Assembly (NCBI RefSeq): GCF_030316895.1
Contig: NZ_JASZYV010000006.1
Coordinates: forward strand, 1 to 64,000
Source of the DNA: Variovorax dokdonensis
Lineage (GTDB): Bacteria; Pseudomonadota; Gammaproteobacteria; Burkholderiales; Burkholderiaceae_C
Reading direction: 5' to 3'
DNA length: 64,000 nucleotides
Shown here: positions 1-64,000 of the stretch, in pieces
How positions within the stretch are numbered: position 1 is the stretch's first letter
How the letters are laid out: every line of letters begins with the position of its first letter
Made by a program: the position numbers and the translations under genes
The notes under the pieces: model-generated
Seen by the model: the letters and a program-made list of their open reading frames with translations, nothing else
The model's database searches: none
Told to the model about the DNA's origin: nothing

Positions 1-156
1 CAACTGCCCGATCGCCACGCCCGCGATCAAGGTCGCGGTGACTGCACCCAGATTGAATCCGAAGAACTTCTTCGGGCCCAGCCAGAAGCCGAAGGCCAAT
101 GCTGCGAAGAGTCCCAGCTCAGGGTATTGCCGCAAGGTTTGAACGAGCCAATCCAT
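1..156 (-). CDS. AspT/YidE/YbjL-type antiporter, N-terminal fragment
   Basis: The frame starts with ATG at 156 and runs off the left edge, leaving 52 residues. It begins MDWLVQTLRQYPELGLF, followed by a hydrophobic segment, a GFWLGPKKFFGF turn and a second hydrophobic segment ending GVAIGQL. This is the typical start of the aspartate:alanine exchanger family (AspT, YidE, YbjL), inner-membrane antiporters with two membrane halves around TrkA-C domains. Only the first two membrane segments are visible, so substrate cannot be judged. An 18-bp inverted repeat shared with three other local promoters lies about 70 bp upstream (227-244). Confidence 0.75.
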   Translation of the reverse strand, partial: MDWLVQTLRQYPELGLFAALAFGFWLGPKKFFGFNLGAVTATLIAGVAIGQL

Positions 157-226
157 GGGTATGTCTCCTTCGCATCTTCGTGTTTGATCGACACGCGGAA
201 CATACGGCTGGCCTTTGGCGGCGCAA

Positions 227-244
227 ATCCTACTTTGGTCGGAT
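227..244 (-). promoter_or_regulatory. 18-bp inverted-repeat element, copy 1
   Basis: Read on the minus strand this is ATCCGACCAAAGTAGGAT: arms ATCC-AC / GT-GGAT around CAAA, with one mismatch in a 7-bp stem. It lies about 70 bp upstream of the antiporter start at 156 and downstream of the DUF2950 gene. The same element recurs at 2847, 2898 and 6821. I infer an operator for a dimeric regulator. Confidence 0.6.
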
Positions 245-285
245 GCGTGGAAGGGGGCGCGCGGCTTGTTGCCGGGCGTGCGCCA

Positions 286-1176
286 TCACTGATCGGGCAC
301 CTGGGCCTTGCGCCAGCCACCGCTCGGATCGAAGCGAGTCATGGCCCGCGCCGCGGCATCCGTGCCGCTGCCCAGGTCCTTCTCGTACACCACGCCGTCC
401 TGGTTGACGATGAAGCTCATCACGCCCGTCTCGCCGTATCGCACCGGCCACGCCACCAGCGCGAAGCCACTGCGCATGCGCGAGCCGATGAGGTAGCTGC
501 GAGCACCGCCATCGGCGCCCGGGCCCTGCGCCTTGAGGATCTTGAACCGGTAGCCGTGATAGCCCGCGCCAGGTTTGTCGGGCGCGAAGGCCGGTCCCAG
601 CGGGCTCAGCGGTTGGCCGGGTTCCTGCGGCCAGTAGAGACCATCGCGCTTGCCCGGCGAACTGGCGAACTTCTGCGCGTACTCGAGCACGCCGTTGCCA
701 TCGTGATCGACACGCGAATACTCGCGCTGCGCATCCACGTAAGCGAGTACGGCCTGCATCGCCGACAGTTCGTTGCGACCGATGCGGCGCGTCTTCATCA
801 TGTCCGCGCCCGCACGCGGATCGAAGCGCCATCCGCCGCCCACCTTCACGATCGGCACCGCCATGGTCCAGTTGCCTTCGCCGGCTGCCAGCAGCATGCG
901 GCCTTCACCGGCGGGGACGACGCCGTGCTTGTGCGACCAGGCCTCCAGAAAAGCGTAGATGTCTTCGCGGTCGATCTCGTCGGCCGGCACGAAGCGCCGC
1001 CAGTCGTTGCCCAGCACGGTGCGCAGCGCGGCTTCGTCGTTGGTGGCAATGGCATTGGCAAAGGCGTCGGCCGCAGCCTGCGGCGTGTCGTAGACGTGCT
1101 GTGCGGCAGCCGGCAGCCAGACCAACGCCATTGCGGCAATGGCTGCCGCTGCCAGTGTGCGCTGCTTGAGTTGCAT
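286..1176 (-). CDS. Exported DUF2950 family protein
   Basis: A 296-residue protein that starts MQLKQRTLAAAAIAAMALVW and has a signal peptide ending near AAAQ, so it is probably periplasmic. I chose the ATG at 1176 because it opens the signal peptide; an in-frame ATG at 1209 would add 11 polar residues. The body fits DUF2950, with GDG/GNGV-type loops, the GLYWP segment and a C-terminal stretch ending in a YGETGVMSF-like region. The family has no established function. It lies 51 bp behind the DUF3300 gene and is probably co-transcribed with it; these two families are commonly neighbours. Confidence 0.85.
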   Translation of the reverse strand: MQLKQRTLAAAAIAAMALVWLPAAAQHVYDTPQAAADAFANAIATNDEAALRTVLGNDWRRFVPADEIDREDIYAFLEAWSHKHGVVPAGEGRMLLAAGEGNWTMAVPIVKVGGGWRFDPRAGADMMKTRRIGRNELSAMQAVLAYVDAQREYSRVDHDGNGVLEYAQKFASSPGKRDGLYWPQEPGQPLSPLGPAFAPDKPGAGYHGYRFKILKAQGPGADGGARSYLIGSRMRSGFALVAWPVRYGETGVMSFIVNQDGVVYEKDLGSGTDAAARAMTRFDPSGGWRKAQVPDQ

Positions 1177-1227
1177 GGTGCTTCGTCCGGTGATGGGGTT
1201 GAGGTTCATGGCGTGCTCGATCGACGT

Positions 1228-2751
1228 TCAGCGGCGCCCGCCGCCACGGCCGCCACCGCCGCCCATGCGCGCACCGCCACCTCCGCCCCCGCTCATGCGG
1301 GCACCGCCGCCGCCACCACCCCCGCTCATGCGCGCCGAGCCTGCGCCCGCCTGCGATCCGCCGAATGACTGGCGGCTGGCCGCGCCGCGGTCCATCTGGC
1401 GCTGCGTGTCCATCCCGCCGCCAGCGCCACGCAAGGCGTTGTCGCTGGCGCGATTGCTGATCTGCGAGGTTTGTCCGCGGTCGATCCCACCACGATCGCC
1501 GCCGCCCAATCCTCCTGCCGCGCCTGCGCGGTCGCCGCCGCCCAATCCACCGGCCCCACCTGCGCGATCGCCGCCGCCCAGGCCGCCGCGATCGGCGGTG
1601 CCTGCACCGGCGCGGTCACGCGCCGTGCCCTCGGCAGCACGCTGTGCGCGATCGCGCGTGGCCGGGTCGTTGCGAAGGCTTTCGCGGCCGGCCCCAGGGT
1701 CCATGCCACGCTGCTGGAGGGCCGACTGGGCCTGCTGCCGCTGGCTGTCGCGCGCACCGTCATGCCCGCGGAAGTCGGCGCGCTGCTCGGCGCCGGCATT
1801 GCCGCGCTCGTACTTCTGGCGACTGGCCTGGTCGCGGTAGGGCACGTCGCGCCGATTGGCGGCGTTGTGCTGCCAGTTGCTCTGGTTGGCGGAGATCTGG
1901 CGGTTGGTGTTGATGCTGTTGTAGCGGTTGACGTTGACGTTCACGTTGCCGCCGCCCCAGTTGCAGTTGCCCCAGAGAGCACCCACCGCGGCCACGCCGA
2001 CGCCGAAGGCGATGCCGGTGGCCAGCGCGGCGCCTGGATACCAGCCCACCGGCGGTGGGTAGTAGTAGGGCGGATAGGCGGGATAGGGCCAGGCGCCGTA
2101 GACCACGGTCGGGTTGTAGGCGGGCACGTAGACGGTCTGTGGCTGCGCCGGCTCGATCTTGATGACGGTCTGCTGCGTCTGCGGCTCCTGCTCCACGATC
2201 ACCTTCTGCTGCTCATTGGACTTGAGGTTGCCGCTGCGCTGGGCCTGCTGGCGCAGGCGCTGCGTGGAATCGAGCACGTCCTTGGACGAGGCCAGGAAGG
2301 CATCGCCCAGGTTCTGCACCCAATCGGGCTGGTCGCCCATGGTCTGGATCACCTGCGGAAACGCGACCAGCGACTGGACGCTCGGGTCCCACGACTGGGT
2401 TTGCACAGCCTTGACGGCAGCGTCACCCTTCTGGTCGGGGTGGGCCTTGGACCACTTGGCCGCATCCGCCACGTCGGCGGGATAGGTGGCCGCCATCAGC
2501 ACCTGCGACAAGAGGGAGTCGGGGTAGAGCGCGATGGGCGCCATCATCTGGTCGATCTGCTCGCGCGAGAACGCGGGTGCAGTCTGGGCCGTGGCCATCG
2601 CGCAGAACACGAGCGCGAAGAAGCCCGCTGCCATGCGTGCCACGGCCAGCCGGGCCGACAAGAGGCTGCAAAGGCGGAAGAGGCCGAAGAGGCCGAAATT
2701 GGGGCCGCGCAGTCGCGCGGTGCGGCAAAGGTTCGTGATCGGCGCGCTCAT
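1228..2751 (-). CDS. DUF3300 family protein with glycine-rich tail
   Basis: A 507-residue protein. The start at 2751 is preceded by GGAGGTG at good spacing. An N-terminal hydrophobic segment (about residues 38-56, ending ATAQ) looks like a signal peptide or anchor; an internal ATG just before it is an alternative start. The DUF3300 domain covers about residues 60-300, with IALYPDSLLSQVLMA and a YVPAYNPTVVYGAWPYP motif, then a Tyr/Pro-rich and a short hydrophobic Gly/Ala segment. The last third is low complexity, with GGLGGGDR and SGGGGG repeats ending in RGGG. Function is unknown. Two copies of the 18-bp element lie 96-165 bp upstream, and DUF2950 follows. Confidence 0.85.
   Translation of the reverse strand: MSAPITNLCRTARLRGPNFGLFGLFRLCSLLSARLAVARMAAGFFALVFCAMATAQTAPAFSREQIDQMMAPIALYPDSLLSQVLMAATYPADVADAAKWSKAHPDQKGDAAVKAVQTQSWDPSVQSLVAFPQVIQTMGDQPDWVQNLGDAFLASSKDVLDSTQRLRQQAQRSGNLKSNEQQKVIVEQEPQTQQTVIKIEPAQPQTVYVPAYNPTVVYGAWPYPAYPPYYYPPPVGWYPGAALATGIAFGVGVAAVGALWGNCNWGGGNVNVNVNRYNSINTNRQISANQSNWQHNAANRRDVPYRDQASRQKYERGNAGAEQRADFRGHDGARDSQRQQAQSALQQRGMDPGAGRESLRNDPATRDRAQRAAEGTARDRAGAGTADRGGLGGGDRAGGAGGLGGGDRAGAAGGLGGGDRGGIDRGQTSQISNRASDNALRGAGGGMDTQRQMDRGAASRQSFGGSQAGAGSARMSGGGGGGGARMSGGGGGGARMGGGGGRGGGRR
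1252..1335. repeat. Coding tandem repeat, poly-glycine tail of DUF3300 protein
   Basis: Near-repeats of a CCGCC/CCACC-rich unit encode SGGGGG-ARM blocks at the C-terminus of the DUF3300 protein. The ARM spacer occurs three times. Such sequence is prone to slippage, so length may vary between strains. Confidence 0.6.
1491..1601. repeat. Coding tandem repeat, GGLGGGDR units
   Basis: Three imperfect copies of a unit encoding GGLGGGDRAG inside the DUF3300 gene. Each copy carries the string CGATCGCCGCCGCCCA or a close variant. It sits in the disordered C-terminal third of the protein. Confidence 0.6.
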
Positions 2752-2846
2752 TCGTTCACCTCCATGCTCGTATGGCCAGGGCCATTGCGCGGGCTCCGCG
2801 GACAGAGCGCGCGCGTCAAGGGTAGGGGCGCGACCGTGCCTCGGCC

Positions 2847-2864
2847 ATCGCACCAAAGTTGGAT
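2847..2864 (+). promoter_or_regulatory. 18-bp inverted-repeat element, copy 2
   Basis: ATCGCACCAAAGTTGGAT, the most diverged copy, in the divergent region between the DUF3300 gene (start 2751) and the RRM-like gene (start 3019). It lies 96 bp from the DUF3300 start. The flank CTCGGCCATC is shared with copy 4. Confidence 0.55.
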
Positions 2865-2897
2865 GGCGCAGCATGCGAAAGCGGGCGGGCCACGGCT

Positions 2898-2915
2898 ATC
2901 CGACCAAAGTAGGGG
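2898..2915 (+). promoter_or_regulatory. 18-bp inverted-repeat element, copy 3
   Basis: ATCCGACCAAAGTAGGGG, 33 bp from copy 2 and about 104 bp upstream of the RRM-like gene. Two sites in one divergent promoter region fit cooperative or bidirectional control. This is inference. Confidence 0.55.
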
Positions 2916-3018
2916 TTTGCTCGCAGCGCGCGCAGCGCTAGCGTTGCATGTCCCATCTGGGCAGGGATGCACCCCGCCCCTGGCCGCAGAGGGCGCCCCT
3001 AGCCTGGAGGAAAAGCGC

Positions 3019-3264
3019 ATGCAGCAGATCCACATCGTCATCGGAAACCTGCCGGACGACGTCACCGAAGAGGGCATCCGCGAGGCGCTCAGCAGCTTCG
3101 CGCAGGCCGACAAGATCCGGCTGGCCAAGGAAAGCGGCACGCCCACGGCCCTGATCGACGTCGATCTGCCGCGTGCGCAGGCGGAGACACTGGCCGGGCG
3201 CATCAACGGCCGTTCCTACCAGGGCCGCGTGCTGCGCGCCTGGGTGCCCAAGATGGATTGGTAG
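3019..3264 (+). CDS. Small RRM-like RNA-binding protein
   Basis: An 81-residue protein starting at ATG 3019 behind GGAGGAAAAGCGC. It opens with IHIVIGNLP, a good RNP2-like first strand, followed by a helix (DVTEEGIREAL) and later strands GTPTALIDVDLP and RVLRAWVP, giving the beta-alpha-beta-beta-alpha-beta order of an RNA recognition motif. The third-strand RNP1 aromatics are weak, so RNA binding is less certain than the fold. The frame overlaps the TTG start of the next gene by 7 bp, implying translational coupling. It sits behind two copies of the 18-bp element. Confidence 0.65.
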   Translation: MQQIHIVIGNLPDDVTEEGIREALSSFAQADKIRLAKESGTPTALIDVDLPRAQAETLAGRINGRSYQGRVLRAWVPKMDW

Positions 3265-4322
3265 CGAGCCGCAAATTGGACTTGACTGGCCTCTTCGAGC
3301 GCGTTGCCGGTGCCTTGTTCGGCAGCGGACGAGCAGCGCCGGACGACGAGCAGGAGCGCCAACTCGTGGGGGACATGATCGAACTGGTGGTCGAGACTGT
3401 CGAGCCGCGCATCCGCTTGCAGGCGCGCTATGCCGACAAGCTCGCGCCGTGCGTGCGCACCACCATCGCCTACCTTCGAGAACTGGGCAGCCGGCCGATG
3501 GCGCCAGTGACGCTCGCGCGCGCCGCCTGGCGCGACGATCCCTGCGTCAACGCGTACTTCGCCGCGGCGGACGACGTGCCCGCCCTACTCGGGCGCACGC
3601 GCGAACTGCGCGACTACTTTTCCGACCCGGGCCATGCGGCCCAGGAGTCCGCCTTTGCACTCCTGGCGATGAAATACGAAGAACGCAAGGTGCTGGCACC
3701 GCGTCAGCGGGGCGACCAGGTGGAACACGACGTGGCGCAGGTCACGGTCAGCTTCTCCGGCCATCGGCTCGTGGCGCCGGCCGACTCGCTGGAGCGCACC
3801 CGGCTGGAGGTCGGCCATCGCCTGATCAAACGGCTGGCGCATGTGGCGCTGTCTCGCATCGTCCAGCAAGACATGAAGGCCAGCGAACTGAACGAGCGCA
3901 AGGCATGGCTGGCGGCCCGCCTGCGCCTGGTGAAGCTGGCTTCCGGAAGCGCGGTGGGCCTGCTCGACGACACGCCCGAAAACCGAACACAGATCGCCGC
4001 GCTGGAACGAGAGTTGAAAGATACAGTGCACGAGTACATCGAGGTCAAGGCGGGCGTCGCCACGCTGGACGCTTTCGTGCGCCAGATCGTGTCGGTGTTT
4101 TCCAATCCGGCGCAGCACGTGGGCCTGCGCCAGACGCCGCAGCACCTGACCCGGCTGGGCGTGCGCGTGGAAGGCGAGTATTCGGGCCCGGTCAACGATT
4201 TCGTGCTGACGGAGTTGGACATGGGCGCTGGCCGCAGCGTTGCCATCGCGATCGCCCATTGCCCGCGCGCCGAAATGCCGCCCGAAGAAGACCTGCTCGC
4301 CAAGGCCGAGCGCTTTCTGTAG
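3258..4322 (+). CDS. Conserved hypothetical protein (354 aa), TTG start
   Basis: I do not recognise this gene. The frame opens with TTG at 3258, inside the end of the RRM-like gene, and gives a soluble, mostly helical protein with no signal peptide or membrane segment. Visible features are an acidic N-terminal region (DDEQERQLVGDMIELVVETVEPR), many Arg/Glu-rich helices and a more beta-like C-terminus (GVRVEGEYSGPVNDFVLTELDMG). It lies between the RRM-like gene and a lone receiver gene 11 bp downstream, so it may belong to the same signalling operon. Coding is supported by length, codon pattern and tight packing; function is unknown. Confidence 0.7.
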   Translation: MVASRKLDLTGLFERVAGALFGSGRAAPDDEQERQLVGDMIELVVETVEPRIRLQARYADKLAPCVRTTIAYLRELGSRPMAPVTLARAAWRDDPCVNAYFAAADDVPALLGRTRELRDYFSDPGHAAQESAFALLAMKYEERKVLAPRQRGDQVEHDVAQVTVSFSGHRLVAPADSLERTRLEVGHRLIKRLAHVALSRIVQQDMKASELNERKAWLAARLRLVKLASGSAVGLLDDTPENRTQIAALERELKDTVHEYIEVKAGVATLDAFVRQIVSVFSNPAQHVGLRQTPQHLTRLGVRVEGEYSGPVNDFVLTELDMGAGRSVAIAIAHCPRAEMPPEEDLLAKAERFL

Positions 4323-4333
4323 CAGGCTTTGAT

Positions 4334-4765
4334 ATGCCCCAACCTGACGGACTTCGCATCGTCTACATCGTGGATGAGGATGTCCCGGTGCGTGAAGCGC
4401 TGGCCCGCCTCATCGACTCGTCAGGGCTCGAAGCGCGTCCTTGCACGTCGCTCGAAGAGTTCCTGCAGCAGGCGCATGGCATACGCGTGGCCTGCGTGCT
4501 GCTCGACGTGACGCGCGCCCACGACAGCGACCTGGCGCTGCGCACGGCGTTGCAGTCAGTAGCCAGCAAGCTGCCGGTGATCGGGCTTTCGTCCAGCGAC
4601 GACCCGGCGGTGCGCCATCTGGCCCGCGATCTGGGCGTGCGTTCGTTCTTCCAGAAGCCGGTGGACGGCGCGGCCTTGCTCGACAGCATCGACTGGCTCA
4701 TGCACGGCGACTGGCGCGGGAAGGGCGGGGCGGCGCCTGGCGCGCCCCCTTTGTCGAGGGCTTGA
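4334..4765 (+). CDS. Stand-alone response-regulator receiver protein
   Basis: A 143-residue single-domain receiver. It has the acidic pocket in YIVDEDVPVREAL, a phospho-acceptor Asp in VACVLLDVTR (residue about 59), the Ser of GLSSSDD in place of the usual Thr/Ser switch, and the conserved Lys in FFQKPVDG. No output domain follows; the last 15 residues are Gly/Pro/Ala rich. It starts 11 bp after the unknown gene and precedes the fused sensor-regulator. It could act as a phosphate sink or shuttle for that protein, which is inference. Confidence 0.85.
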   Translation: MPQPDGLRIVYIVDEDVPVREALARLIDSSGLEARPCTSLEEFLQQAHGIRVACVLLDVTRAHDSDLALRTALQSVASKLPVIGLSSSDDPAVRHLARDLGVRSFFQKPVDGAALLDSIDWLMHGDWRGKGGAAPGAPPLSRA

Positions 4766-4791
4766 CATAGTTAACGTTAAGTGACGATTAT
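4762..4791 (+). promoter_or_regulatory. Candidate sigma-70 promoter with TTAACGTTAA palindrome
   Basis: TTGACA at 4762-4767 is a perfect -35 hexamer, followed after 18 bp by GATTAT (4786-4791, four of six matches). Between them lies the perfect 10-bp palindrome TTAACGTTAA (4771-4780). The AT-rich patch stands out in this GC-rich region. It argues that the kinase gene starts at ATG 4829 rather than at GTG 4781, which would lie inside the promoter. Confidence 0.45.
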
Positions 4792-4828
4792 TCGTGCCAC
4801 TCACGACCCGAAGCGAGGAGGGGTGCGT

Positions 4829-6835
4829 ATGGGCCGCTTGCCGGCTGCCGCTGCAGTGCAACACGCCGCGGCGGGCGATCTGTCTCATTCTTTGCACGAT
4901 CGTGCCGAGTTCGAGAGTCTGTTGATCGGTATTTCCGAGCGCATGGGCGAGATCGTCGACGGCGATTTCCTCGTGGGCGTCGAGGCGTCGTTGAGGCAAC
5001 TCATCGACTACCTGGGCTACGACCGCTGCACCTTCTCCGAATTCATCGCTGGCGACTACTTGAACGTGTTGTGTTCGGTCGGCGCTGGTGACGTGCCGCC
5101 GTTGCCGCGCGGGCGTTTCGACCGGCGGCTGCCGTGGTTCCTGTCGCAGTTGCGCTCGGGCCAGGTGGTCCAGATGGTCCGGCTGCCCGAAGACCTGCCG
5201 CCCGAGGCCGCCGACGAACTGGCGCATGTGATTTCGATGGGCCTCTTGTCCCATCTGTCGATTCCGCTGCACATGGGCGGGCGGGTGACGGCTGTGCTGT
5301 CTTTCGCCGCTTTCCGCCAGCACCGCGAATGGTCGATGACGGTGGCTGCGCGCTTGAAGATGGTGGGGCAGTTCCTGGCAGGCCTGCTGGCGCTGGCGCG
5401 GTCGGGCGAAGAGGTGCGCCACTTGCGCGAGCGCATCTGGCATGCCGATCGGGTGCAGCGCCTGAGCACCCTCAGCGCCGCCATTGCGCACCAGGTCAAC
5501 CAGCCACTGGCGGCCATCCTCAGCAATGCGCAGGCCGGGCTGCGCTACATCGAGCGGGGCAATGCGAGCCCGGTGGTCATGCGCGAAGTGCTCGAAGCGG
5601 TGGAGCGCGAGGAGAAGCGCGCCGCGCAGACCATTCGCGCGATGCGTTCGCTGATGAAACGCGAGGACACCCGCTGCGAGCGTTTCGAACTGGCCGGCGC
5701 ATTGGAAGAGGTGCTGCGCCTCCTGGGCGCCGAACTGCAGTCGCAGGGAATACGGGTGCAGACGCGCTTCGACCGTTCCTGCCAGGTGTCGGGCGACCGG
5801 ACGCAGCTGGAGCAGGTGCTGCTCAACCTGATGTTCAACGCAGCGGCGGCGATGCAGGGCTGCCAGCCGGCAGACCGCTTGATCACGGTGGAGGTGTCGC
5901 GCGGCGCGCCCGGCAAGGTGCTGGTCAAGGTGAGCGACGCCGGCCAGGGCATCGCAGCCCGTGACCTGGAGACCATCTTCGAGCCTTTCTGGACCACGCG
6001 CCAGGAAGGGCTGGGCCTGGGGCTGGCCATCTGCCGCTCCATCGTGGAGACGCACAACGGGCGGATCTGGGGCAAGTCCAGCCTCGGCCATGGCACGACG
6101 TTCCATGTGGAGCTGCCGCTGGCGGACGCCGAGAAGCCGAAGTCTCAGGTGCAGGCACCGATGCCGGCGCGCATCGTCACCGCCCAGCACGAAGCGTCGC
6201 CCACCGAGCCGGCCGCGCCGCTGGTGTGCGTGGTGGACGACGATGGCGGCGTGCGCGAAAGCCTCGTCCGGTTGTTGGACGAGGCCGGCTGGTCCACGAC
6301 GAGCTATGCCTCGGCCGACGAGTTCCTCGCCGAGCCGCCCGAGGGCGATGTGGCTTGTCTGGTGCTCGACATGCGGATGCCGGGTATTTCGGGGCCGCAG
6401 TTGCAACAGCAACTCGTGGAAAACGGGATCTCGGCGCCCGTCATCTTCGTCACCGGGCACGGCGATGTGGCGGCCGGCATCGACGCCATGAAGCTGGGCG
6501 CCGTGGACTTCCTCGAAAAGCCGGTCGATGAGGCGGTCTTGCTGGCCGCGGTGCAGCGAGCGTGCGACAGGCACGCCGCCGTTGCCGCGCAGGCGCAGGT
6601 GCTGGCCGGGGCAAGACAGCGCATGGCGCTGCTTTCGTCGCGCGAGCGCGAGATCGTCGGCCACGTGGTCAGGGGAAGGCTGAACAAGCAGATCGCGGCG
6701 GACCTTGGCATCTCGGAGCAGACCGTCAAGCAGCACCGGGGCCGGGTGATGGAAAAAATGGGCGTGCGGTCTCTGGCCGACCTGGTACGCGCCTGCGAGG
6801 CCGCCGGAGTCGGCTCGGCCATCCCACCAAAGTAG
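4829..6835 (+). CDS. Single-chain sensor kinase-receiver-LuxR HTH protein (FixL/FixJ-like fusion)
   Basis: A 668-residue protein. The ATG at 4829 follows GAGGAGG at good spacing. Residues about 30-190 resemble a GAF sensor domain. A HisKA helix carries the phospho-acceptor in AAIAHQVNQPLAAI (His about 221), followed by HATPase boxes: N box near 332, DAGQGIA near 370 and GLGLGLAICRS near 394. A receiver follows (VVDDDGG near 468, phospho-Asp about 514 in LVLDMRMPG, Lys in LEKPVD), then a LuxR/FixJ helix-turn-helix at about 605-660 (SSREREIVGHVV, NKQIAADLGISEQTVKQH). No membrane segment is seen, so it is cytosolic. Normally this output module is a separate FixJ/StyR-type protein. The kinase could therefore phosphorylate and activate its own DNA-binding end. 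Confidence 0.9.
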   Translation: MGRLPAAAAVQHAAAGDLSHSLHDRAEFESLLIGISERMGEIVDGDFLVGVEASLRQLIDYLGYDRCTFSEFIAGDYLNVLCSVGAGDVPPLPRGRFDRRLPWFLSQLRSGQVVQMVRLPEDLPPEAADELAHVISMGLLSHLSIPLHMGGRVTAVLSFAAFRQHREWSMTVAARLKMVGQFLAGLLALARSGEEVRHLRERIWHADRVQRLSTLSAAIAHQVNQPLAAILSNAQAGLRYIERGNASPVVMREVLEAVEREEKRAAQTIRAMRSLMKREDTRCERFELAGALEEVLRLLGAELQSQGIRVQTRFDRSCQVSGDRTQLEQVLLNLMFNAAAAMQGCQPADRLITVEVSRGAPGKVLVKVSDAGQGIAARDLETIFEPFWTTRQEGLGLGLAICRSIVETHNGRIWGKSSLGHGTTFHVELPLADAEKPKSQVQAPMPARIVTAQHEASPTEPAAPLVCVVDDDGGVRESLVRLLDEAGWSTTSYASADEFLAEPPEGDVACLVLDMRMPGISGPQLQQQLVENGISAPVIFVTGHGDVAAGIDAMKLGAVDFLEKPVDEAVLLAAVQRACDRHAAVAAQAQVLAGARQRMALLSSREREIVGHVVRGRLNKQIAADLGISEQTVKQHRGRVMEKMGVRSLADLVRACEAAGVGSAIPPK

Positions 6836-6838
6836 GAT
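6821..6838 (+). promoter_or_regulatory. 18-bp inverted-repeat element, copy 4
   Basis: ATCCCACCAAAGTAGGAT overlaps the last codons and the TAG stop of the fused kinase gene and lies 62 bp upstream of the PPK2 start. It matches the consensus of copies 1-3. Its position fits an operator for the PPK2 promoter. Confidence 0.6.
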
Positions 6839-6899
6839 GGGCCGCGATGTAGGACTGCGCTACGTTCGAACGATGAAGCAAGCCAAGCGCGAGGACGCA

Positions 6900-7805
6900 A
6901 TGACGCAGAAAACCAGGCCGGGCCAGCAGCACAGCGACGAAATCACAGTTGAAGACGGCGAGGCGGAAGCGCGGCCAGACAAGGGCAAACGGGGTGCAGC
7001 CAAGGCCGAGGCCGACGGCAAGAAGCCCAAACCCCGGCTCGGCCGCAAGGACTACGAGGCGGAGCTGGAGCGCCTGCATGGCGAACTGGTCAAGCTGCAG
7101 CAATGGGTGGTCCACAAGGGTCTGAAGGTGTGCGTGGTGTTCGAGGGGCGCGACGGCGCAGGCAAGGGCGGCACCATCAAGGCGATCACCGAACGGGTCA
7201 GCCCCCGCGTGTTCCGCGTGGTCGCGCTGCCGGCGCCGACCGAGCGCGAGAAGAGCCAGATGTACGTGCAGCGCTACCTGCCGCACCTGCCAGCCGCCGG
7301 CGAGGTCGTGATCTTCGATCGCAGCTGGTACAACCGCGCCGGCGTCGAGCGGGTGATGGGTTTTTGCACTGAGGCGATGGCCAAGGAGTTCCTGCGCGCC
7401 GTGCCGCTGGTCGAGCAGGCCATCATCGACTCGGGTGTCATCCTGCTCAAGTACTGGCTGGAGGTGAGCCCCGAGGAGCAGACCCGCCGGCTCGAATCGC
7501 GAATCGATGATCCGCGCAAGGTCTGGAAGCTCTCGCCGATGGACATCAAGTCGTACACCCGCTGGAACGACTATTCGAAGGCCCGCGACGACATGTTCTC
7601 CGCCACCGACACCGACCTGTCGCCCTGGAACGTGGCGCGCTCGGACGACAAGCGCCGCGCTCGGCTGAACATCATCACGCACCTGCTGGCACACGTGCCC
7701 TACGGCGAGGTCAAGCGCGAAAAGGTCAAGCTGCCAAAGCGCCACAAGCTCGACAGTCACCGCAAGTCGGAACACCCCATCCGCTATGTCGAGGAGCGGT
7801 TCTGA
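6900..7805 (+). CDS. ppk2: Polyphosphate kinase 2 (PPK2)
   Basis: A 301-residue PPK2-family kinase, which transfers phosphate between polyphosphate and nucleotides. The P-loop GRDGAGKGG is at about residues 77-85, with the lid/Walker B region FDRSWYNRAGVERVMGF and the KVWKLSPMD segment typical of the family. The first 55 residues are charged and probably disordered, as in longer class I members. I chose ATG 6900 (GAGGA upstream) over an in-frame ATG at 6873 that lacks a ribosome site. Copy 4 of the 18-bp element lies upstream, linking polyphosphate metabolism to the adjacent sensor-regulator. The direction of the reaction cannot be told from sequence. Confidence 0.92.
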   Translation: MTQKTRPGQQHSDEITVEDGEAEARPDKGKRGAAKAEADGKKPKPRLGRKDYEAELERLHGELVKLQQWVVHKGLKVCVVFEGRDGAGKGGTIKAITERVSPRVFRVVALPAPTEREKSQMYVQRYLPHLPAAGEVVIFDRSWYNRAGVERVMGFCTEAMAKEFLRAVPLVEQAIIDSGVILLKYWLEVSPEEQTRRLESRIDDPRKVWKLSPMDIKSYTRWNDYSKARDDMFSATDTDLSPWNVARSDDKRRARLNIITHLLAHVPYGEVKREKVKLPKRHKLDSHRKSEHPIRYVEERF

Positions 7806-7934
7806 GAGGCCGGGCGTTCTTGGTGGCGGCCGGCCGAAGGCAAACGCGCCAAACGCTCGCCTGCGCGGCCACAGGTGCGGGCTCGAGTTCTGGCGTCGGT
7901 CGATGCCATCGTGTTCAGTTCTTCCCATGAAATC

Positions 7935-8513
7935 ATGACTGACCCTCTCCTTGGATCCGCCATGGGGCGCCGGGCACGCCGTGGCGCCTCGGCCCTGCTC
8001 GCATTGCCAATCTGGCTGGCACCGCTGTCGGCCCATGCGTCATTCCTCCCGCCGGAGATGATGGACACGGCGGCCACGGCGATCGCCTGGTTCGTCGTGG
8101 TCGTGGTGCCCATCGCGGTCATCGTGCTGTTCTGGATGGTGCATGTGCTGCCCGAGAAGATTGCGCACAAGCGCCACCACCCGCAGCGCGACGCGATCAA
8201 GACGCTGTGCCTTCTGTCGCTGGCGTTCGGCGGCCTGCTGTGGCCGCTCGCATGGCTGTGGGCCTACGTGCGGCCGGTGATGCATCAGTCGGCCTACGGC
8301 ACCGAGTTGCACGACGACTATTTCCATGAACAGGGCGTCAAGGCCAGGGCAGGCGAACTGGGCGAGCTCGATCTTCAGCACCTTCGCGAGCAGCTCGACG
8401 CCATGGATGCTCGCGGGGCCCTGTCGGCCGAGCTCAAGCAGCTTCGCAGGGACCTTGCCGAAGTGCGCGCACGACGTGCCGAGGTTGCCAACTCCAACGC
8501 CGCGAGCGCCTGA
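7935..8513 (+). CDS. DUF3302 membrane protein (YiaW-like)
   Basis: A 192-residue protein with a likely signal or first membrane segment (ALLALPIWLAPLSAHA), a second (TAIAWFVVVVVPIAVIVLFW) and a third (TLCLLSLAFGGLLWPLAWLWAYV), then a charged, coiled-coil-like C-terminus (about 130-190). This matches DUF3302/YiaW, which in enterobacteria pairs with the HlyD-type protein YiaV, as here. ATG 7935 is my choice; ATG 7962 is also possible and neither has a strong ribosome site. The TGA overlaps the ATG of the HlyD gene. Confidence 0.8.
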   Translation: MTDPLLGSAMGRRARRGASALLALPIWLAPLSAHASFLPPEMMDTAATAIAWFVVVVVPIAVIVLFWMVHVLPEKIAHKRHHPQRDAIKTLCLLSLAFGGLLWPLAWLWAYVRPVMHQSAYGTELHDDYFHEQGVKARAGELGELDLQHLREQLDAMDARGALSAELKQLRRDLAEVRARRAEVANSNAASA

Positions 8514-9733
8514 TGGACCTGCTGATCCTTGGCATCTATGCCTTCTTCGTCTGGCTGATCTTCATCAAGCTGAAGTGGCTGCCGTGGAACACGGCGTGGC
8601 AGGTCACGGTGGTGATCATCCCGATCGTGGGGCTGTCGATCCTGATCCTGACGCTGAATGTGGTGGCGCCGTCCTCCGCCGACGTGCGGGTGGTCAAGTA
8701 CGTGGTGCAGGTCATACCGCAGGTGCGCGGCCGTGTTCTTGAAGTGCCGGTGGAGCCCAATCGCCTGGTCAAGAAGGGCGAACTGCTGTTCCGCCTCGAT
8801 CCGACCCAGTACGACAACGAAGCCAATGCTGCCAAGGCCAAGCTGGCCGCGGACGAAGCCAGGATGGCTCAGGCCGCCGCGGCGTTGGTGGATGCGTCGG
8901 CCGGTGCGCGGCAGTTGCAGGAACAGCTCAAGTCCGCGACCGGCCAGGTCAGGGCCTTGCAGCCGAAGCTGGAACTCGCGCGCACGCGCGTGCGGCAATA
9001 CAAGGAACTGGTGGCCACCGGCGCCGCCGACCGCTTCGCGCTGGAGCAGGCCGAGTCCACCCTGATCGAGTTGCAGGGCCAGACCGCCACGGCCGTGGCA
9101 AACGAGGCGCAGGTCACGCAGAAGATTTCTGCGCGCGTCAATGGCGAGCAGGCGTCGGTCGCGAATGCGCGAGCCCAATTGGCGATGGCCAAGGCCCAGG
9201 TCGACCTGAGCCGGGCGGAATTGGGCAACGCCATGTGGAACCTCGACCAGACCACTGTCTATGCGCCGGCCGATGGCTACGCCATCAACGTGCAGTTGCG
9301 TCCAGGGTCCTTCGTCGTCGCGGCCCCGATCGTTCCGGCCATGACCTTCGTGGAAGAGACCTACCAGGTGCTGGCGATGTACGACCAGAACGAGTTGCGC
9401 CTTGTGCAGGGCGGCAATCGGGCCGAGTTCATTCTCAAGACCGTTCCCGGCCATGTGTTTTCGGCAAAGGTCGACTCGATCGTCTGGGCACAGGGCCAAG
9501 GCCAGATCGCCCAGTCCGGCCAGTTGCCGCAGACCGTGAACACGGCAATCCCGCCGGGGCGCTTTCCCGTCAAGCTCATCGTCGACGAGAAGGATGCCGG
9601 CATCTTCCTGGCTGCCGGTGCAACGGGTCAGGGCGCCGTCTATACCGACAGCGTGGCAGCGATCCACATCCTGCGCATGGTTCTGCTGCGGGTGAGCACG
9701 ATCATGGACTACCTGGTCCTGAAGCTGCACTGA
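8513..9733 (+). CDS. HlyD/EmrA-type membrane fusion protein (YiaV-like)
   Basis: A 406-residue periplasmic adaptor. Two N-terminal hydrophobic segments lie at about residues 3-20 and 25-50 (VTVVIIPIVGLSILILTLNVV). The lipoyl half-motif VRGRVLEVPVEPNRLVKKGELLFRLDP follows, then a long alpha-helical hairpin rich in Ala/Gln/Lys (about 105-230) and a second lipoyl half (TTVYAPADGYAINV). It bridges an inner-membrane transporter to an outer-membrane channel. The gene overlaps both neighbours by ATGA-type junctions, so the three are an operon. No inner-membrane pump such as FUSC or MFS is encoded next to it. Confidence 0.9.
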   Translation: MDLLILGIYAFFVWLIFIKLKWLPWNTAWQVTVVIIPIVGLSILILTLNVVAPSSADVRVVKYVVQVIPQVRGRVLEVPVEPNRLVKKGELLFRLDPTQYDNEANAAKAKLAADEARMAQAAAALVDASAGARQLQEQLKSATGQVRALQPKLELARTRVRQYKELVATGAADRFALEQAESTLIELQGQTATAVANEAQVTQKISARVNGEQASVANARAQLAMAKAQVDLSRAELGNAMWNLDQTTVYAPADGYAINVQLRPGSFVVAAPIVPAMTFVEETYQVLAMYDQNELRLVQGGNRAEFILKTVPGHVFSAKVDSIVWAQGQGQIAQSGQLPQTVNTAIPPGRFPVKLIVDEKDAGIFLAAGATGQGAVYTDSVAAIHILRMVLLRVSTIMDYLVLKLH

Positions 9734-11148
9734 TGAAGGCGATTGCGACGCTTCGTCGATCCGGGGCCTTGCTGATCGCATCGGCCTTGTGCGGCTGCGC
9801 GCTGTCACCGCCGCCGACGGCGCAGGACCTGCAAAAGGAAGTCCTGCCGCAGGCGCAGTTGCCTTCGACTTTCAAGGGCGCGGCCAGCACCGATCCGGTA
9901 CCCGATCGCTGGCTGGCCAGTTTCGGAGATCCGGCGCTCGATTCACTCGTCGTCCAGGCCATGGCCTACAACGCCGATCTGCGCATCGCCGCGGCGCGGG
10001 TGGAGCAGGCGGCAGGCTATGTGAAGGTAGCGTCGGGTGCGCTCTTGCCTTCGGTGGGCGTGGTCGGCCTGGGTGGTGGCAAGTCCGGCGGAGGTGGCGG
10101 CTTGGACGGGGTCTTCCTGAACGCATCGCTCGAACTGGACGTGTGGGGCCGTCTGCGCTATGGCCAGGCCGCGAGCGAGGCGCAATTGGAGGCTGCACAA
10201 GCCGACTACGCCTACGCACGTCAGTCGCTGGCCGCGATGGTGGCCAAGGCCTGGTTCCTGGCGGTGGAGGCGGGGCTTCAGCGCGGCATCGCCAGGGAGG
10301 CGCTGCAGGCCGCCCAGACGCTGGCGCAAGTGGCCGACGATCGTTTGCGTGTGGGCAGCGGCAGTGGCGTTGCTGCGGCGCAGGCGAGAGCCAACGTGGG
10401 CAGCTACCGAGACACCTTGCGGCAGGTGGAGTTCTCGCGCGAGCAGGCGATGCGCGCGCTGGAGCTGCTTGTGGGGCGCTATCCGGCAGCGGAGATTGCG
10501 GTGGCCGACACGCTTTCGTCGATGCCGCCGCCCTTGCCGGTGGGCGTGCCTTCCAGTCTGCTCGAGCGCCGGCCGGACGTGGTGGCGGCGGAGCGGCGGG
10601 TGGCGGTCGCCTTCGACCGTGTCGGCGAGGCCAAGGCGGCGCAACTGCCGCGCATCAGTCTCACCGCCGGGGGCAGCAATGTGTCGAGCGACCTGATCGT
10701 GCTCAAGGATGTGAGCAACCCGGTGTGGAGTCTCGGCGCCAACCTGATCGCTCCGATCTACCAGGGTGGCGCGCTGCGGGCGCAGGTGGAAATCCGTACC
10801 GCCGAGCAGAAGCAGGCCGTGGCCGAATATGCGAGGGCAGGGCAGAAGGCTTTCAGCGAGGTCGAGAACGCACTTGGCGCCGAGGCGGCCCTGCGCGAAC
10901 GCAGCGCCATCCTCACCGAGAACGTGCGCGACAACGAGGAGGCCCTGAGGCTGGCCCAGGTGCAGTATCGGGTGGGCGCCGGAGACATGAACACCGTGTC
11001 CCAAAGCCAGTTGCTCCTTTACGTGGCACGAACGGCGCGGCTGCGCGTGCAGTCCGAGCAACTGGCGCAACGCGCCAACCTCTACCTCGCTCTTGGCGGC
11101 GGGTATGACGAGCAGCCGTCGTTGCACACTGGGCTGACTGAGCGATGA
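9733..11148 (+). CDS. NodT-family outer-membrane efflux lipoprotein
   Basis: A 471-residue TolC-like channel protein. A signal peptide ends in the lipobox LCGC (Cys about residue 19), so it is lipid-anchored to the outer membrane. Two OEP repeats follow; recognisable are the DPALDSLVVQAMAYNADLRIAAARVEQA and SSLLERRPDVVAAERRV segments and the repeat starting NPVWSLGANLIAPIYQGG. The ATG at 9733 overlaps the stop of the HlyD gene. It would form the outer-membrane exit for the DUF3302-HlyD export complex. Confidence 0.92.
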   Translation: MKAIATLRRSGALLIASALCGCALSPPPTAQDLQKEVLPQAQLPSTFKGAASTDPVPDRWLASFGDPALDSLVVQAMAYNADLRIAAARVEQAAGYVKVASGALLPSVGVVGLGGGKSGGGGGLDGVFLNASLELDVWGRLRYGQAASEAQLEAAQADYAYARQSLAAMVAKAWFLAVEAGLQRGIAREALQAAQTLAQVADDRLRVGSGSGVAAAQARANVGSYRDTLRQVEFSREQAMRALELLVGRYPAAEIAVADTLSSMPPPLPVGVPSSLLERRPDVVAAERRVAVAFDRVGEAKAAQLPRISLTAGGSNVSSDLIVLKDVSNPVWSLGANLIAPIYQGGALRAQVEIRTAEQKQAVAEYARAGQKAFSEVENALGAEAALRERSAILTENVRDNEEALRLAQVQYRVGAGDMNTVSQSQLLLYVARTARLRVQSEQLAQRANLYLALGGGYDEQPSLHTGLTER

Positions 11149-11230
11149 AGCGCCCACTGCGACAGCGACTCACAGTCCTGTTAGCAGATCTCGGAACCTG
11201 CTGCGCCTCGTAGACGAGCCAGTCTTTGGC

Positions 11231-12205
11231 TCAATCGAGCTGCGCGCCCGAAACCTTCACCAGTTTCTCCCACACCGGCAGCGCCGACTCGAAGTCAGCC
11301 TGGAACTCCGCCGCGGTCGAGCCGAGCGGCAGCAGTCCGAGCGCCTGGAACCGTGCGCGTAGCGCGGTCGAGTTGATGGCTTCGCGCGCCTCCTTCTCCA
11401 GGCGCGCCACCACGGGCGCTGGTGTGCTCTTGGGCACCAGCATGCCCATCCAGCCGAGCAACTGGAAGGCGGGGTCCTTGTCGCCGGATTCGGCAAAGGT
11501 TGGCACTTGCGGCAATACCGATGAGCGCGAGTGGCCCGTGACTGCCAGCGGCCGCACGCGGCCATCGTCGATGAAGGGCTTGAGTGTGAGCGGCGAACCG
11601 ATCACGAAGCTGATTTGTCCGCCCACCAGGTCCTGTGTCATCGGCGCTTCGCCCTTGTAGGCGACATGGGTCATGTCGAGCTCGCCACGACTGCTGAGCA
11701 AGGAGCCGGCCAGATGGGGAAAGGAGCCCGGCCCCCAGGAGCCGTAGTTCACCTTGCCTTTGTTCTTCGCGGCCCAGGCCTGCAGCTGACCGAGGTCCCG
11801 CGCAGGGACGTTGGATGCGTTCACCGCCAGTACCAGTGGCGCCGTGGCGATTTCAGTGACGAAGGCCAGGTCGCGCCGCGTGTCGTAGGGCAGTTTCTTG
11901 AACAGGAACTGGTTGGTGAGGGCCGATTGCACCAGAGAGATCAGCACGGTATGCCCGTCGGCCGGCGCTTTCACCACGGTCATGGTGCCAAGGATGCCGG
12001 CAGCGCCCGGCTTGTTGTCTACCAGGATGGTCTGACCCATGCGTCGGCCCATCTCGTCGGCCAGCGCTCGAGCCACCACGTCGGTACCACCGCCGGCCGG
12101 ATAGGGCACGACAAAGGTGATGGGCTTGCTCGGAAAGGTGTCCTGCGCCACTGCGCTGGCACCGACAGCCAGGACGCACAGGGCGACTGCGATTCGCTTC
12201 ATCAT
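11231..12205 (-). CDS. Bug-family (TctC) tripartite tricarboxylate receptor
   Basis: A 324-residue exported solute-binding protein with a signal peptide cleaved near ASAVAQ, then FPSKPITFVVPYPAGGGTDVVAR, the ligand-binding loop of this family. The motifs DNKPGAAG, PADGHTVL and YKGEAP are as expected. AGGAGACAAC precedes ATG 12205. It is divergent from the DUF1254/DUF1214 gene at 12408 with a palindromic operator between them, so it probably binds the substrate of that island. No TctA/TctB membrane genes accompany it; such orphan receptors are common in Burkholderiales. Confidence 0.92.
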   Translation of the reverse strand: MMKRIAVALCVLAVGASAVAQDTFPSKPITFVVPYPAGGGTDVVARALADEMGRRMGQTILVDNKPGAAGILGTMTVVKAPADGHTVLISLVQSALTNQFLFKKLPYDTRRDLAFVTEIATAPLVLAVNASNVPARDLGQLQAWAAKNKGKVNYGSWGPGSFPHLAGSLLSSRGELDMTHVAYKGEAPMTQDLVGGQISFVIGSPLTLKPFIDDGRVRPLAVTGHSRSSVLPQVPTFAESGDKDPAFQLLGWMGMLVPKSTPAPVVARLEKEAREAINSTALRARFQALGLLPLGSTAAEFQADFESALPVWEKLVKVSGAQLD

Positions 12206-12263
12206 CTTTCGTTGTCTCCTGGGTTTTGTTCTCGTAGCTCCTGCCGATGCGGCGAGGGGCTTC

Positions 12264-12278
12264 TAATATGCTGTATTA
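12264..12278. promoter_or_regulatory. AT-rich inverted repeat TAATA-N5-TATTA
   Basis: TAATATGCTGTATTA is a 15-bp inverted repeat in an otherwise GC-rich intergenic region, 59 bp upstream of the Bug gene start at 12205. It could be the -10 region of that leftward promoter or an operator. A similar element is at 36818. Confidence 0.3.
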
Positions 12279-12323
12279 AATGAGCGTTCTGGGTCTGTCG
12301 CCACCGGGACAAGCGAGCCATTT

Positions 12324-12338
12324 TTTCGACATTCGAAA
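12324..12338. promoter_or_regulatory. Palindromic operator TTTCGA-CAT-TCGAAA
   Basis: A perfect 6-bp inverted repeat with 3-bp spacer, 70 bp upstream of the gene at 12408 and 119 bp from the divergent Bug gene. The same TTTCGA-N3-TCGAAA palindrome occurs twice at 19008 and 19071. It is probably the site of the local TetR (16054-16812) or IclR (22753-23547) regulator. Confidence 0.6.
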
Positions 12339-12407
12339 TTCGCGCCCAGCGCGCCGTGAGTGCTCGATAGATTGGACGCACGAGACAGAAGCAGGAGACA
12401 ACGACCC

Positions 12408-13724
12408 ATGAATCACCCAATCCCTACCTCGCACCCCCCGCAGTCTCCGCAGCCCAACGCGCAGGCCGCCTGGGTGATGCATGCCGCCGTGCCCGCCATG
12501 GTGGCCGGCTATGCGTTGCTCGAGGCGGTGCGCACCTGCGCACTGCAGACCGCGCCAGGCGCAACGGCCTACGGCCGCGCGCCCTTCAACCATTTAGGCC
12601 GAAGCGAGCAGCGGTGGACCGACCGCGACCGCGACATCGTCACGCCGGCCAATGACCTGCTCTACAGCAATGCCTGGATCGACCTGCGTCGCGGGCCGGT
12701 GGTCATCACCGTGCCCAGGCAGACAGGCCGCTACTTCGTGCTGGAGTTGATGGACATCTACACCAACAACTTCCACAACATCGGCACTCGCAACGTGCCG
12801 GCCGAGGGCGGTCGCTTTGCGCTGATGCATGCGCAGGACACGAGCGAGCCGCCCATCGGCTCCACCGTGATTCGCAGCCCGAGCAGTCTCGTGTGGCTTC
12901 TGGGCCGTGTGCTGGTGGACGACGAGGCCGACCTGCCAGCGGCCCGCGCCTTCCAGGCCGGCTTTGCTCTGCAAGGCTCACCCGCGCCGCAGCCGCCAGC
13001 GAGCGTGGCGCAATGGCAGCAAGGCGGGGATGCGGCACTGGACTTCGTGGCCAACCTGGCGCGTGCGCTGCATGACTTTCCGCCACCGCCCTCGCAGCTC
13101 GGCGTGTTCGAGGCGCTGGCTGGTGCGCACGTGCCTCTGCGTGCCGACGGCAAGCTGGATGGCCTGCGCCCCGGCATGGCCGAGGCCCTGCGCCAGGCCC
13201 ACGAGACCGCCTTGTGCCTGGTGGAAGCGCATACGCGCAGTCATTCGCGCGCGCCCTGGCGCTTTTCGTCCCGCCTGGGCCGCTATGGCGACGACCTCAT
13301 GTTGCGCGCGGCCACCGCGTTCAAGGGGCTGGGGGCGCTCGCGGTCGACGAGGCGGTCTACGCCATGACCGACTTCGACCACGAAGGCGAGCCGCTGCAC
13401 GGCCGCCACACCTACCGCATTCGCTTCGAGGACGGCGGTGCGCTGCCAGCCGACGCCTTCTGGTCGATCACGCTTTACGGCAAGGACCGCTACCTGGCTG
13501 CGAATGCCATCGGCCGCCATGCGCTGGGCAATCGCAGCCAGCTCCAACAAGAACCCGACGGAAGCCTGGTGCTGCACGTCTCGCATGCGCCGGCGCCTGG
13601 GCCACAGGCCAACTGGCTGCCCGCGCCGGACGGGCCCTTCTATCTGATCCTTCGCATGTACCACCCGCAGCAGCGCCTGTTCGACGGCCATTACCTCTTC
13701 CCAGCCATGGAGCGCCTGGCATGA
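12408..13724 (+). CDS. DUF1254/DUF1214 protein, copy 1
   Basis: A 438-residue protein starting at ATG 12408 behind AGGAGACAACG. The N-terminal half fits DUF1254 (NDLLYSNAWIDLRRGPVVITVP, then GRYFVLELMDIYTNNF) and the C-terminal half DUF1214 (DAFWSITLYGKDRYL, NWLPAPDGPFYLILRMYHP). The family is widespread but has no proven reaction. I see no signal peptide, so it is presumed cytosolic. Its stop overlaps the ATG of a second family member, and a Bug receptor follows, suggesting that both act on an imported organic acid or its derivative. Confidence 0.85.
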   Translation: MNHPIPTSHPPQSPQPNAQAAWVMHAAVPAMVAGYALLEAVRTCALQTAPGATAYGRAPFNHLGRSEQRWTDRDRDIVTPANDLLYSNAWIDLRRGPVVITVPRQTGRYFVLELMDIYTNNFHNIGTRNVPAEGGRFALMHAQDTSEPPIGSTVIRSPSSLVWLLGRVLVDDEADLPAARAFQAGFALQGSPAPQPPASVAQWQQGGDAALDFVANLARALHDFPPPPSQLGVFEALAGAHVPLRADGKLDGLRPGMAEALRQAHETALCLVEAHTRSHSRAPWRFSSRLGRYGDDLMLRAATAFKGLGALAVDEAVYAMTDFDHEGEPLHGRHTYRIRFEDGGALPADAFWSITLYGKDRYLAANAIGRHALGNRSQLQQEPDGSLVLHVSHAPAPGPQANWLPAPDGPFYLILRMYHPQQRLFDGHYLFPAMERLA

Positions 13725-15016
13725 CCCACGACGAGCTGATGAACGAGGCGCGCGATGCCGTCATCTTCACGCTGCCACTGTTCGAGACGGCGCGCATGCG
13801 CGCGGCCACGGCACCGCGCCGCCATGGCGCCTTGGGCGAAGCGGGGGACACGCCCGGGTCGACGATGCGCTGGGTCAACCACATGACACATACCCAGAGG
13901 CTGCTCGGCCCGGAAGACCGCCACGTGGTCAGCCCCAACAACGACACGCTCTACAACACCACCTGGCTGGACCTGAGCCGGGGCCCAGTGCTGATCGAAG
14001 TCCCGGACATGGGTGAACGCTACTGGACGTTGGGCTTTCTGGACATGTGGACCAACCCCTTCGCCTACGCCGGTCGCCGCACCACGGGCAACCGCGCGCA
14101 GCGGCTTTTTGTGCACGGGCCCCATTGGCAGGGCCAGAGGCCGGACGCCACGGTGCCCATCGCCGTGCCAGGCGATGACGCCTGGATCATCGGTCGCATC
14201 CTGGTCGAGGACGACGCGGCGGATATGGCCCGCGTACGAGGCCTGCAGGCGGATCACGCCATCCTGCGTGCGGACGGCAGCGGCCAGCGTGCCGCGCATG
14301 TGTTCGATACCAGCCTGGACGGGCGCGTCACCGCGGCGCCCGGCGCCGAGCTCTATCGCCGCGTCGTCCTGGCCGTGCTCGCGCGCAACGCCGCACCCGC
14401 TGCCGATGCAGATGCGCTTGCGTCGGCACTGAGCTTCTTGCGGCCGCAAAGTCCCGAGCACCATGAGGCCTTCGCCGAGGCTCTGGCCGAGGTGCATGCG
14501 CAGTTGCGCGGCGCGGTTCAGGCGTCGGACGTGGGGGGCGGCTGGAGCGTGCCAGTGCTGGTACGCGAATCCTTCGGCCAGGACTACCTGACCCGCGCCC
14601 GCGTGGCTCGCAACCTGATCGGCGCGCTGGGCATGGAGGAGGCCATGTATGTGATGGGCGAAGTCGACGAATCCGGCCAGGCACTGGACGGCCACCATGC
14701 CTACGAGCTGCGCTTCGGCCCCGGCGAGGCGCCGCAGGTGGATGCTTTCTGGTCGCTCACCATGTATCGACGCTCGGATTGCATGCTGGTGGACAACGCC
14801 ATCGGTCGCTGTTCCGTCGGCGACCGCACGCGCGGGCTGCGCTACGAGGCCGATGGGTCGCTTTGCGTCCGCATCCAGGCGACCGACCCGGGGCCTGCGC
14901 ACAACTGGCTGCCGGCGCCGGCCGAGCCCTTCTATCTGGCGCTGCGCCTATACCAACCCCGCGAGGCGCATCTGCAGATGCGCTTCGCCTACCCACCGCT
15001 CAGGCGCGTGGACTGA
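13721..15016 (+). CDS. DUF1254/DUF1214 protein, copy 2
   Basis: A 431-residue paralogue of the preceding gene, overlapping its stop by 4 bp. The same landmarks are present: NDTLYNTTWLDLSRGPVLIEVPD, RYWTLGFLDMWTNPFAYAG, DAFWSLTMYRRSDCMLV and NWLPAPAEPFYLALRLYQP. The two copies are clearly diverged over their length, so they may form a heteromer or act in sequence rather than being a recent duplication. No reaction is known for the family. The Bug gene 43 bp downstream is probably in the same transcript. Confidence 0.85.
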   Translation: MTHDELMNEARDAVIFTLPLFETARMRAATAPRRHGALGEAGDTPGSTMRWVNHMTHTQRLLGPEDRHVVSPNNDTLYNTTWLDLSRGPVLIEVPDMGERYWTLGFLDMWTNPFAYAGRRTTGNRAQRLFVHGPHWQGQRPDATVPIAVPGDDAWIIGRILVEDDAADMARVRGLQADHAILRADGSGQRAAHVFDTSLDGRVTAAPGAELYRRVVLAVLARNAAPAADADALASALSFLRPQSPEHHEAFAEALAEVHAQLRGAVQASDVGGGWSVPVLVRESFGQDYLTRARVARNLIGALGMEEAMYVMGEVDESGQALDGHHAYELRFGPGEAPQVDAFWSLTMYRRSDCMLVDNAIGRCSVGDRTRGLRYEADGSLCVRIQATDPGPAHNWLPAPAEPFYLALRLYQPREAHLQMRFAYPPLRRVD

Positions 15017-15059
15017 GCAGGTTACCGGGATTTGTTAACGACAACACAGGAGACAAGAC

Positions 15060-16067
15060 ATGCATCGCCCACCAAAGGACCCGGCGCGCCGCGCCATTGC
15101 ACATGCCGCACTTGCCGCGCTGGGTGCGCTGGCCATGCCCAGCCTGGCGCTCGCGCAAGGTAACGCCGGCAGCTGGCCAACGAGGCCCGTGCGCGTGATC
15201 TCGCCATACGGCGCGGGGGGCTCGAACGACATCTCCGCGCGCATCGTCTGCGAGGAGCTCGGCCGCAGGCTGGGTCAGCAGTTCATCGTGGAGAACAAGC
15301 CCGGCGCCGGAACGCGCCTGGGCAACGAGATGGTGGCCCGTGCCACGCCCGACGGCTACACGCTGCTTTTCGCAGCCGCGCCCTTTGCCATCGTCGAGAG
15401 CCTGTACGGCAAGCTCAGCTACGATCCACGCAAGGACTTCAAGCCAATCAGCCTGGCGGTGGTGGCCCCGATCTTCCTGGTGGTGAATGCGGCCTCGCCC
15501 TTCAAGACGGTGGCCGACCTGGTGGCTCACGGCAAGGCCAATCCGCAAGGGCTGACCTTTGCATCGCCGGGCGCAGGCTCGGGCCCCCACCTGGCGGGCG
15601 AGCTGTTCTTTCGAGAAGCCAAGGTGAAGGGCCTGACGGTGCATTTTCGCGGCGATGCCACTGCCTACACCGAGTTGCTGGCGGGGCGGGTGGACGCGAC
15701 GCTCACCGCCATCACCAGCGCGCTACCGCATGTGCAAAGCGGCAAGCTGCGCGTACTTGCGGTGGCCAGCGACGCACGCAGCCCGGTCTATGCCGAGGCG
15801 CCGACGATGGCCGAGCAGGGCTTTCCCGGCGTTGTCGGCTACGGCTGGTTCGGGATGATGGCGCCGGCGGGGACGCCCGATGCCGTCGTCGGGAAAGTAA
15901 ATGCGGAGATGAAGGCGATCCTGGAAGATGCCGGCGTGCGCCAGAAGATGCTGGCCATGGGCTTGCAGGCGCAGGGCAGCAGCCCGGCCGAATTCGCGGC
16001 CTTCATCGGCAAGGAGACGACCAAGTGGGCCGCCGTCGTGAAGGCTGCGGACATCAAGGGCGAGTGA
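15060..16067 (+). CDS. Bug-family (TctC) receptor
   Basis: A 335-residue exported receptor with signal peptide ending ALAQ, followed by WPTRPVRVISPYGAGGSNDISAR. GAGTRLGNE, TPDGYTLLF and a GDATAYTELLAGRVDAT segment replace the more usual GxAPA loop, so the ligand may differ from those of its neighbours. AGGAGACAAG precedes the ATG. It ends the DUF1254/DUF1214 operon. Its last 14 bp overlap the convergent TetR gene. Confidence 0.92.
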   Translation: MHRPPKDPARRAIAHAALAALGALAMPSLALAQGNAGSWPTRPVRVISPYGAGGSNDISARIVCEELGRRLGQQFIVENKPGAGTRLGNEMVARATPDGYTLLFAAAPFAIVESLYGKLSYDPRKDFKPISLAVVAPIFLVVNAASPFKTVADLVAHGKANPQGLTFASPGAGSGPHLAGELFFREAKVKGLTVHFRGDATAYTELLAGRVDATLTAITSALPHVQSGKLRVLAVASDARSPVYAEAPTMAEQGFPGVVGYGWFGMMAPAGTPDAVVGKVNAEMKAILEDAGVRQKMLAMGLQAQGSSPAEFAAFIGKETTKWAAVVKAADIKGE

Positions 16068-16812
16068 TGCGCTGCGCCTCGTGCGGCCGGGCCGCGAGAT
16101 GGCGCGTGACGGCAAAGGCAGGTGTCTCACGACGGCCGCGCGCGGCGGGCGAGACTTCGGCTTGCAGCGCTCCGGTGCAGTGGTCCGCCAGGTTGTGCAG
16201 CACGTTGGTGCCGGCCGCGGCAGCGCCAATGCGTGCGAGGCGGCCCATGGTCATCACCACAGTGTCTTCGGCCCACAGCAAGCGCTCATCGAGGATCGGC
16301 CCGGGAACCCCCGGCAGCAGCGCGGTGATCAGGCTGCGCACGCGACGCAGGCTGGAGGTGCTTTCGTTCGGAATGAGGTCGTAGCGGCAGGCGGCCGGGT
16401 TGAAATTGGCCTGCGAGATGATGCGCACGTAGTCGCGTCCCCAGTGCTCCTGGTCCATCACCTGGGCCAGCGCCTGGGCCGAGGCGAGCATCACGTCACG
16501 CACGCCGAAGCCGCTGGGCTGGGCCTCGACCTCGTCCAGCGCCACATGGCGGCGTGCGTTCACCACTGGCATGCGCATGTTGATCACATGGGCGACCACT
16601 TCGGGGCGAGAGCCAAAGTGGTAGCGCAACGCGGAGCGGTTGCGCTGTCCCGAGTCCTGAACGATGCGGTGCAACGGTACCGAGTCCAGTCCGTCCTGCG
16701 CGAAGAGACGCTCAGCCGTTTCGAGCATGAGCTGGCGCGTTCCCGACTCGGAGGCGGGCTCGATGGGCGACGGTGCGGTTATTGCGGTGCGGCGGGTGCG
16801 CTTGGGTGTCAT
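16054..16812 (-). CDS. TetR-family regulator
   Basis: A 252-residue regulator from ATG 16812. After a basic N-terminus (MTPKRTRRTAI) the TetR DNA-binding domain spans about residues 24-75: RQLMLETAERLFAQDGLDSV, a turn, then RNRSALRYHFGSRPEVV. The ligand domain is not recognisable. It overlaps the end of the Bug gene on the other strand and lies 56 bp beyond the end of the acyl-CoA synthetase gene on the same strand, so both may share a transcript. It is the best candidate to bind the TTTCGA-N3-TCGAAA palindromes. Confidence 0.85.
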   Translation of the reverse strand: MTPKRTRRTAITAPSPIEPASESGTRQLMLETAERLFAQDGLDSVPLHRIVQDSGQRNRSALRYHFGSRPEVVAHVINMRMPVVNARRHVALDEVEAQPSGFGVRDVMLASAQALAQVMDQEHWGRDYVRIISQANFNPAACRYDLIPNESTSSLRRVRSLITALLPGVPGPILDERLLWAEDTVVMTMGRLARIGAAAAGTNVLHNLADHCTGALQAEVSPAARGRRETPAFAVTRHLAARPHEAQRITRP

Positions 16813-16868
16813 CGAATGGCGCGTAGGTCGGTTCGGCTGCGCCGCACTGTACGCCAGCGCGAAGCCGG

Positions 16869-18941
16869 TCACGCGTCGATCTCGATGACCGAGTCGGCAG
16901 CGAACACGCCATCGTCGCAGACCATGAGCGGATTGATCTCGAGCGAGCGCAGCGAAGCCCCCAAACCCGCGGCCAGCTGTGAAAAGCGCAGCACCGCCTG
17001 AACCAGCGACGCATCGTCGATGACCGCCTGCCCGCGCCACGCGCCCATGAGCGTGCTCACGCCAAGACGGCCAAGCAATTCGCGCACACGCGAGGCAGCC
17101 GCGGGTGCGCTGAGAACGAAGGTCTTCGCATGCAACTCCACCGCCACGCCACCCAGCCCTACCACCACGATCGGGCCGAACACCGGGTCGTGGCGCGCCC
17201 CCAGCATCAGCTCCACGCGCGGCTTCAGCAGCCGCGCCACCAGGAGGCCTTCGCGGGCGGCTTGCGGCGCGCGGCATGCCACCGACTCGCCGATGGCGCG
17301 GCAGGCTTCGCGCACCTCGGCGTCGCTTCGCGGGCCAACCCGCACGCCGCCCACATCGCTCTTGTGCAGGATGTCGCGCGAGACGACCTTGATCACCACC
17401 GGGCCTTCGCCCAGTTCCCGCCAAGCCTGCACCGCCTGGTCTTCGCCGTGGACGACGCGGTGCGGCATGACGGGCAGGTCCTGCGCAGCCAGCCAGGCCA
17501 AGCCCTCGGCCTCGTTTCGGGTTCCGGCGGGCAGGCGCGCCAGAGGCACGGAAGGCGGTGTCGCCGCCGGGGCGAAGGACTGCCAACGCTCGAGGCGCGC
17601 CATCGCCTCGACTGCGTGCGTGGGTTCCTCGCAGGCGAGGCAGCCCAGCGTCTGCAACTCGCGCGACTGCTCTGCATTCAGGATGCCCGACAAGGCCAGC
17701 GGAAGATGCGGCGCGGCTTCGCGGATGCGGCGCACCGTCTCGATCACCTTGGGGCCAAGGGCCGGCGCGGAGGCCGCGGCGGCCAGGAAGAGCGCGACCG
17801 CGTCGTAGGCGCCGCTGCGTGCGGCATCGACGGCGGTCTGCTCCAGCACGTCGTAGTCGGCGGTGATCTGACCGGTGACATCCACCGGGTTGGCGGTGGA
17901 TGCGAAGGGCACGCGCTCGCGCAGTCGGGTGGCGATGTCCTGCGGCAATGGGGGCAGCTCCAGCGCGGCGTCGCTGGCGGCGTCGGCCATCAGCGTGCCA
18001 ACGCCGCCCGACACGGTGATGATGCCCAGCCGCCGCCCGCGCGGGCAGGGCGCCGTGGCAAAGGCCTGCGCATGGCGGAACATCTCTTCCACGGTGTAGG
18101 CGCGCACGGCGCCGCACTCCTCGAACACCGCCTGATAGACCGCATCCTCGCCCGACAGGCTGGCGGTGTGCGACATCGCGGCGCTGGCGCCAGCTGCCGT
18201 GCGGCCCACCTTGGTCACCACCACCGGCTTGCCTGCGCGCCGCGCCTTCAACAGCGCCTGGCGCAGGCGTTCGCCGTCACGCGCACCCTCGATGTAGGCC
18301 ACGATGACGCGAGTCTCCTCGTCGTCAGCCAACCAGTCGATGAGGTCCGCGACCGACACCTGCGCCTCGTTGCCGGTAGTGACCCACTGGCTCAGGCCCA
18401 GTCCCGCCTTGCGCGCGAGCACATAGGCATAGGCACCGAAGGCGCCGCTTTGACTGACGATGGCCACGCCGCCGGCATCCGGCAGGCCAGAGAGCGGCGC
18501 GGGCGAGAAGGTGCCCACCCAGCGCTGCCGCACGTTGATGACGCCCAGGCAATTGGGTCCCAGAAGGGTCAGCCCGCCTTCGCGAGCGAGTCCTGCTATC
18601 CGCTGCTGCATCGCCAGGCCTTCGCTGCCGGCCTCGGCAAAACCCGAACTGAACACCACTGCTGCCCCGACGCCGCGGCCGATGCAGTCTTCGATGGTGG
18701 CCGACACCGCCGCAGCGGGAACGGCCACGATGGCCACATCGGGCGCGTCGGGCAGCGCTCGCAGGCTCGGCCAGGCGCGCAGGCCCTGTATCTCGGCCGC
18801 ACCGGGGTTCACCGGCAGGATCTCTCCGGCATATCCCAACTCGCGCAACATGCGCACCGGCAGTCCACCGATCTTCTGGGGTTGGGAAGAGGCGCCGACG
18901 ATGGCGACGCGGCGGGGATGAAAGAGGGCTTGCAGAGACAT
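16869..18941 (-). CDS. ADP-forming acyl-CoA synthetase (acetate-CoA ligase type)
   Basis: A 690-residue fused enzyme. The N-terminal CoA-binding Rossmann domain has FHPRRVAIVGASSQPQKIGG, followed by succinyl-CoA-ligase-like domains with the SHTASLSGEDAVY loop and a C-terminal ATP-grasp domain (about 480-690: GEGPVVIKVVS, HKSDVGGVRVG, SLEINPLMV). Such enzymes make an acyl-CoA from a free acid with ATP, giving ADP. The start at 18941 is the first ATG of the domain. Two palindromic operators lie in the divergent region toward the Bug gene at 19158. It probably activates the acid imported by this island. Confidence 0.9.
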   Translation of the reverse strand: MSLQALFHPRRVAIVGASSQPQKIGGLPVRMLRELGYAGEILPVNPGAAEIQGLRAWPSLRALPDAPDVAIVAVPAAAVSATIEDCIGRGVGAAVVFSSGFAEAGSEGLAMQQRIAGLAREGGLTLLGPNCLGVINVRQRWVGTFSPAPLSGLPDAGGVAIVSQSGAFGAYAYVLARKAGLGLSQWVTTGNEAQVSVADLIDWLADDEETRVIVAYIEGARDGERLRQALLKARRAGKPVVVTKVGRTAAGASAAMSHTASLSGEDAVYQAVFEECGAVRAYTVEEMFRHAQAFATAPCPRGRRLGIITVSGGVGTLMADAASDAALELPPLPQDIATRLRERVPFASTANPVDVTGQITADYDVLEQTAVDAARSGAYDAVALFLAAAASAPALGPKVIETVRRIREAAPHLPLALSGILNAEQSRELQTLGCLACEEPTHAVEAMARLERWQSFAPAATPPSVPLARLPAGTRNEAEGLAWLAAQDLPVMPHRVVHGEDQAVQAWRELGEGPVVIKVVSRDILHKSDVGGVRVGPRSDAEVREACRAIGESVACRAPQAAREGLLVARLLKPRVELMLGARHDPVFGPIVVVGLGGVAVELHAKTFVLSAPAAASRVRELLGRLGVSTLMGAWRGQAVIDDASLVQAVLRFSQLAAGLGASLRSLEINPLMVCDDGVFAADSVIEIDA

Positions 18942-19007
18942 GACGGCTAGCTTGCTCGTGAAGAAGACAGTCACTCTAGGAACACGACGCCTTGCCTTGG
19001 GCTTGGT

Positions 19008-19022
19008 TTTCGATATTCGAAA
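19008..19022. promoter_or_regulatory. Palindromic operator TTTCGA-TAT-TCGAAA
   Basis: The second copy of the local 15-bp palindrome, 67 bp upstream of the acyl-CoA synthetase start and 136 bp from the divergent Bug gene. The arms are perfect. Confidence 0.6.
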
Positions 19023-19070
19023 TCGCCTTCGGGTTGGCCCGTAGGTGGCGTCATCTGCGCGACAGCGCAG

Positions 19071-19085
19071 TTTCGACAGTCGAAA
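19071..19085. promoter_or_regulatory. Palindromic operator TTTCGA-CAG-TCGAAA
   Basis: The third copy of the palindrome, 72 bp upstream of the Bug start at 19158, a spacing close to that of copy 1 before the gene at 12408 (70 bp). The consistent position supports a shared operator. Confidence 0.6.
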
Positions 19086-19157
19086 TTTTGAGCCTGTCGC
19101 GAGAGGGCCGTGCCTAGCATGAATCCGAGACCCGCCACAACCATGGAGACAAGCTCG

Positions 19158-20168
19158 ATGACACCCGAACAAAGAAGCCGGCGCGCCCTCGGTCGCGCGC
19201 TGATGGCCCTTCCTCTTGCCGCGCTGCTGCCGCAAGGCGCCGGGGCCCAGCCGCAGGACAACAACATCGCCTGGCCAACCAAGCCGGTGCGGGTGGTGGT
19301 GGCCGCCGCTGCGGGCGGCGGCACCGATGTCTTTGCGCGGCTCCTTTCCGACAAGCTGGGCACCGCCTTCAAGCAGAGCTTCATCGTCGACAACAAGGCC
19401 GGTGCCAACGGCCTGCTGGCGGCCGAGGCCGTGTCGCGCGCGGCACCCGATGGCTACACGCTGCTCTTTTCCTACACCGCGGCCATGCTCATCAATCCCG
19501 CGATGCACGTTAAATCGCCCGTCGACCCGCTTATGGACTTCGAGCCGGTGGCACAAGTGGGCTCGGTTGGCAACATGCTGGTGGTAACGCCCGACCTGCC
19601 GGTGCACAACCTGCAGGAGTTGGCTGCCTACGCGAAGGCCCAACCTGGCGAGATGAGCTACGGCAGCTGGGGGACCGGCTCGGGCGGCCACCTCGTCATG
19701 GAGGACTATGCGCGGCGCGCCGGCCTGAAGGTTGTCCATGTTCCGTACAAAGGCGTGGCGCCGCTGGCGGCTGACCTGCTCGGCGGCTCGATCAAGGTGG
19801 CCTGGGTCGACGTGAGCTCGCAGATCCAGCATGTGCAGGCCGGCAAATTGCGCGCCATCGCGATCAGCGGCAGCGCCCGAGCCCCGCAGACGCCGGAGGT
19901 GAAGACCATGGGCGAGCAGGGCTACCCGCTGGACGTGGATGCCTGGTATGGCTTATTCGCACCGGCGCGCACGCCGCCGGAGCTTGTGCAGCGCATCAAT
20001 CGCGAGGTGGTCCGCATCATGGGTCAGCCCGACGTGCGGGCGCGGTTGCTGCAGCTGAACATGCCCAATCCGCCCACGCCCAGTGCCGAGGAGTTCAAGC
20101 GCCGCGTCGCCTCAGACTACAAGGCTTGGCAAACGATGGTGAAGGCCGCCGGCATCCAGCCGGAATGA
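19158..20168 (+). CDS. Bug-family (TctC) receptor
   Basis: A 336-residue exported receptor. I chose ATG 19158 because GGAGACAAGCTCG precedes it and because it opens a Tat-like signal (RSRRALGRALMALPLAALL, ending GAQ); in-frame ATGs at 19110-19143 are alternatives. Family motifs are WPTKPVRVVVAAAAGGGTDVFAR, DNKAGANG, APDGYTLLF and PYKGVAPLAADLLGG. It begins an operon with two metallo-beta-lactamase-fold genes and is divergent from the acyl-CoA synthetase. Confidence 0.92.
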   Translation: MTPEQRSRRALGRALMALPLAALLPQGAGAQPQDNNIAWPTKPVRVVVAAAAGGGTDVFARLLSDKLGTAFKQSFIVDNKAGANGLLAAEAVSRAAPDGYTLLFSYTAAMLINPAMHVKSPVDPLMDFEPVAQVGSVGNMLVVTPDLPVHNLQELAAYAKAQPGEMSYGSWGTGSGGHLVMEDYARRAGLKVVHVPYKGVAPLAADLLGGSIKVAWVDVSSQIQHVQAGKLRAIAISGSARAPQTPEVKTMGEQGYPLDVDAWYGLFAPARTPPELVQRINREVVRIMGQPDVRARLLQLNMPNPPTPSAEEFKRRVASDYKAWQTMVKAAGIQPE

Positions 20169-20181
20169 GGAGACCGCTGCC

Positions 20182-21450
20182 ATGAATGCAAGCGATATGC
20201 TCATGATGAAGCAGGGCTTGGTGGAGCAGGCCGACGGCGTCTATACGGTGGGCGGCCAAGGCAACTCGCTGGTGGTGGACCTGGGCGAGAGCCTGCTGCT
20301 GGTGGACGCCGGGCCGGGCGGCGCCGTCACGCAGCGGATGATCGCGCAAGTGCGCGCTGGCATTGACAAGCCGGTCAGCCACATCGTCTACAGCCACGGC
20401 CACATGGGCTACAACAACGGCGTCGCCCAGTGGCTGGAAGCGGCCCAGGCGCAAGGCGAAGCGCTGCCACGCATCGTGGCTCACGAACGCGTACCGCACC
20501 GCTACCGGCGCTACCGCGAGACCGCGGGCCTGCAAGCCTGGACCAACTCACGGCAGTTTCGCACGCCCTATCCGGCTGAGCCGCCTGCCCACTGGTTCCG
20601 CATGCCCGACCAGACCTACGCGAGCCGCCTCGTCATCCCGGGCAGCCGAAACTGCGTAGAGTTGCTGCACGCTCCTTCGGAGACGGACGACGGCACCGCT
20701 GTCTGGGTGCCGGGCGTGCGTGCGCTGTACGGTTCCTGTGCCTTCATCAAGACCTGTCCCAACGCAGGCTCGCCCTTGCGCATACAGCGCGACGTGGTGC
20801 GCTGGGCCGGTACGCTGGACATGTTCCGTGCGCTCCGCCCGCACTTGCTCATTCCCGAGTTCGGCAAGCCGCTGGACGACATGGGCGAGATCGATGGCGC
20901 GTTGCGGGTGACCGCAGACGCGCTGCGCTGGCTGCGCAGGGAAGTGGTGGAGCGCATGAACCAGGGCATCGGAGAGCTGGACATCCTGCATGACCTGGCG
21001 CTGCCCGAGGCGCTCTTCGCGCATCCGTGCATGAAGCCGGTATACGGTTGCGTCGACTACATCGTGCGCGACATCTGGCGCAGCGAGAACGGCTGGTGGA
21101 ACCGCAATCCTACCGACCTTCATCCGGCCGCGCCGGCCGCCGCAGCTCAAGCCGTGTTCGATGCAATCCCGGACCGGCAGCGTGTGCTGACGCATGCGCG
21201 ACAACTGCAGCGCAACGGTCAGACGCAGTTGGCGCTGCACGTGGTGGACCTCCTGGCACTGTGCGAGACGGCCGACGATGACCCGTTGCTCATTCAGGCT
21301 CGCGAGCTGAAGGCGCAACTGTGCCGTGAGCGAGCTCTGCAGGTCAGCTCGATGGTCTCGCGCAACCTGTATCTCAGCGCAGCCGACGAGTTGGTGGGGC
21401 GGGCGATCGGTGACGACGAAGTGCAACAACAGGAGCCGCAATGGGCGTGA
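20182..21450 (+). CDS. Metallo-beta-lactamase-fold protein (alkylsulfatase-like), copy 1, altered metal motif
   Basis: A 422-residue protein. The N-terminal MBL fold has LLLVDAGPGG and IVYSHGHMGYNNG, where the family normally has HxHxDH; here Asp and the second-site His are Gly and Tyr. The C-terminal half carries GWWNRNPTDLHP, like the dimerisation segment of SdsA1/BDS1-type alkylsulfatases. The usual downstream His region reads LLIPEFGKPL with no His. One metal site may remain or the site may be remodelled, so sulfatase activity should not be assumed. No signal peptide is seen. It lies 13 bp behind the Bug gene and overlaps its paralogue by 10 bp. Confidence 0.8.
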   Translation: MNASDMLMMKQGLVEQADGVYTVGGQGNSLVVDLGESLLLVDAGPGGAVTQRMIAQVRAGIDKPVSHIVYSHGHMGYNNGVAQWLEAAQAQGEALPRIVAHERVPHRYRRYRETAGLQAWTNSRQFRTPYPAEPPAHWFRMPDQTYASRLVIPGSRNCVELLHAPSETDDGTAVWVPGVRALYGSCAFIKTCPNAGSPLRIQRDVVRWAGTLDMFRALRPHLLIPEFGKPLDDMGEIDGALRVTADALRWLRREVVERMNQGIGELDILHDLALPEALFAHPCMKPVYGCVDYIVRDIWRSENGWWNRNPTDLHPAAPAAAAQAVFDAIPDRQRVLTHARQLQRNGQTQLALHVVDLLALCETADDDPLLIQARELKAQLCRERALQVSSMVSRNLYLSAADELVGRAIGDDEVQQQEPQWA

Positions 21451-22742
21451 CCATGGAACAAGAGAAGCGCACAGACGCTACGGGCATCGGCGTGCTGCTG
21501 CGTGCGCAGAGCATCCGTGACGTCGTTCCCGGCGTGCACACGCTGGGCGGGCAGGGCAACACGCTGGCCGTCGAGACAGGCCTGGGCGTGGTTGTTGTCG
21601 ATGCTGGCCCGGGCGGGCAGGTCAGCCGCCAGATGATCGAGCGGCTGCGCACGATCACCGATGCGCGTGTATATGCCATCGTCTACAGCCATGGCCATGC
21701 CGGCTACAACGCCGGAGTGCCCGCGTGGCTTGAGCACGCGGCAGCGCGCAACGAGGCGCCGCCCATCCTCATCGGCCACCGGCGCGTGCAGGCGCGCTAC
21801 CGTCGCTATCAGGAGACCGCGGGCCTGCAGGCCTGGCTCAACAGCCGGCAGTTCCGCCGCAGCTACAAGGCCGCCGCAGCAGCGAACTGGATTGCGCCAG
21901 AACTGGCTTTCGACGATACGCTGGTCCTCGAGTGCGCCGACCGGCGCATCGAGCTGATCGCGGCGCCTTCCGAGACCGACGACACCGTGGCTCTGTGGCT
22001 TCAGGAGGAGCGCTTCCTGTACGGCAGCGCGGCCATGATTCGCAGCATTCCCAACATCGGGACGCCGCTACGCACTTTGCGCGACCCGATGCGCTGGGCT
22101 GCCACGCTGGAGCGCCTGCATGCGCTGCGCCCGCGCATCGTGCTGCCCGAGTTCGGCCAGCCCATCATTGACGCTCAGCAGATCGAGGACGCCTTTTGCA
22201 TTCCCATGCGCGCGCTTTACTACCTGCGTGACGAGGTGGTGGCGCGGATGAACCAGGGCATGGGCGAGCGGGAGATATTGGCTGACATGCGCTATCCGAG
22301 CGAGCTCTTCGGCCACCATTTCATGCGCGCCATCTACGGCAGTCCCGACTACATCGTGCGCGACATCTGGCGCAGCGAGAACGGATGGTGGGACCGCAAT
22401 CCCACGCAGCTGCATCCGGCCCGTCCAGCCGATGCGGCAGCGGCGATCCTGGCGGCGCTGGGCGAGCCTGCCTCCGTGGTGGCGCATTGCCGCAGTTTGG
22501 CGCAAGCGGGGCAGACCCAGCTGGCCATGCATGTGATTGACCTGATCGCACAAGCAGGCGGCGACGATCCCGTGCTGGCCGAGGCGCGCGAGTTCAAGGC
22601 AAGCCTGTGTGAGGAAAGGTCGACGCAATGCAGCTCGGTGGTGTCGCGGCAGATTCTTCTCAGCTGCGCCGAAGACCTGCGGGGCCTGCCCATCGGCTCG
22701 ACTCGCGAGCGTGACCCGCCGATGAACTTTTCCTGGGACTGA
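21441..22742 (+). CDS. Metallo-beta-lactamase-fold protein (alkylsulfatase-like), copy 2, altered metal motif
   Basis: A 433-residue paralogue of the preceding gene with the same changed motif (IVYSHGHAGYNAG) and the same APSETDD, GWWDRNPTQLHP and LPEFGQPI segments. Sharing these substitutions makes a sequencing error or simple decay unlikely and suggests a distinct subfamily. The ATG overlaps the end of copy 1 by 10 bp, so the two are probably translated together and may form a heterodimer. ATG 21453 is an alternative start. Confidence 0.8.
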   Translation: MGVTMEQEKRTDATGIGVLLRAQSIRDVVPGVHTLGGQGNTLAVETGLGVVVVDAGPGGQVSRQMIERLRTITDARVYAIVYSHGHAGYNAGVPAWLEHAAARNEAPPILIGHRRVQARYRRYQETAGLQAWLNSRQFRRSYKAAAAANWIAPELAFDDTLVLECADRRIELIAAPSETDDTVALWLQEERFLYGSAAMIRSIPNIGTPLRTLRDPMRWAATLERLHALRPRIVLPEFGQPIIDAQQIEDAFCIPMRALYYLRDEVVARMNQGMGEREILADMRYPSELFGHHFMRAIYGSPDYIVRDIWRSENGWWDRNPTQLHPARPADAAAAILAALGEPASVVAHCRSLAQAGQTQLAMHVIDLIAQAGGDDPVLAEAREFKASLCEERSTQCSSVVSRQILLSCAEDLRGLPIGSTRERDPPMNFSWD

Positions 22743-22752
22743 GCGGCAATCC

Positions 22753-23547
22753 TCAGCCGGCCAGCAGTTCCGCCGAGATGCGCCGCGACGCATCCAGGAG
22801 CAGTTCGCCCGCACGCCGCTCGAGCGCCTCGGCCTGTGCCGCGGGAGTGCTCAGGGCACAGATCAACACAAGCAACTCGTCACCCGGCCGTCGGCGCAAA
22901 GGCGTGGCGATGGCGGTGGTGTCCGGTCGCACGATGGCGCGGCGGTACACGTAGCCATGGTGCGCCAGCTGTCGTAATCCTTCCTCGTAGTCGGCTCGCA
23001 CAGCGTCGAGCGACTCTGGCGCGCTGTGAGCCAGCTCACGCAAGGCGCGCTCGCGTTCGCCTGTGCTCGCGCCCACCAGCCAGCCCAGCCCGGTGGCAGT
23101 GCCGACCAAGTCGATGGTCACGCCGGTGGCGGGCTGTCGCCGAAGAACGTCGCGTTTGGTGAAAGTCTCCAGCGACACCATGCGCAAGCGGTCGCGCACG
23201 GCAACCGAGACTGTGCCCTCAATCTCCAGTGCCAGGTGCCGCATGTGGGGCATCGCCACGCGGCGAAACGCCAGCCGCGCCAACACGGGATAGCCAAGGC
23301 ACAGCACGCCGTTGCCCACTTCGAAGCGCGCGCTGTCAGGCCTGCGCCGCAAGTAGCCAAGCTCGACCAGGGTGTGGGTCAAACGCGAAACCGTTGGGCG
23401 CGGCAGGCCAGTCATCTCCGCGATGTCACGGTTGCCCAGGTCCGGCGCATTTGCACTGAAGCATTGCAGCACACGCAGGCCGCGCTCCAACGTGTTGGCA
23501 AACTGCGGATCGGAGCGCGGTTTGGGGGCAGGGCGGACGTCGGGCAT
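22753..23547 (-). CDS. IclR-family regulator
   Basis: A 264-residue regulator. The winged-helix domain runs over about residues 15-75 (FANTLERGLRVLQCFSANAPDLGNRDIAEMTGLPRPTVSRL) and the IclR effector domain follows (VGTATGLGWLVGAST, DYEEGLRQLAHHGYVYR, TAIATPLRR). I chose ATG 23547 (MPDVRPAP) just before the conserved part; an ATG at 23622 would add 25 residues. It is convergent with the MBL-fold pair and divergent from the CMD gene, so it may control either set. It is an alternative owner of the TTTCGA-N3-TCGAAA sites. Confidence 0.85.
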   Translation of the reverse strand: MPDVRPAPKPRSDPQFANTLERGLRVLQCFSANAPDLGNRDIAEMTGLPRPTVSRLTHTLVELGYLRRRPDSARFEVGNGVLCLGYPVLARLAFRRVAMPHMRHLALEIEGTVSVAVRDRLRMVSLETFTKRDVLRRQPATGVTIDLVGTATGLGWLVGASTGERERALRELAHSAPESLDAVRADYEEGLRQLAHHGYVYRRAIVRPDTTAIATPLRRRPGDELLVLICALSTPAAQAEALERRAGELLLDASRRISAELLAG

Positions 23548-23671
23548 GCGGCTAGTTGACTTGCGAGGAGGATCGCTCGAAATCCAACCGGCTTCCTTGC
23601 CAGCGCACGCTTCGGAGCCCATGGGGAAGTCGATGGACGACAGGGATCTGTCAGATGGAGAGAACCTGATC

Positions 23672-23708
23672 TTGTGAGTTTCAATAGTCTAGCGAGCAAA
23701 CTACACAA
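23672..23708. promoter_or_regulatory. Imperfect inverted repeat in a 307-bp gene-free stretch
   Basis: TTGTGAGTTT pairs with AAACTACACAA (one bulge) across about 16 bp. It is the only clear structure I see in the non-coding stretch 23548-23854 between the IclR gene and the CMD gene. It may be an operator or promoter-proximal hairpin. I see no good sigma-70 hexamer pair. Confidence 0.3.
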
Positions 23709-23854
23709 TGACTTGCGACGGCGCAGCAAAGTGAGAAGCTGCCATGCGGGACGTAAGTCGAGCTTGACGCAGCCCATGCGGCTATGCGCATTCAGCAACC
23801 CAGTCTTGCCGTTGGACCGACCTGCCCAGGCGCCGTGATGCCTATCATGGCTCC

Positions 23855-24427
23855 ATGCCTCGCATTCCGCTTTTCCCCAATGACACGATGGACGCCGCCC
23901 AGCAGGCGGTCCTGGCGAAGATCCTCTCCGGCCCGCGTGGTCGGATCCAGGGCCCGTTGCGCGCGGCGCTGCACAACCCCGACCTTTCGGACAAGTGGCA
24001 GGCACTTGGTGCGCTGCTTCGATATGGCACCTCGCTGTCGCCTCGGCATTCTGAAATTGCGATCCTGGTAACGGGTCGTGCTTGCAATTCGCCGTTCGAG
24101 TGGTACGCGCACCGCATCGAAGGGGAAAAGGCCGGCATTGAAGCGCCTGTGCTGGAAGCGCTGCTGGCTCAGGCAGAACCACCCGGCCTGTCGGAAGACG
24201 ACGCCATCGTCTGGCGCTACGCGGTCGAACTCAATCGCGACAACTCGGTCTCCGGTCCGACCTATGCGGCAGCGCTGGAACGCTTTGGCGCCCGCACGGT
24301 GGTGGAGCTGACCGCACTGATCGGCTACTACACCATGGTCGCCATGACACTCAATTGCCACGAGATTCCGCTGCCGGATGGCGTGTCACCGGCATTCCCT
24401 CTACCGCAGCACGAGGCGCCGAAGTGA
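23855..24427 (+). CDS. Carboxymuconolactone decarboxylase (AhpD-like) family protein
   Basis: A 190-residue protein of the CMD/AhpD helical fold. The core is SPRHSEIAILVTGRACNSPFEWYAHRIEGEKAG. The Cys-x-x-Cys of true AhpD is absent; the single Cys is followed by Glu-Trp and His. This resembles CMD-like proteins found beside lactone and pyrone hydrolases. Its TGA overlaps the GTG of the amidohydrolase gene, so the two work in one pathway, probably on a ring-cleavage or lactone intermediate. That role is inference. Confidence 0.85.
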   Translation: MPRIPLFPNDTMDAAQQAVLAKILSGPRGRIQGPLRAALHNPDLSDKWQALGALLRYGTSLSPRHSEIAILVTGRACNSPFEWYAHRIEGEKAGIEAPVLEALLAQAEPPGLSEDDAIVWRYAVELNRDNSVSGPTYAAALERFGARTVVELTALIGYYTMVAMTLNCHEIPLPDGVSPAFPLPQHEAPK

Positions 24428-25242
24428 ACGAATCCAACCACGGCGGCTGGGACTGCCACGCGCACCTGTTCGGACCCTACGAGCGATTCCCGTTGGCACC
24501 GGATCGCAGCTACACGCCACCCGAGGCACTGGAGCCGCAATACCTGGCCCTGCTGCGTCGCCTGGGACTGGCGCATGGCGTGCTGGTGCATCCGAGCGCC
24601 TATGGGGACGATCATTCGTTGCTGTTGCATGCGCTGTCGGCCCAGCCGGCTCTGCGCGGCGTCGTCGTGGTCCGACCGGGCAGCACGCTGCCGCTGGCCG
24701 GCCTGCGTGATCGCGGCGTGCGCGGCGCGCGCTTCAGCCACCGCAGTGGGGCGGGCGCGAACTTTGCCGGGAGTGCCTCATTCGCCGACCTGCGCGCGCT
24801 TGCGCCTGCGCTCGCCGACGCCGGCTTGCATGCGGAGCTTTGGACGGATTGCCGCGCGCTCACGGACATTGCGGACGACATTCGACAACTGCCAGTGCCC
24901 GTGGTCATCGACCACATGGGTGGCTTCGATGCAAAGGGCGGCGTCGACGATCCTGGTTTTCAGTCGCTCTTGCGGTTGCTGGAGAGTGGGCAGGTCTGGG
25001 TCAAGCTGTGCGCCTATCGCAACCTGTTGGTCGAACCTGATTGGGAAGCGGGACGCATCTTCCAGCAGAAGCTGGTGGCCGCCAACCCCCAGCGGCTCAT
25101 CTGGGGCAGCGATTGGCCCCACCTGCGCGTGACGCCCGTGCCAGACCCGGTGCGGTTGCTCGACATGTTCATGGAATGGGCGGACAGCGAAGAGGTCGTG
25201 CGCCAGGTGCTGTCCGTGAATCCGGAGCAACTCTATCGCTGA
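24424..25242 (+). CDS. Amidohydrolase-2 family (LigI-like lactone/pyrone hydrolase)
   Basis: A 272-residue TIM-barrel hydrolase. The start is GTG 24424 overlapping the upstream TGA. The N-terminal WDCHAHLFGP carries the His-x-His motif, VLVHPSAYG and VVIDHMGGF the middle ligands and WGSDWPHLR the C-terminal Asp. The layout matches LigI (2-pyrone-4,6-dicarboxylate hydrolase) and D-galactarolactone isomerase relatives. With the CMD protein it suggests opening of a lactone or pyrone. No metal cleft Cys or Lys is evident. Confidence 0.85.
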   Translation: MNESNHGGWDCHAHLFGPYERFPLAPDRSYTPPEALEPQYLALLRRLGLAHGVLVHPSAYGDDHSLLLHALSAQPALRGVVVVRPGSTLPLAGLRDRGVRGARFSHRSGAGANFAGSASFADLRALAPALADAGLHAELWTDCRALTDIADDIRQLPVPVVIDHMGGFDAKGGVDDPGFQSLLRLLESGQVWVKLCAYRNLLVEPDWEAGRIFQQKLVAANPQRLIWGSDWPHLRVTPVPDPVRLLDMFMEWADSEEVVRQVLSVNPEQLYR

Positions 25243-25257
25243 CGAAGCCCTGCCGCT

Positions 25258-25875
25258 TCAGCCGTCGGTCGGTGCCGTGGCCTGAAACGAGGGGCGCTTC
25301 GTGATCTCCGAATTCCAGTTGGCAAGTCGAGGGGCGAGCGTTCGCCACTCCAGCGTGTCGAAGCGGTAGTCGACATAGCCGAGCGCGCAAGCGACGGTGA
25401 TGGGGCCGATGGAGAAGGGCGCCCGCATCAGTGCCTCGGCCTCTGCGTCCAGGACTTGCAGCGCGGCGCGCACTTTGAGGTCGAATGCGTCCAGGAGGGG
25501 CTGAAGCGGGACGGATCGCTCGCGCTCATTGCGCCACAGGATCAATGCGTCCAGGAGACCGTCGCCCAACGCGTGCCAGCGCAGCGCCTGCCAGCGGTCC
25601 TCGCCTGTGCGCGGGAAGAGCGTGCCGCCAGCCAGGTCGTCGAGATACTCGCAGATCACTGCCGAATCGAAGAGCGCTGAACCATCTTCCAGCACCAGCG
25701 TGGGAATCTTGGACAGCGGATTCACGGCCATGATCGCCGGATTGGGCTTGAGCATGGCAGCCACCGATCGCACCAGACTCAGCCTGTCGATCAACTTCAG
25801 TTCATGCGCGCAGACCATCACCTTGCGCACATAGGGTGACTTGGGCGACCAGTGCAGGGTCAGCTTGGACGCCAT
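25258..25875 (-). CDS. Glutathione S-transferase family protein
   Basis: A 205-residue GST. The thioredoxin-like N-terminal domain has LHWSPKSPYVRKVMVCAHE (catalytic Ser/Cys position at SPKSPYV), NPLSKIPTLVLEDGSALFDSAVICEYLDD with the cis-Pro and Glu/Ser glutathione contacts, and an all-helical C-terminal domain. Its ATG overlaps the stop of the CaiB gene, making it the last gene of the leftward catabolic operon. Which substrate it conjugates or isomerises cannot be told. Confidence 0.88.
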   Translation of the reverse strand: MASKLTLHWSPKSPYVRKVMVCAHELKLIDRLSLVRSVAAMLKPNPAIMAVNPLSKIPTLVLEDGSALFDSAVICEYLDDLAGGTLFPRTGEDRWQALRWHALGDGLLDALILWRNERERSVPLQPLLDAFDLKVRAALQVLDAEAEALMRAPFSIGPITVACALGYVDYRFDTLEWRTLAPRLANWNSEITKRPSFQATAPTDG

Positions 25876-27101
25876 CAGATCACCTCTTGAGCGCGCAGCT
25901 CGATGATGTCCGCAGGCGCATAGCCCAACTCGGACAGGATGTCGTCGCTGTGCTGGCCCAGAAGCGGCGGTGCAGACCGAATGGGCAGGGCATCACCGTC
26001 GAGTCGGATCGGACTGGCCACCAGCGGCACTTCAACGCCTGCAGGATGGGGTACGTGGCGAAGCATTTCGCGTGCTTGAACCTGCGGCTCCTTGAAAACG
26101 TCGGCAACGCTATTGATCGGTCCGCACGGTACGCCGGCGACATCCAGAGCATCGATGAGCTTGTCGCGCTCCCACTCACCGAACGCGTCTTTCAGCAGCG
26201 CGGACAGCTCGCCGATATTGCGAACGCGCTGCGCGTTGGTGGCGAAGCGCTCGTCGACGATCCACTCCGGATGGCCGAACACCTGGCACAGCTTGGCGAA
26301 CTGCCCATCGTTGCCGACGACCAGAATCACCTCTCCATCGGCACAGGCATACACGTCCTGCGGTTGGATGTTGGGGTGGGCATTGCCGTTGCGGCGCGGC
26401 ACCTTGCCCGACACGAGGTGGTTCATCGCCTGGTTGGCCAGGGTCGCCACTTGCACGTCCAGCATGGCGATGTCGATGTTGCCGCCCACGCCGGTTTCGT
26501 TTCGGCGCGCCAGAGCGGCAAGCACCGACACGGCCGCATACATGCCGGTCATGATGTCGACGATAGGAACGCCGACCTTCTGCGGGCCGCCTCCGGGCTT
26601 GCCGTCCTTTTCGCCGGTCACGCTCATCAGGCCGCCCATGGCCTGGATCAAGAAGTCGTAGGCGGGCTGATCGCGGCGGGGGCCCGTCTGGCCGAAGCCC
26701 GTGACCGAGCAGTAAATCAGGCGGGGGTTGATCTTGCGAAGCGAGGCCTCGTCCAGGCCGTAGCGCGCCAATGTGCCGGCCTTGTAGTTCTCCAGCACGA
26801 TGTCTGCGCGCTTCGCCAGTTCCCTCACGATCGCCTGGCCTTCAGGCTTGTCGATGCTGATCGTGATGGATCGCTTGCCGCGGTTGACCGCCAGGTAGTA
26901 GCCGGCTTCCCTGGTGTCGTGGCCCTCGCTGTCTTTCAGGAAGGGCGGGCCCCAGCTGCGGGTGTCGTCACCGGCACCGGGTCGCTCGACCTTGATCACT
27001 TCTGCACCGAGGTCGGCAAGGATCTGGCCGGCCCAGGGCGCGGCGAGGATGCGGCTGAGGTCCAGGACCTTGACGTGGGACAGCGGACCGGCGGTATTCA
27101 T
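25875..27101 (-). CDS. CaiB/BaiF family CoA-transferase
   Basis: A 408-residue family III CoA-transferase. The start LSHVKVLDLSRILAAPWAGQILADLGAEVIKVERP is followed by the catalytic Asp region (GGNIDIAMLDVQVA) and the GVPCGPIN segment near the C-terminus. It moves CoA between acids through a glutamyl/aspartyl anhydride. AAGGAGATATCC precedes ATG 27101. With the acyl-CoA dehydrogenase and enoyl-CoA hydratase upstream in the operon it can activate the acid that they oxidise. Confidence 0.93.
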   Translation of the reverse strand: MNTAGPLSHVKVLDLSRILAAPWAGQILADLGAEVIKVERPGAGDDTRSWGPPFLKDSEGHDTREAGYYLAVNRGKRSITISIDKPEGQAIVRELAKRADIVLENYKAGTLARYGLDEASLRKINPRLIYCSVTGFGQTGPRRDQPAYDFLIQAMGGLMSVTGEKDGKPGGGPQKVGVPIVDIMTGMYAAVSVLAALARRNETGVGGNIDIAMLDVQVATLANQAMNHLVSGKVPRRNGNAHPNIQPQDVYACADGEVILVVGNDGQFAKLCQVFGHPEWIVDERFATNAQRVRNIGELSALLKDAFGEWERDKLIDALDVAGVPCGPINSVADVFKEPQVQAREMLRHVPHPAGVEVPLVASPIRLDGDALPIRSAPPLLGQHSDDILSELGYAPADIIELRAQEVI

Positions 27102-27220
27102 GGCGGATATCTCCTTGTGCCCATGAATTTTCGGAGGCCAGAACCGGCGCGACTAGCGCGCCCACGTCAACCCTGTGATGCCGCATGGCGCATAGCACGT
27201 GGCATCCGCATGCGAGCGTG

Positions 27221-28438
27221 CTAGCGGTGCTTGGCGAGCTCCAGCTTGGCAATGGCGTTGCGATGCACTTCGTCAGGACCATCGACCAGGCGGACCGTGC
27301 GCTGGTGCGCATAGGCTTCGGCCAGCCAGAAGTCCTGACTCACGCCGCCGCCGCCGTGGGCCTGAATGGCCCAGTCCACCACCTTGCACGACATGTTGGG
27401 GGCCACGACCTTGATCATGGCGATCTCGGCGCGAGCGACCTTGTTGCCGACCGTATCCATCTTCCAGGCAGCGTTCAGCGTCAGCAGACGCGCCTGGTCG
27501 ATCATGCAGCGCGACTCGGCGATGCGCTCATGCCAGACCGACTGTTCGGCAAGGGGCTTGCCGAAGGCGATGCGCTTTTGCAGCCGATCGCACATCAACT
27601 CCAGCGCGCGTTCGGCAGCGCCGATCGACCGCATGCAGTGGTGGATGCGGCCTGGTCCCAGGCGGCCCTGTGCGATTTCGAATCCGCGGCCTTCGCCCAG
27701 CAGGATGTTGTCGACCGGGACTCGCACGTTTTCCAGTGCGACCTCCATGTGTCCGTGCGGTGCATCGTCATAGCCAAACACCGACAGGTGCCGCACGACC
27801 GTGACCCCGGGGGTATCGCGAGGCACCAGAACCATGGACTGCTGCGCGTGCCGCGGGGCGTCCGGGTCGGTCTTTCCCATCACGATGAAGATCTGGCAGC
27901 GCGGGCTGCCGGCGCCGGAAGAGAACCACTTGCGGCCGTTGATCACGTAGTGATCGCCATCGCGTCGGATCGAGCACTGGATGTTGGTGGCGTCTGACGA
28001 TGCGACGGCAGGCTCGGTCATCAGGAAGGCCGATCGGATCTCTCCGGCGAGCAGGGGATGGAGCCACTGCTTCTTCTGCGCGTCAGTGGCATAGCGTTCC
28101 AGCGTCTCCATGTTGCCGGTATCGGGCGCGGAGCAGTTGAAAACCTCTCCCGACCACGAGACGCGACCCATGACCTCGCACAGCGGCGCGTAGTCGAGAT
28201 TCGAGATGCCGCCCTGGCCCTCGTACGGGTGCGGAAGGAACATGTTCCACAGTCCGGCGGCACGCGCCTTGGGCTTGAGCTCCTCGATCAGCGGCACCAC
28301 TTGCCAGGGGTTGCCCGCGCGCCGGAATGCATCCGTCTCGCGGTGGTAGCGCTCTTCGTTGGGGTAGATGTGCTCATCGAAGAATGCGCGCAGGCGTTGC
28401 AGCAACTCGGCGGACTTCGGCGATGGTTCGGCGAACAT
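27221..28438 (-). CDS. Acyl-CoA dehydrogenase
   Basis: A 405-residue flavoprotein of the ACAD family, closest in pattern to the longer ACAD10/11-like group. Landmarks are [18 protein letters not shown] (FAD/substrate loop), [24 protein letters not shown] and the C-terminal helical domain with [33 protein letters not shown]. It makes an enoyl-CoA and passes electrons to ETF. The gene sits between CaiB and enoyl-CoA hydratase genes with gaps of 119 and 70 bp. AAAGGAGATTCC precedes the ATG. Confidence 0.93.
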
Positions 28439-28508
28439 GGAATCTCCTTTGGATGACGGTCCGATTGAATCGGCACTGGAGCATCTTGTCGGTCACTCCA
28501 GCGACAGT

Positions 28509-29285
28509 TCATCGGCCCGTGAAGACCGGCTGACGCTTCTCGGCAAAGGCGCGCTGTGCTTCCTTGGCGTCTTCGGTCTTGGCGATCTGCGCCGTCATGT
28601 CCTGCTCGTAGCGGTAGCCGTCCCGCAGGCTCATGTCCTCGATGGTATTGAGGGTGTGCTTGAACATGCGGGTGGCGATCGGGCTCTTGGAGGCGATGTT
28701 TCGGGCGATGGACAATGCCTTGGGCATCAGTTCCTCCGGCGGGACGCAGGCCTCGACGATGCCCAGGCGGTACATCTCGGCGCCGTCGACACGCGTTCCG
28801 GTCAGGGCCATGAAGCGCAGTCGCGAGTGGCTGAACAGGCGCATGGCATGACGGCCGCCTCCGAGCAGGCCGACATCCACTTCCGGCATGCCCAGGGTGG
28901 CTTTTTCCGATGCGACCAGAATGTCGCTGGAGGCTGCCATGGCCAAGCCAGAGCCCAACGCAGCGCCATTGATGGCGACCACCACCGGCTTGGCGCACTC
29001 GCGGATCGCGTGGAAGCATTCGCGGGTACGGCGCGAATGGGCAGGAAGGTCGCCCGGTCCCTTGATGACGTCCTTGCGGCCCTTGAGGTCCGCGCCGGCG
29101 CAGAACACCTTGCCGGCGCCCGTCAGCACCACCGCCCGCACTTCGTCCATTTCGCTGATGCGGTCAAGCGCAAGGATGAGTTCGTCGTTGAGGGTGCGGG
29201 TCAGCGCGTTGACCGGCGGCGCGTTCATCGTGAGGGTGGCAACGAAATCCTCGATGCGGACTTCGAGTTGGGTCAAGTCGTTCAT
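28509..29285 (-). CDS. Enoyl-CoA hydratase/isomerase family protein
   Basis: A 258-residue crotonase-fold protein starting at MNDLTQLEVR (29285). The oxyanion-hole segments are VFCAGADLKGR and NGAALGSGLAMA. The first catalytic Glu position reads Gly/Ser-Gly (ALGSGLAMA rather than AxGGGxE), while the second carries Asp/Val (MPEVDVGLLGGG), so classical hydration by two Glu is doubtful; it may be an isomerase or act on an unusual acyl-CoA. It lies upstream of the dehydrogenase in the operon. Confidence 0.88.
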   Translation of the reverse strand: MNDLTQLEVRIEDFVATLTMNAPPVNALTRTLNDELILALDRISEMDEVRAVVLTGAGKVFCAGADLKGRKDVIKGPGDLPAHSRRTRECFHAIRECAKPVVVAINGAALGSGLAMAASSDILVASEKATLGMPEVDVGLLGGGRHAMRLFSHSRLRFMALTGTRVDGAEMYRLGIVEACVPPEELMPKALSIARNIASKSPIATRMFKHTLNTIEDMSLRDGYRYEQDMTAQIAKTEDAKEAQRAFAEKRQPVFTGR

Positions 29286-29310
29286 GGTTTCTATCCTTTT
29301 CCTGTCCAGT

Positions 29311-30276
29311 TCATTCGATGCGGGCACCGGAGACCTCGATCACCTTCTTCCATTTCATCGCCTCGCTGCGGACCAGCGCGGCCATCTCTTCTGGCGTTCC
29401 ACCCTGGGGAATGACGCCGCCGGCTGCAAGCTGGTCCTTGAGTTCCTGCGTCTGCAGGACCGCGTTGATCTCGCGGTTCAGCCGCTCGATCGCGGCCTGC
29501 GGCGTATTGCGTGGCACGGAGATGTAGTTCACCGGGGCAGCCTCGAAGCCCTTCAACTCGTCGGCGATCGGTGGCACGTCCGGCAAGAGCGGCGAGCGCT
29601 TTGCAGTGGCGACACCGAGCGCGCGCAAGGCGCCACTGTCGATGTGCGGCTTGTACACCGCGATGCTGTCGATCGCCATCTGCACTTGTCCCGATAGCAG
29701 ATCGGTCAGCGCCGGGCCGGTCCCGCGATAGGGGATGTGGACGATCGAGACACCGGCCGATTGCTTGAAGAGCTCGCCGGCGAGGTGGCTGCTGGCGCCT
29801 TGGCCCGCGCTGGCGAAGTTGACTTTGCCCGGGTTCGCCCTCGCGTAGTCGATGAATTCCTTGAGCGTGCGCACCGGCAGGTCCTTGTTGACGACCAGCA
29901 CGTTGGGAACGATCGCCACTTCGGTCACCGCCACCAGATCGCGCGTTGGGTCATAGGGCAGCTTTGCCATCAGATAGGGGTTGGCCATCTGAGGCCCAGG
30001 GGTGGTGTACAGCAAGGTATAGCCATCGGCTGGCGCCTTGGCGACGATGTCCGCGCCAAGGGTGGCACCACCGCCCGGCTTGTTGTCGACCACCACGGGT
30101 TGCCCGAGTCGCTTGGAAAGCGGCGCAGCAATCGCGCGGGCGACAAAGTCTGCCCCGCCGCCGGGCGCAAAAGGCACGACCAGCCGCAACGGCCTGCTGG
30201 GGTAGTCCTGCGCTGCGGCGCCGAAAGCAACGGTGGCGAGCAGCAGGGCCATGGCTTTGCAAAGGCTTGTCTTCAT
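29311..30276 (-). CDS. Bug-family (TctC) receptor
   Basis: A 321-residue exported receptor, signal peptide ending GAAAQ, then YPSRPLRLVVPFAPGGGADFVARA, DNKPGGGATLG, APADGYTLLY and PYRGTGPALTDLLSG. The ATG at 30276 overlaps the stop of the enolase-superfamily gene, so receptor and enzyme are translationally coupled, an unusual arrangement that suggests that they handle the same compound. Confidence 0.92.
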   Translation of the reverse strand: MKTSLCKAMALLLATVAFGAAAQDYPSRPLRLVVPFAPGGGADFVARAIAAPLSKRLGQPVVVDNKPGGGATLGADIVAKAPADGYTLLYTTPGPQMANPYLMAKLPYDPTRDLVAVTEVAIVPNVLVVNKDLPVRTLKEFIDYARANPGKVNFASAGQGASSHLAGELFKQSAGVSIVHIPYRGTGPALTDLLSGQVQMAIDSIAVYKPHIDSGALRALGVATAKRSPLLPDVPPIADELKGFEAAPVNYISVPRNTPQAAIERLNREINAVLQTQELKDQLAAGGVIPQGGTPEEMAALVRSEAMKWKKVIEVSGARIE

Positions 30277-31352
30277 CGGATTCCTTGGTTCTTGTAGGTG
30301 ACACCACAGCCGGGTCCTGGGGGCAGTCGCAACTGCCCATCCTGCATGGGCAGTGGGGTGAAAGGGTCGTCCTGCAGGTGCAGGTGTTCCGACAGCTCGC
30401 AGGCATAGGGCAGGCGGCGGATGACGCTGGCCGCCTGCAAGGCCATGGCCTGCAACAGAGCAGGGCCGAAGGCTGCGCCCACGCGGCAACCGACTTCGCC
30501 AGCCTCGCAGATGCGCACGGCCTGCAGGAAGCGCCGGATGCCGCCCAGGTTGGTGACTTTCAGATTGATCACATCCACAGCCCGTTCGGAGACCAAGCGA
30601 AAGACGTCGCGCACGCTCTGCGCGCTTTCGTCTGCCTCGATCGCGACCGGTAGGGTCCGCGTGAGAAGCGCAAGCCCGGCGAAGTCGGCGGCTGGCACGG
30701 GTTGCTCGATCAGGGCGATGTCATACCGCTCCATGCGACGGAAGGCGGCAATCAGTTGCTTGGCGTTGTACGACTGATTCGGGTCTAACGTCAGCGCCAC
30801 GCCGTCCCCGACGGCAGAGCGCACTGCTGCGATGCGCTGCACGTCGGCATCGCCATCGCCCGAGAGCTTCAGCTTCAATTGCGTATAGCCTTCGGCTGCC
30901 AGACGGCCTGCAATCGCGCCCATTTCTTCCGGCGCCTTGATGGACAGGATGCGCGACAGACGAACCGAGTCGCGCAGCTTGCCACCGAGCAGCACATGCA
31001 CAGGCACACCGAGGCGACGCGCGAGCAGGTCATGCAGTGCCATGTCGATCGCAGCTTTCGCGGTCGGCTGGTAGGCCAGCACTGCGTCGATCTCTTCCAT
31101 CGTGCCTGCGAGATCGTCCACGGCGCGGCCGACGAGGCGCGGCGCCAGAAAGCCAAGTCCAGCCCGGGCGCCAGCGCCATCGGTGGAGATGGCAGGGATG
31201 GCATGGCAGTAGCCGAGCCCCTGGTGCCCGTCGTCATCAGCCAGGCGCAGCACCCAGCCTTCCAAGTGCGGGACCTGGGCGCGTGCAAACTTCCACTGCG
31301 GGTCAGCGAGCGCCTGGGTGCAGGGCTCGATCGTGGCGGCGGCAATTTTCAT
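30273..31352 (-). CDS. Mandelate racemase/muconate lactonizing enzyme family protein
   Basis: A 359-residue enolase-superfamily enzyme. I start it at MKIAAATIEP (31352), the usual first strand. It has the Lys-x-Lys base motif (YTQLKLKLSG), three metal ligands in LTLDPNQSY, ALIEQPV and IEADESAQ, and the second Lys in INLKVTNLGG, the pattern of the muconate-lactonizing subgroup. Such enzymes isomerise, lactonise or epimerise carboxylates by abstracting an alpha proton. It sits between two Bug receptor genes. The substrate is not predictable from the motifs. Confidence 0.88.
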   Translation of the reverse strand: MKIAAATIEPCTQALADPQWKFARAQVPHLEGWVLRLADDDGHQGLGYCHAIPAISTDGAGARAGLGFLAPRLVGRAVDDLAGTMEEIDAVLAYQPTAKAAIDMALHDLLARRLGVPVHVLLGGKLRDSVRLSRILSIKAPEEMGAIAGRLAAEGYTQLKLKLSGDGDADVQRIAAVRSAVGDGVALTLDPNQSYNAKQLIAAFRRMERYDIALIEQPVPAADFAGLALLTRTLPVAIEADESAQSVRDVFRLVSERAVDVINLKVTNLGGIRRFLQAVRICEAGEVGCRVGAAFGPALLQAMALQAASVIRRLPYACELSEHLHLQDDPFTPLPMQDGQLRLPPGPGCGVTYKNQGIR

Positions 31353-31360
31353 GGTGCCGG

Positions 31361-32347
31361 TCACTGCATCGTGATCTTGGCCTTGACGATGATGCTCTTC
31401 CATTTGTCCGATTCCGCCTGCATCAGTTGCTGGTAGGCGGCGCCGGTTGAAGTCACGGGCAGGGCGCCCTGCTGGAGAAACTGCTGCTTGGTCTCAGGCG
31501 CTTCGACGGCGGCGACGAAGGCTTCTCGGACCTTGGTGGCGATGGGTGCAGGAATGCCCTTGGGCGCGACAATGCCGTAGGTGGTTTCCATCAGGACTCC
31601 GGGCAGACCCTTTTCCGCGGTTGTGGGCACATCGGGCAATTGCGGGACTCGGGCCGTCGCAGCGACGGCCAGGGCCTTGAGCGAACCGCTGTTGATGTGC
31701 GCAAGCACCGGCAGCATGTCGACCATGGCAACGTCGACTTCGCCGCCGAGCAGTCCGGTAATCGCCGGAGCTGCACCCTTGTACGTAACGTGCAGCATGC
31801 TGACCCCGGCCTGATCGTCGAAGATCTCCATGCCGATGTGCGGCGTGGTGCCGGGCCCTGCAGAGCTGTAGCTCAGCTTGCCGGGCTCGGCCTTCGCCTT
31901 CTTCACGAGCGCCTCCAGCGAATCGATGCCCGACTTCTTGTTGACCACCACCACACTGGGAATCTTGGCGACCAGGGTCAGGTACTGCAGGTCGCCCAGC
32001 GCGTAGGGGGCTTTCATGAGATTGGGCATGCCGGCCAGTGGCCCGGGGGCAACCAGGGCGAGGGTGTAGCCGTCGGCGGGCGCCTTCGCGGTGGCATCCA
32101 CGCCGATGGTGCCGCCGGCGCCGGCCCGGTTGTCGACGACGACGGGTTGACCCAGGGCAGCGCCCACTTTCGTGGCCAGCAACCGTGCGATGGCGTCGGT
32201 CGGTCCTCCCGCCGCGTACGGCACGATCAGCTTGATCGGCCGGGCGGGCCACTCCTGTGCCTGCACGGCGTTGGTCGAGAAAAGACCGCCGGCAAGCGTG
32301 AGCGTGAGTGCGAGGGCAGTGGAGTAGAAGCGGCGGCTGTGGGCCAT
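31361..32347 (-). CDS. Bug-family (TctC) receptor
   Basis: A 328-residue exported receptor, first gene of the leftward operon. The signal peptide ends AVQAQ; WPARPIKLIVPYAAGGPTDAIARL, DNRAGAGG, APADGYTLAL and TYKGAAPAITGLLGG follow. AGGAGACAAAAATC precedes the ATG. The 3' end lies 8 bp from the enolase-superfamily start. A second, different Bug receptor in the same operon suggests two related ligands or a receptor for an intermediate. Confidence 0.92.
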   Translation of the reverse strand: MAHSRRFYSTALALTLTLAGGLFSTNAVQAQEWPARPIKLIVPYAAGGPTDAIARLLATKVGAALGQPVVVDNRAGAGGTIGVDATAKAPADGYTLALVAPGPLAGMPNLMKAPYALGDLQYLTLVAKIPSVVVVNKKSGIDSLEALVKKAKAEPGKLSYSSAGPGTTPHIGMEIFDDQAGVSMLHVTYKGAAPAITGLLGGEVDVAMVDMLPVLAHINSGSLKALAVAATARVPQLPDVPTTAEKGLPGVLMETTYGIVAPKGIPAPIATKVREAFVAAVEAPETKQQFLQQGALPVTSTGAAYQQLMQAESDKWKSIIVKAKITMQ

Positions 32348-32395
32348 GATTTTTGTCTCCTGGAGTTGGATGGAGGCAGTCTAGAAGCCGGTCCT

Positions 32396-32423
32396 CTTGC
32401 GAGCCATGCACCGATCGCGCAAG
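32396..32423. promoter_or_regulatory. Inverted repeat CTTGCG-N16-CGCAAG in a divergent promoter region
   Basis: A 6-bp dyad between the Bug gene (start 32347) and the hydrolase-fold gene (start 32532). It may be the site of the LysR regulator encoded at 33398, though it does not show the T-N11-A core of that family. Weak evidence. Confidence 0.25.
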
Positions 32424-32531
32424 GCTGCTATGCATCCGGCCCTGATGGATCCGGCAAACCAGTCATGTCCGCGCCGGCATGAAAGGCGAGCGCAGCGCGA
32501 CTAGAGTTACCGCAAACAGGAGACGCACCGA

Positions 32532-33359
32532 ATGAGCGATTGGCGACCGCCGCCGCCGCAGGCGCCCGCGACCGAAGGCCTGATCGATGTCGGCGCATGC
32601 CGGCTTTGGTATTGGGACACCGGAGGGGAAGGGGAGGCCGTCGTCTTCCTGCATGCGGGCAGCCAGAGCGGCGCCGGCTGGGCTTACCAGCAGCCGGTGT
32701 TTGTCGAGGCCGGCTTCCGGGTCATCGGCTATTCCCGACGTGGCTGCTGGCGCTCGGAGGCGGGCGATCGCAACGAGCCCGGAGTTGCTGCCGAAGATCT
32801 GCGTTGCCTGCTGGACCACTGCGGCGTTGCGCGGGCCCATCTGGTGGCGGTTGCGCTGGGTGCCTTTTACGCCCTGGACTTTGCCCTCTTGCATCCGAAA
32901 CGCCTGCGAACATTGACGGTGGCATCGTCCTACCTGGGCATCGACAGTTCCGAGACGGCGTACGCGCAGGCAAATGCCCGGCTGCGCCCGCCAGAATTCG
33001 AAGCCTTGCCTGTGGAATTCAAGGAACTCCACCCGTCGTATCGCGCCGGCAAGCCGGACGGCGTGCAAGCCTGGCTGGCGCTGGCGCGCGAGGCTCGTTC
33101 AGGGCCGCCAGTCGTCGCGCGGCGACCTTTTCCGATGACATGGGAGCGCGTCGAGAGCATCGAGCATCCGACACTGCTCATGACGGGAGACGGTGACCTC
33201 TACGCGCCGCCGGCCTTGCTGCGCATGCAGGCGAAGCACCTGGCGCATGCGGAAGTGGCCATCGTCCCGGAGGCGGGACATTGCCCGAATTGGGAGCAGC
33301 CCGATGCTTTCAACCGCATCGTGCTGGACTTCCTTCGCCGCCAGTCAGGCCGAGGCTGA
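32532..33359 (+). CDS. Alpha/beta-hydrolase-fold protein lacking the nucleophile Ser
   Basis: A 275-residue alpha/beta-hydrolase fold. The early strand and oxyanion loop read VVFLHAGSQSGAGW, the general acid region TGDGDLYAPP and the catalytic His EAGHCPNWEQP. At the nucleophile elbow, where relatives have GHSxGG, this protein reads VAVALGAF, so the Ser is Ala (codon GCG near 32853). It is therefore unlikely to be an ordinary esterase; lyase, cofactor-independent dioxygenase-like or binding roles are possible. AGGAGACGCACCGA precedes the ATG. It is divergent from the catabolic operon and upstream of the LysR gene. Confidence 0.8.
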   Translation: MSDWRPPPPQAPATEGLIDVGACRLWYWDTGGEGEAVVFLHAGSQSGAGWAYQQPVFVEAGFRVIGYSRRGCWRSEAGDRNEPGVAAEDLRCLLDHCGVARAHLVAVALGAFYALDFALLHPKRLRTLTVASSYLGIDSSETAYAQANARLRPPEFEALPVEFKELHPSYRAGKPDGVQAWLALAREARSGPPVVARRPFPMTWERVESIEHPTLLMTGDGDLYAPPALLRMQAKHLAHAEVAIVPEAGHCPNWEQPDAFNRIVLDFLRRQSGRG

Positions 33360-33397
33360 ACACATGAAGGCAACGTCCAGTCCGATAATCACCGCTC

Positions 33398-34354
33398 ATG
33401 CACAAGCCTCGCGCCACCGACTTCGAACTGAACATCGCATCTGATCTTCAGAAGTGGCGCTCTTTCATTGCCATTGGCGAACTCGGAAGCCTGACGCGCG
33501 CTGCGCTTTTCCTGGACAGCAATCAGTCCTTCCTGAGCCGGCAGGTCAACGCACTGGAGCGCGAATGCGGGACCCGGTTGTTCAACCGCACGGGCCGCGG
33601 CGTGGAGTTGTCAGAAGCGGGCCAGCGCCTGTTTCCACAGGTCAAGGAGTTGCTCGAACGCGCACAGGCGCTGGAACACGATATCCGGGCCGATCTGCGC
33701 GAACCCGTCGGTACGGTCACGCTGGGCAGCCTTCCGTCCATCGGAACAATCCTCACCGGGCGGCTCTACGCAGCCGCGCGCGCTCTCTTGCCTGGCGTGA
33801 GTCTGAAAGTGCTGGAAGGCTCGAGCGGGCAGGTGGAGGAATGGCTCACCGACGCGCGTGTCGACATCGCCATTCTCTATCGCTACTCCGCGACGCTGCC
33901 GGATGGCGAGGAGGCCCTTGCCACGGTCGACAGCTACCTGATCGGCAGGCGCGACGACCGGCTCACAGCGAGTGGCCAAGTGCCCTTCGCGAGCCTCGAC
34001 GGGCTGCCTTTCATCCTGCCGAGCGCGCCCAACGGGCTGCGCACAGCACTCGATGCCGGCGCGCGCCAAGCTCGCATCACCCTGGCGCCGGTGATTGAAG
34101 CGGATTCGCTGCCGCTGCAAAAACAACTGACGGCGCAAGAGGGCTTGTACACGGTGCTGCCGCTGCACGCCGTGTGGCAGGAGGTGCAGGAGGGCAAGCT
34201 GCAGGCGGCACGCATCGTCGAGCCTCCATTTCAGCGCACGGTCGCATTGGCCTTTTCGCGGGCCAAGGGGCCGTCCCGCGCCGTGACGGCGGTGACGGGG
34301 CACATCGTGCGCATCGTCGGCGAAATGGCTGCGCAGGGCATGTGGCGGTCCTGA
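33398..34354 (+). CDS. LysR-family transcriptional regulator
   Basis: A 318-residue LTTR. The N-terminal winged helix-turn-helix (about 18-78) reads WRSFIAIGELGSLTRAALFLDSNQSFLSRQVNALERE, with GTRLFNRTGRGVELSEAGQRLF completing the wing; an effector-binding domain with two periplasmic-protein-like lobes follows. The protein begins unusually with about 17 extra residues before the HTH. It is 38 bp behind the hydrolase-fold gene and probably controls that gene and the divergent Bug-CaiB operon. Confidence 0.9.
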   Translation: MHKPRATDFELNIASDLQKWRSFIAIGELGSLTRAALFLDSNQSFLSRQVNALERECGTRLFNRTGRGVELSEAGQRLFPQVKELLERAQALEHDIRADLREPVGTVTLGSLPSIGTILTGRLYAAARALLPGVSLKVLEGSSGQVEEWLTDARVDIAILYRYSATLPDGEEALATVDSYLIGRRDDRLTASGQVPFASLDGLPFILPSAPNGLRTALDAGARQARITLAPVIEADSLPLQKQLTAQEGLYTVLPLHAVWQEVQEGKLQAARIVEPPFQRTVALAFSRAKGPSRAVTAVTGHIVRIVGEMAAQGMWRS

Positions 34355-34367
34355 TGCCAAGGCGCCG

Positions 34368-34466
34368 TCATCCTGCATGAACTGCCAGGACGGCAACGCC
34401 ATCGGCATCCACTGCGACGAAGTTTCCAGGCCGGATGGCAACGCCGCCGATTGAGATCCTCGGTTT
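34368..34466 (-). pseudogene. RraA-like family C-terminal remnant
   Basis: On the minus strand about 30 codons read ISIGGVAIRPGNFVAVDADG, then VAVLAVHAG and a stop at 34368. This is the hallmark C-terminal strand pair of the RraA-like fold (GVxVxPGDxVxxDxDGV). No upstream part of such a gene is present; the sequence before it belongs to another broken gene. It lies in a decayed stretch between the LysR gene and the small gene at 34748. Confidence 0.55.
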
Positions 34467-34477
34467 TTGCGGCATTT

Positions 34478-34630
34478 GGGCCGAAGGTCGAAACGACCGT
34501 CAAAGCTGGCGTCGGCAAAGGGCAGTTCCTCCACATCGGCGACCTGGAACCCCACGCAAGGCCTTCCGCCTTCGACCTCGCCGCACCGCGCTCGAGCAAG
34601 GATCCGACGTAGTCCGTCGATGCCGGCGCT
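34478..34630 (-). pseudogene. Class I SAM-methyltransferase remnant with frameshifts
   Basis: Minus-strand reading gives YVGSLLERGAARSKAEGLA in one frame, FQVADVEELPFADASFD in a second and VVSTFGPNA back in the first. Joined, this is the continuous middle of a UbiE-type methyltransferase (after motif I, through the xDAExLPFxDxSFDxVxSTFG block). At least two frameshifts and loss of both ends mark it as a pseudogene. It directly abuts the RraA-like remnant, indicating a deletion junction. Confidence 0.55.
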
Positions 34631-34747
34631 CCATAAACCTGATGCCTGCGTGCCGTGCCTTCCGCGCAATCCCCCTTACCGCAACGCCCCAGGAGGAGTA
34701 AAAGCACGATCCTGCGGCCTGCATCAAGGCTGCGGGGAGACAAAGCC

Positions 34748-35251
34748 ATGAACCAGGGCGAGCGCAGGCTCCAGCACCAGGCAAGGCTGGAGCACATCAA
34801 TCGCATGCAGCGGGTCACCGGCACCGGCGACTTCGCGCGCGTCGACCATGAAGCCACCACGATTGCGCGAGCTCGCATGCTCGATGAAGAGCTGTGCGCC
34901 CACGACGCGACCGAACGTGGCCTTGCGGCCTTCGAGCGGCTGCTACAACTGGCGGAACACCCCGAACGCCCGCACGCGCGCGACGCCGCAGAACTGTTGG
35001 CGGCCGTATGGCGCGATGAGCCGCTGTCGCTGCGCAGCCTGCGCGGGTTGGAGTTGAGTCTGGGTGACGACATGCTGGCGGTGCTCGACGCTTTCCGTCA
35101 CGCCCGCCTGTCGCTTGCCGATCAAGTCGAAGGCGGTGGCGCGCGGGTGTCGCAGGCGCTGCGAATCTGGCAGGTGCGCCAGAGCGAGGGCGTGCCTCCG
35201 GGCACGCCCATGCATCAGCAGGCGTCGTCGGCCAGTCGCACAACCAACTGA
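34748..35251 (+). CDS. Hypothetical protein, DUF7673-like
   Basis: A 167-residue soluble protein from ATG 34748 (GGGGAGACAAAGCC upstream). The region ERGLAAFERLLQLAEHPERP to LSLGDDMLAVLDAF resembles the helical DUF7673 domain seen mostly in plasmid and integrative-element contexts; the match is by eye and tentative. It lies between methyltransferase/RraA remnants and a transposase remnant, so it is probably a survivor of an inserted element. Function unknown. Confidence 0.55.
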   Translation: MNQGERRLQHQARLEHINRMQRVTGTGDFARVDHEATTIARARMLDEELCAHDATERGLAAFERLLQLAEHPERPHARDAAELLAAVWRDEPLSLRSLRGLELSLGDDMLAVLDAFRHARLSLADQVEGGGARVSQALRIWQVRQSEGVPPGTPMHQQASSASRTTN

Positions 35252-35282
35252 CGGCCGTTCGCACGCTGGCGAAAGTGGGCTT

Positions 35283-35415
35283 CGGGGTAAAGCGCTGACC
35301 CCGCAGGCCAGGCGCGAGGCCGTTGGCAGAATGGTTCAGGAACTGTCCATCAGCGAGCGCCGCGCCTGTCGGTATGCGGGGTTGTCCAGAACCAGCTACC
35401 GGGAGCCGCCCAGCA
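35283..35415 (+). mobile_element. IS3-type transposase remnant
   Basis: One frame reads KALTPQARREAVGRMVQEL then SISERRACRYAGLSRTSYRE, the characteristic end-of-orfA/start-of-orfB helix-turn-helix of IS3-family (IS407-like) transposases. No DDE domain and no terminal inverted repeats are seen, and the frame runs on into unrelated sequence before a stop near 35484. It is a fragment marking an old insertion upstream of the glutaminase gene. Confidence 0.6.
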
Positions 35416-35500
35416 TGAACGAGTCCACGGCCAGCCAAAGCACGCCCATCGTCAAGTTGATGAGCGGGACATACTGCGCCCCCTGAACAATTCACCCACG

Positions 35501-36430
35501 ATGACGACGAAAACCCAGAACTTCCAGCCCGTGCTCGACGAGATCAACGACGAGATCCGCCCATTGCTCGGCGTCGGCGGCGAGGTCGCCAGCTACATCC
35601 CGGCGCGGGCGCGCGTGCCCGCCGCCCAGTTCGGGATTGCGCTTCGCACCTGCAGCGGCCACGAGGCCTGCGCCGGTGACGCGGCAGTGCCATTTTCGAT
35701 CCAGAGCGTGTCCAAGCTGTTCACGCTCACGCTCGCCATGCAGCACCTGGGCGAACGGCTGTGGGAGCGCATCGGCCGCGAGCCGTCAGGCAACCCTTTC
35801 AATTCGTTGGTGCAACTCGAAAACGAACAGGGGAAGCCACGCAACCCCTTCATCAATGCCGGCGCGATCGCGGTGGCCGACCGGCTGCTGAGCGTGGGCG
35901 ATGCCAAGGCCATGGTGCTGGCGCTGATGTCGAGCCTTGCGAACGAGGCTGTCGCTTTCGACGACGAGGTTGCCGCATCGGAGGCCGCGACCGGCTATCG
36001 AAATTACGCGTTGGCGAACTTCATGAAGAGCTTCGGCAAGATCGACAACGACGTGTCGTCCGTGCTGGATATGTACTTTCACCAGTGCGCGATCCGCATG
36101 AACTGCGTGCAACTGGCGCGCGCCGCCGCCTTCCTGTGCCGCGACGGCGCGCATCCTTTCGACGGCCGCCCGGCAGTGACCACCGAGCGTCAGACGCGCC
36201 GCATCAATGCGCTGATGCTGACCTGCGGCACCTACGACGCGGCCGGCGACGTCGCCTTTTCGATCGGCCTACCGTGCAAGAGCGGCGTGGGCGGCGGCAT
36301 TGTCGCCGTGGTGCCAGATCACCTCACGCTCGCCGTGTGGTCGCCCGCGCTCGATGCCACCGGCAACTCGCTGCTGGGGATGAAGGCGCTGGAGTTGTTC
36401 GTGGCGAAGACGGGCTTGTCGGTGTTCTGA
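35501..36430 (+). CDS. glsA: Glutaminase
   Basis: A 309-residue serine-dependent glutaminase that hydrolyses L-glutamine to glutamate and ammonia in the cytosol. The beta-lactamase-like Ser-x-x-Lys is in FSIQSVSKLFTL (about residue 70). The substrate loops NPFINAGAIAV, SEAATGYRNYALA and GLPCKSGVGGGIVAVVP are conserved, and length is normal. The upstream region carries the IS3 remnant, and no clear ribosome site precedes ATG 35501. Confidence 0.95.
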   Translation: MTTKTQNFQPVLDEINDEIRPLLGVGGEVASYIPARARVPAAQFGIALRTCSGHEACAGDAAVPFSIQSVSKLFTLTLAMQHLGERLWERIGREPSGNPFNSLVQLENEQGKPRNPFINAGAIAVADRLLSVGDAKAMVLALMSSLANEAVAFDDEVAASEAATGYRNYALANFMKSFGKIDNDVSSVLDMYFHQCAIRMNCVQLARAAAFLCRDGAHPFDGRPAVTTERQTRRINALMLTCGTYDAAGDVAFSIGLPCKSGVGGGIVAVVPDHLTLAVWSPALDATGNSLLGMKALELFVAKTGLSVF

Positions 36431-36477
36431 GGGCAGGGCGTGGCCTCGAACCGAAGCCAACGGAGCGAGAATGCGGA

Positions 36478-36735
36478 ATGGCTACTGCAAGGTCCTTCGA
36501 GACCACCGATTACAAGCTCTTTCCCTCGCCACGTAACGTGCACCGAGTGGTGTTCGAGCACCAGGTCTTTGTGCCGCAACCTTATGCGCTTATCGATCTG
36601 CCGAGCTATGACCTGACCGGACGCTACAGCCTCTTTGCCGCGTGCCGGCTCTCCGATGGGAAGATGGGCCAACTCGTGACGATGGAGCAGGCGGACGACG
36701 TCGCCAAGTTCAAGGCCAAGTTCGTTCCGGACTAG
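36478..36735 (+). CDS. Small hypothetical protein (85 aa)
   Basis: An 85-residue protein beginning MATARSFETTDYKLFPSPRN, with no signal peptide or membrane segment. Aromatic and hydrophobic residues alternate in the centre (VVFEHQVFVPQPYALIDLPSYD), suggesting a small beta-rich fold. It lies 47 bp behind the glutaminase gene, with CGGAGCGAGA near the start. I do not recognise the family. Confidence 0.55.
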   Translation: MATARSFETTDYKLFPSPRNVHRVVFEHQVFVPQPYALIDLPSYDLTGRYSLFAACRLSDGKMGQLVTMEQADDVAKFKAKFVPD

Positions 36736-36817
36736 GCTTTTGTACTTCGGATCGAGTTCGAACTTGGACTGGCGTCCTGTCGACGCGAGCCTCGCTCTTA
36801 ACCGCCTTCATTTAACA

Positions 36818-36834
36818 TAATACACATTGTATTA
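36818..36834. promoter_or_regulatory. AT-rich palindrome TAATACA-CAT-TGTATTA
   Basis: A perfect 7-bp inverted repeat with 3-bp spacer, in the convergent gap between the small gene (end 36735) and the ankyrin gene (end 36870). The spacing and sequence look like an operator of a GntR-type dimer, yet no annotated gene starts beside it. It has no T-run and is not a typical terminator. Confidence 0.35.
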
Positions 36835-36869
36835 ATCAGAGACCCAGCCACCAGGCCAACGTGCCGCGC

Positions 36870-37535
36870 CTACTTGCCAGCTGCAGCCGGCTTCCTGGCC
36901 TTGGCCGCGTCGGTCAACAAGCCCGCCGCATCCTTGCGATTGCCCTTGTTGGCAAAGTCCAGCGCCGTCATGCCTTGCTGGTTCTTCATGTTCAGGTCGG
37001 CGCCTTCGTCGATGAGGAGCTTCACGGCCTCGGGCGAGCCGTACATCGCGGCCATCATCAAGGGCGTTGTGCCGTTGGGCGACTGAGCGTCGATGAAGGC
37101 CGACTTCTCAAGCAACACCTTCATGATCTCGATCTGGCCGCCTGTGGCCGCATAGTGCAGCGGCGCCCAGCCGGTCTTGTTGATGTCGGCGTCGCGTGCG
37201 ATCAGCTTGTCGACGGCCGCCTTGTTGCCCTTGAGCGCAGCCATCATCAGTGGACTTTCGTCGCTGCTGTTGCGCGCCTCGACGTTCACCTTCGGCGACG
37301 CGATGAGCACGTCGACGACCTTGGGCGATTGCTCGCGAATCGCCAGGATCAGGCCGGTCTGGCCTCGTTCATCCTTCACGTTCGGATCGAACCCCTTGTC
37401 GATCAAGCGCTGCACACCGCCTGAGTTGTCGACGCCCACTGCTCGGAAGAAATCGACCTTGTCGTCGGCATGACCGATGGAACAAAACGCTGCAATAACA
37501 ACAGCAATCGCTGCATTCTTGAAGTTATTTCTCAT
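36870..37535 (-). CDS. Periplasmic ankyrin-repeat protein
   Basis: A 221-residue protein with a signal peptide (MRNNFKNAAIAVVIAAFCSIG, ending HA), then about five ankyrin repeats (for example DERGQTGLILAIREQSPKVV, NSSDESPLMMAALKGNKAAV, GWAPLHYAATGGQIEIMKVL, NGTTPLMMAAMYGSPEAVKL, QQGMTALDFANKGNRKDAA) and a Lys/Ala tail. It is likely a periplasmic protein-protein scaffold. ATG 37535 overlaps the end of tatD, so it is the last gene of the holB operon. A role in DNA replication is not implied. Confidence 0.9.
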   Translation of the reverse strand: MRNNFKNAAIAVVIAAFCSIGHADDKVDFFRAVGVDNSGGVQRLIDKGFDPNVKDERGQTGLILAIREQSPKVVDVLIASPKVNVEARNSSDESPLMMAALKGNKAAVDKLIARDADINKTGWAPLHYAATGGQIEIMKVLLEKSAFIDAQSPNGTTPLMMAAMYGSPEAVKLLIDEGADLNMKNQQGMTALDFANKGNRKDAAGLLTDAAKARKPAAAGK

Positions 37536-38341
37536 GATTTGGTGACTCCCTTGAACAGGTTTTCGAAATTCTGACTTGTCGTATATCCGATATCTTCGGC
37601 CTTCATATGTCGGATTTCAGCAATCTGCTGAGCCACGTAAGGCACGAAAGCCGGTGTGTTGGTCTTGCCGCGAAACGGCACTGGCGCCAGATACGGGCTG
37701 TCGGTTTCGATCAGCATGCGGTCGAGCGGCACGAAGGCCGCAACCTCGCGCAGGTCTGCAGCCTTCTTGAAGGTCAAGATGCCCGAAAAGGAAATGTAGA
37801 AGCCGAGGTCGAGCGCTGCGCGGGCCACTTCGGCGGTCTCGGTGAAGCAATGGAACACCCCGCCGGCCGCCCTGCCCGTGCCGTCCTCGCCCTCTTCCTT
37901 CAGGATCGCCAAGGTGTCGACCGAGGCAGCGCGAGTGTGAATCACCAGCGGCATCTTCACCTGCTGCGCGGCGCGGATATGGGTGCGAAAGCGGTCGCGC
38001 TGCCACTCCATATCAGCCACGGTGCGGCCACCCTTGCGCTCTTCCATCTGGTAGTAGTCAAGGCCGGTTTCGCCGATGGCGACGACCTTGGGCCGCGAAG
38101 CCAGTTCAACCAGACGCTCCACCGACGGTTCCTCGATGTCCTCGTTGTCCGGATGCACGCCGGCGCTGGCCCAGAAGTTGTCGTATTGCGTGGCAAGAGC
38201 GTGTACGCCGTCGAATTCCTCCAGCGTGGTGCAGATGCACAGGGCGCGATCGACATGCGCCGCCGCCATGGCGTCGCGGATCTGCGGGATCTGCCCGGCG
38301 AAGTCGGGAAAGTTGAGATGACAGTGGGAGTCGGTGAACAT
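37532..38341 (-). CDS. tatD: TatD-family hydrolase
   Basis: A 269-residue metal-dependent deoxyribonuclease-like TIM barrel. It starts MFTDSHCHLNF with the His-x-His metal ligands, then the Glu of AIGETGLDYY, His in LVIHTRAAS and HCFTET, and the C-terminal Asp of LIETDSPYLAP. TatD/YcfH proteins act in 3'-5' DNA trimming. It follows pilZ by 150 bp in the conserved holB-pilZ-tatD order and overlaps the ankyrin gene. Confidence 0.95.
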   Translation of the reverse strand: MFTDSHCHLNFPDFAGQIPQIRDAMAAAHVDRALCICTTLEEFDGVHALATQYDNFWASAGVHPDNEDIEEPSVERLVELASRPKVVAIGETGLDYYQMEERKGGRTVADMEWQRDRFRTHIRAAQQVKMPLVIHTRAASVDTLAILKEEGEDGTGRAAGGVFHCFTETAEVARAALDLGFYISFSGILTFKKAADLREVAAFVPLDRMLIETDSPYLAPVPFRGKTNTPAFVPYVAQQIAEIRHMKAEDIGYTTSQNFENLFKGVTKS

Positions 38342-38491
38342 CGAATGACTGGGGCGCGGGCGCGGTCCAAAGGCGATGCGGGCCTTCCCGTTCAGTTCAG
38401 GAAGGCCCGCGTATGGGAATGGCTCAAGAATGCCAGAGATTGGATCCACGCAGGCTGGGCAGGTCTTGCCGGGCCGATCGACCCTCGGGTA

Positions 38492-38869
38492 TCAGATGGT
38501 CTGCGTGGGTCGATCCGAGTTGGCGGCGCCCGCCAGCATTTCTTCGATTTTCGCCTTCAGCTGTCGCGATTTCTCGTCGCTCGGAAAGCGGATGCCCACC
38601 CCCGGCGCACGGTTGCCCGCTGCGCGCTCCGGTGTGATCCATGCCACCTTGCCGGCCACCGGGTAGCGCTGCGGATCCTCGGGCAAGGTGAGCAGCACAT
38701 ACACGTCGTCACCCAGGCGGTACTCGCGTGAGGTCGGAATGAAGATGCCGCCTTGTTCGAACAAGGGAATGTATGCGGCGTAGAGCGCACCTTTTTCCTT
38801 GATGGCGAGCTGAATGACGCTGGGGCGCGCCGAGGCGGCAGGGGCGGCGGAGTTGGGTGCTGTGCTCAT
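38492..38869 (-). CDS. pilZ: PilZ type IV pilus assembly protein
   Basis: A 125-residue PilZ-domain protein. The beta-barrel motif is recognisable (QGGIFIPTSREYRLGDDVYVLLTLPEDP, GKVAWITP, GVGIRFP), but the N-terminal Arg-x-x-x-Arg and Asn/Asp-x-Ser-x-x-Gly motifs for cyclic di-GMP are absent. That, and the position between holB and tatD, is the signature of true PilZ of type IV pilus biogenesis, which works by protein contact. Its ATG overlaps the holB stop. Confidence 0.9.
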   Translation of the reverse strand: MSTAPNSAAPAASARPSVIQLAIKEKGALYAAYIPLFEQGGIFIPTSREYRLGDDVYVLLTLPEDPQRYPVAGKVAWITPERAAGNRAPGVGIRFPSDEKSRQLKAKIEEMLAGAANSDRPTQTI

Positions 38870-39888
38870 GGGCGCTTGGAATTTCCGCCGGAGTTTAGGT
38901 GGACACTGGCTTGGCTCACAAGCGATTCCAGCATCAATCCGGGATTGAACGTGTGTTCTGCACTCTTTGCAGCCTCTGTCAACGAATGTGACCAGTCCGA
39001 AAGCACTCGCATTGGTGGTGGGCTTGGAAGGTCCGCTGCGGCGAAGAATCGGGGCTCGGCGCCGACAGCCTGGGCCAGCAGATCGTGGCAGAGCTTCTGA
39101 AGCGCCTCGATCGCCTGGGCGGGCGTTCTTTCACCCAAGGCCGCCACTTCGGCGCGACGCACGGCCTTGGGAAGGCGCGTCCACGCCTCGGCGGTGACGC
39201 CGCTGCCCGCCAAGGCCAGGGCATCCTGGGGACGACCGCCGGCGGCGCGCAGAAGCACCGAAGCCTCCGACTCGGGAACGCCCTGCAGCTTCAGCCAGGC
39301 CACGGCGTGTCCGGTGTCCGGCCAGGGCATGGCGTGCGACATGCACCGGCTGCGTACGGTGGGAAGAAGCTTCCAGGCGGCTTCGCTGGCCAGCACGAAG
39401 CGCACGTCGCCCGGCGGCTCCTCCAGGGTCTTGAGCAAGGTGTTCGCGGTGATGCCGTTCATCCGCTCAGCCGGGTACACCAACACCACTTTGCCCCGGC
39501 CGCGAGAGCTGGTGCGCTGGGAAAAGACGACCGCCTCGCGCATCGCCTGTACCCGAATCTCCTTGCTCGGCTTGCGCTTCTTGCTGTCCAGCTCGGCCTG
39601 AGTCTGCTCATCCATCGGCCAGCCGAGTTCCAACTGCAAGGATTCAGGCATCAGGACGCACAGATCCGGATGCGTGCGCACCCGAATCGAATGGCAGCTT
39701 GGGCAATGGCCGCATGCGCCGGTGGGCTTGGGTTGCTCGCACAGCCAGGCCGCCGAAAGCGCCAGGGCCAATTCATACTGGCCGAGGCCGGACGGACCTT
39801 CGACCAGCAAGGCATGCCCGCGCAGGCGCAAGAGTTCGGTCAGTGTGCCTTGCAGCCAGTCGGGAAGCGTGTCGGCAATTTCGCTCAT
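38866..39888 (-). CDS. holB: DNA polymerase III subunit delta'
   Basis: A 340-residue clamp-loader subunit. It has the degenerate P-loop typical of delta' ([13 protein letters not shown], no Lys), the zinc module [10 protein letters not shown] with an earlier Cys, and the sensor region with [18 protein letters not shown] and [19 protein letters not shown]. It opens the beta clamp with delta and tau/gamma at the replisome. ATG 39888 overlaps the end of tmk. Confidence 0.95.
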
Positions 39889-40520
39889 CCGAGAAAGCCT
39901 CTTTGCGTCAGCGCCTGGTGCACCTGTTCCCAGACTGCTTCGCGACTGCGCTCGGCATCGATGCGTGCGAAGCGTGGCGACTGGGCAGCGCGCCGGGCAT
40001 AGCCAGCCGACACGCGGCGGAAGAATTCAGCCGACTGCGCCTCGAATTTGTCTGGCGTACGCGCATCGGCGAGGCGGGCAGCTGCCACTTCGGGCGGTAG
40101 GTCGAACCACAGTGTCAGATCGGGCTGCAAGAGTGCAGCCGCATGCGAATCCCTGTGCTGCACCCATCGTTCGAGCTGATCGAGCACTTGCAGGTCGAAA
40201 CCCCTCCCGCCGCCTTGATAGGCAAAGGTGGCGTCGGTGAAGCGGTCGCAGATGACGACGTCGCCACGCGCCAGGGCCGGCTCGATCACCTGGACCACAT
40301 GATCCCGCCGGGCCGCAAAGACGAGCAGTGACTCGGTCAGCGGATCCATGGCTTCGTGCAAGACCATCTCGCGCAGGCGCTCCGCCAATGGCGTGCCGCC
40401 GGGCTCGCGGGTGCGGGTGACCGCCCTGCCCTGGCCCCTGAACAACGCTTCGAGCGCGTCGAGGTGGCTGGACTTGCCAGCGCCGTCGATGCCTTCGAGC
40501 GAAAGGAACAGCGCGCTCAT
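39885..40520 (-). CDS. tmk: Thymidylate kinase
   Basis: A 211-residue dTMP kinase. The P-loop is [17 protein letters not shown], followed by [14 protein letters not shown] (DR/E-x-G substrate loop), the [16 protein letters not shown] lid region and [17 protein letters not shown]. It makes dTDP for DNA synthesis. It lies between mltG and holB with 34 bp and overlapping junctions, the usual order. Confidence 0.96.
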
Positions 40521-40554
40521 CGAATCGTCTGCCCGAATGTTGGCCGGCGCTTGA

Positions 40555-41556
40555 TCACTGCTTGTTTCCTCTCTGATAGCGGTTGACCGCCCGGTTGTGT
40601 TCGTCGAGCGTGGTGCTGAACTGGCTGCTGCCATCGCCGCGCGAGACGAAATAGAGCGCCTTGCTCTGCGCCGGCTGCACGGCCGCAAGCAGGGCAGCCT
40701 TGCCCGGCATGGAAATCGGCGTGGGCGGGAGGCCTGCTCGGGTGTAGGTGTTGTAGGGCGTGTCGGTCTGAAGGTCCTTCTTGCGCAGGTTGCCATCGAA
40801 ACTCGGGCCGATGCCATAGATCACCGTCGGGTCTGTCTGCAGCGGCATGCCGATGCGCAGGCGATTGATGAAAACCGCCGCCACTTCGGGACGGTCCTGC
40901 GCCCGCCCTGTTTCCTTCTCGACGACGCTGGCCAGGACCAGCGCTTCGTCGGGTGTCTTGAGCGGCAGGTCGGTGGCGCGCGCTTCCCAGGCAGCCTGAA
41001 GGTGACGGTCCATGGCGCGCATTGCCCGCTGCAGGAGCGCCAGGTCGGTCGAGCCCTTCGAGTAGGTGTAGGTGTCGGGAAAGAAGCGACCTTCCGGCGC
41101 GACGCCGGGCCGCCCCAACCTCTCCATCAGTTGCTCGTCGGTGTCGCCGGCGGTGAGCTGCTGTAGTTGATCGCCCTTGGCCAGCGCCGCTCGCACCTGC
41201 CGCCAGTTCCAGCCCTCGACCAGCGCCAGGCTGCGCGTCGCTTCCTTGCCCCGGACCAGGATCTCCAGAAGCATCCGAGGCGTGATGCCCTGCTCCAGTT
41301 CGTAGCTGCCGGCGCGGATCTGCCGATCCTTTCGCGACAGGCGGAACCACCAATACAACAAGTCGGGCGAGGTCTGTACGCCTTTGCTGACCACCAGTTC
41401 GGCCACGCCGCGGGGCGTGGTACCCGGCTCCACAGGCAGATCGATCGTCGCAGTGGCAAGCTTCAGGGGCTGCTGCAGCCACCATAGGCCCCAGGCGGCA
41501 GCGCCGGCCGCGACCAGCACGGCAAGCAGGATGATGGTTCGTAGAAAGCGCAGCAC
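40555..41556 (-). CDS. mltG: Endolytic murein transglycosylase MltG
   Basis: A 333-residue membrane-anchored lytic transglycosylase that cuts nascent peptidoglycan strands. The N-terminal anchor is [21 protein letters not shown]; a LysM-like segment ([11 protein letters not shown]) follows, then the YceG catalytic domain with [40 protein letters not shown] in pieces, including the catalytic Glu in VVEKETG. The end has [14 protein letters not shown] and the [13 protein letters not shown] tail. It is first in the leftward operon and divergent from ygfZ. Confidence 0.95.
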
Positions 41557-41638
41557 AGGCGGAATGAGCGTATCGCAGGCCGGGTTCGCAAGGCCCCGCA
41601 GCCCGAAAGGAATGGCAGCCGGCCATGATAATTCAGCG

Positions 41639-42565
41639 ATGACTCAACAAGCCGCCCTCGACGGGACCTGCGCCCTGTCCCATCTCGGCGTGATCGTGGC
41701 CGAAGGCCCTGACGCCGCAGCCTTCCTGCATGGCCAGCTCACGCAGGATATTTCCCTTCTGAACGACACCCAGGCCCGACTGGCGGCGCTATGCACGCCG
41801 AAGGGCCGGATGATTGCCAGCTTCATCGGCATCCGTCCGCAGCCGGAGACCATCGTCCTGATGCTTGGCGCCGACATCCTGGCAGCCACGCTCAAGCGCC
41901 TTCAGATGTACGTGTTGCGCGCCAAGGTCAAACTGCGCGACGCGAGCACCGAGTTCGCCCTTTTCGGCCTGGCCGGCTCGGCCGTTGTGGCGAATGGCCT
42001 CGATGCGGCCGCGCCGGCCTGGGTTCGCAAGGCCGTCGGCACCGCCAGTGTCGTTTCTCTCTATCCGGCGGACGGCGTTCCACGCGCGCTGTGGATCGGC
42101 CCGGCCGATGCGCAGCCGCCGAAAGGCAATGCGATGGAACCAGCACTTTGGGCCTGGAGCGAAGTGCGCAGCGGCGTGGCCAGCTTGAGCACGCCTGTGC
42201 TCGACGCGTTCGTGCCGCAGATGCTCAACTATGAATCGGTGGGCGGCGTGAATTTCAAGAAGGGCTGCTACCCGGGCCAGGAAGTCGTCGCGCGCAGCCA
42301 GTTCCGCGGAACGCTCAAGCGGCGCGCCTATGTGGTCCAGGCGGATGGTCCCCTCGAGGTTGGACAGGAAATCTATTCACCTGCCGACGCCGAACAGCCG
42401 GTCGGCACGGTGGTGCAAGCGGCCGCGTCGCCTGACGGCGGTTTCGACGCCATTGCATCGCTGCAGGTTTCAGCGGCCGAGGCCGGAAGTTTGCGCGCTC
42501 AGAACGCACAGGGGCAGCCGATTTCTTTGCTGCCTCTGCCCTATGAATTGCTGGCCGATATCTGA
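41639..42565 (+). CDS. ygfZ: Folate-binding protein YgfZ
   Basis: A 308-residue protein of the aminomethyltransferase-like fold that supports iron-sulfur enzyme maintenance with folate. The signature Lys-Gly-Cys-Tyr-x-Gly-Gln-Glu is present as NFKKGCYPGQEVVAR (about residue 205). FLHGQLTQDI and CTPKGRMIASF are typical of the N-terminal part. It is divergent from mltG across 82 bp, and a strong hairpin follows the gene. Confidence 0.95.
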   Translation: MTQQAALDGTCALSHLGVIVAEGPDAAAFLHGQLTQDISLLNDTQARLAALCTPKGRMIASFIGIRPQPETIVLMLGADILAATLKRLQMYVLRAKVKLRDASTEFALFGLAGSAVVANGLDAAAPAWVRKAVGTASVVSLYPADGVPRALWIGPADAQPPKGNAMEPALWAWSEVRSGVASLSTPVLDAFVPQMLNYESVGGVNFKKGCYPGQEVVARSQFRGTLKRRAYVVQADGPLEVGQEIYSPADAEQPVGTVVQAAASPDGGFDAIASLQVSAAEAGSLRAQNAQGQPISLLPLPYELLADI

Positions 42566-42579
42566 CTGAACCAAAAAAA

Positions 42580-42614
42580 AATCCCCGAGGCGCGGATCTC
42601 GCGGCTCGGGGATT
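42580..42614. terminator. Strong hairpin after ygfZ
   Basis: AATCCCCGAG pairs with CTCGGGGATT (10 bp), extended by four more pairs after one mismatch around a GATCT loop. A run of nine A precedes it on the plus strand, so it has the classic stem plus T-run for leftward transcription and a shorter TTT on the plus side. It probably ends ygfZ transcription and blocks the opposite direction. Confidence 0.8.
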
Positions 42615-42844
42615 TGTCCTCCTACTCTTTGTCTTTTTCTTCTTTGTCTTCTTGGTTTACGTTGCTTCTAGTTGGTTTGAATCGTCTTTTTATGTTTTCC
42701 CTGGGATGCGTGACAGCGCATGTATGTATTGGACCTTTTTTGCCGCGTCCCGGATGCAAGGTGATTCCGCCGAAGCATCAGAAAATTCCGATCGCCGTGT
42801 GCTTCATCGCTTGACCCGGGCATGAGCCGCGCCAGGCCGGCCGC

Positions 42845-43735
42845 TCAATGCAGTGACCGGCTCATCTCGATGTGGGCGATGCCCGCCTCTTCGAACACAT
42901 CGCCGCAAGCGGCATACCCCAGTCGTTCATAGAAGGCACGCGCGCTGACTTGTGCATGCAGCCGAATTTCGCGGTCGCCGCGAGCCCGCGCTGCGTCTTC
43001 CAGCAGCCGCATCAAGGCTGCGCCCCAGCGCCCTCCCCTCAGATTGCGATGCACGGCGACTCGTCCGATGCGCGCAAGACCCGGCGATTCGCCTTGGAGT
43101 AGCCGGCCGGTGGCGATCGCGTGCCCCAGCGCATTCAGGGCCACGCCATGCACGGCCCCGGCGTCGGCGTCGTCCCATTCCATGTCGGCGGGAATGGCCT
43201 GCTCGCCGATGAACACCTCGCGCCGCAGCACGCTGGCGCGTTCGCCCAGCTCATCCCACGTGCCCGTCCGCATCTGGCACACATCGTCGCCCCGCTCGTA
43301 GCCCAGGAGCAACTCGCGCAACAACGCCGGCACCGGCCGCGAGGTCTGCGTGCTCGGATCGGCGAACACATAGACCAGCTCGCAGCTGACCAGCAGTTGA
43401 TCACCGCGAAACAGGCCGCCGGTGAACAGGATGGAGCTGTTGCCGACGCGCGTGCAACGCATGCCGACGTCGATCAGTTCGTCGACGCGCGCGGAGGCAT
43501 GGAATTCCACCGTTGCCTTGCGCACGTAGAGGTCGCCTTGCAGCTCGTGCATCGACGATTCGTAGGGCAAGGCCAGCGCCCGCCAGTAGTCGGCGACGGC
43601 GGTGTCGAAGTACATCAGGTAATGCGCGTTGAACACGATCTTCTGCATGTCCACCTCGGCCCAGCGCACGCGCAGCCGGTGGAAGAAGCGGAAGTCGGCG
43701 CGCTGGGGCACCTGGGGCGGGGTCGTATCAGGCAT
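42845..43735 (-). CDS. Acyl-CoA thioesterase (4HBT/YbgC-like) fused to GNAT acetyltransferase
   Basis: A 296-residue two-domain protein. Residues about 10-145 are a hotdog thioesterase with RVRWAEVDMQKIVFNAHYLMYFD, carrying the active-site Asp of the YbgC type, and the tail YVFADPSTQTSRPVP. Residues about 150-296 are an ElaA-like GNAT domain (VLRREVFIGEQAIPADMEWDD, IGRVAVHRNLRGGRWGAALM, ARAFYERLGYAACGDVFEEAGI). I use ATG 43735, which overlaps the esterase stop by 8 bp; ATG 43771 is possible. One chain joining CoA-ester hydrolysis to acetyl transfer is notable. Confidence 0.88.
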   Translation of the reverse strand: MPDTTPPQVPQRADFRFFHRLRVRWAEVDMQKIVFNAHYLMYFDTAVADYWRALALPYESSMHELQGDLYVRKATVEFHASARVDELIDVGMRCTRVGNSSILFTGGLFRGDQLLVSCELVYVFADPSTQTSRPVPALLRELLLGYERGDDVCQMRTGTWDELGERASVLRREVFIGEQAIPADMEWDDADAGAVHGVALNALGHAIATGRLLQGESPGLARIGRVAVHRNLRGGRWGAALMRLLEDAARARGDREIRLHAQVSARAFYERLGYAACGDVFEEAGIAHIEMSRSLH

Positions 43736-44666
43736 GGAGGGCTTGGGCAAGAGCACGCGCAGCGTCGGCATGCGCGATCAAAGCTTCAGGAATGGCGCGT
43801 CCCATCTTGATGAACTCATGGGTCACGCCGCGATAGATTTCGAGGTCGACCGGCACGCCGGCCAGACGCAGCTTGTCGGCATAGGCGATGCCTTCGTCGA
43901 CCAGAGGATCGATTTCGGCCAGGCCGAACCAGGCCGGCGCGACGCCGTCCACGTCAGGCGCATTGAGCGGTGCGAAGCGCCAGTCGTCACGGTCGGCGCG
44001 GCTCGTCACGTACTGGCCGAAGAAATAGCCGATGAGATCTTGCGACAGCAGCGGCGCATCGGCCAGCGCCTGGTGCGACGGCGTGTCCTGATGCGCCGTG
44101 GTGCCTGGGTAGAACAGCAACTGCAGCGCCAACGGCAGGCCGGCGTCGCGGGCCTGGATGGCGCAGACGGCCGCCAGCGTGCCGCCGGCGCTGTCGCCGC
44201 CCACCGCAATGCGCGACGCATCGAGGCCCCATGCGTGGGCGCCCTCGCGAGCGACGAAGCTCAGCGCGTCCCATGCATCGTTGGCCGCTGTGGGAAAGCG
44301 GTGCTCCGGTGCCAGCCGATAGTCGAGCGAGACCACGGCGCAGCCGGAACGTTCGCTCAGCACGCGGCACAACGTGTCGTGCGTGGCGATGCTGCCCACC
44401 GTGAAACCACCGCCATGAAAGTAGAGCAGCAGCGGCAGGCGTTCGTGCGAGGGCGCATACAGCCGCGCCGGGAGTGCCTGGCCGTCGCGTGCCGCGATGC
44501 GAAGGTCTTGCACGCGTTCGAGCGCCGGCTTGGGAACTTCGAGGACGCCGGAGCCCTTCTCGTAGGCAAGCTTGGCATCGTCCGGGGCGAGGGCATGCAA
44601 AGGCGGGTGGCCGGCGCGCGCCATGCGTGCGACCACATCCGCCATCCGAGGCGTCAAGGGCGGCAT
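43728..44666 (-). CDS. Alpha/beta hydrolase, hormone-sensitive-lipase type esterase
   Basis: A 312-residue esterase of the HSL family. The oxyanion loop is YFHGGGFTVGS, the nucleophile GGDSAGGTLAA, the acid in GLAEIDPLVDEG and the His in YRGVTHEFIKMG; all triad members are present. No signal peptide is seen. The ATG at 44666 lies 6 bp beyond the stop of the upstream lipoprotein gene, so the two are translationally linked. The substrate is probably a short-chain ester. Confidence 0.9.
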   Translation of the reverse strand: MPPLTPRMADVVARMARAGHPPLHALAPDDAKLAYEKGSGVLEVPKPALERVQDLRIAARDGQALPARLYAPSHERLPLLLYFHGGGFTVGSIATHDTLCRVLSERSGCAVVSLDYRLAPEHRFPTAANDAWDALSFVAREGAHAWGLDASRIAVGGDSAGGTLAAVCAIQARDAGLPLALQLLFYPGTTAHQDTPSHQALADAPLLSQDLIGYFFGQYVTSRADRDDWRFAPLNAPDVDGVAPAWFGLAEIDPLVDEGIAYADKLRLAGVPVDLEIYRGVTHEFIKMGRAIPEALIAHADAARALAQALHA

Positions 44667-44671
44667 GGACT

Positions 44672-45577
44672 TCACTTGAAACTCACGCTCACCGGCTGGA
44701 GGTCCGGGACGCCTTCGTAGCTGGCCGTCACCTTCAGGCCGGGCTTGGGCGGCAGGAGGGCTGAAAAGGAGCCGAGGCTGACCAGTTGCCCCGGCCTGAG
44801 CGCCTGCCCTTCCCGCGCAAGCGCCTGCGTGAGCCAGACCACCGCGTTGAGCGGATGGCCGAGCACGTCGCTTCCCTTTCCGCCGCCCAGTTCCTTGCCA
44901 TCGCCATCGCGCAGCACGACCTTCATGTCGGCGAGCTGAGCAAGCATCGCCTGCATCTGTGGTGCTTCGACGGGCACGATCAGGGGTTTGCCCTGTACGC
45001 CCAGGCGCGCGCCGACGTTGATGGCGGTCACGCCGTTGCCATCGAGCTTGGGTGGTGCATCCACCACCAGGTCCGGCAGCTCGATGAATGGAATGATCTG
45101 GTCGATGTTGGCCAGCACCTGCGCGGGCGTGCGGGCCTGGTTGATCTCGGCGCTGCGCACCCGGACCAGCAGGTCGGCCTCGTAAAGCGGACGCGCGCCG
45201 AATGCGGCGCTGACGTTGGCGCCGTCGCGCAGCAGCATGTCGCCATGCAGCGCTCCCCAGACGGGCTGATTGGCGCGGAAGCGCTGCTGCACGGCCGGGT
45301 TGGTCAAGCCCGCCTTGTAGCCCACCCGCATCCCTTCGGTGTTGGCCAGGCGGGCGACCACCTTGGCGCGGGTGCATGCCGCACCCTCCTCACTCAGGCC
45401 GACCGGCGCCGGGAAGGGCTGCCTGGCCTCACGCGCCTGCATCATGGCGTCGACCTGCTTGTCCGACAGGCAACTCGGCGCCTCGTTCACCTGCAGCGCG
45501 GGCGGCGCGATCTGGCAGCCAGCGAGCAGCGCACTTGTACCAAGCGCGACAAGGGCAAGGGTTCGGGGCATGGGCAA
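44672..45577 (-). CDS. Lipoprotein related to 2-keto-4-pentenoate hydratase (FAH-like)
   Basis: A 301-residue protein with a lipoprotein signal (LALVALGTSALLAGC, Cys about residue 21). The mature part follows the MhpD/hydratase family: GMRVGYKAGLTNPAVQQRF, VWGALHGDMLLRDGANV, the metal-ligand Glu region LYEADLLVRV, IPFIELPDLVV and a GHPLNAVVWLTQAL helix. These enzymes normally act in the cytosol on catabolic intermediates, so a lipid-anchored periplasmic form is unusual. It heads the leftward string lipoprotein-esterase-thioesterase/GNAT. Confidence 0.82.
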   Translation of the reverse strand: MPMPRTLALVALGTSALLAGCQIAPPALQVNEAPSCLSDKQVDAMMQAREARQPFPAPVGLSEEGAACTRAKVVARLANTEGMRVGYKAGLTNPAVQQRFRANQPVWGALHGDMLLRDGANVSAAFGARPLYEADLLVRVRSAEINQARTPAQVLANIDQIIPFIELPDLVVDAPPKLDGNGVTAINVGARLGVQGKPLIVPVEAPQMQAMLAQLADMKVVLRDGDGKELGGGKGSDVLGHPLNAVVWLTQALAREGQALRPGQLVSLGSFSALLPPKPGLKVTASYEGVPDLQPVSVSFK

Positions 45578-45632
45578 GGCGGGCTCCTCTTGTTAGATTG
45601 GCGAACCCGAATCCTAAAGCCCCTCGATATCC

Positions 45633-46769
45633 ATGGCTCTCATCCAGTACTTGACCCAGATCCAGTTCGAGTTTGGCGCGGTGCGCCAGCTCAGTGCCGA
45701 ATGTGCGCGGGTGGGCATCAACCGGCCCCTGATCGTGACGGACGCCGGTGTGCGTGCGGCCGGCATCCTGCAAAAGGCGCTGGATGCACTCGGCGACATG
45801 GAAGTTGCCGTGTTCGACCAGACACCCTCCAACCCGACCGAGGCGGCAGTCCGCGCCGCCGTGGCGATCTACCGCGACCAGCGGTGCGATGGCCTGGTGG
45901 CCGTGGGCGGCGGCTCGGCCATCGACTGCGCCAAGGGCGTGGCCATCGCGGCCACGCATGAAGGCCCGCTCAAGACCTACGCCACCATTGAAGGCGGCTC
46001 GCCCAAGATCACCGACAAGGTGGCGCCGCTGATCGCGGTCCCCACCACCAGCGGCACCGGCAGCGAAGTGGCGCGCGGCGCCATCATCATCGTGGACGAC
46101 CACCGCAAGCTGGGCTTTCACAGCTGGTTCCTGATGCCCAAGGCCGCCATCTGCGACCCCGAACTCACGCTGGGCCTGCCGCCGCGCCTGACGGCCGCCA
46201 CCGGCATGGACGCCATCGCCCATTGCATGGAGACCTTCATGTCGGCGGCCTTCAACCCACCGGCCGACGGCATCGGGCTCGATGGCCTGGAACGCGCCTG
46301 GAGCCACATCGAGCGCGCCACCAAGGACGGCAGCGACCGCGAGGCGCGACTCAACCTGATGAGCGCCTCGATGCAAGGCGCCATGGCTTTCCAGAAGGGC
46401 CTGGGCTGCGTGCATTCGCTCAGCCACAGCCTCGGTGGCGTCGACCCGCGCCTGCACCACGGCACGCTCAACGCCCTCTTCCTGCCCGCCGTGATCGCCT
46501 TCAACGGCGAAGCCGAGTCGGTGCGCAAGGAACAGCGCCTGCAGCGCATGGCGCAGGCCATGCATCTGGACTCAGCCGCCGATCTGGGACCGGCCATCCG
46601 GGACATGAACCAGCGGCTGGGCCTGCCGAGCGGCTTGGCGGAAGTGGGCGTCACGCCCGATGTGTTCGACCGCGTCATCGACGGTGCCATGGCGGACCAC
46701 TGCCACAAGACCAACCCGCGCCTGGCAAGCCGCGAGGACTACCTGCAGATGCTCGAAGCATCGATGTAG
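45633..46769 (+). CDS. Iron-containing alcohol dehydrogenase
   Basis: A 378-residue group III (Fe-ADH) enzyme. NAD(P) binding is in VAVGGGSAIDCAKGVAI and PTTSGTGSEV. The metal ligands are Asp and His of TGMDAIAHCME, His of CVHSLSHSLGG and His of RLHHGTLNA. It interconverts an alcohol and an aldehyde or ketone. It stands 24 bp upstream of the nitrile hydratase genes on the same strand, suggesting co-expression; the physiological substrate is unknown. Confidence 0.92.
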   Translation: MALIQYLTQIQFEFGAVRQLSAECARVGINRPLIVTDAGVRAAGILQKALDALGDMEVAVFDQTPSNPTEAAVRAAVAIYRDQRCDGLVAVGGGSAIDCAKGVAIAATHEGPLKTYATIEGGSPKITDKVAPLIAVPTTSGTGSEVARGAIIIVDDHRKLGFHSWFLMPKAAICDPELTLGLPPRLTAATGMDAIAHCMETFMSAAFNPPADGIGLDGLERAWSHIERATKDGSDREARLNLMSASMQGAMAFQKGLGCVHSLSHSLGGVDPRLHHGTLNALFLPAVIAFNGEAESVRKEQRLQRMAQAMHLDSAADLGPAIRDMNQRLGLPSGLAEVGVTPDVFDRVIDGAMADHCHKTNPRLASREDYLQMLEASM

Positions 46770-46793
46770 CCGCGCCGCGCCAGAAGGACATCC

Positions 46794-47450
46794 ATGGCAC
46801 ACGATCACCCCGGCGGACACGACCACCATCACCATGAGCACGAGCACGAGCACGACCACAGCGAGATCGGCGAGATGGACCTGCGCGTGCGGGCACTCGA
46901 GTCCGTGCTCACCGAAAAGGGCTACATCGATCCGGCGGCGCTCGATGTCCTGATCGATACCTACCAGACCAAGGTCGGGCCGCGCAATGGCGCGCGGGTG
47001 GTCGCGAAGTCGTGGGTCGACGAGGCGTTCCGCGACTGGCTCCTGCGCGACGCCACGGCCGCGATCGCATCGCTGGGCTATTCAGGCCGCCAGGGCGAAC
47101 ACATGGTGGCCGTGGCCAACACCGACGCGCAGCACAACATGGTGGTGTGCACGCTGTGCAGTTGCTACCCGTGGTCGGTGCTGGGTTTGCCGCCCACCTG
47201 GTACAAGAGCGCCCCCTATCGATCGCGCGCCGTCAAGGACCCTCGCGGCGTGCTTCAGGAATTTGGCGTGACGCTGCCGGAGTCGACCGCAATCCGGGTT
47301 TGGGACTCCACCGCCGAAGTACGCTACCTCGTCATTCCGCAGCGCCCGGCCGGCACCGAGCACCTGACCGAAGCCCAACTGGCCGATCTGGTCACTCGCG
47401 ATTCGATGATCGGCACCGGTCTGGCGCGTGCGCCGGGTTCGCGCGCATGA
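46794..47450 (+). CDS. nthA: Nitrile hydratase alpha subunit, cobalt type, His-rich N-terminus
   Basis: A 218-residue catalytic subunit that hydrates nitriles to amides. The metal claw is [11 protein letters not shown]; Thr between the Cys residues marks the cobalt type, Ser the iron type. [19 protein letters not shown] is standard. The first 24 residues are an odd His/Glu/Asp tract ([17 protein letters not shown]) that could hold or deliver metal. AGAAGGA precedes the ATG. It overlaps the beta gene by ATGA; the alpha-beta-accessory order matches many proteobacterial clusters. Confidence 0.95.
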
Positions 47451-48106
47451 GCTACGTCACCCATGCCGACCTGGGGGGGCGGAACATCACTGGCGCCATC
47501 GTGGCCGAGCCCGAAGGCGAACTGTTCCATGCCGAGTGGGAGGCCCGCGCCCTCGCCCTGACACTGGCCATGGGCGGCACCGGCTCGTGGAACATCGACG
47601 CAAGCCGAAGCGCCCGCGAGACGCTGCCCGACTACCTGCAACTGAGCTACTACCAGATCTGGCTGGCCGCGCTGGAGAAACTGATGATCGAGCGCCACCA
47701 GGTCAGCGCTGCCGAATTGCAGGCAGGCCGCATGCTCGAGCCGGCCGCCCCGATCCAGCGCGTGCTGCGGGCGCAGGACGTTCCCGCTGCGCTGGCCAAG
47801 GGCTCGCCCACGGCCCGCGAGCTCGCGACCGCGCCTCGCTTCAAGGCGGGCGATGTGGTGCGCTGCGCCAATGGGCCATTCGACCACCATTGCCGCCTGC
47901 CGGCTTATGTCCGCGGCAAGGTCGGCCTGGTCGAGCACCTGCATGGCGGCCATGTGTTCGCCGATGCCAACGCCCAAGGCCTGGGCGAGCAGCCGCAACA
48001 CCTCTACACCGTGGTCTTCGAGGGACGCGAGTTGTGGGGCGCCGATGCCGCGGCCGATTTGCGCATTTCCGTAGACGCCTGGGAAAGCTACCTGGAGGCG
48101 GCATGA
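47447..48106 (+). CDS. nthB: Nitrile hydratase beta subunit
   Basis: A 219-residue structural subunit. The N-terminal helical part ([47 protein letters not shown]) and the C-terminal SH3-like barrel ([40 protein letters not shown], then [15 protein letters not shown] in pieces) are intact. It pairs with the alpha subunit. Start and stop overlap both neighbours, indicating coupled translation of the three genes. Confidence 0.95.
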
Positions 48107-48468
48107 ATCGCGCACCCCAAATCGATGTCGCCCTGCGCCGCGCCGACGACGAAACCGTGTTCCGTGAGCCCTGGGAGGCCCATGCCTTCGCGATCACCGT
48201 CAAGCTGCATGAGCGCGGGCTGTTCACATGGGCGGAGTGGGCGGACGCCCTGAGCCAGCAGATCCGTGCCGACGATGCATCCGGCCATTCGGACACCGGC
48301 GAGCACTACTACCACCACTGGCTGGCGGCCCTCGAGTCGCTGGTCGCCGCGAAGGGTGCAGCCAGCGGGCCCGAACTCGCCAGCTATCGGCAGGCCTGGC
48401 ATCGGGCGGCGGACCGCACGCCGCACGGTCAACCCATCGAGCTGACGCCGACCGACTTTCCGGCCTGA
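48103..48468 (+). CDS. Nitrile hydratase accessory (activator) protein
   Basis: A 121-residue protein resembling the N-terminal half of the beta subunit (FREPWEAHAFAITVKLHERGLFTWAEWADAL, then HYYHHWLAALESLV), the usual form of the P14K/NhlE type activator that inserts cobalt and matures the alpha-subunit cysteines. The ATG overlaps the nthB stop. No amidase and no cobalt transporter gene follows; the next gene is convergent. Confidence 0.88.
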   Translation: MNRAPQIDVALRRADDETVFREPWEAHAFAITVKLHERGLFTWAEWADALSQQIRADDASGHSDTGEHYYHHWLAALESLVAAKGAASGPELASYRQAWHRAADRTPHGQPIELTPTDFPA

Positions 48469-48517
48469 CCCGTTCACAGGTGCCCGCGCCGAACCGCGAG
48501 CCACACGCGAGCGATGG

Positions 48518-49588
48518 CTAAAGCGGCCGCAGCCGGCTCGGATCAGGACGGCGCAGCCACTCGCTCCATTCGTCCGCCAGTTGCTGGGCAGCGCTCGCGG
48601 CACTGCGCCACACGGCGCTGCGCGCTGCCGCATCGTTGCCATAGCGGACGAAGTCGTTGCGATCGGGCAGCTTGCCGTTGGGCAACGACGCGACCCATTC
48701 CGCGTCGGGTGCCAGCACCACCATCCGATCCAACCAGGGCGTGGCCGCGTGGCGCCACTTCAAACCCTTGTCGAGCCAGCCGGGCACCACGGACTGCTGG
48801 AAGTGCGGGTAGAGCACGATCCCGTCGGCGTTGGCGTACTGCAGGTGCAGGTGGTAGTCGGTGATCCCGCCGTCCCAATAGGCGCCGGGAGGAGCGCCGG
48901 GAATGTCATGCACCGCGGCCAGCATGAACGGAATGGAACACGAAGCCTGCAGGGCCGGCTCGAAGTTCGCCTCGCTCAAATCGACACGGCGCGTTCTGAA
49001 ATCTTGCGTTCCGAACGGCAGCTCCGCCCCGGGCGCCGAGAACACCACGCGCTCCAGCCAGGCGCCCAGGCTTTTGCGGCGCACGCTGTTGGCGACGAAG
49101 GCGCCCAGGTAGCCCACCGGGGTGCGCGCCTTGCCTTCGCGACCGAGGATGTGCCGCCCGCGGGCGGTGATGACGTGCAGCCGGTAGCGGGGATGGTGAA
49201 GCACCTCCCGCGCGCGCCCACCGTAGAACGAACGCAGGCCGGCACCGAACTGATCGCTGACCTGCCGCGCCGTCAGGCGCTTCTGCCCCGGCGGCACCTC
49301 GAAGTGCTGAGCGATGTAGCCATCCTCGAAATCCTGGAAGGCCCGCACGCTGTCGTTCAGGCAGGCATTGGCCAACCGCCATGCGCCGATCGAAGCCCCC
49401 ACCAGGTCGACCGGCTGGTCGGACTGCGGCAGCCACTCGCCGAAAAGAAAGCGATCGATCGGCCCAAGGATGAGCCCCTTCGGCCCACCGGCCGCGCCCG
49501 GGATGACGCGCACGTCGGCCGGACGCAGTCCGTGCTGCTCGATATGGGCACGCGCCAGTGGACCGGCATGGATGCGCAGGGCTTTCAT
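48518..49588 (-). CDS. Patatin-like phospholipase family protein
   Basis: A 356-residue acyl hydrolase of the patatin fold. The nucleophile elbow is LVGASIGAWR (Gly-x-Ser-x-Gly), the oxyanion glycines are in IPGAAGGPKGLILG and the catalytic Asp is in YWDGGITDYH (the DG(A/G) dyad). There is no signal peptide, so it acts on cytosolic or membrane lipids. It faces the nitrile hydratase cluster and lies 20 bp upstream of tex on the same strand? No: tex ends at 49609, just before this gene begins, so both could share a leftward transcript. Confidence 0.9.
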   Translation of the reverse strand: MKALRIHAGPLARAHIEQHGLRPADVRVIPGAAGGPKGLILGPIDRFLFGEWLPQSDQPVDLVGASIGAWRLANACLNDSVRAFQDFEDGYIAQHFEVPPGQKRLTARQVSDQFGAGLRSFYGGRAREVLHHPRYRLHVITARGRHILGREGKARTPVGYLGAFVANSVRRKSLGAWLERVVFSAPGAELPFGTQDFRTRRVDLSEANFEPALQASCSIPFMLAAVHDIPGAPPGAYWDGGITDYHLHLQYANADGIVLYPHFQQSVVPGWLDKGLKWRHAATPWLDRMVVLAPDAEWVASLPNGKLPDRNDFVRYGNDAAARSAVWRSAASAAQQLADEWSEWLRRPDPSRLRPL

Positions 49589-49608
49589 GCGAGCCAGTCT
49601 GGCGCTGT

Positions 49609-51984
49609 CTACTTGCGCAGACCTTGCAGCTTGGCGAACGCGCTGGCCATCTGGCTGCCGGCTTGCGGCGCGTTGCTGTCCCGCATGCGGCGCTGGTCGC
49701 CACGTCCTGCCGATTCGAAGCGGTTGTCGCGCGGGCCGTCGCGGCGGGCCGGGGCGGCATCGAGCTTCATTGTCAGGCTGATGCGCTTGCGCGGCACGTC
49801 CACTTCGAGCACCTTGACCTTGACGATGTCGCCGGTCTTGACGACTTCGCGCGCGTCGTTGACGAACTTGTTCGACAGCTGGCTCACGTGAACCAGGCCG
49901 TCCTGATGGACGCCCAGGTCGACGAAGGCGCCGAACTGCGCCACGTTGCTCACGGTGCCTTCGAGCACCATGCCTTCCTTGAGGTCGACGATGTCTTCGA
50001 CACCGTCGTTGAAGCGCGCGACCTTGAAGTCGGGGCGTGGGTCGCGACCGGGCTTCTCCAGTTCACCCAGGATGTCCTTGACGGTGATCACGCCGAACTT
50101 CTCGTTGGCGAAGAGTTCGGGCCGCAGCGTCTTGAGCATGTCGGCGCGGCCCATCAGGTCGGCCACCGCCTTGCCGGTCTTGGCCATGATCTGCTCGACC
50201 ACCGGATAGGTCTCGGGGTGGACGCCGGTCACGTCGAGCGGATTGGTGCCGCCGCGCACGCGCAGGAAGCCCGCGCTCTGCTCGAAGGTCTTGGCGCCGA
50301 AGCCGCTCACTTCCAGCAGTTGCTGACGGCTGCCGAAGGCGCCGTTGGACTCGCGCCACCGCACCACGGCCTTGGCCACGCTGGGCGAAAGGCCCGACAC
50401 GCGCGACAGCAGCGGCACGCTGGCGGTGTTCAGGTCCACGCCGACCGCGTTCACGCAATCCTCGACGACGGCGCTCAGGGTGCGCGCGAGTTCGCTCTGG
50501 TTCACATCGTGCTGGTACTGGCCCACGCCGATGCTCTTGGGGTCGATCTTGACCAGTTCGGCCAATGGGTCCTGGAGGCGGCGCGCAATGCTCGCGGCGC
50601 CACGCAGACTGACATCCACATCGGGCATTTCAAGCGACGCGAACTCGCTGGCCGAATAGACCGAGGCGCCCGCCTCGCTCACGACCACCTTCTCGACCGC
50701 GGGTGCCGGTGCGCCGGCCTGCGCTGCCATCTTGGCCAGCAGCTTGATGAGGTCGGCGGCCAGCTTGTCGGTCTCGCGGCTGGCGGTACCGTTGCCAATG
50801 GCGATCAGGTTCACGCCATGCTTGGCGCACAGCTTGCCCAGCGTGTGCAGGGAGCCTTCCCAATCCTTGCGCGGCTCATGCGGATAGACGGTTGAGGTGT
50901 CGACCAACTTGCCCGTGGCGTCGACCACTGCCACCTTGACGCCGGTGCGGATGCCGGGGTCCAGGCCCATCACCACGCGCGGGCCGGCCGGCGCCGCGAG
51001 CAGCAGGTCGCGCAGGTTGTCCGCGAACACCTTGATCGCGACTTTCTCGGCGTCCTCGCGCAGGCGGCTGAAAAGATCGCGCTCCGACGACAGGCTGAGC
51101 TTGACGCGCCAGGTCCAGGCCACGCACTTGCGCAGCAGGTCGTCCGCAGGACGTCCGGCATGGCTCCAGCCGAGGTGAAGCGCGATCTTGCCTTCGGCCA
51201 GGCTCGGCTTGCCGGGCTCGGGCTCGACCGGCAGCGCCAGCCTGGCGTCCAGGATTTCCAGCGCGCGTCCGCGAAAGACAGCCAGGGCCCGGTGCGAGGG
51301 CACACGGTTGATCGGCTCGTCGTAGTCGAAATAGTCGCGGAACTTGGCGACGTCCGGGTTGTTTTCGTCCTTGCCGCTGGCCAGGCTGGACTTGAGCAGG
51401 CCCTCGGCCCATAGCCATTCGCGCAAGGACTGCACGAGCGCGGCGTCTTCGGCCCAACGCTCGGAAAGAATGTCGCGCACGCCGTCGAGCACGGCTGGCA
51501 CCGTGGAGAAATCCGGGCCCGGCTTGCCGTCGTCCAGGGTCTGCGGCGGGCTCAGGTAGGCCTGGGCTTCCTTGGCGGGATCGAGCGTGGGGTCGGCCAG
51601 CAGGCGGTCGGCCAGCGGCTCGATGCCGGCCTCGCGGGCAATCTGCCCCTTGGTGCGGCGCTTCTGCTTGAAGGGCAGGTAGATGTCTTCGAGTTCCTGC
51701 TTGGTCGGCGCGGCGGCGATGGCGGCGCGCAATGCGTCCGTCAGCTTGCCCTGCTCGTCGATGCTCTTGAGCACGGCGACTCGGCGGTCTTCCAGCTCGC
51801 GCAGGTACGACAGGCGCACTTCCAGTTCGCGCAGTTGCGCATCGTCGAGTCCGCCCGTGACTTCCTTGCGATAGCGGGCGATGAAGGGAACCGTGGAGCC
51901 GCCGTCGAGCAGTTCGACGGCCGCTTTCACCTGGGCCTCGCCGACTTTCAGCTCGTCGGCGATCTGGCGAATGATCTTCTGCAT
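49609..51984 (-). CDS. tex: Tex family RNA-binding transcription accessory protein
   Basis: A 791-residue Tex protein. The N-terminal helical domain starts MQKIIRQIADELKV with VPFIARYRKEVTGGLDD, followed by the YqgF-like domain (VMGLDPGIRTGVKVAVVD), helix-hairpin-helix region (NTASVPLLSRVSGLSPSVAKA) and a C-terminal S1 domain (GMVLEGTVSNVAQFGAFVDLG). The basic tail RRDGPRDNRFESAGRGD is typical. It modulates transcription and RNA turnover. ATG 51984 is the conserved start. Confidence 0.96.
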   Translation of the reverse strand: MQKIIRQIADELKVGEAQVKAAVELLDGGSTVPFIARYRKEVTGGLDDAQLRELEVRLSYLRELEDRRVAVLKSIDEQGKLTDALRAAIAAAPTKQELEDIYLPFKQKRRTKGQIAREAGIEPLADRLLADPTLDPAKEAQAYLSPPQTLDDGKPGPDFSTVPAVLDGVRDILSERWAEDAALVQSLREWLWAEGLLKSSLASGKDENNPDVAKFRDYFDYDEPINRVPSHRALAVFRGRALEILDARLALPVEPEPGKPSLAEGKIALHLGWSHAGRPADDLLRKCVAWTWRVKLSLSSERDLFSRLREDAEKVAIKVFADNLRDLLLAAPAGPRVVMGLDPGIRTGVKVAVVDATGKLVDTSTVYPHEPRKDWEGSLHTLGKLCAKHGVNLIAIGNGTASRETDKLAADLIKLLAKMAAQAGAPAPAVEKVVVSEAGASVYSASEFASLEMPDVDVSLRGAASIARRLQDPLAELVKIDPKSIGVGQYQHDVNQSELARTLSAVVEDCVNAVGVDLNTASVPLLSRVSGLSPSVAKAVVRWRESNGAFGSRQQLLEVSGFGAKTFEQSAGFLRVRGGTNPLDVTGVHPETYPVVEQIMAKTGKAVADLMGRADMLKTLRPELFANEKFGVITVKDILGELEKPGRDPRPDFKVARFNDGVEDIVDLKEGMVLEGTVSNVAQFGAFVDLGVHQDGLVHVSQLSNKFVNDAREVVKTGDIVKVKVLEVDVPRKRISLTMKLDAAPARRDGPRDNRFESAGRGDQRRMRDSNAPQAGSQMASAFAKLQGLRK

Positions 51985-52183
51985 GAAATCCTGAACGCGA
52001 AGCCCCGGCGGCGACAAAGTATTCGGGCGCCAGCCGGCAAAGCCGCAAAGTTTGCCACACGCTGCCAAGGCGATCGCTACAGACCGGTCCCGGCGCCCAA
52101 GCGAACTCCCGACTTGACGCCGCCCCTTCCCTGCCCGTCAATCGGGGGTAAAAATGCCGACCGACGCGAGCAGGGTGAGGGGC

Positions 52184-52214
52184 TTGCAAAGCTTTAATTA
52201 AATCAGGGTAAAAT
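52184..52214 (+). promoter_or_regulatory. Candidate sigma-70 promoter for the DUF2239 gene
   Basis: TTGCAA (52184-52189) and TAAAAT (52209-52214) are separated by 19 bp with an AT-rich TTAATTAAAT between them, 22 bp before the ATG at 52237. The spacing is long. A related string GGGTAAAAAT occurs 60 bp upstream, and may be a second -10. Confidence 0.45.
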
Positions 52215-52236
52215 CACCATCTTCTGGAGAAGATCC

Positions 52237-52830
52237 ATGTCGACGGAACCCGCACAAGAAACAGAGCTTGCCGATCCTGCCGTTCGCCAGTTGAGCGCGT
52301 TCGCCGGTTTGTCACGTGTCGATGCCGGGCCCGAACCCGAACTCATCGCACGCCTGCGCGCCGCGCCGCCCGAACCCGACGTGCTGCTTCGGATCTTCGA
52401 CGACGCCACCGGCGAGCGTCTTGAACTCGATCTGCGTCCCGAAGGCGGGGCCACCGCCCTGCCCCCACCCGCTCCGGCGCCGCGTTCGGTCGGCCGGCCG
52501 CGGCTGGGCGTGGTTGCGCGCGAAGTGACGCTGTTGCCGCGCCATTGGGAGTGGCTGAACCGCCAGCCCGGCGGGGCCTCCGCGGCATTGCGCCGGCTGG
52601 TCGACGAGGCGCGCCAGGTGCACCGCGAACGCGATGCCCAGCGCGCCGCCCAGGAAACCACCTACCGTGTGATGAAGGAAATGGCCGGCGACCTGCCAGG
52701 CTTCGAAGAAGCGTCGAGGGCGCTCTTTGCCGGCGAGGCCGAGCGGTTCGATCGTCTGGTCGAAGCGTGGCCCGATGACCTCAAGGCCTACCTGCGACGG
52801 CTCGCGCTGGGCGCGTGGACGTCGCAGTGA
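52237..52830 (+). CDS. DUF2239 family protein
   Basis: A 197-residue cytosolic protein. The DUF2239 hallmark is GRPRLGVVAREVTLLPRHWEWL and QPGGASAALRRLVDEAR, followed by helices ending AYLRRLALGAW. The central segment looks like a ribbon-helix DNA-binding-like motif, but no function is established. TGGAGAAG lies before ATG 52237. Its TGA overlaps the GTG of the MATE gene, so the two are linked. Confidence 0.88.
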   Translation: MSTEPAQETELADPAVRQLSAFAGLSRVDAGPEPELIARLRAAPPEPDVLLRIFDDATGERLELDLRPEGGATALPPPAPAPRSVGRPRLGVVAREVTLLPRHWEWLNRQPGGASAALRRLVDEARQVHRERDAQRAAQETTYRVMKEMAGDLPGFEEASRALFAGEAERFDRLVEAWPDDLKAYLRRLALGAWTSQ

Positions 52831-54338
52831 ACACCTCCAGCGATTCGAACTCCCCTTCCGATCCAGGCACCGCCGCAGCGATGGCTGTCGCCGAGGCCGC
52901 CACTGCGATGCCCGCCGCCACGGTGGCGACCGCCGGCGCCGGACCACAGGCGCAACCGGCACCGCCGCCACCTCATCAGCCCACCGGCAGCACCGAGACC
53001 CGGCCGCTTTGGAAGACCTTCCTGGTCTTCCTGGCGCCGATGCTGCTGTCGAACATCCTGCAGTCGGCCTCGGGCACGCTCAACAACGTCTACATCGGGC
53101 AGATGATCGGCGTGAAAGCGCTGGCCGCCGTGTCGAGCTTCTTTCCGGTGATGTTCTTCTTCATCGCCTTCACGATCGGCCTGGGCGCCGGCGCGTCGGT
53201 GCTGATCGGACAAGCCTGGGGTGCCCGCAAGGCCGAGACGGCCCGCGCTGTCGCCGGCACCACGCTCACCGTCGGCGTGCTGTTCGCGCTGGTGGTCGCC
53301 ATCTTCGGGGGCTGGTTCACGCAGCCGATGCTCAGGGCGCTGGGAACACCGCCGGACATCCTGCCCGACGCCACCCGCTACGCCCGCATCATTCTTCTGG
53401 CCATGCCGGGGCTGTTCGTGTTCTTGCTGTCCACCGCCATGTTGCGCGGCGTCGGCGACACGGTCTCGCCGCTGTACACGCTGATGATCTCCACCGCCAC
53501 CGGCCTGGTGCTGACGCCCGCGCTCATTCGCGGCTGGTTCGGCCTGCCGCAGATGGGCGTCACCAGTGCGGCGTGGGCAACGGTCGTCGGCTTTGTCGCC
53601 GCGACGGCCTGGCTGGCTTTCCACCTGCGGCGCAAAGGCAGTCCGCTCGCGCCCGATGCGGACTTCGTGCGGCATCTGCGTATCCAGCCGCAGCTGCTCA
53701 AGGGCGTGCTGCGCGTGGGCGTGCCCACCGGGGTGCAGATGATCGTGGTGGCATCGGCGGAACTGGCGCTGCTGTCGTTCGTCAACGCTTTCGGATCGTC
53801 CGCGACTGCGGCCTACGGCGCGGTCAACCAGGTGGTGGCCTATGTGCAGTTCCCGGCCATCTCGATCGCCATCACTGCATCGATCCTCGGCGCGCAAGCC
53901 ATTGGCGCGGGGCGCAGCGAACGACTGGGCGCGATCACGCGCACGGCCTTGCTGATGAACCTGGTGCTGACCGGTTCGCTGGTGCTGCTGGGCTACCTGC
54001 TGTCGCGGCAGTTGATGGGTCTGTTCATCACCAGCGAGCCAGTGATCGAAGTGGCGCAGACGCTCCTTCACATCATGCTTTGGAGCTGCGTGATCTTCGG
54101 CATGGCCTCGGCGCTGTCGGGGATCATGCGCGCGAGCGGGTCCGTCCTGGTGCCCACGCTGATCTCGATCGGCTGCATCGTGGTTGTGGAGTTGCCGACC
54201 GCCTGGTTCATGAGTCAGCGGATCGGGCTCGATGGCGTGTGGGTCGCCTACCCGGTCGCCTTCAGCGCCATGCTCGTGCTGCAGGCCTTGTATTACCGCC
54301 TCGTTTGGCGCAAGAAGACCATCAAGACCTTGATCTGA
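52827..54338 (+). CDS. MATE-family multidrug efflux transporter
   Basis: A 503-residue inner-membrane antiporter with 12 predicted membrane segments, starting with FLVFLAPMLLSNILQSASGT, then GIGAGASVLIG-like and GVPTGVQMIVVASAELALLSF segments of the second half. The first 60 residues are Ala/Pro/Thr-rich and probably disordered. I place the start at GTG 52827, overlapping the upstream TGA as GTGA; GTG 52815 is also in frame. It exports cationic drugs in exchange for sodium or protons; substrate unknown. Confidence 0.92.
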   Translation: MNTSSDSNSPSDPGTAAAMAVAEAATAMPAATVATAGAGPQAQPAPPPPHQPTGSTETRPLWKTFLVFLAPMLLSNILQSASGTLNNVYIGQMIGVKALAAVSSFFPVMFFFIAFTIGLGAGASVLIGQAWGARKAETARAVAGTTLTVGVLFALVVAIFGGWFTQPMLRALGTPPDILPDATRYARIILLAMPGLFVFLLSTAMLRGVGDTVSPLYTLMISTATGLVLTPALIRGWFGLPQMGVTSAAWATVVGFVAATAWLAFHLRRKGSPLAPDADFVRHLRIQPQLLKGVLRVGVPTGVQMIVVASAELALLSFVNAFGSSATAAYGAVNQVVAYVQFPAISIAITASILGAQAIGAGRSERLGAITRTALLMNLVLTGSLVLLGYLLSRQLMGLFITSEPVIEVAQTLLHIMLWSCVIFGMASALSGIMRASGSVLVPTLISIGCIVVVELPTAWFMSQRIGLDGVWVAYPVAFSAMLVLQALYYRLVWRKKTIKTLI

Positions 54339-54340
54339 CG

Positions 54341-54359
54341 CCGGCCCGGCGCGGGCCGG
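54341..54359. terminator. GC-rich hairpin between convergent MATE and IclR genes
   Basis: CCGGCCCG and CGGGCCGG form an 8-bp perfect stem with a GCG loop immediately after the MATE stop. There is no T-run on either strand, so it may be a weak or factor-assisted terminator. Confidence 0.45.
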
Positions 54360-54365
54360 GCGCCC

Positions 54366-55166
54366 TCAGGTACGCGGCATGCGCTGGCCGATGGCTTGTG
54401 CCGCGGCCAGCAGCGCCGGCAGGAATTCGTCGCGCATCTGGGCCTCGCTCGTCCGGTTGGCCTGGCCGCTGATGTTGAGCGCTGCCACCGTCTTGCCCGA
54501 GCGATTGATCAGCGGCGCCGCGATCGAAATCAGCCCCTCCTCCAGTTCCTGATTGATCAGGCACCAGCCTTGTCGACGCACCTCGTGGATACGTTCGAGC
54601 AAGGTCTGGTCGTCCATCGCCGTGCGCGACGTGTAGCGCACGCGGGGCACGCGTGCCAGCCGCTCATGCAGTTCGCCGTCGGGCAGCGTCGCCAGCAGCA
54701 CACGGCCCATCGACGTCCAGAACGCCGGCAATCGCGAGCCGATGCCCAGGTTGGTGCTCATGATCTTGTGCGTCGGCACGCGCAGCACATAGACCACGTC
54801 CAGGCCATCCAGCACCGCGGCGGAGCTGGATTCCCGCACCTGCTCCACCAGGTCTTCCATGACCGGTTCGGCCAGGTTCCAGATGGGCAGCGAGGACAGG
54901 TAAGCGAAGCCAAGGTCCAGCAGCCGGGCCGTCGGCCGGAACAGGCGGCCGTCGCTTTCCACGTACCCCAGGTTCACCAGCGTGAGCAGGATGCGGCGTG
55001 CTCCCGCACGCGTGAGCCCGGTGCGCGAAGCCACCTCGCTGAGCGTCTGCTGTGGCGCCTGCGCGCTGAAGGACCGGATGACTTCCAGCCCCCGCGCAAA
55101 GGACTGGACATAGCTGTCGCTCGGCTTGGCTGTCGCCGTGACGTCTTTGGTTGGATCGGTGGCCAT
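54366..55166 (-). CDS. pcaR: IclR-family regulator, PcaR/PobR type
   Basis: A 266-residue regulator. The winged helix covers about residues 18-80 (YVQSFARGLEVIRSFSAQAP, LSEVASRTGLTRAGARRILLTL, LGYVESDGRLFRPTARLLDLG). The effector domain has FWTSMGRVLLATLP and INQELEEGLISIAAPL. The sequence style and the divergent pcaIJF genes identify it as the beta-ketoadipate pathway regulator, usually responding to 3-oxoadipate. A 16-bp palindrome lies in the shared promoter region. Confidence 0.88.
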   Translation of the reverse strand: MATDPTKDVTATAKPSDSYVQSFARGLEVIRSFSAQAPQQTLSEVASRTGLTRAGARRILLTLVNLGYVESDGRLFRPTARLLDLGFAYLSSLPIWNLAEPVMEDLVEQVRESSSAAVLDGLDVVYVLRVPTHKIMSTNLGIGSRLPAFWTSMGRVLLATLPDGELHERLARVPRVRYTSRTAMDDQTLLERIHEVRRQGWCLINQELEEGLISIAAPLINRSGKTVAALNISGQANRTSEAQMRDEFLPALLAAAQAIGQRMPRT

Positions 55167-55177
55167 GGTTGCAGGAC

Positions 55178-55206
55178 TATAATTCTTTTAGCGAACATGT
55201 GTTCGC
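55178..55206. promoter_or_regulatory. pcaR-pcaI divergent promoter with palindromic operator
   Basis: TATAAT at 55178-55183 is a perfect -10 hexamer on the plus strand but lacks a convincing -35. Eight bases further, GCGAACATGTGTTCGC (55191-55206) is an inverted repeat with perfect 7-bp arms. A half-site GAACATA follows at about 55212. PcaR-type proteins bind palindromes in this position, so this is the likely operator. Confidence 0.6.
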
Positions 55207-55238
55207 CTTTAGAACATATTTGATCGAAGGAGCGTGCA

Positions 55239-55940
55239 GTGATCGACAAGATTGCACCGTCCGTGGCCGACGCGCTTGCCCAAGTGCGTGACGGCTCCAC
55301 CGTGTTGATCGGCGGATTCGGTACCGCCGGCATCCCTTCCGAACTCATCGACGGGCTGATTGAACAGGGTGCGCGCGATCTCACGGTCGTGAACAACAAC
55401 GCCGGCAACGGCGACACCGGCCTGGCCGCCCTGCTGGCCGCCGGCCGCGTGCGCAAGATCATCTGCAGCTTTCCCCGCCAGGTCGACAGCCACGTGTTCG
55501 ACGGCCTTTATCGCAGCGGCAAGCTCGAGCTGGAACTCGTGCCGCAGGGCAACCTGGCCGAGCGCCTGCGGGCTGCCGGTGCCGGCATCGGCGCCTTCTT
55601 CTGCCCAACGGCCTACGGCACCGAACTGGCCAAGGGCAAGGAAACGCGCGAGATCGACGGCAAGCACTACGTGCTCGAATACCCCATCCATGGCGACGTG
55701 GCCTTGGTCAAGGCCGAACGCGGCGACCGTTGGGGCAACCTCGACTACCGCATGTCGGCGCGCAACTTCGGCCCGGTGATGGCCATGGCCGCACGCCACA
55801 CCATCGCCTCCGTCCACGAGATCGTGGACCTGGGCGCCCTCGACCCCGAAAGCATCGTCACACCGGGCATCTTCGTGCACCGGGTGGTGAAGGTTCCCCG
55901 CGTGGCCACCCAGGCCGCTGGTTTCAAGAAGGCGGCATGA
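55239..55940 (+). CDS. pcaI: 3-oxoadipate CoA-transferase subunit A
   Basis: A 233-residue alpha subunit that, with PcaJ, moves CoA from succinyl-CoA to 3-oxoadipate. GTG 55239 follows AAGGAG at good spacing. Motifs are DGSTVLIGGFGTAGIPSELI, TVVNNNAGNGDTGLAALL and KIICSFPRQVDS. It is first in the pcaIJF operon and divergent from pcaR. Confidence 0.94.
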   Translation: MIDKIAPSVADALAQVRDGSTVLIGGFGTAGIPSELIDGLIEQGARDLTVVNNNAGNGDTGLAALLAAGRVRKIICSFPRQVDSHVFDGLYRSGKLELELVPQGNLAERLRAAGAGIGAFFCPTAYGTELAKGKETREIDGKHYVLEYPIHGDVALVKAERGDRWGNLDYRMSARNFGPVMAMAARHTIASVHEIVDLGALDPESIVTPGIFVHRVVKVPRVATQAAGFKKAA

Positions 55941-56587
55941 GCATGACCTACACCAGACGCAGCAAGGACGAACTGGCGCGCCGCGTAGCGCAGGACATTC
56001 CCGACGGCGCCTACGTCAACCTGGGCATCGGCCAGCCCACGCTCGTGGCCAACCACATCCCCGCCGGTCGCGAGGTGATCCTGCAAAGCGAGAACGGCAT
56101 CCTGGGCATGGGCCCGGCGCCCGCGGCGGGGCAGGAAGACTACGACCTCATCAACGCCGGCAAGCAGCCCGTGACACTGCTGCCGGGCGGTGCGTTCTTC
56201 CACCACGCCGACAGCTTCGCGATGATGCGCGGCGGCCACCTCGACATCTGCGTCCTGGGTGCCTTCCAGGTCTCGGCGACGGGTGATCTGGCCAACTGGA
56301 GCACCGGCGAAGCCGGCTCGATTCCTGCCGTCGGCGGCGCCATGGACCTGGCGATCGGCGCCAAGCAGACCTGGGTCATGATGGACCTGCTCACGAAGCA
56401 AGGGCAGAGCAAGATCGTTGCGCACTGCACCTATCCGCTGACCGGGCTTGCCTGCGTCAAGCGCATCTACACCGACCTCGCCACCCTCGCCTGCACGCCC
56501 GAGGGCCTGCAACTGGTCGACATGGTCGAAGGCCTTTCCATTCCGGAACTCGAACAGTTGATCGGCCTGCCGATCCTGCCCGCCTGA
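55937..56587 (+). CDS. pcaJ: 3-oxoadipate CoA-transferase subunit B
   Basis: A 216-residue beta subunit. The catalytic Glu is in ILQSENGILGMGP, the nucleotide-like loop in YVNLGIGQPTLVANHIP and the family tail in EGLSIPELEQLIGLPIL. The ATG overlaps the pcaI stop by four bases, as is usual for the heteromeric enzyme. Confidence 0.95.
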   Translation: MSMTYTRRSKDELARRVAQDIPDGAYVNLGIGQPTLVANHIPAGREVILQSENGILGMGPAPAAGQEDYDLINAGKQPVTLLPGGAFFHHADSFAMMRGGHLDICVLGAFQVSATGDLANWSTGEAGSIPAVGGAMDLAIGAKQTWVMMDLLTKQGQSKIVAHCTYPLTGLACVKRIYTDLATLACTPEGLQLVDMVEGLSIPELEQLIGLPILPA

Positions 56588-56610
56588 CCACCACCCAAGG
56601 AGACGAAACC

Positions 56611-57816
56611 ATGAGCCAACAAGCTTTCATTTGCGACGCCATCCGCACGCCTTTCGGGCGCTACGGCGGCGCGCTGTCTTCCGTGCGCACCGACGACCTG
56701 GGCGCCATTCCGATCAAGGCGCTGATGGCGCGCAACCCGCAGGTCGACTGGACCGCCATCGACGACGTGCTCTACGGCTGCGCCAACCAGGCCGGCGAAG
56801 ACAACCGCAACGTCGCGCGGATGGCGGCGCTCCTGGCCGGCCTGCCCATCGACGTGCCCGGCGCCACCATCAACCGCCTGTGCGGCTCCGGCCTCGACGC
56901 CGTGGGCTCGGCCGCGCGTGCCATCAAGGCGGGCGAAGCCGGCCTCATGATCGCCGGCGGCGTGGAAAGCATGAGCCGCGCTCCGTTCGTCATGCCCAAG
57001 GCCGAGACGGCATTCAGCCGCGCCAACGCGGTGTACGACACCACCATCGGCTGGCGTTTCGTCAACAAGCTGATGAAGGCGCAGTACGGCGTCGACTCCA
57101 TGCCCGAGACGGCCGAAAACGTGGCGGACGACCACAAGATCGAGCGCGAGGCCCAGGACCGGATGGCGCTGGCCAGCCAGAAGAAGGCCGTGGCCGCGCA
57201 ACAGGCCGGCCATCTGGCACGCGAAATCACGCCGGTCACCATCGCCCAGAAGAAAGGTGATCCGCTGGTTGTCGACAAGGATGAGCATCCCCGCGACACC
57301 AGCCTCGAGGCGCTCGCCAAGCTCAAGGGCGTGGTCCGCCCGGATGGCTCCGTAACCGCCGGCAACGCCAGCGGCGTGAACGACGGCGCGTGCGCGCTGC
57401 TGCTCGCCAGCGAAGTGCAGGCCAGCAAGAACGGCCTCACGCCGAAGGCGCGCGTGGTCGGCATGGCCACGGCCGGCGTGGCCCCGCGCGTGATGGGCAT
57501 CGGCCCGGCGCCGGCCACGCAGAAGGTGCTGGCCCAGGCTGGCCTGACGCTGGCGCAGATGGACGTGATCGAACTCAACGAAGCCTTCGCCGCGCAAGGC
57601 ATCGCCGTGCTGCGCATGCTGGGCCTCGCGGACGACGACGAGCGTGTCAACGCCTGGGGCGGCGCCATCGCGCTGGGGCATCCGCTCGGTGCCAGCGGCG
57701 CCCGCCTGGCGACCACCGCCGTCAACCGGCTGCACGCCACCGGCGGCCGCTATGCGCTGTGCACCATGTGCATCGGCGTGGGCCAGGGCATCGCCGTGAT
57801 CCTGGAGCGCGTGTGA
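56611..57816 (+). CDS. pcaF: Beta-ketoadipyl-CoA thiolase
   Basis: A 401-residue thiolase that splits 3-oxoadipyl-CoA into succinyl-CoA and acetyl-CoA. The nucleophile Cys is in TINRLCGSGLDAVGSA (about residue 91), His in NEAFAAQ and GHPLGASGAR, and the second Cys in CTMCIGVGQG. CAAGGAGACG precedes the ATG. Its TGA overlaps the GTG of the SDR gene. Confidence 0.95.
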   Translation: MSQQAFICDAIRTPFGRYGGALSSVRTDDLGAIPIKALMARNPQVDWTAIDDVLYGCANQAGEDNRNVARMAALLAGLPIDVPGATINRLCGSGLDAVGSAARAIKAGEAGLMIAGGVESMSRAPFVMPKAETAFSRANAVYDTTIGWRFVNKLMKAQYGVDSMPETAENVADDHKIEREAQDRMALASQKKAVAAQQAGHLAREITPVTIAQKKGDPLVVDKDEHPRDTSLEALAKLKGVVRPDGSVTAGNASGVNDGACALLLASEVQASKNGLTPKARVVGMATAGVAPRVMGIGPAPATQKVLAQAGLTLAQMDVIELNEAFAAQGIAVLRMLGLADDDERVNAWGGAIALGHPLGASGARLATTAVNRLHATGGRYALCTMCIGVGQGIAVILERV

Positions 57817-58550
57817 GCATTGAAGCCGGCACCCCCGTCACCGTCGTCTCAGGCGCCAGCAACGGCATTGGCCGCGCCATCGCCGAAGCACTGCTCGCGC
57901 AGGGCCGCACGGTGGTCAATCTCGACCATGCCCTGCCCCAATGGGAGCACTCACGGCTGGCGTCGTTCCAGGCCGACCTGACCAGCGAAGAGGCAACGCG
58001 GCGCGCGGCGCAAGACATCGCGGCCCGCTTCAACGTGACGGCCCTCGTCAACAACGCCGGCGCCACCCGGCCCGGCACGATCGACACGGCCACCACCGGC
58101 CAGCTCGACGACGTGGTGGGTCTGCACCTGCGCGCGCCGATGCTGCTGGTGCAAGCCTTCCTGCCCACGCTGCGCGCCTGCGGCGAGGGGCGGATCGTCA
58201 ACATGTCGTCGCGCGCGGCGCTGGGCAAGGGCGAGCGCATCGTCTATTCGGCCACCAAGGCCGGCTTGATCGGACTTACCCGCACCCTGGCCATGGAGCT
58301 GGGCCGCGACGCCATCACCGTCAACGCGATCGGGCCGGGGCCGATCGCCACCGAGTTGTTCCGCCAGAGCAACCCCGAAGGCGCTCCGCAGACGGAACGC
58401 ATCCTCAAGAGCATTGCCGTGGGCCGCATGGGCACGCCGGAAGACGTCGCGCGCGCCGTGCTGTTCTTCCTGGCGCCCGAGAACGGCTTCGTCACCGGCC
58501 AGGTGCTCTACGTGTGCGGCGGAACCACCCTGGGCGTGGCGCCCGTCTGA
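57813..58550 (+). CDS. SDR-family oxidoreductase in the pca operon
   Basis: A 245-residue short-chain dehydrogenase. The cofactor loop is VTVVSGASNGIGRAIAEAL, NNAG follows at about residue 77, and the catalytic Ser and Tyr-x-x-x-Lys are in NMSSRAALG and VYSATKAGLIG. The C-terminal CGGTTLGVAP is typical. The start is GTG 57813, overlapping pcaF. SDR genes are not core members of pcaIJF operons, so it may feed a hydroxylated or cyclic precursor into the pathway. This is inference. Confidence 0.9.
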   Translation: MSIEAGTPVTVVSGASNGIGRAIAEALLAQGRTVVNLDHALPQWEHSRLASFQADLTSEEATRRAAQDIAARFNVTALVNNAGATRPGTIDTATTGQLDDVVGLHLRAPMLLVQAFLPTLRACGEGRIVNMSSRAALGKGERIVYSATKAGLIGLTRTLAMELGRDAITVNAIGPGPIATELFRQSNPEGAPQTERILKSIAVGRMGTPEDVARAVLFFLAPENGFVTGQVLYVCGGTTLGVAPV

Positions 58551-58598
58551 GTGCGCCGCCCGCCTTTCTCATCACTATTCCAAGGAGTCAAATTTCTC

Positions 58599-59588
58599 AT
58601 GAGCCGCAACCTGCCTACCCGCCGCTTCGCCCTGGCCGCCATCGCCAGCGCGGCAGCCGCCATGCTTCCGTTCTCTGCTGCGGCTGACAACTTCCCGAGC
58701 AAGCCCATCACCATCATCGTGCCGTTCGCGGCCGGTGGCACCACCGACATCCTGGCTCGCATCGTGGGCCAGGCCCTGGGCGCCGACCTGGGCCAGAGCG
58801 TGGTGATCGACAACCGCGCCGGTGCGGGCGGCAACATCGGCGGCCAGCTGGCCGCGCGCTCGCCGGCCGACGGTTACACGCTGTTCATGGGCACCGTGGG
58901 CACCCATGCGATCAACGAATCGCTGTACAAGAAGATGCCCTTCGACCCGATCAAGGACTTTGCGCCGCTGTCGCGCGTCGCCACGGTGCCGAACCTGCTC
59001 GTGGCCAATCCTGCGCAGCCGTTCAAGACCGTGCCCGAGCTGATCGCGTATGCCAAGGCCAACCCCGGCAAGGTGAACTTCGGCTCGTCGGGCAGCGGCA
59101 GCTCGATCCACCTGTCGGGTGAGCTGTTCAAGTCGATGGCCAAGGTCGACATGGTCCACATCCCCTATCGCGGCAGCGCTCCGGCCGTGAACGACCTGCT
59201 GGGCAACCAGATCGCCATCATGTTCGACAACATGCCTTCGGCCATCCAGCACGTGCGTGCCGGCAAGCTGCGTCCCATTGCCGTGACGACCGCCAAGCGC
59301 TCGCCCGAGCTGCCCGACGTGCCGACGATCGCCGAAGCCGGCGTGCCCGGCTACGAGGCCACGTCATGGTTCGGGCTGTTCGCTCCCGCCGGCACGCCTG
59401 CGCCCATCGTTGCCCAGCTCAACAAGTCCCTGGTCAAGGTGCTGAACCAGCCCGAGGTGAAGCAGAAGATCGCCGCTCAGGGCGGCGACGTGGTTGCCGA
59501 GACGCCCGAGCAGTTCGCTGCCTTCATCAAGGCCGAGACGCTCAAGTGGAGCAAGGTGGTCAAGGAGTCGGGCGCCAGCGTCGACTGA
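58599..59588 (+). CDS. Bug-family (TctC) receptor
   Basis: A 329-residue exported receptor, last gene of the pca operon. The signal peptide ends SAAADN; FPSKPITIIVPFAAGGTTDILARI, DNRAGAGGNIGG, PADGYTLFMG and PYRGSAPAVNDLLG are standard. CAAGGAGTC lies before the ATG. Its linkage to pcaIJF suggests a ligand that enters the 3-oxoadipate route, such as an aromatic acid or dicarboxylate. Confidence 0.93.
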   Translation: MSRNLPTRRFALAAIASAAAAMLPFSAAADNFPSKPITIIVPFAAGGTTDILARIVGQALGADLGQSVVIDNRAGAGGNIGGQLAARSPADGYTLFMGTVGTHAINESLYKKMPFDPIKDFAPLSRVATVPNLLVANPAQPFKTVPELIAYAKANPGKVNFGSSGSGSSIHLSGELFKSMAKVDMVHIPYRGSAPAVNDLLGNQIAIMFDNMPSAIQHVRAGKLRPIAVTTAKRSPELPDVPTIAEAGVPGYEATSWFGLFAPAGTPAPIVAQLNKSLVKVLNQPEVKQKIAAQGGDVVAETPEQFAAFIKAETLKWSKVVKESGASVD

Positions 59589-59590
59589 GT

Positions 59591-60595
59591 TCAGGCGGCC
59601 GGTGCGCCGCCGCTGCCCACGTTCACCACCAGGCGGCCGCGGATCTTGCCGGCCAGGATGTCGGCGGCGGCCTGGGGCGCGTCGGACAGCGCGATCTCTT
59701 TCGTGATGGCATCGAGCTTCGACAGGTCGAGGTCTTTCGCCAGGCGGCCCCAGGCTTCCTGGCGCAGCGCCTGCGGTGCCATCACGCTGTCGATGCCGTA
59801 GAGCGTGACGCCGCGCAGGATGAAGGGCGCGACCGTCGCCGGAAAATCCATGCCCTGCGCCAGTCCGCAGGCCGCGACGGCGCCCCGATAGCGCGTGGTC
59901 GCGCAGGCATTGGCCAGCGTGTGGCTGCCCACCGAGTCGACCACGCCCGCCCAGCGCTCCTTGCCCAGGGGCTTGCCGGGCGCGGACAGCTCGGCGCGGT
60001 CGATCACCTCGGCGGCGCCCAGGGCCTTCAGATGTTCGGCTTCGGCCATGCGGCCGGTCGACGCCACCACCCGGAACCCGAGCTTCGAAAGCAGCGCAAT
60101 GGCCACGCTGCCCACGCCACCGTTCGCGCCGGTGACGAGCACATCGCCGTCGGCCGGCTTCAGGCCGTGCCGTTCGAGGGCCATCACGCAAAGCATGGCG
60201 GTGTAGCCGGCCGTGCCGATGGCCATGGCCTGCCGCGTGCTCAACCCGTCCGGCAGGGCCACCAGCCAATCCCCCTTGACCCGCGCGACCTGCGACAAGC
60301 CGCCGCTGTGCGTCTCGCCGACCCCCCAGCCGTTGAGAATCACGCGATCGCCCGGCTTCCACTTCTCATGCGTGCTTTGCTGCACCACGCCGGAAAAGTC
60401 GATGCCGGCCACCAGCGGGAACTTGCGCACCACCGGCGACTTGCCGGTGATGGCCAATCCGTCCTTGTAGTTGATGGTGGAGTACTGCACGCCGACGGTG
60501 ACATCGCCTTCGGGCAGATCGCTGTCCGCCAGGGAGCGCACGGCTGCGCGGTAGCCGGCGTCGTCCTTGTCGATCACGAGGGCCTGGAACGTCAT
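59591..60595 (-). CDS. AcuI/YhdH-type acrylyl-CoA reductase family protein
   Basis: A 334-residue zinc-free medium-chain reductase. Landmarks are [49 protein letters not shown], the NADPH loop [20 protein letters not shown] and [21 protein letters not shown]. The AcuI group reduces acrylyl-CoA to propionyl-CoA and protects against reactive enoyl-CoA esters. It ends 3 bp from the Bug stop on the other strand and is separate from the pca operon. Confidence 0.92.
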
Positions 60596-60650
60596 GGGAT
60601 CTCCTTCATCGGTTCATTGGAAGAATTCGGTGCGCGCGATGACTTCGTCG

Positions 60651-61403
60651 CTATTGGAGCAGCTTGCGCGACTTCGGCGCGCCCTTGGCGGCCGGCTTGC
60701 GATCTGGCGCTGCCGATGATGTCGCGGCGCCGCCCAGGCGCGCCTGGTGCTCGAAGGCGGCTTGCAGCACGGGGCGGGCCCATTCGGGCGTGGCGCGCAG
60801 TGCCTGCGCATCGCCCGGCCCCGGAAAGCGCACCAGGCCGCCCTGCACGTCGAGCAGGAGCACCGGGTCGGCGATCGGCTGGCCGGGCGCCACTTCGACG
60901 CTGTTGTCGAACACCTGCAGGCGGGCCAGATGCGGCATCAGGCGGATGAGGTTGAGGCGCGAAGCCGTCCATCGCTCGCGGATCTTGTCGGTCGGAATGT
61001 CGTGGCCACCCTGCTCCACCCTCGCTTTCACCCGCTTCAGGTGGTGCTCGACGCTGGCCAGCCCGCAATAGATCATCACCACGTCGTGCGTGCTGGCGGC
61101 CTGCGCCAGCAACTGCGGGATGGTGTTGGCGCCCAAGGTCGTTTCGAAGGCAAAGTTCTGGCCGTTGGCCATTGCCGCCTCCAGGCGCGTGCGTCCCTGC
61201 TGCCAAGCCCGGGCATTGGCTTCCTGGATCGGCAGGCCGAGTGCGGCGACCAGCTCGCGGGCATGGGTGTCGGGGTTGAACCAGGTCAGGCCATGTTCCG
61301 CCAGCAGCGCGCCACCGACGGAGCTTTTGCCGGCGCCATTGACACCCGCCAGCACGAAGATGAAAGGCCGCGCCTTTCGCGCAGCGCGCGGCGCACGCGC
61401 CAT
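60651..61403 (-). CDS. Zeta-toxin-like P-loop kinase (toxin of a TA pair)
   Basis: A 250-residue protein of the zeta-toxin/COG4185 family. The P-loop is FVLAGVNGAGKSSVGG (about residues 15-30), then FNPDTHARELV and FAFETTLGA, the segments that contact the UDP-sugar in zeta toxins, and RIxxR-type IRERWTASRLNL. A basic Ala/Lys/Arg tail of about 40 residues follows. Zeta toxins phosphorylate UDP-N-acetylglucosamine and block wall synthesis. The ATG overlaps the antitoxin stop as TGATG, so antitoxin precedes toxin in the usual way. Confidence 0.88.
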   Translation of the reverse strand: MARAPRAARKARPFIFVLAGVNGAGKSSVGGALLAEHGLTWFNPDTHARELVAALGLPIQEANARAWQQGRTRLEAAMANGQNFAFETTLGANTIPQLLAQAASTHDVVMIYCGLASVEHHLKRVKARVEQGGHDIPTDKIRERWTASRLNLIRLMPHLARLQVFDNSVEVAPGQPIADPVLLLDVQGGLVRFPGPGDAQALRATPEWARPVLQAAFEHQARLGGAATSSAAPDRKPAAKGAPKSRKLLQ

Positions 61404-61756
61404 CAGAACGTGGCGCCTGCCTTGGGTCGCTTGCCGCCCAGGCGACCCCGGGATTCGAACAGCGCATCGACGCGCCGCGCCGCATCCGGCTGCTGCAAGG
61501 CCGCCAGGCGCTCGTCGAAACGCTGTGACAGCTCATCGAGCTGATTGCGCTCGCGCGCGCGCAGGGCCTGCAGGTCTTCGCTCAACTGCTGGTACATGGC
61601 GGCGTCGAGCAGCACCATCTCGACCGAGGCATGGTTCGTGATGGCCACGCTGCCGTTCTGGCGCACCTGGCGCACCACGTCGCCCCACTTGTTCTTGACC
61701 TGCGACGCGTTCTGGCGCGGCAGAAGTTCGAGGCTGGGCAATACGGTGGTGGTCAT
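61403..61756 (-). CDS. Phd/YefM-type antitoxin
   Basis: A 117-residue protein. Residues about 14-60 match the Phd/YefM DNA-binding fold (NASQVKNKWGDVVRQVRQNG, VAITNHASVEMVLLDAAMY), followed by a charged coiled-coil-like segment (LRARERNQLDELSQRFDERL) suited to binding the toxin. Zeta toxins usually pair with epsilon antitoxins; this partner type is uncommon. The start is ATG 61756, with CAAAGGGAATCACC upstream. Palindromes upstream of it fit autoregulation. Confidence 0.85.
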   Translation of the reverse strand: MTTTVLPSLELLPRQNASQVKNKWGDVVRQVRQNGSVAITNHASVEMVLLDAAMYQQLSEDLQALRARERNQLDELSQRFDERLAALQQPDAARRVDALFESRGRLGGKRPKAGATF

Positions 61757-61785
61757 GGTGATTCCCTTTGGAGTAGGTCCATTAT

Positions 61786-61826
61786 GGCAAAAATGGACAT
61801 TTATTCCCAGGTATGGCCATTTTGCC
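61786..61826. promoter_or_regulatory. Palindromic operator region of the toxin-antitoxin operon
   Basis: GGCAAAAATGG (61786-61796) and CCATTTTGCC (61817-61826) form a 10-bp inverted repeat with one bulge, and the smaller dyad AAATG-GA-CATTT lies inside it (61791-61802). It sits 30-70 bp before the antitoxin start, where Phd-type antitoxins bind. Confidence 0.55.
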
Positions 61827-61854
61827 GGATGCGTCCCTGGCACCCGGCCGGAAA

Positions 61855-63279
61855 TCAGGCGCCGGAGACCGGTCGCACGGGCAGACCCACACGCACGCGC
61901 AGCGTGCTCGTCACCGCGGCGCAGGCCGCGCAGCAGGCGGCCAGGGCCAGGGCGATGACCAGCCCGCGCCCTTCCTGCGGCGGCCAGAAACTGAAAAGCA
62001 CCGCCAGCAGCACCGCGCCCAGCGTCTGGCCCGTCAGGCGGGCCGATCCCAGCATGCCGCTGGCGGCACCGCTGCGATGCGGCGGCGGCGACGTGACGAT
62101 CGTGTGGTTGTTGGGCGACTGGAACAGCCCGAATCCGATGCCGCACAGGGCCAGGCGCCATGCGATGTCGGCATTGCCCGCGTGCTCGGGCAGCATCGCC
62201 AGGCAAGCCAGTCCAACAGCCATCAGGCTCATGCCGACCCCGCCGAGCAAGCCATCCGCATAGCGCCCGATGAGGCGGCCCGCAATCGGCGCGGCCACCA
62301 CGATGCCCAGCGGCCACGCGCTGATGAGCAGGCCGGCTTCCACATGGGTTCGCCCGTACGGCCCGAGCAGCAGGAACGGCATTGCGATGTAGGCAAGCAT
62401 CTGTGCGCAGAAGGCCATGACCGAGGTGCACATCGACAGCGCGAACACGGGAATGCGCAGAAGGTCCACCGGAAACAGCGGCAAGGGCAGCTTTCGCTGG
62501 CGCCCGATGTAGAACACCCCGACCAACACGCCCGCGCCCAGCAGTCCCCATGCCACCGCGGGCGTGCCGTGCGCGGCGCCGGTGTCGCGCACGCCCAGGC
62601 CGTCGGCACCGATGAAGATCAGCGAAAACATCAGGATGTTGAGCGCGACATCCAGCGGCGCGATGCGCAGCCCGCTGGCCTTGACGATGTTGTGCGGCAG
62701 CGCCTTGAAGCCCAGGCCCAGCACGAGCAGACCCAAGGGCAGATTGAGCGCGAACAGCCACGGCCAGGAGGCGACCGAGAGAATCGCCGCAGCCAGCGTC
62801 GGCCCGGCCACCGACGCGACCGCGACGGTCAGGGAGTTCATCGCTACCCCGCGGCCCAGCACGGCGGCCGGGAAGGTCAGCCGCACCAGGGCGGCATTGA
62901 CACTCATGATGCCGGCCGCACCCAGCCCCTGCAGCGTGCGCGCCGCGATCAGCATGCCCAGCGACTGCGCGAAAAAAGCCATGAGCGATGCCGCCGTGAA
63001 CAGCACCATGCCCACCAGGTAGACGCGCCGGTAGCCCACCCGGTCGCCCAGCGCCGCCAGCGGCAGCAGCAGGACCAGGGTGGCGATCTGGTAGGCGTTG
63101 ATCACCCAGATGGCGGTCGACGGACTGGCGTCGAGTTCGTGCGCGATGCCCGGCAGCGCCAGGTTGACGATGGTGCCGTCGAGCACCGACACCGCGATCC
63201 CCAGCAGGATCACGATCATCGAATAGATGCGCTGGGGCTGCGGCAGGCCGTCGCGAACCGTCGGTGCGGCCGCGCTCAT
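61855..63279 (-). CDS. MFS drug transporter, EmrB/QacA (DHA2) type
   Basis: A 474-residue inner-membrane transporter with about 14 membrane segments. The motif D1 LDGTIVNLALPGIAHEL and motif A-like GDRVGYRRVYLVGMVLF are typical of the DHA2 proton-drug antiporters. No HlyD-type partner is adjacent. ATG 63279 overlaps the stop of the upstream transporter gene, so two different MFS pumps share one operon. Confidence 0.92.
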   Translation of the reverse strand: MSAAAPTVRDGLPQPQRIYSMIVILLGIAVSVLDGTIVNLALPGIAHELDASPSTAIWVINAYQIATLVLLLPLAALGDRVGYRRVYLVGMVLFTAASLMAFFAQSLGMLIAARTLQGLGAAGIMSVNAALVRLTFPAAVLGRGVAMNSLTVAVASVAGPTLAAAILSVASWPWLFALNLPLGLLVLGLGFKALPHNIVKASGLRIAPLDVALNILMFSLIFIGADGLGVRDTGAAHGTPAVAWGLLGAGVLVGVFYIGRQRKLPLPLFPVDLLRIPVFALSMCTSVMAFCAQMLAYIAMPFLLLGPYGRTHVEAGLLISAWPLGIVVAAPIAGRLIGRYADGLLGGVGMSLMAVGLACLAMLPEHAGNADIAWRLALCGIGFGLFQSPNNHTIVTSPPPHRSGAASGMLGSARLTGQTLGAVLLAVLFSFWPPQEGRGLVIALALAACCAACAAVTSTLRVRVGLPVRPVSGA

Positions 63280-64000
63280 GCCTGCCCGACCGCCAGCCGC
63301 GCGGGGCCGCGCAAGGACATCCAGGTCAGCGCGAGCGCCACGAAGACGCCCGCCGCCATGCCCGAGACCATCACCACCGGCGAGTGGCCGGCAAACAGCG
63401 AGACCAGCCCCATCATCAGCGCCCCCGTGAGCATCTGCAGTGTGCCCATCAGCGCCGACGCGGTTCCGGCGATGCTGCCGTGCGTGTCCAGTGCGAGCAC
63501 GCTGGTGCTGGGAATGACCCAACCCATGAAGGCGCTGGCGACGAAGTACAGCGCCATCAGCACGCGGAAGTCATCGCCACCGAGCAGGAAGTAACCCAGA
63601 AGCACGGCCATGTCGACCGCGCAGGCCAGCGCCGAGCGGCGAACCAGCGTCACCAGGCCCAGGCGATGGCCAAGATGGGCCGTGAATTGCGCCGCCCCGA
63701 TGAACGCCGCCGCATTCACCCCGAAGGCAAGGCTGTACTGCGTCGGCGAGAAACCGTAGTGGTCGATGAAGACGAAGGATGAGCTCGAAAGGAAGACGAA
63801 AAAGCCACCCATCGCGAAGCTGCCGATGAACACCAAGCCCAGGTAATGCGGGTCGCGCAGCAGCAGGAGATAGGCGCGCAGCGCGCCGGCAAGGGTGCTG
63901 TCCAGTCGCTCGCGCGCATCGCGCGTCTCGGCGAGGCTGAAGGCCGTCAGCGCCAGTCCGGCGACGCCGGCCAGCGCCGCAAACCAGAAGACGACGCGCC
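63276..64000 (-). CDS. MFS transporter, Bcr/CflA type, C-terminal part
   Basis: The frame enters from the right edge and ends at 63276, giving about 240 residues of the C-terminal half. It shows six or so membrane segments, with LAETRDARERL before the loop, the HYLGLVFIGSFAMGGFFVFLS segment, GWVIPSTSVLALDTHGSIAGTASALMGTLQML, which is the conserved region of Bcr/CflA (DHA1) pumps. The N-terminal half lies beyond the window. It overlaps the DHA2 gene by ATGA. Confidence 0.88.
   Translation of the reverse strand, partial: RVVFWFAALAGVAGLALTAFSLAETRDARERLDSTLAGALRAYLLLLRDPHYLGLVFIGSFAMGGFFVFLSSSSFVFIDHYGFSPTQYSLAFGVNAAAFIGAAQFTAHLGHRLGLVTLVRRSALACAVDMAVLLGYFLLGGDDFRVLMALYFVASAFMGWVIPSTSVLALDTHGSIAGTASALMGTLQMLTGALMMGLVSLFAGHSPVVMVSGMAAGVFVALALTWMSLRGPARLAVGQA

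Follow-up and report, generated by a model that had tools for sequence, protein, structure and literature searches.

Does the short palindrome that recurs around a fused kinase-regulator (HKRR) in Variovorax dokdonensis mark the promoters of a regulon, and is HKRR the protein that binds it? The window examined here is a stretch of 64,000 nucleotides at one end of a contig. The original prediction, made from these letters alone, placed four copies of an inverted repeat with 7-bp arms flanking CAAA at positions 227, 2847, 2898, and 6821 and none elsewhere; all four coordinates and the arm structure were reproduced, and no fifth copy was found within the 64-kb window with up to 3 mismatches allowed. 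The consensus of this 18-bp box is ATCC-N-AC-CAAA-GT-N-GGAT. Two copies match it exactly (227 to 244, minus strand, and 6821 to 6838, plus strand), and two carry 2 mismatches (2847 to 2864, matched on the plus strand as ATCGCACCAAAGTTGGAT, and 2898 to 2915, plus strand, ATCCGACCAAAGTAGGGG). One hundred dinucleotide shuffles of the window gave a mean of 0.01 copies and a maximum of 1. No Rfam family exceeded its gathering score in positions 1 to 12000.

The first box precedes an AspT-type aspartate-alanine antiporter gene (1 to 155, minus strand), of which only the start is present because the contig ends there. Positions 1 to 245 are 98% identical to contig C4, and the full-length AspT copy on that contig exceeds the AspT equivalog cutoff. 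The second box is oriented, in its presumed action, toward the minus strand and the genes for a DUF3300 protein (PF11737; 1228 to 2751) and a DUF2950 protein (PF11453; 286 to 1209), both on that strand. The third precedes a plus-strand operon encoding a small RRM protein (RRM_1; 3019 to 3264), a 354-amino-acid protein (UNK354; 3258 to 4322), a single receiver domain protein (Response_reg; 4334 to 4765), and HKRR (4829 to 6835), with the domain order GAF, HisKA, HATPase_c, receiver, GerE (LuxR-type helix-turn-helix [HTH]). UNK354 was assigned to no family, having no match in Pfam or NCBIfam at an E value of 0.001, and its predicted structure (mean pLDDT, 43.5) was not used.

The fourth box contains the HKRR stop codon (6833 to 6835) and precedes a gene for a PPK2 polyphosphate kinase (6900 to 7805, plus strand; above the cutoff of equivalog TIGR03707), 3' of which lies a predicted gene for a DUF3302 protein (7920 to 8513, plus strand). 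Two other genomes, G023 and G473, likewise have a DUF3302 homolog downstream of PPK2. With gene starts taken from the sequence (AspT, 155; DUF3300, 2751; RRM, 3019; and, most likely, PPK2, 6900), the boxes lie 71, 95, 103, and 61 bp from their genes, which fits the predicted range of 60 to 170 bp. The PPK2 start was chosen from the hexamer described below and the sequence; a longer open reading frame (ORF), from 6837, would start within the box.

The whole genome (4.97 Mb) holds 8 boxes at 0 to 2 mismatches, rather than the hundreds that would have pointed to a dispersed repeat. At up to 3 mismatches there are 9 matches, versus 2 for a reversed control pattern, and the ninth, with 3 mismatches, is at background level. 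Four of the eight lie on other contigs, next to another HKRR copy, another AspT, a SulP transporter, and a pair made up of a solute-binding protein and a decarboxylase; contrary to the original prediction, the candidate regulon is therefore not local.

Among 101 genomes of the genus, HKRR is present in 8, this one included, and a box with no more than 1 mismatch is present in 9, namely, every carrier and also G510 (Fisher P = 4.5e-11, uncorrected for relatedness; the carriers are related to each other, and the counts are thus nonindependent). In G510, the box precedes a remnant of the HKRR locus: it stands 92 bp ahead of a receiver ORF that is 56% identical to the operon's receiver, after which comes an ORF that matches HKRR over 29 residues. 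A box at that threshold occurs in 1 of 399 family genomes (V. dokdonensis itself) and in 2 of 369 class genomes (V. dokdonensis and G606). Seven genus genomes lacking HKRR hold one 2-mismatch copy each (G014 and G029 were inspected). We rejected 3-mismatch boxes as regulon members because they showed no excess in nine genomes (8 versus 11 for the reversed control at the same threshold) and no spaced hexamer in the six of eight whose flanks were read.

The same genes recur downstream of the box: the RRM-UNK354 operon in all eight carriers, PPK2 in seven, and DUF3300-DUF2950 in six. Absence of the element upstream of orthologous genes would have counted against the original prediction; instead, orthologs in other carriers retain it within surroundings that have mostly changed. 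Compared with the RRM-operon promoter of the window, the other seven have boxes of 83 to 89% identity, whereas identity is 45 to 50% over bases 1 to 20 after the box and 13 to 53% over the 40 bp ahead of it and over bases 31 to 60 after it. UNK354 occurs in two of the 399 family genomes, V. dokdonensis and a member of another genus (G157), in which RRM adjoins UNK354; that 19.9-kb locus contained no HKRR ortholog, just a receiver protein that is 27% identical to the receiver of HKRR, and it had no box even when up to 4 mismatches were allowed. A scan of contigs from named genomes with two short peptide patterns found at least nine loci, eight of them in the genomes of six Variovorax records and the remaining one a partial cyanobacterial match.

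Promoter geometry was read at 33 boxes, all assignable to a gene ahead. This count leaves out 16 matches, namely, the 2-mismatch matches in carrier-free genomes (seven in the genus and one in the order) and the eight with 3 mismatches; nine of the 16 were read, as background. A TAnnnT hexamer starts 21 to 23 bp after the box, toward the gene, at 31 of the 33 sites (+22 in 27, +23 in 3, and +21 in 1), the exceptions being the SulP box of V. dokdonensis and the box before HKRR in G473. The window's hexamers are TATGTT for AspT (204 to 199, minus strand; 22 bp downstream), TACCCT for DUF3300-DUF2950 (2824 to 2819, minus strand), TAGCGT for the regulator operon (2939 to 2944; 23 bp past the box), and TACGTT for PPK2 (6861 to 6866). 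Nine of 11 target families carry the hexamer at +22/+23. Reading away from the gene, it stands at that spacing in 0 of 33 sites, and offsets 25 to 60 of the same promoters gave 0 in 594 tests. One of 10 background matches has it (0 of 9, plus G606). In G606, an AT-richer genome, the 1-mismatch match has TAnnnT at +23 on one side, with a GerE protein roughly 300 bp farther out in the same direction; given this match, the hexamer is not fully specific.

Because of the 21- to 23-bp spacing, the inverted repeat lies at about -52 to -35 relative to the predicted promoters, the position of a class II activator, and we predict that HKRR binds there. A box that adjoins the -35 region could also block RNA polymerase, and another two-component regulator, AccR, is described as a repressor (PMC6456745). 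Repression by HKRR nevertheless seems quite unlikely: a repressor would not need exact spacing to the -10 element, the promoter consensus has no clear TTGACA-like -35 hexamer but just a TTTGCG-like stretch, and the box, at nearly one phase, occupies the position reported for the activating STY2 site of StyR (PMC2442086).

Similar promoters might also reflect a short dispersed repeat or a duplicated promoter cassette with no common regulator. The reverse-type promoters (DUF3300, BamA-like, and DUF4239) are 74 to 91% identical over 39 to 90 bp, and in other carriers stretches of up to 67 bp, including about 30 bp upstream of the box, are common to RRM-operon and PPK2 promoters; some promoters therefore probably arose by copying. 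Pairs involving AspT, solute-binding, porin, receiver, or HKRR boxes, however, mostly share 19 to 30 bp, that is, the box and a few bases. No genome holds more than eight copies, and every counted copy faces a gene, nearly always with the spaced hexamer. While conceding some promoter copying, we rejected the dispersed-repeat explanation on the rarity of the copies and consider it highly improbable that a common regulator is absent.

The features of HKRR point to it as that regulator. Its receiver (466 to 576; 1.9e-24) is followed by a GerE HTH (601 to 654; 2.1e-18), the arrangement of NarL/FixJ-type regulators, and its phospho-acceptor and HTH signature residues are invariant across seven aligned sequences. 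The closest PDB entries to the receiver-HTH part are 1yio, which we take to be StyR, and FixJ 5xso, and this part is of the FixJ/StyR type. The FixJ model NF006900 of NCBIfam scores 197.7 bits over the whole receiver-HTH part, below its equivalog cutoff of 255 bits, which leaves HKRR outside FixJ membership. Pfam identified a GAF domain and no PAS domain in HKRR, and no confident solved relative of the GAF domain was found. The choice of HKRR as regulator, originally made on position, is thus joined by the box's presence in all carriers plus G510 and by the type of the receiver-HTH part.

An alternative hypothesis is that a different transcription factor, coinherited with the loci, binds the box and that HKRR is just one of its targets. 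The HKRR operon is itself boxed, as a target would be, the phyletic match speaks for linkage rather than contact, and the operon includes UNK354, a protein of no known family. We regard this as unlikely, since HKRR is the sole operon protein with a Pfam DNA-binding domain, both HKRR copies of V. dokdonensis (contigs C6 and C4) have a box beside them, and in G473, where HKRR lies apart from the RRM operon, a box stands before each. StyR, which has a similar receiver-HTH part, is reported to activate, as StyR-P, from a high-affinity site at about -40 (PMC2442086).

The computed results are that the boxes exist, are rare, co-occur with HKRR, recur in front of orthologs, and keep a fixed distance from a -10-like hexamer. 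We infer that HKRR binds the box and activates, rather than represses, both the operon that encodes it and a small regulon for energy stress, a reading to which we assign a probability of roughly 78%. HKRR (4829 to 6835) would autophosphorylate, pass the phosphate to its own receiver domain, and, as a dimer, engage through its LuxR-type HTH the two 7-bp half-sites of the box, its predicted operator. Centered at about -43.5, it would recruit RNA polymerase where the promoter has TAnnnT as its -10 element and a -35 element that is poor at best. It would thereby turn on RRM, UNK354, the receiver, and itself; other predicted targets in V. dokdonensis are PPK2, DUF3300-DUF2950, both AspT copies, a solute-binding protein together with the Orn/Lys/Arg decarboxylase downstream of it, and perhaps the SulP transporter.

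The signal may be low oxygen or low energy, as suggested by pyruvate formate-lyase (PFL) behind HKRR in other carriers, by PPK2, and by the AspT/aspartate decarboxylase pair. PFL occurs in 6 of the 101 genus genomes, all of them HKRR carriers, which suggests a transferable low-oxygen energy package. It was not found in V. dokdonensis, G473, or G510, so the low-oxygen reading draws on relatives. Of the "new stress circuit" first proposed, the shared box before PPK2, AspT, DUF3300-DUF2950, and further genes stands, while the stress role is suggested by gene content.

Such a regulon would be testable, with an exact predicted operator, regulator, and promoter positions, and it would tie families of obscure regulation (DUF3300, DUF2950, UNK354, RRM proteins, and PPK2) into one physiological response. 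If true, it would provide a clear example of a hybrid kinase acting as its own transcription factor at a defined operator. In the open-licence literature, we found nothing on Variovorax that joined two-component systems, polyphosphate kinase, and pyruvate formate, nothing on an oxygen-limitation regulon with polyphosphate in Variovorax, and no such regulon among the matches listed (titles and abstract openings) for four 11-mers of the box. A single paper was listed for DUF3300 together with DUF2950.

FixL senses by a haem-PAS domain. HKRR resembles FixL/FixJ in that the FixJ model covers its whole receiver-HTH part and FixL-type kinase cores are among its best PDB matches, but it falls under the FixJ cutoff, has GAF without PAS, and carries both parts in one chain. 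StyS/StyR, the system nearest in receiver-HTH structure (1yio), and TodS/TodT, both of Pseudomonas, keep kinase and regulator separate, whereas HKRR is one protein. StyS/StyR is described at an aromatic-degradation promoter with involvement of IHF (PMC2442086), in contrast to the predicted HKRR targets, PPK2, AspT, DUF3300/DUF2950, and similar genes.

The actinobacterial response regulators DevR/DosR and OsdR are reported to control, in hypoxia, both neighboring genes and stress genes through a palindromic box, much as HKRR would; they differ in their box (AGGGCCGATCGGCCCT in Streptomyces), separate kinases, and phylum, and the dormancy regulon of M. tuberculosis is put at some 50 genes (PMC5069765). 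In Burkholderia cenocepacia, a relative, the lxa locus is described as a hypoxia-induced gene island (PMC6127331, PMC9733578) and, compared by gene types, has acetate kinase, DUF3141, and Usp-like genes in common with the neighborhood of HKRR in some carriers. The lxa operator is not comparable because the main text of neither paper mentions "motif" or "promoter." We speculate, tentatively and at somewhat less than even odds, that HKRR is the one-protein equivalent of the FixLJ/DosR hypoxia switches, a fused kinase-regulator commanding an anoxia-survival regulon (PPK2, an aspartate decarboxylation cycle, pyruvate formate-lyase, anion transporters, and exported DUF3300/DUF2950) that is carried by a few members of an otherwise PFL-free genus and has grown partly by promoter-cassette copying.

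A pattern scan found the 18-bp inverted repeat (7-bp arms around CAAA; here called the box) at all four noted positions in the window, with exact matches at 227 to 244 (minus strand) and 6821 to 6838 (plus strand) and two mismatches each at 2847 and 2898. The original remark that no further copies were noticed also held, in that none with up to 3 mismatches occurred elsewhere in the 64 kb; 100 shuffles of the window gave a chance expectation of 0.01 on average. With up to 2 mismatches allowed, the 11-bp core on its own matched 29 times versus 28.9 expected, so the signal is carried by the whole palindrome. Scanning the whole Variovorax dokdonensis genome (G000; 4,969,407 bases in 9 contigs) gave 9 matches with up to 3 mismatches, against 2 for a reversed control pattern. 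Eight copies had 0 to 2 mismatches, and their targets are AspT (contig C6), a second AspT (C4), DUF3300-DUF2950, PPK2, the RRM-UNK354-receiver-HKRR operon, decayed RRM-UNK354-receiver genes with a second HKRR behind them (C4), a SulP-family transporter (C1), and a family-3 solute-binding protein (C8) that has an Orn/Lys/Arg decarboxylase behind it and an aspartate 4-decarboxylase upstream. The regulon had been proposed to be local, which describes the four boxes inside the window; the other four of the eight lie outside it, on C4, C1, and C8.

HKRR, the proposed activator, is a fused protein (4829 to 6835, plus strand) with the domain order GAF-HisKA-HATPase-receiver-GerE. Its TAG stop codon (6833 to 6835) falls inside the PPK2 box, such that operator and coding-sequence end overlap. 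An ORF call that starts PPK2 at 6837 is too early.

The box and HKRR occur together. Among the 61 genomes scanned first (our own, 36 from the genus, and 24 from the order), only G000, G002, G023, G024, and G027 had boxes with at most 1 mismatch; the last four encode full-length HKRR orthologs (57 to 60% identity), and the next best other genome reached 35%. A profile search (E value up to 1e-130) of 101 Variovorax genomes, our own included, identified 8 HKRR carriers, and boxes with at most 1 mismatch were present in 9 of the 101, namely, all carriers plus G510 (8/8 carriers versus 1/93 others; Fisher's exact P = 4.5e-11, a value that ignores kinship). The G510 box lies 92 bp ahead of a receiver ORF that is 56% identical to the operon's; the next ORF matches HKRR over 29 residues (59%), and the site reads as a decayed locus. 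Seven further genomes of the genus each had one 2-mismatch copy. Boxes with at most 1 mismatch were found in 1 of 399 family genomes (our own) and in 2 of 369 class genomes (our own and G606). The G606 match (L115:1501-1518; 1 mismatch), the sole other one at class level, is in an unrelated, AT-richer genome; it has a spaced hexamer on one side and, about 300 bp beyond on that side, a GerE-type protein.

We assigned all 33 boxes with 0 to 2 mismatches from the 8 carriers and G510 to genes using locus maps (to PPK2 where it diverges from a SulP-like gene) and read the DNA toward that gene. In 27 of 33 cases, a −10-like hexamer, TAnnnT, began 22 bp past the box; three others had it at 23 bp and one at 21 bp, and it was missing only before SulP in G000 and HKRR in G473. 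Nine of 11 target families had it at 22 or 23 bp. The hexamer was absent at offsets 25 to 60 of these promoters (0/594 tests), at the same spacing in the opposite direction (0/33), and near nine background matches (six of the eight with 3 mismatches, plus three of the eight with 2 mismatches that lie in noncarrier genomes). The match in G606, counted as a tenth, does have it at +23. With the first hexamer base taken as −12, the box spans approximately −52 to −35. In 23 of 33 sites, 6 or 7 of the 7 arm positions pair (all 7 in two). The window RRM-operon promoter shares 83 to 89% identity with the other seven across the box itself, versus 20 to 53% in the 40 bp ahead, 45 to 50% in the 20 bp past it, and 13 to 37% further down.

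As for orthologous genes, the RRM-UNK354 operon is boxed in 8/8 carriers; HKRR lies within this gene string in seven, and in G473 it stands apart with its own box. PPK2 is boxed in 7/8, the exception being G027, for which the count says nothing about PPK2 presence. DUF3300-DUF2950 is boxed in 6/8, with a 129-aa ORF intervening in G027, and several DUF3300 paralogs in carrier genomes have no box. In G023 and G024, DUF3300-DUF2950 lies ~5 kb downstream of the boxed PPK2 and in its orientation, and in G023 a small ORF is called on the opposite strand between them, so read-through is uncertain. Immediately behind DUF2950, G024 encodes a STAND-type LuxR regulator (AAA/NACHT plus GerE; L108:7941-10715), and G023 has an ORF of similar size in the same place. 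Rarer targets are AspT (twice in G000, and in G473), a BamA-like gene (G027), a DUF4239/bestrophin-like gene (G002 and G471; box-to-ORF distance, ~430 and 250 bp), a porin (G466), and, in G000, SulP and the solute-binding protein. UNK354 (window 3258 to 4322) represents a conserved family with no Pfam or NCBIfam match; in each intact locus observed, in the 8 carriers and in G157, it comes after the small RRM gene.

Reverse-orientation box promoters (DUF3300, BamA-like, and DUF4239) are 74 to 91% identical over 39 to 90 bp, and in other carriers the promoters of PPK2 and the RRM operon have common stretches of up to 67 bp that take in ~30 bp ahead of the box. Promoter copying thus seems to account for part of the regulon's growth. 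The DUF3300, DUF4239, and BamA-like promoters and leaders resemble copies of each other (L060:8063, L059:8391, L064:16979, L077:6212, L080:4825, L082:6056, L083:11826, and window 2847). Pairs involving AspT, solute-binding, porin, receiver, or HKRR boxes usually have 19 to 30 bp in common, consisting of the box and a TTTGCG-like stretch downstream.

The second HKRR on C4 (L011:14999-17784) is 79% identical to that in the window; its neighboring RRM, UNK354, and receiver genes are decayed; box and hexamer are retained. Over 245 bp, the two AspT start regions (window 1 to 245 and L011:17968-18212) share 98% identity, and AspT or aspartate decarboxylase is found at ends of C6, C4, and C8, a pattern suggestive of a duplicated unit that the assembly collapsed.

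Seven aligned HKRR sequences show no variation at the H-box histidine, at the aspartates and lysine of the receiver, or over much of the HTH. The best PDB match of the receiver-HTH part was 1yio (1.4e-45), which we take to be StyR, followed by FixJ (5xso; 3.9e-40). Against the NCBIfam FixJ model it scored 197.7 bits, below the cutoff of 255, so HKRR is FixJ-like rather than FixJ. A search of solved structures gave no confident relative for the GAF domain.

Pyruvate formate-lyase (PFL) was found in 6 of the 101 genus genomes, every one an HKRR carrier: immediately behind HKRR in G002, G023, G024, G466, and G471 and on another contig in G027. Four of those five have an activase-like ORF of 285 aa after PFL; family models were run on that of G002, whose PFL/activase pair exceeds NCBIfam cutoffs. 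Acetate kinase, DUF3141, and Usp-like genes (the last by reading) lie near the locus in several carriers. PFL was not found in our own genome or G473, and both have boxed AspT genes with decarboxylases nearby. This gene content would fit a low-oxygen or low-energy response.

Judged from sequence, the regulon is real, small, and narrow in distribution, with a well-defined putative activator box whose predicted reader is most likely HKRR. We found no precedent in the literature searched for this regulator, box, and target set in combination. FixJ/NarL-type activators that act from a box near −40 are already a known kind; for StyR, the activating high-affinity site is placed at about −40 from the transcription start (PMC2442086). 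The proposed low-oxygen or low-energy response would be comparable to that of the DevR/OsdR regulons (PMC5069765).
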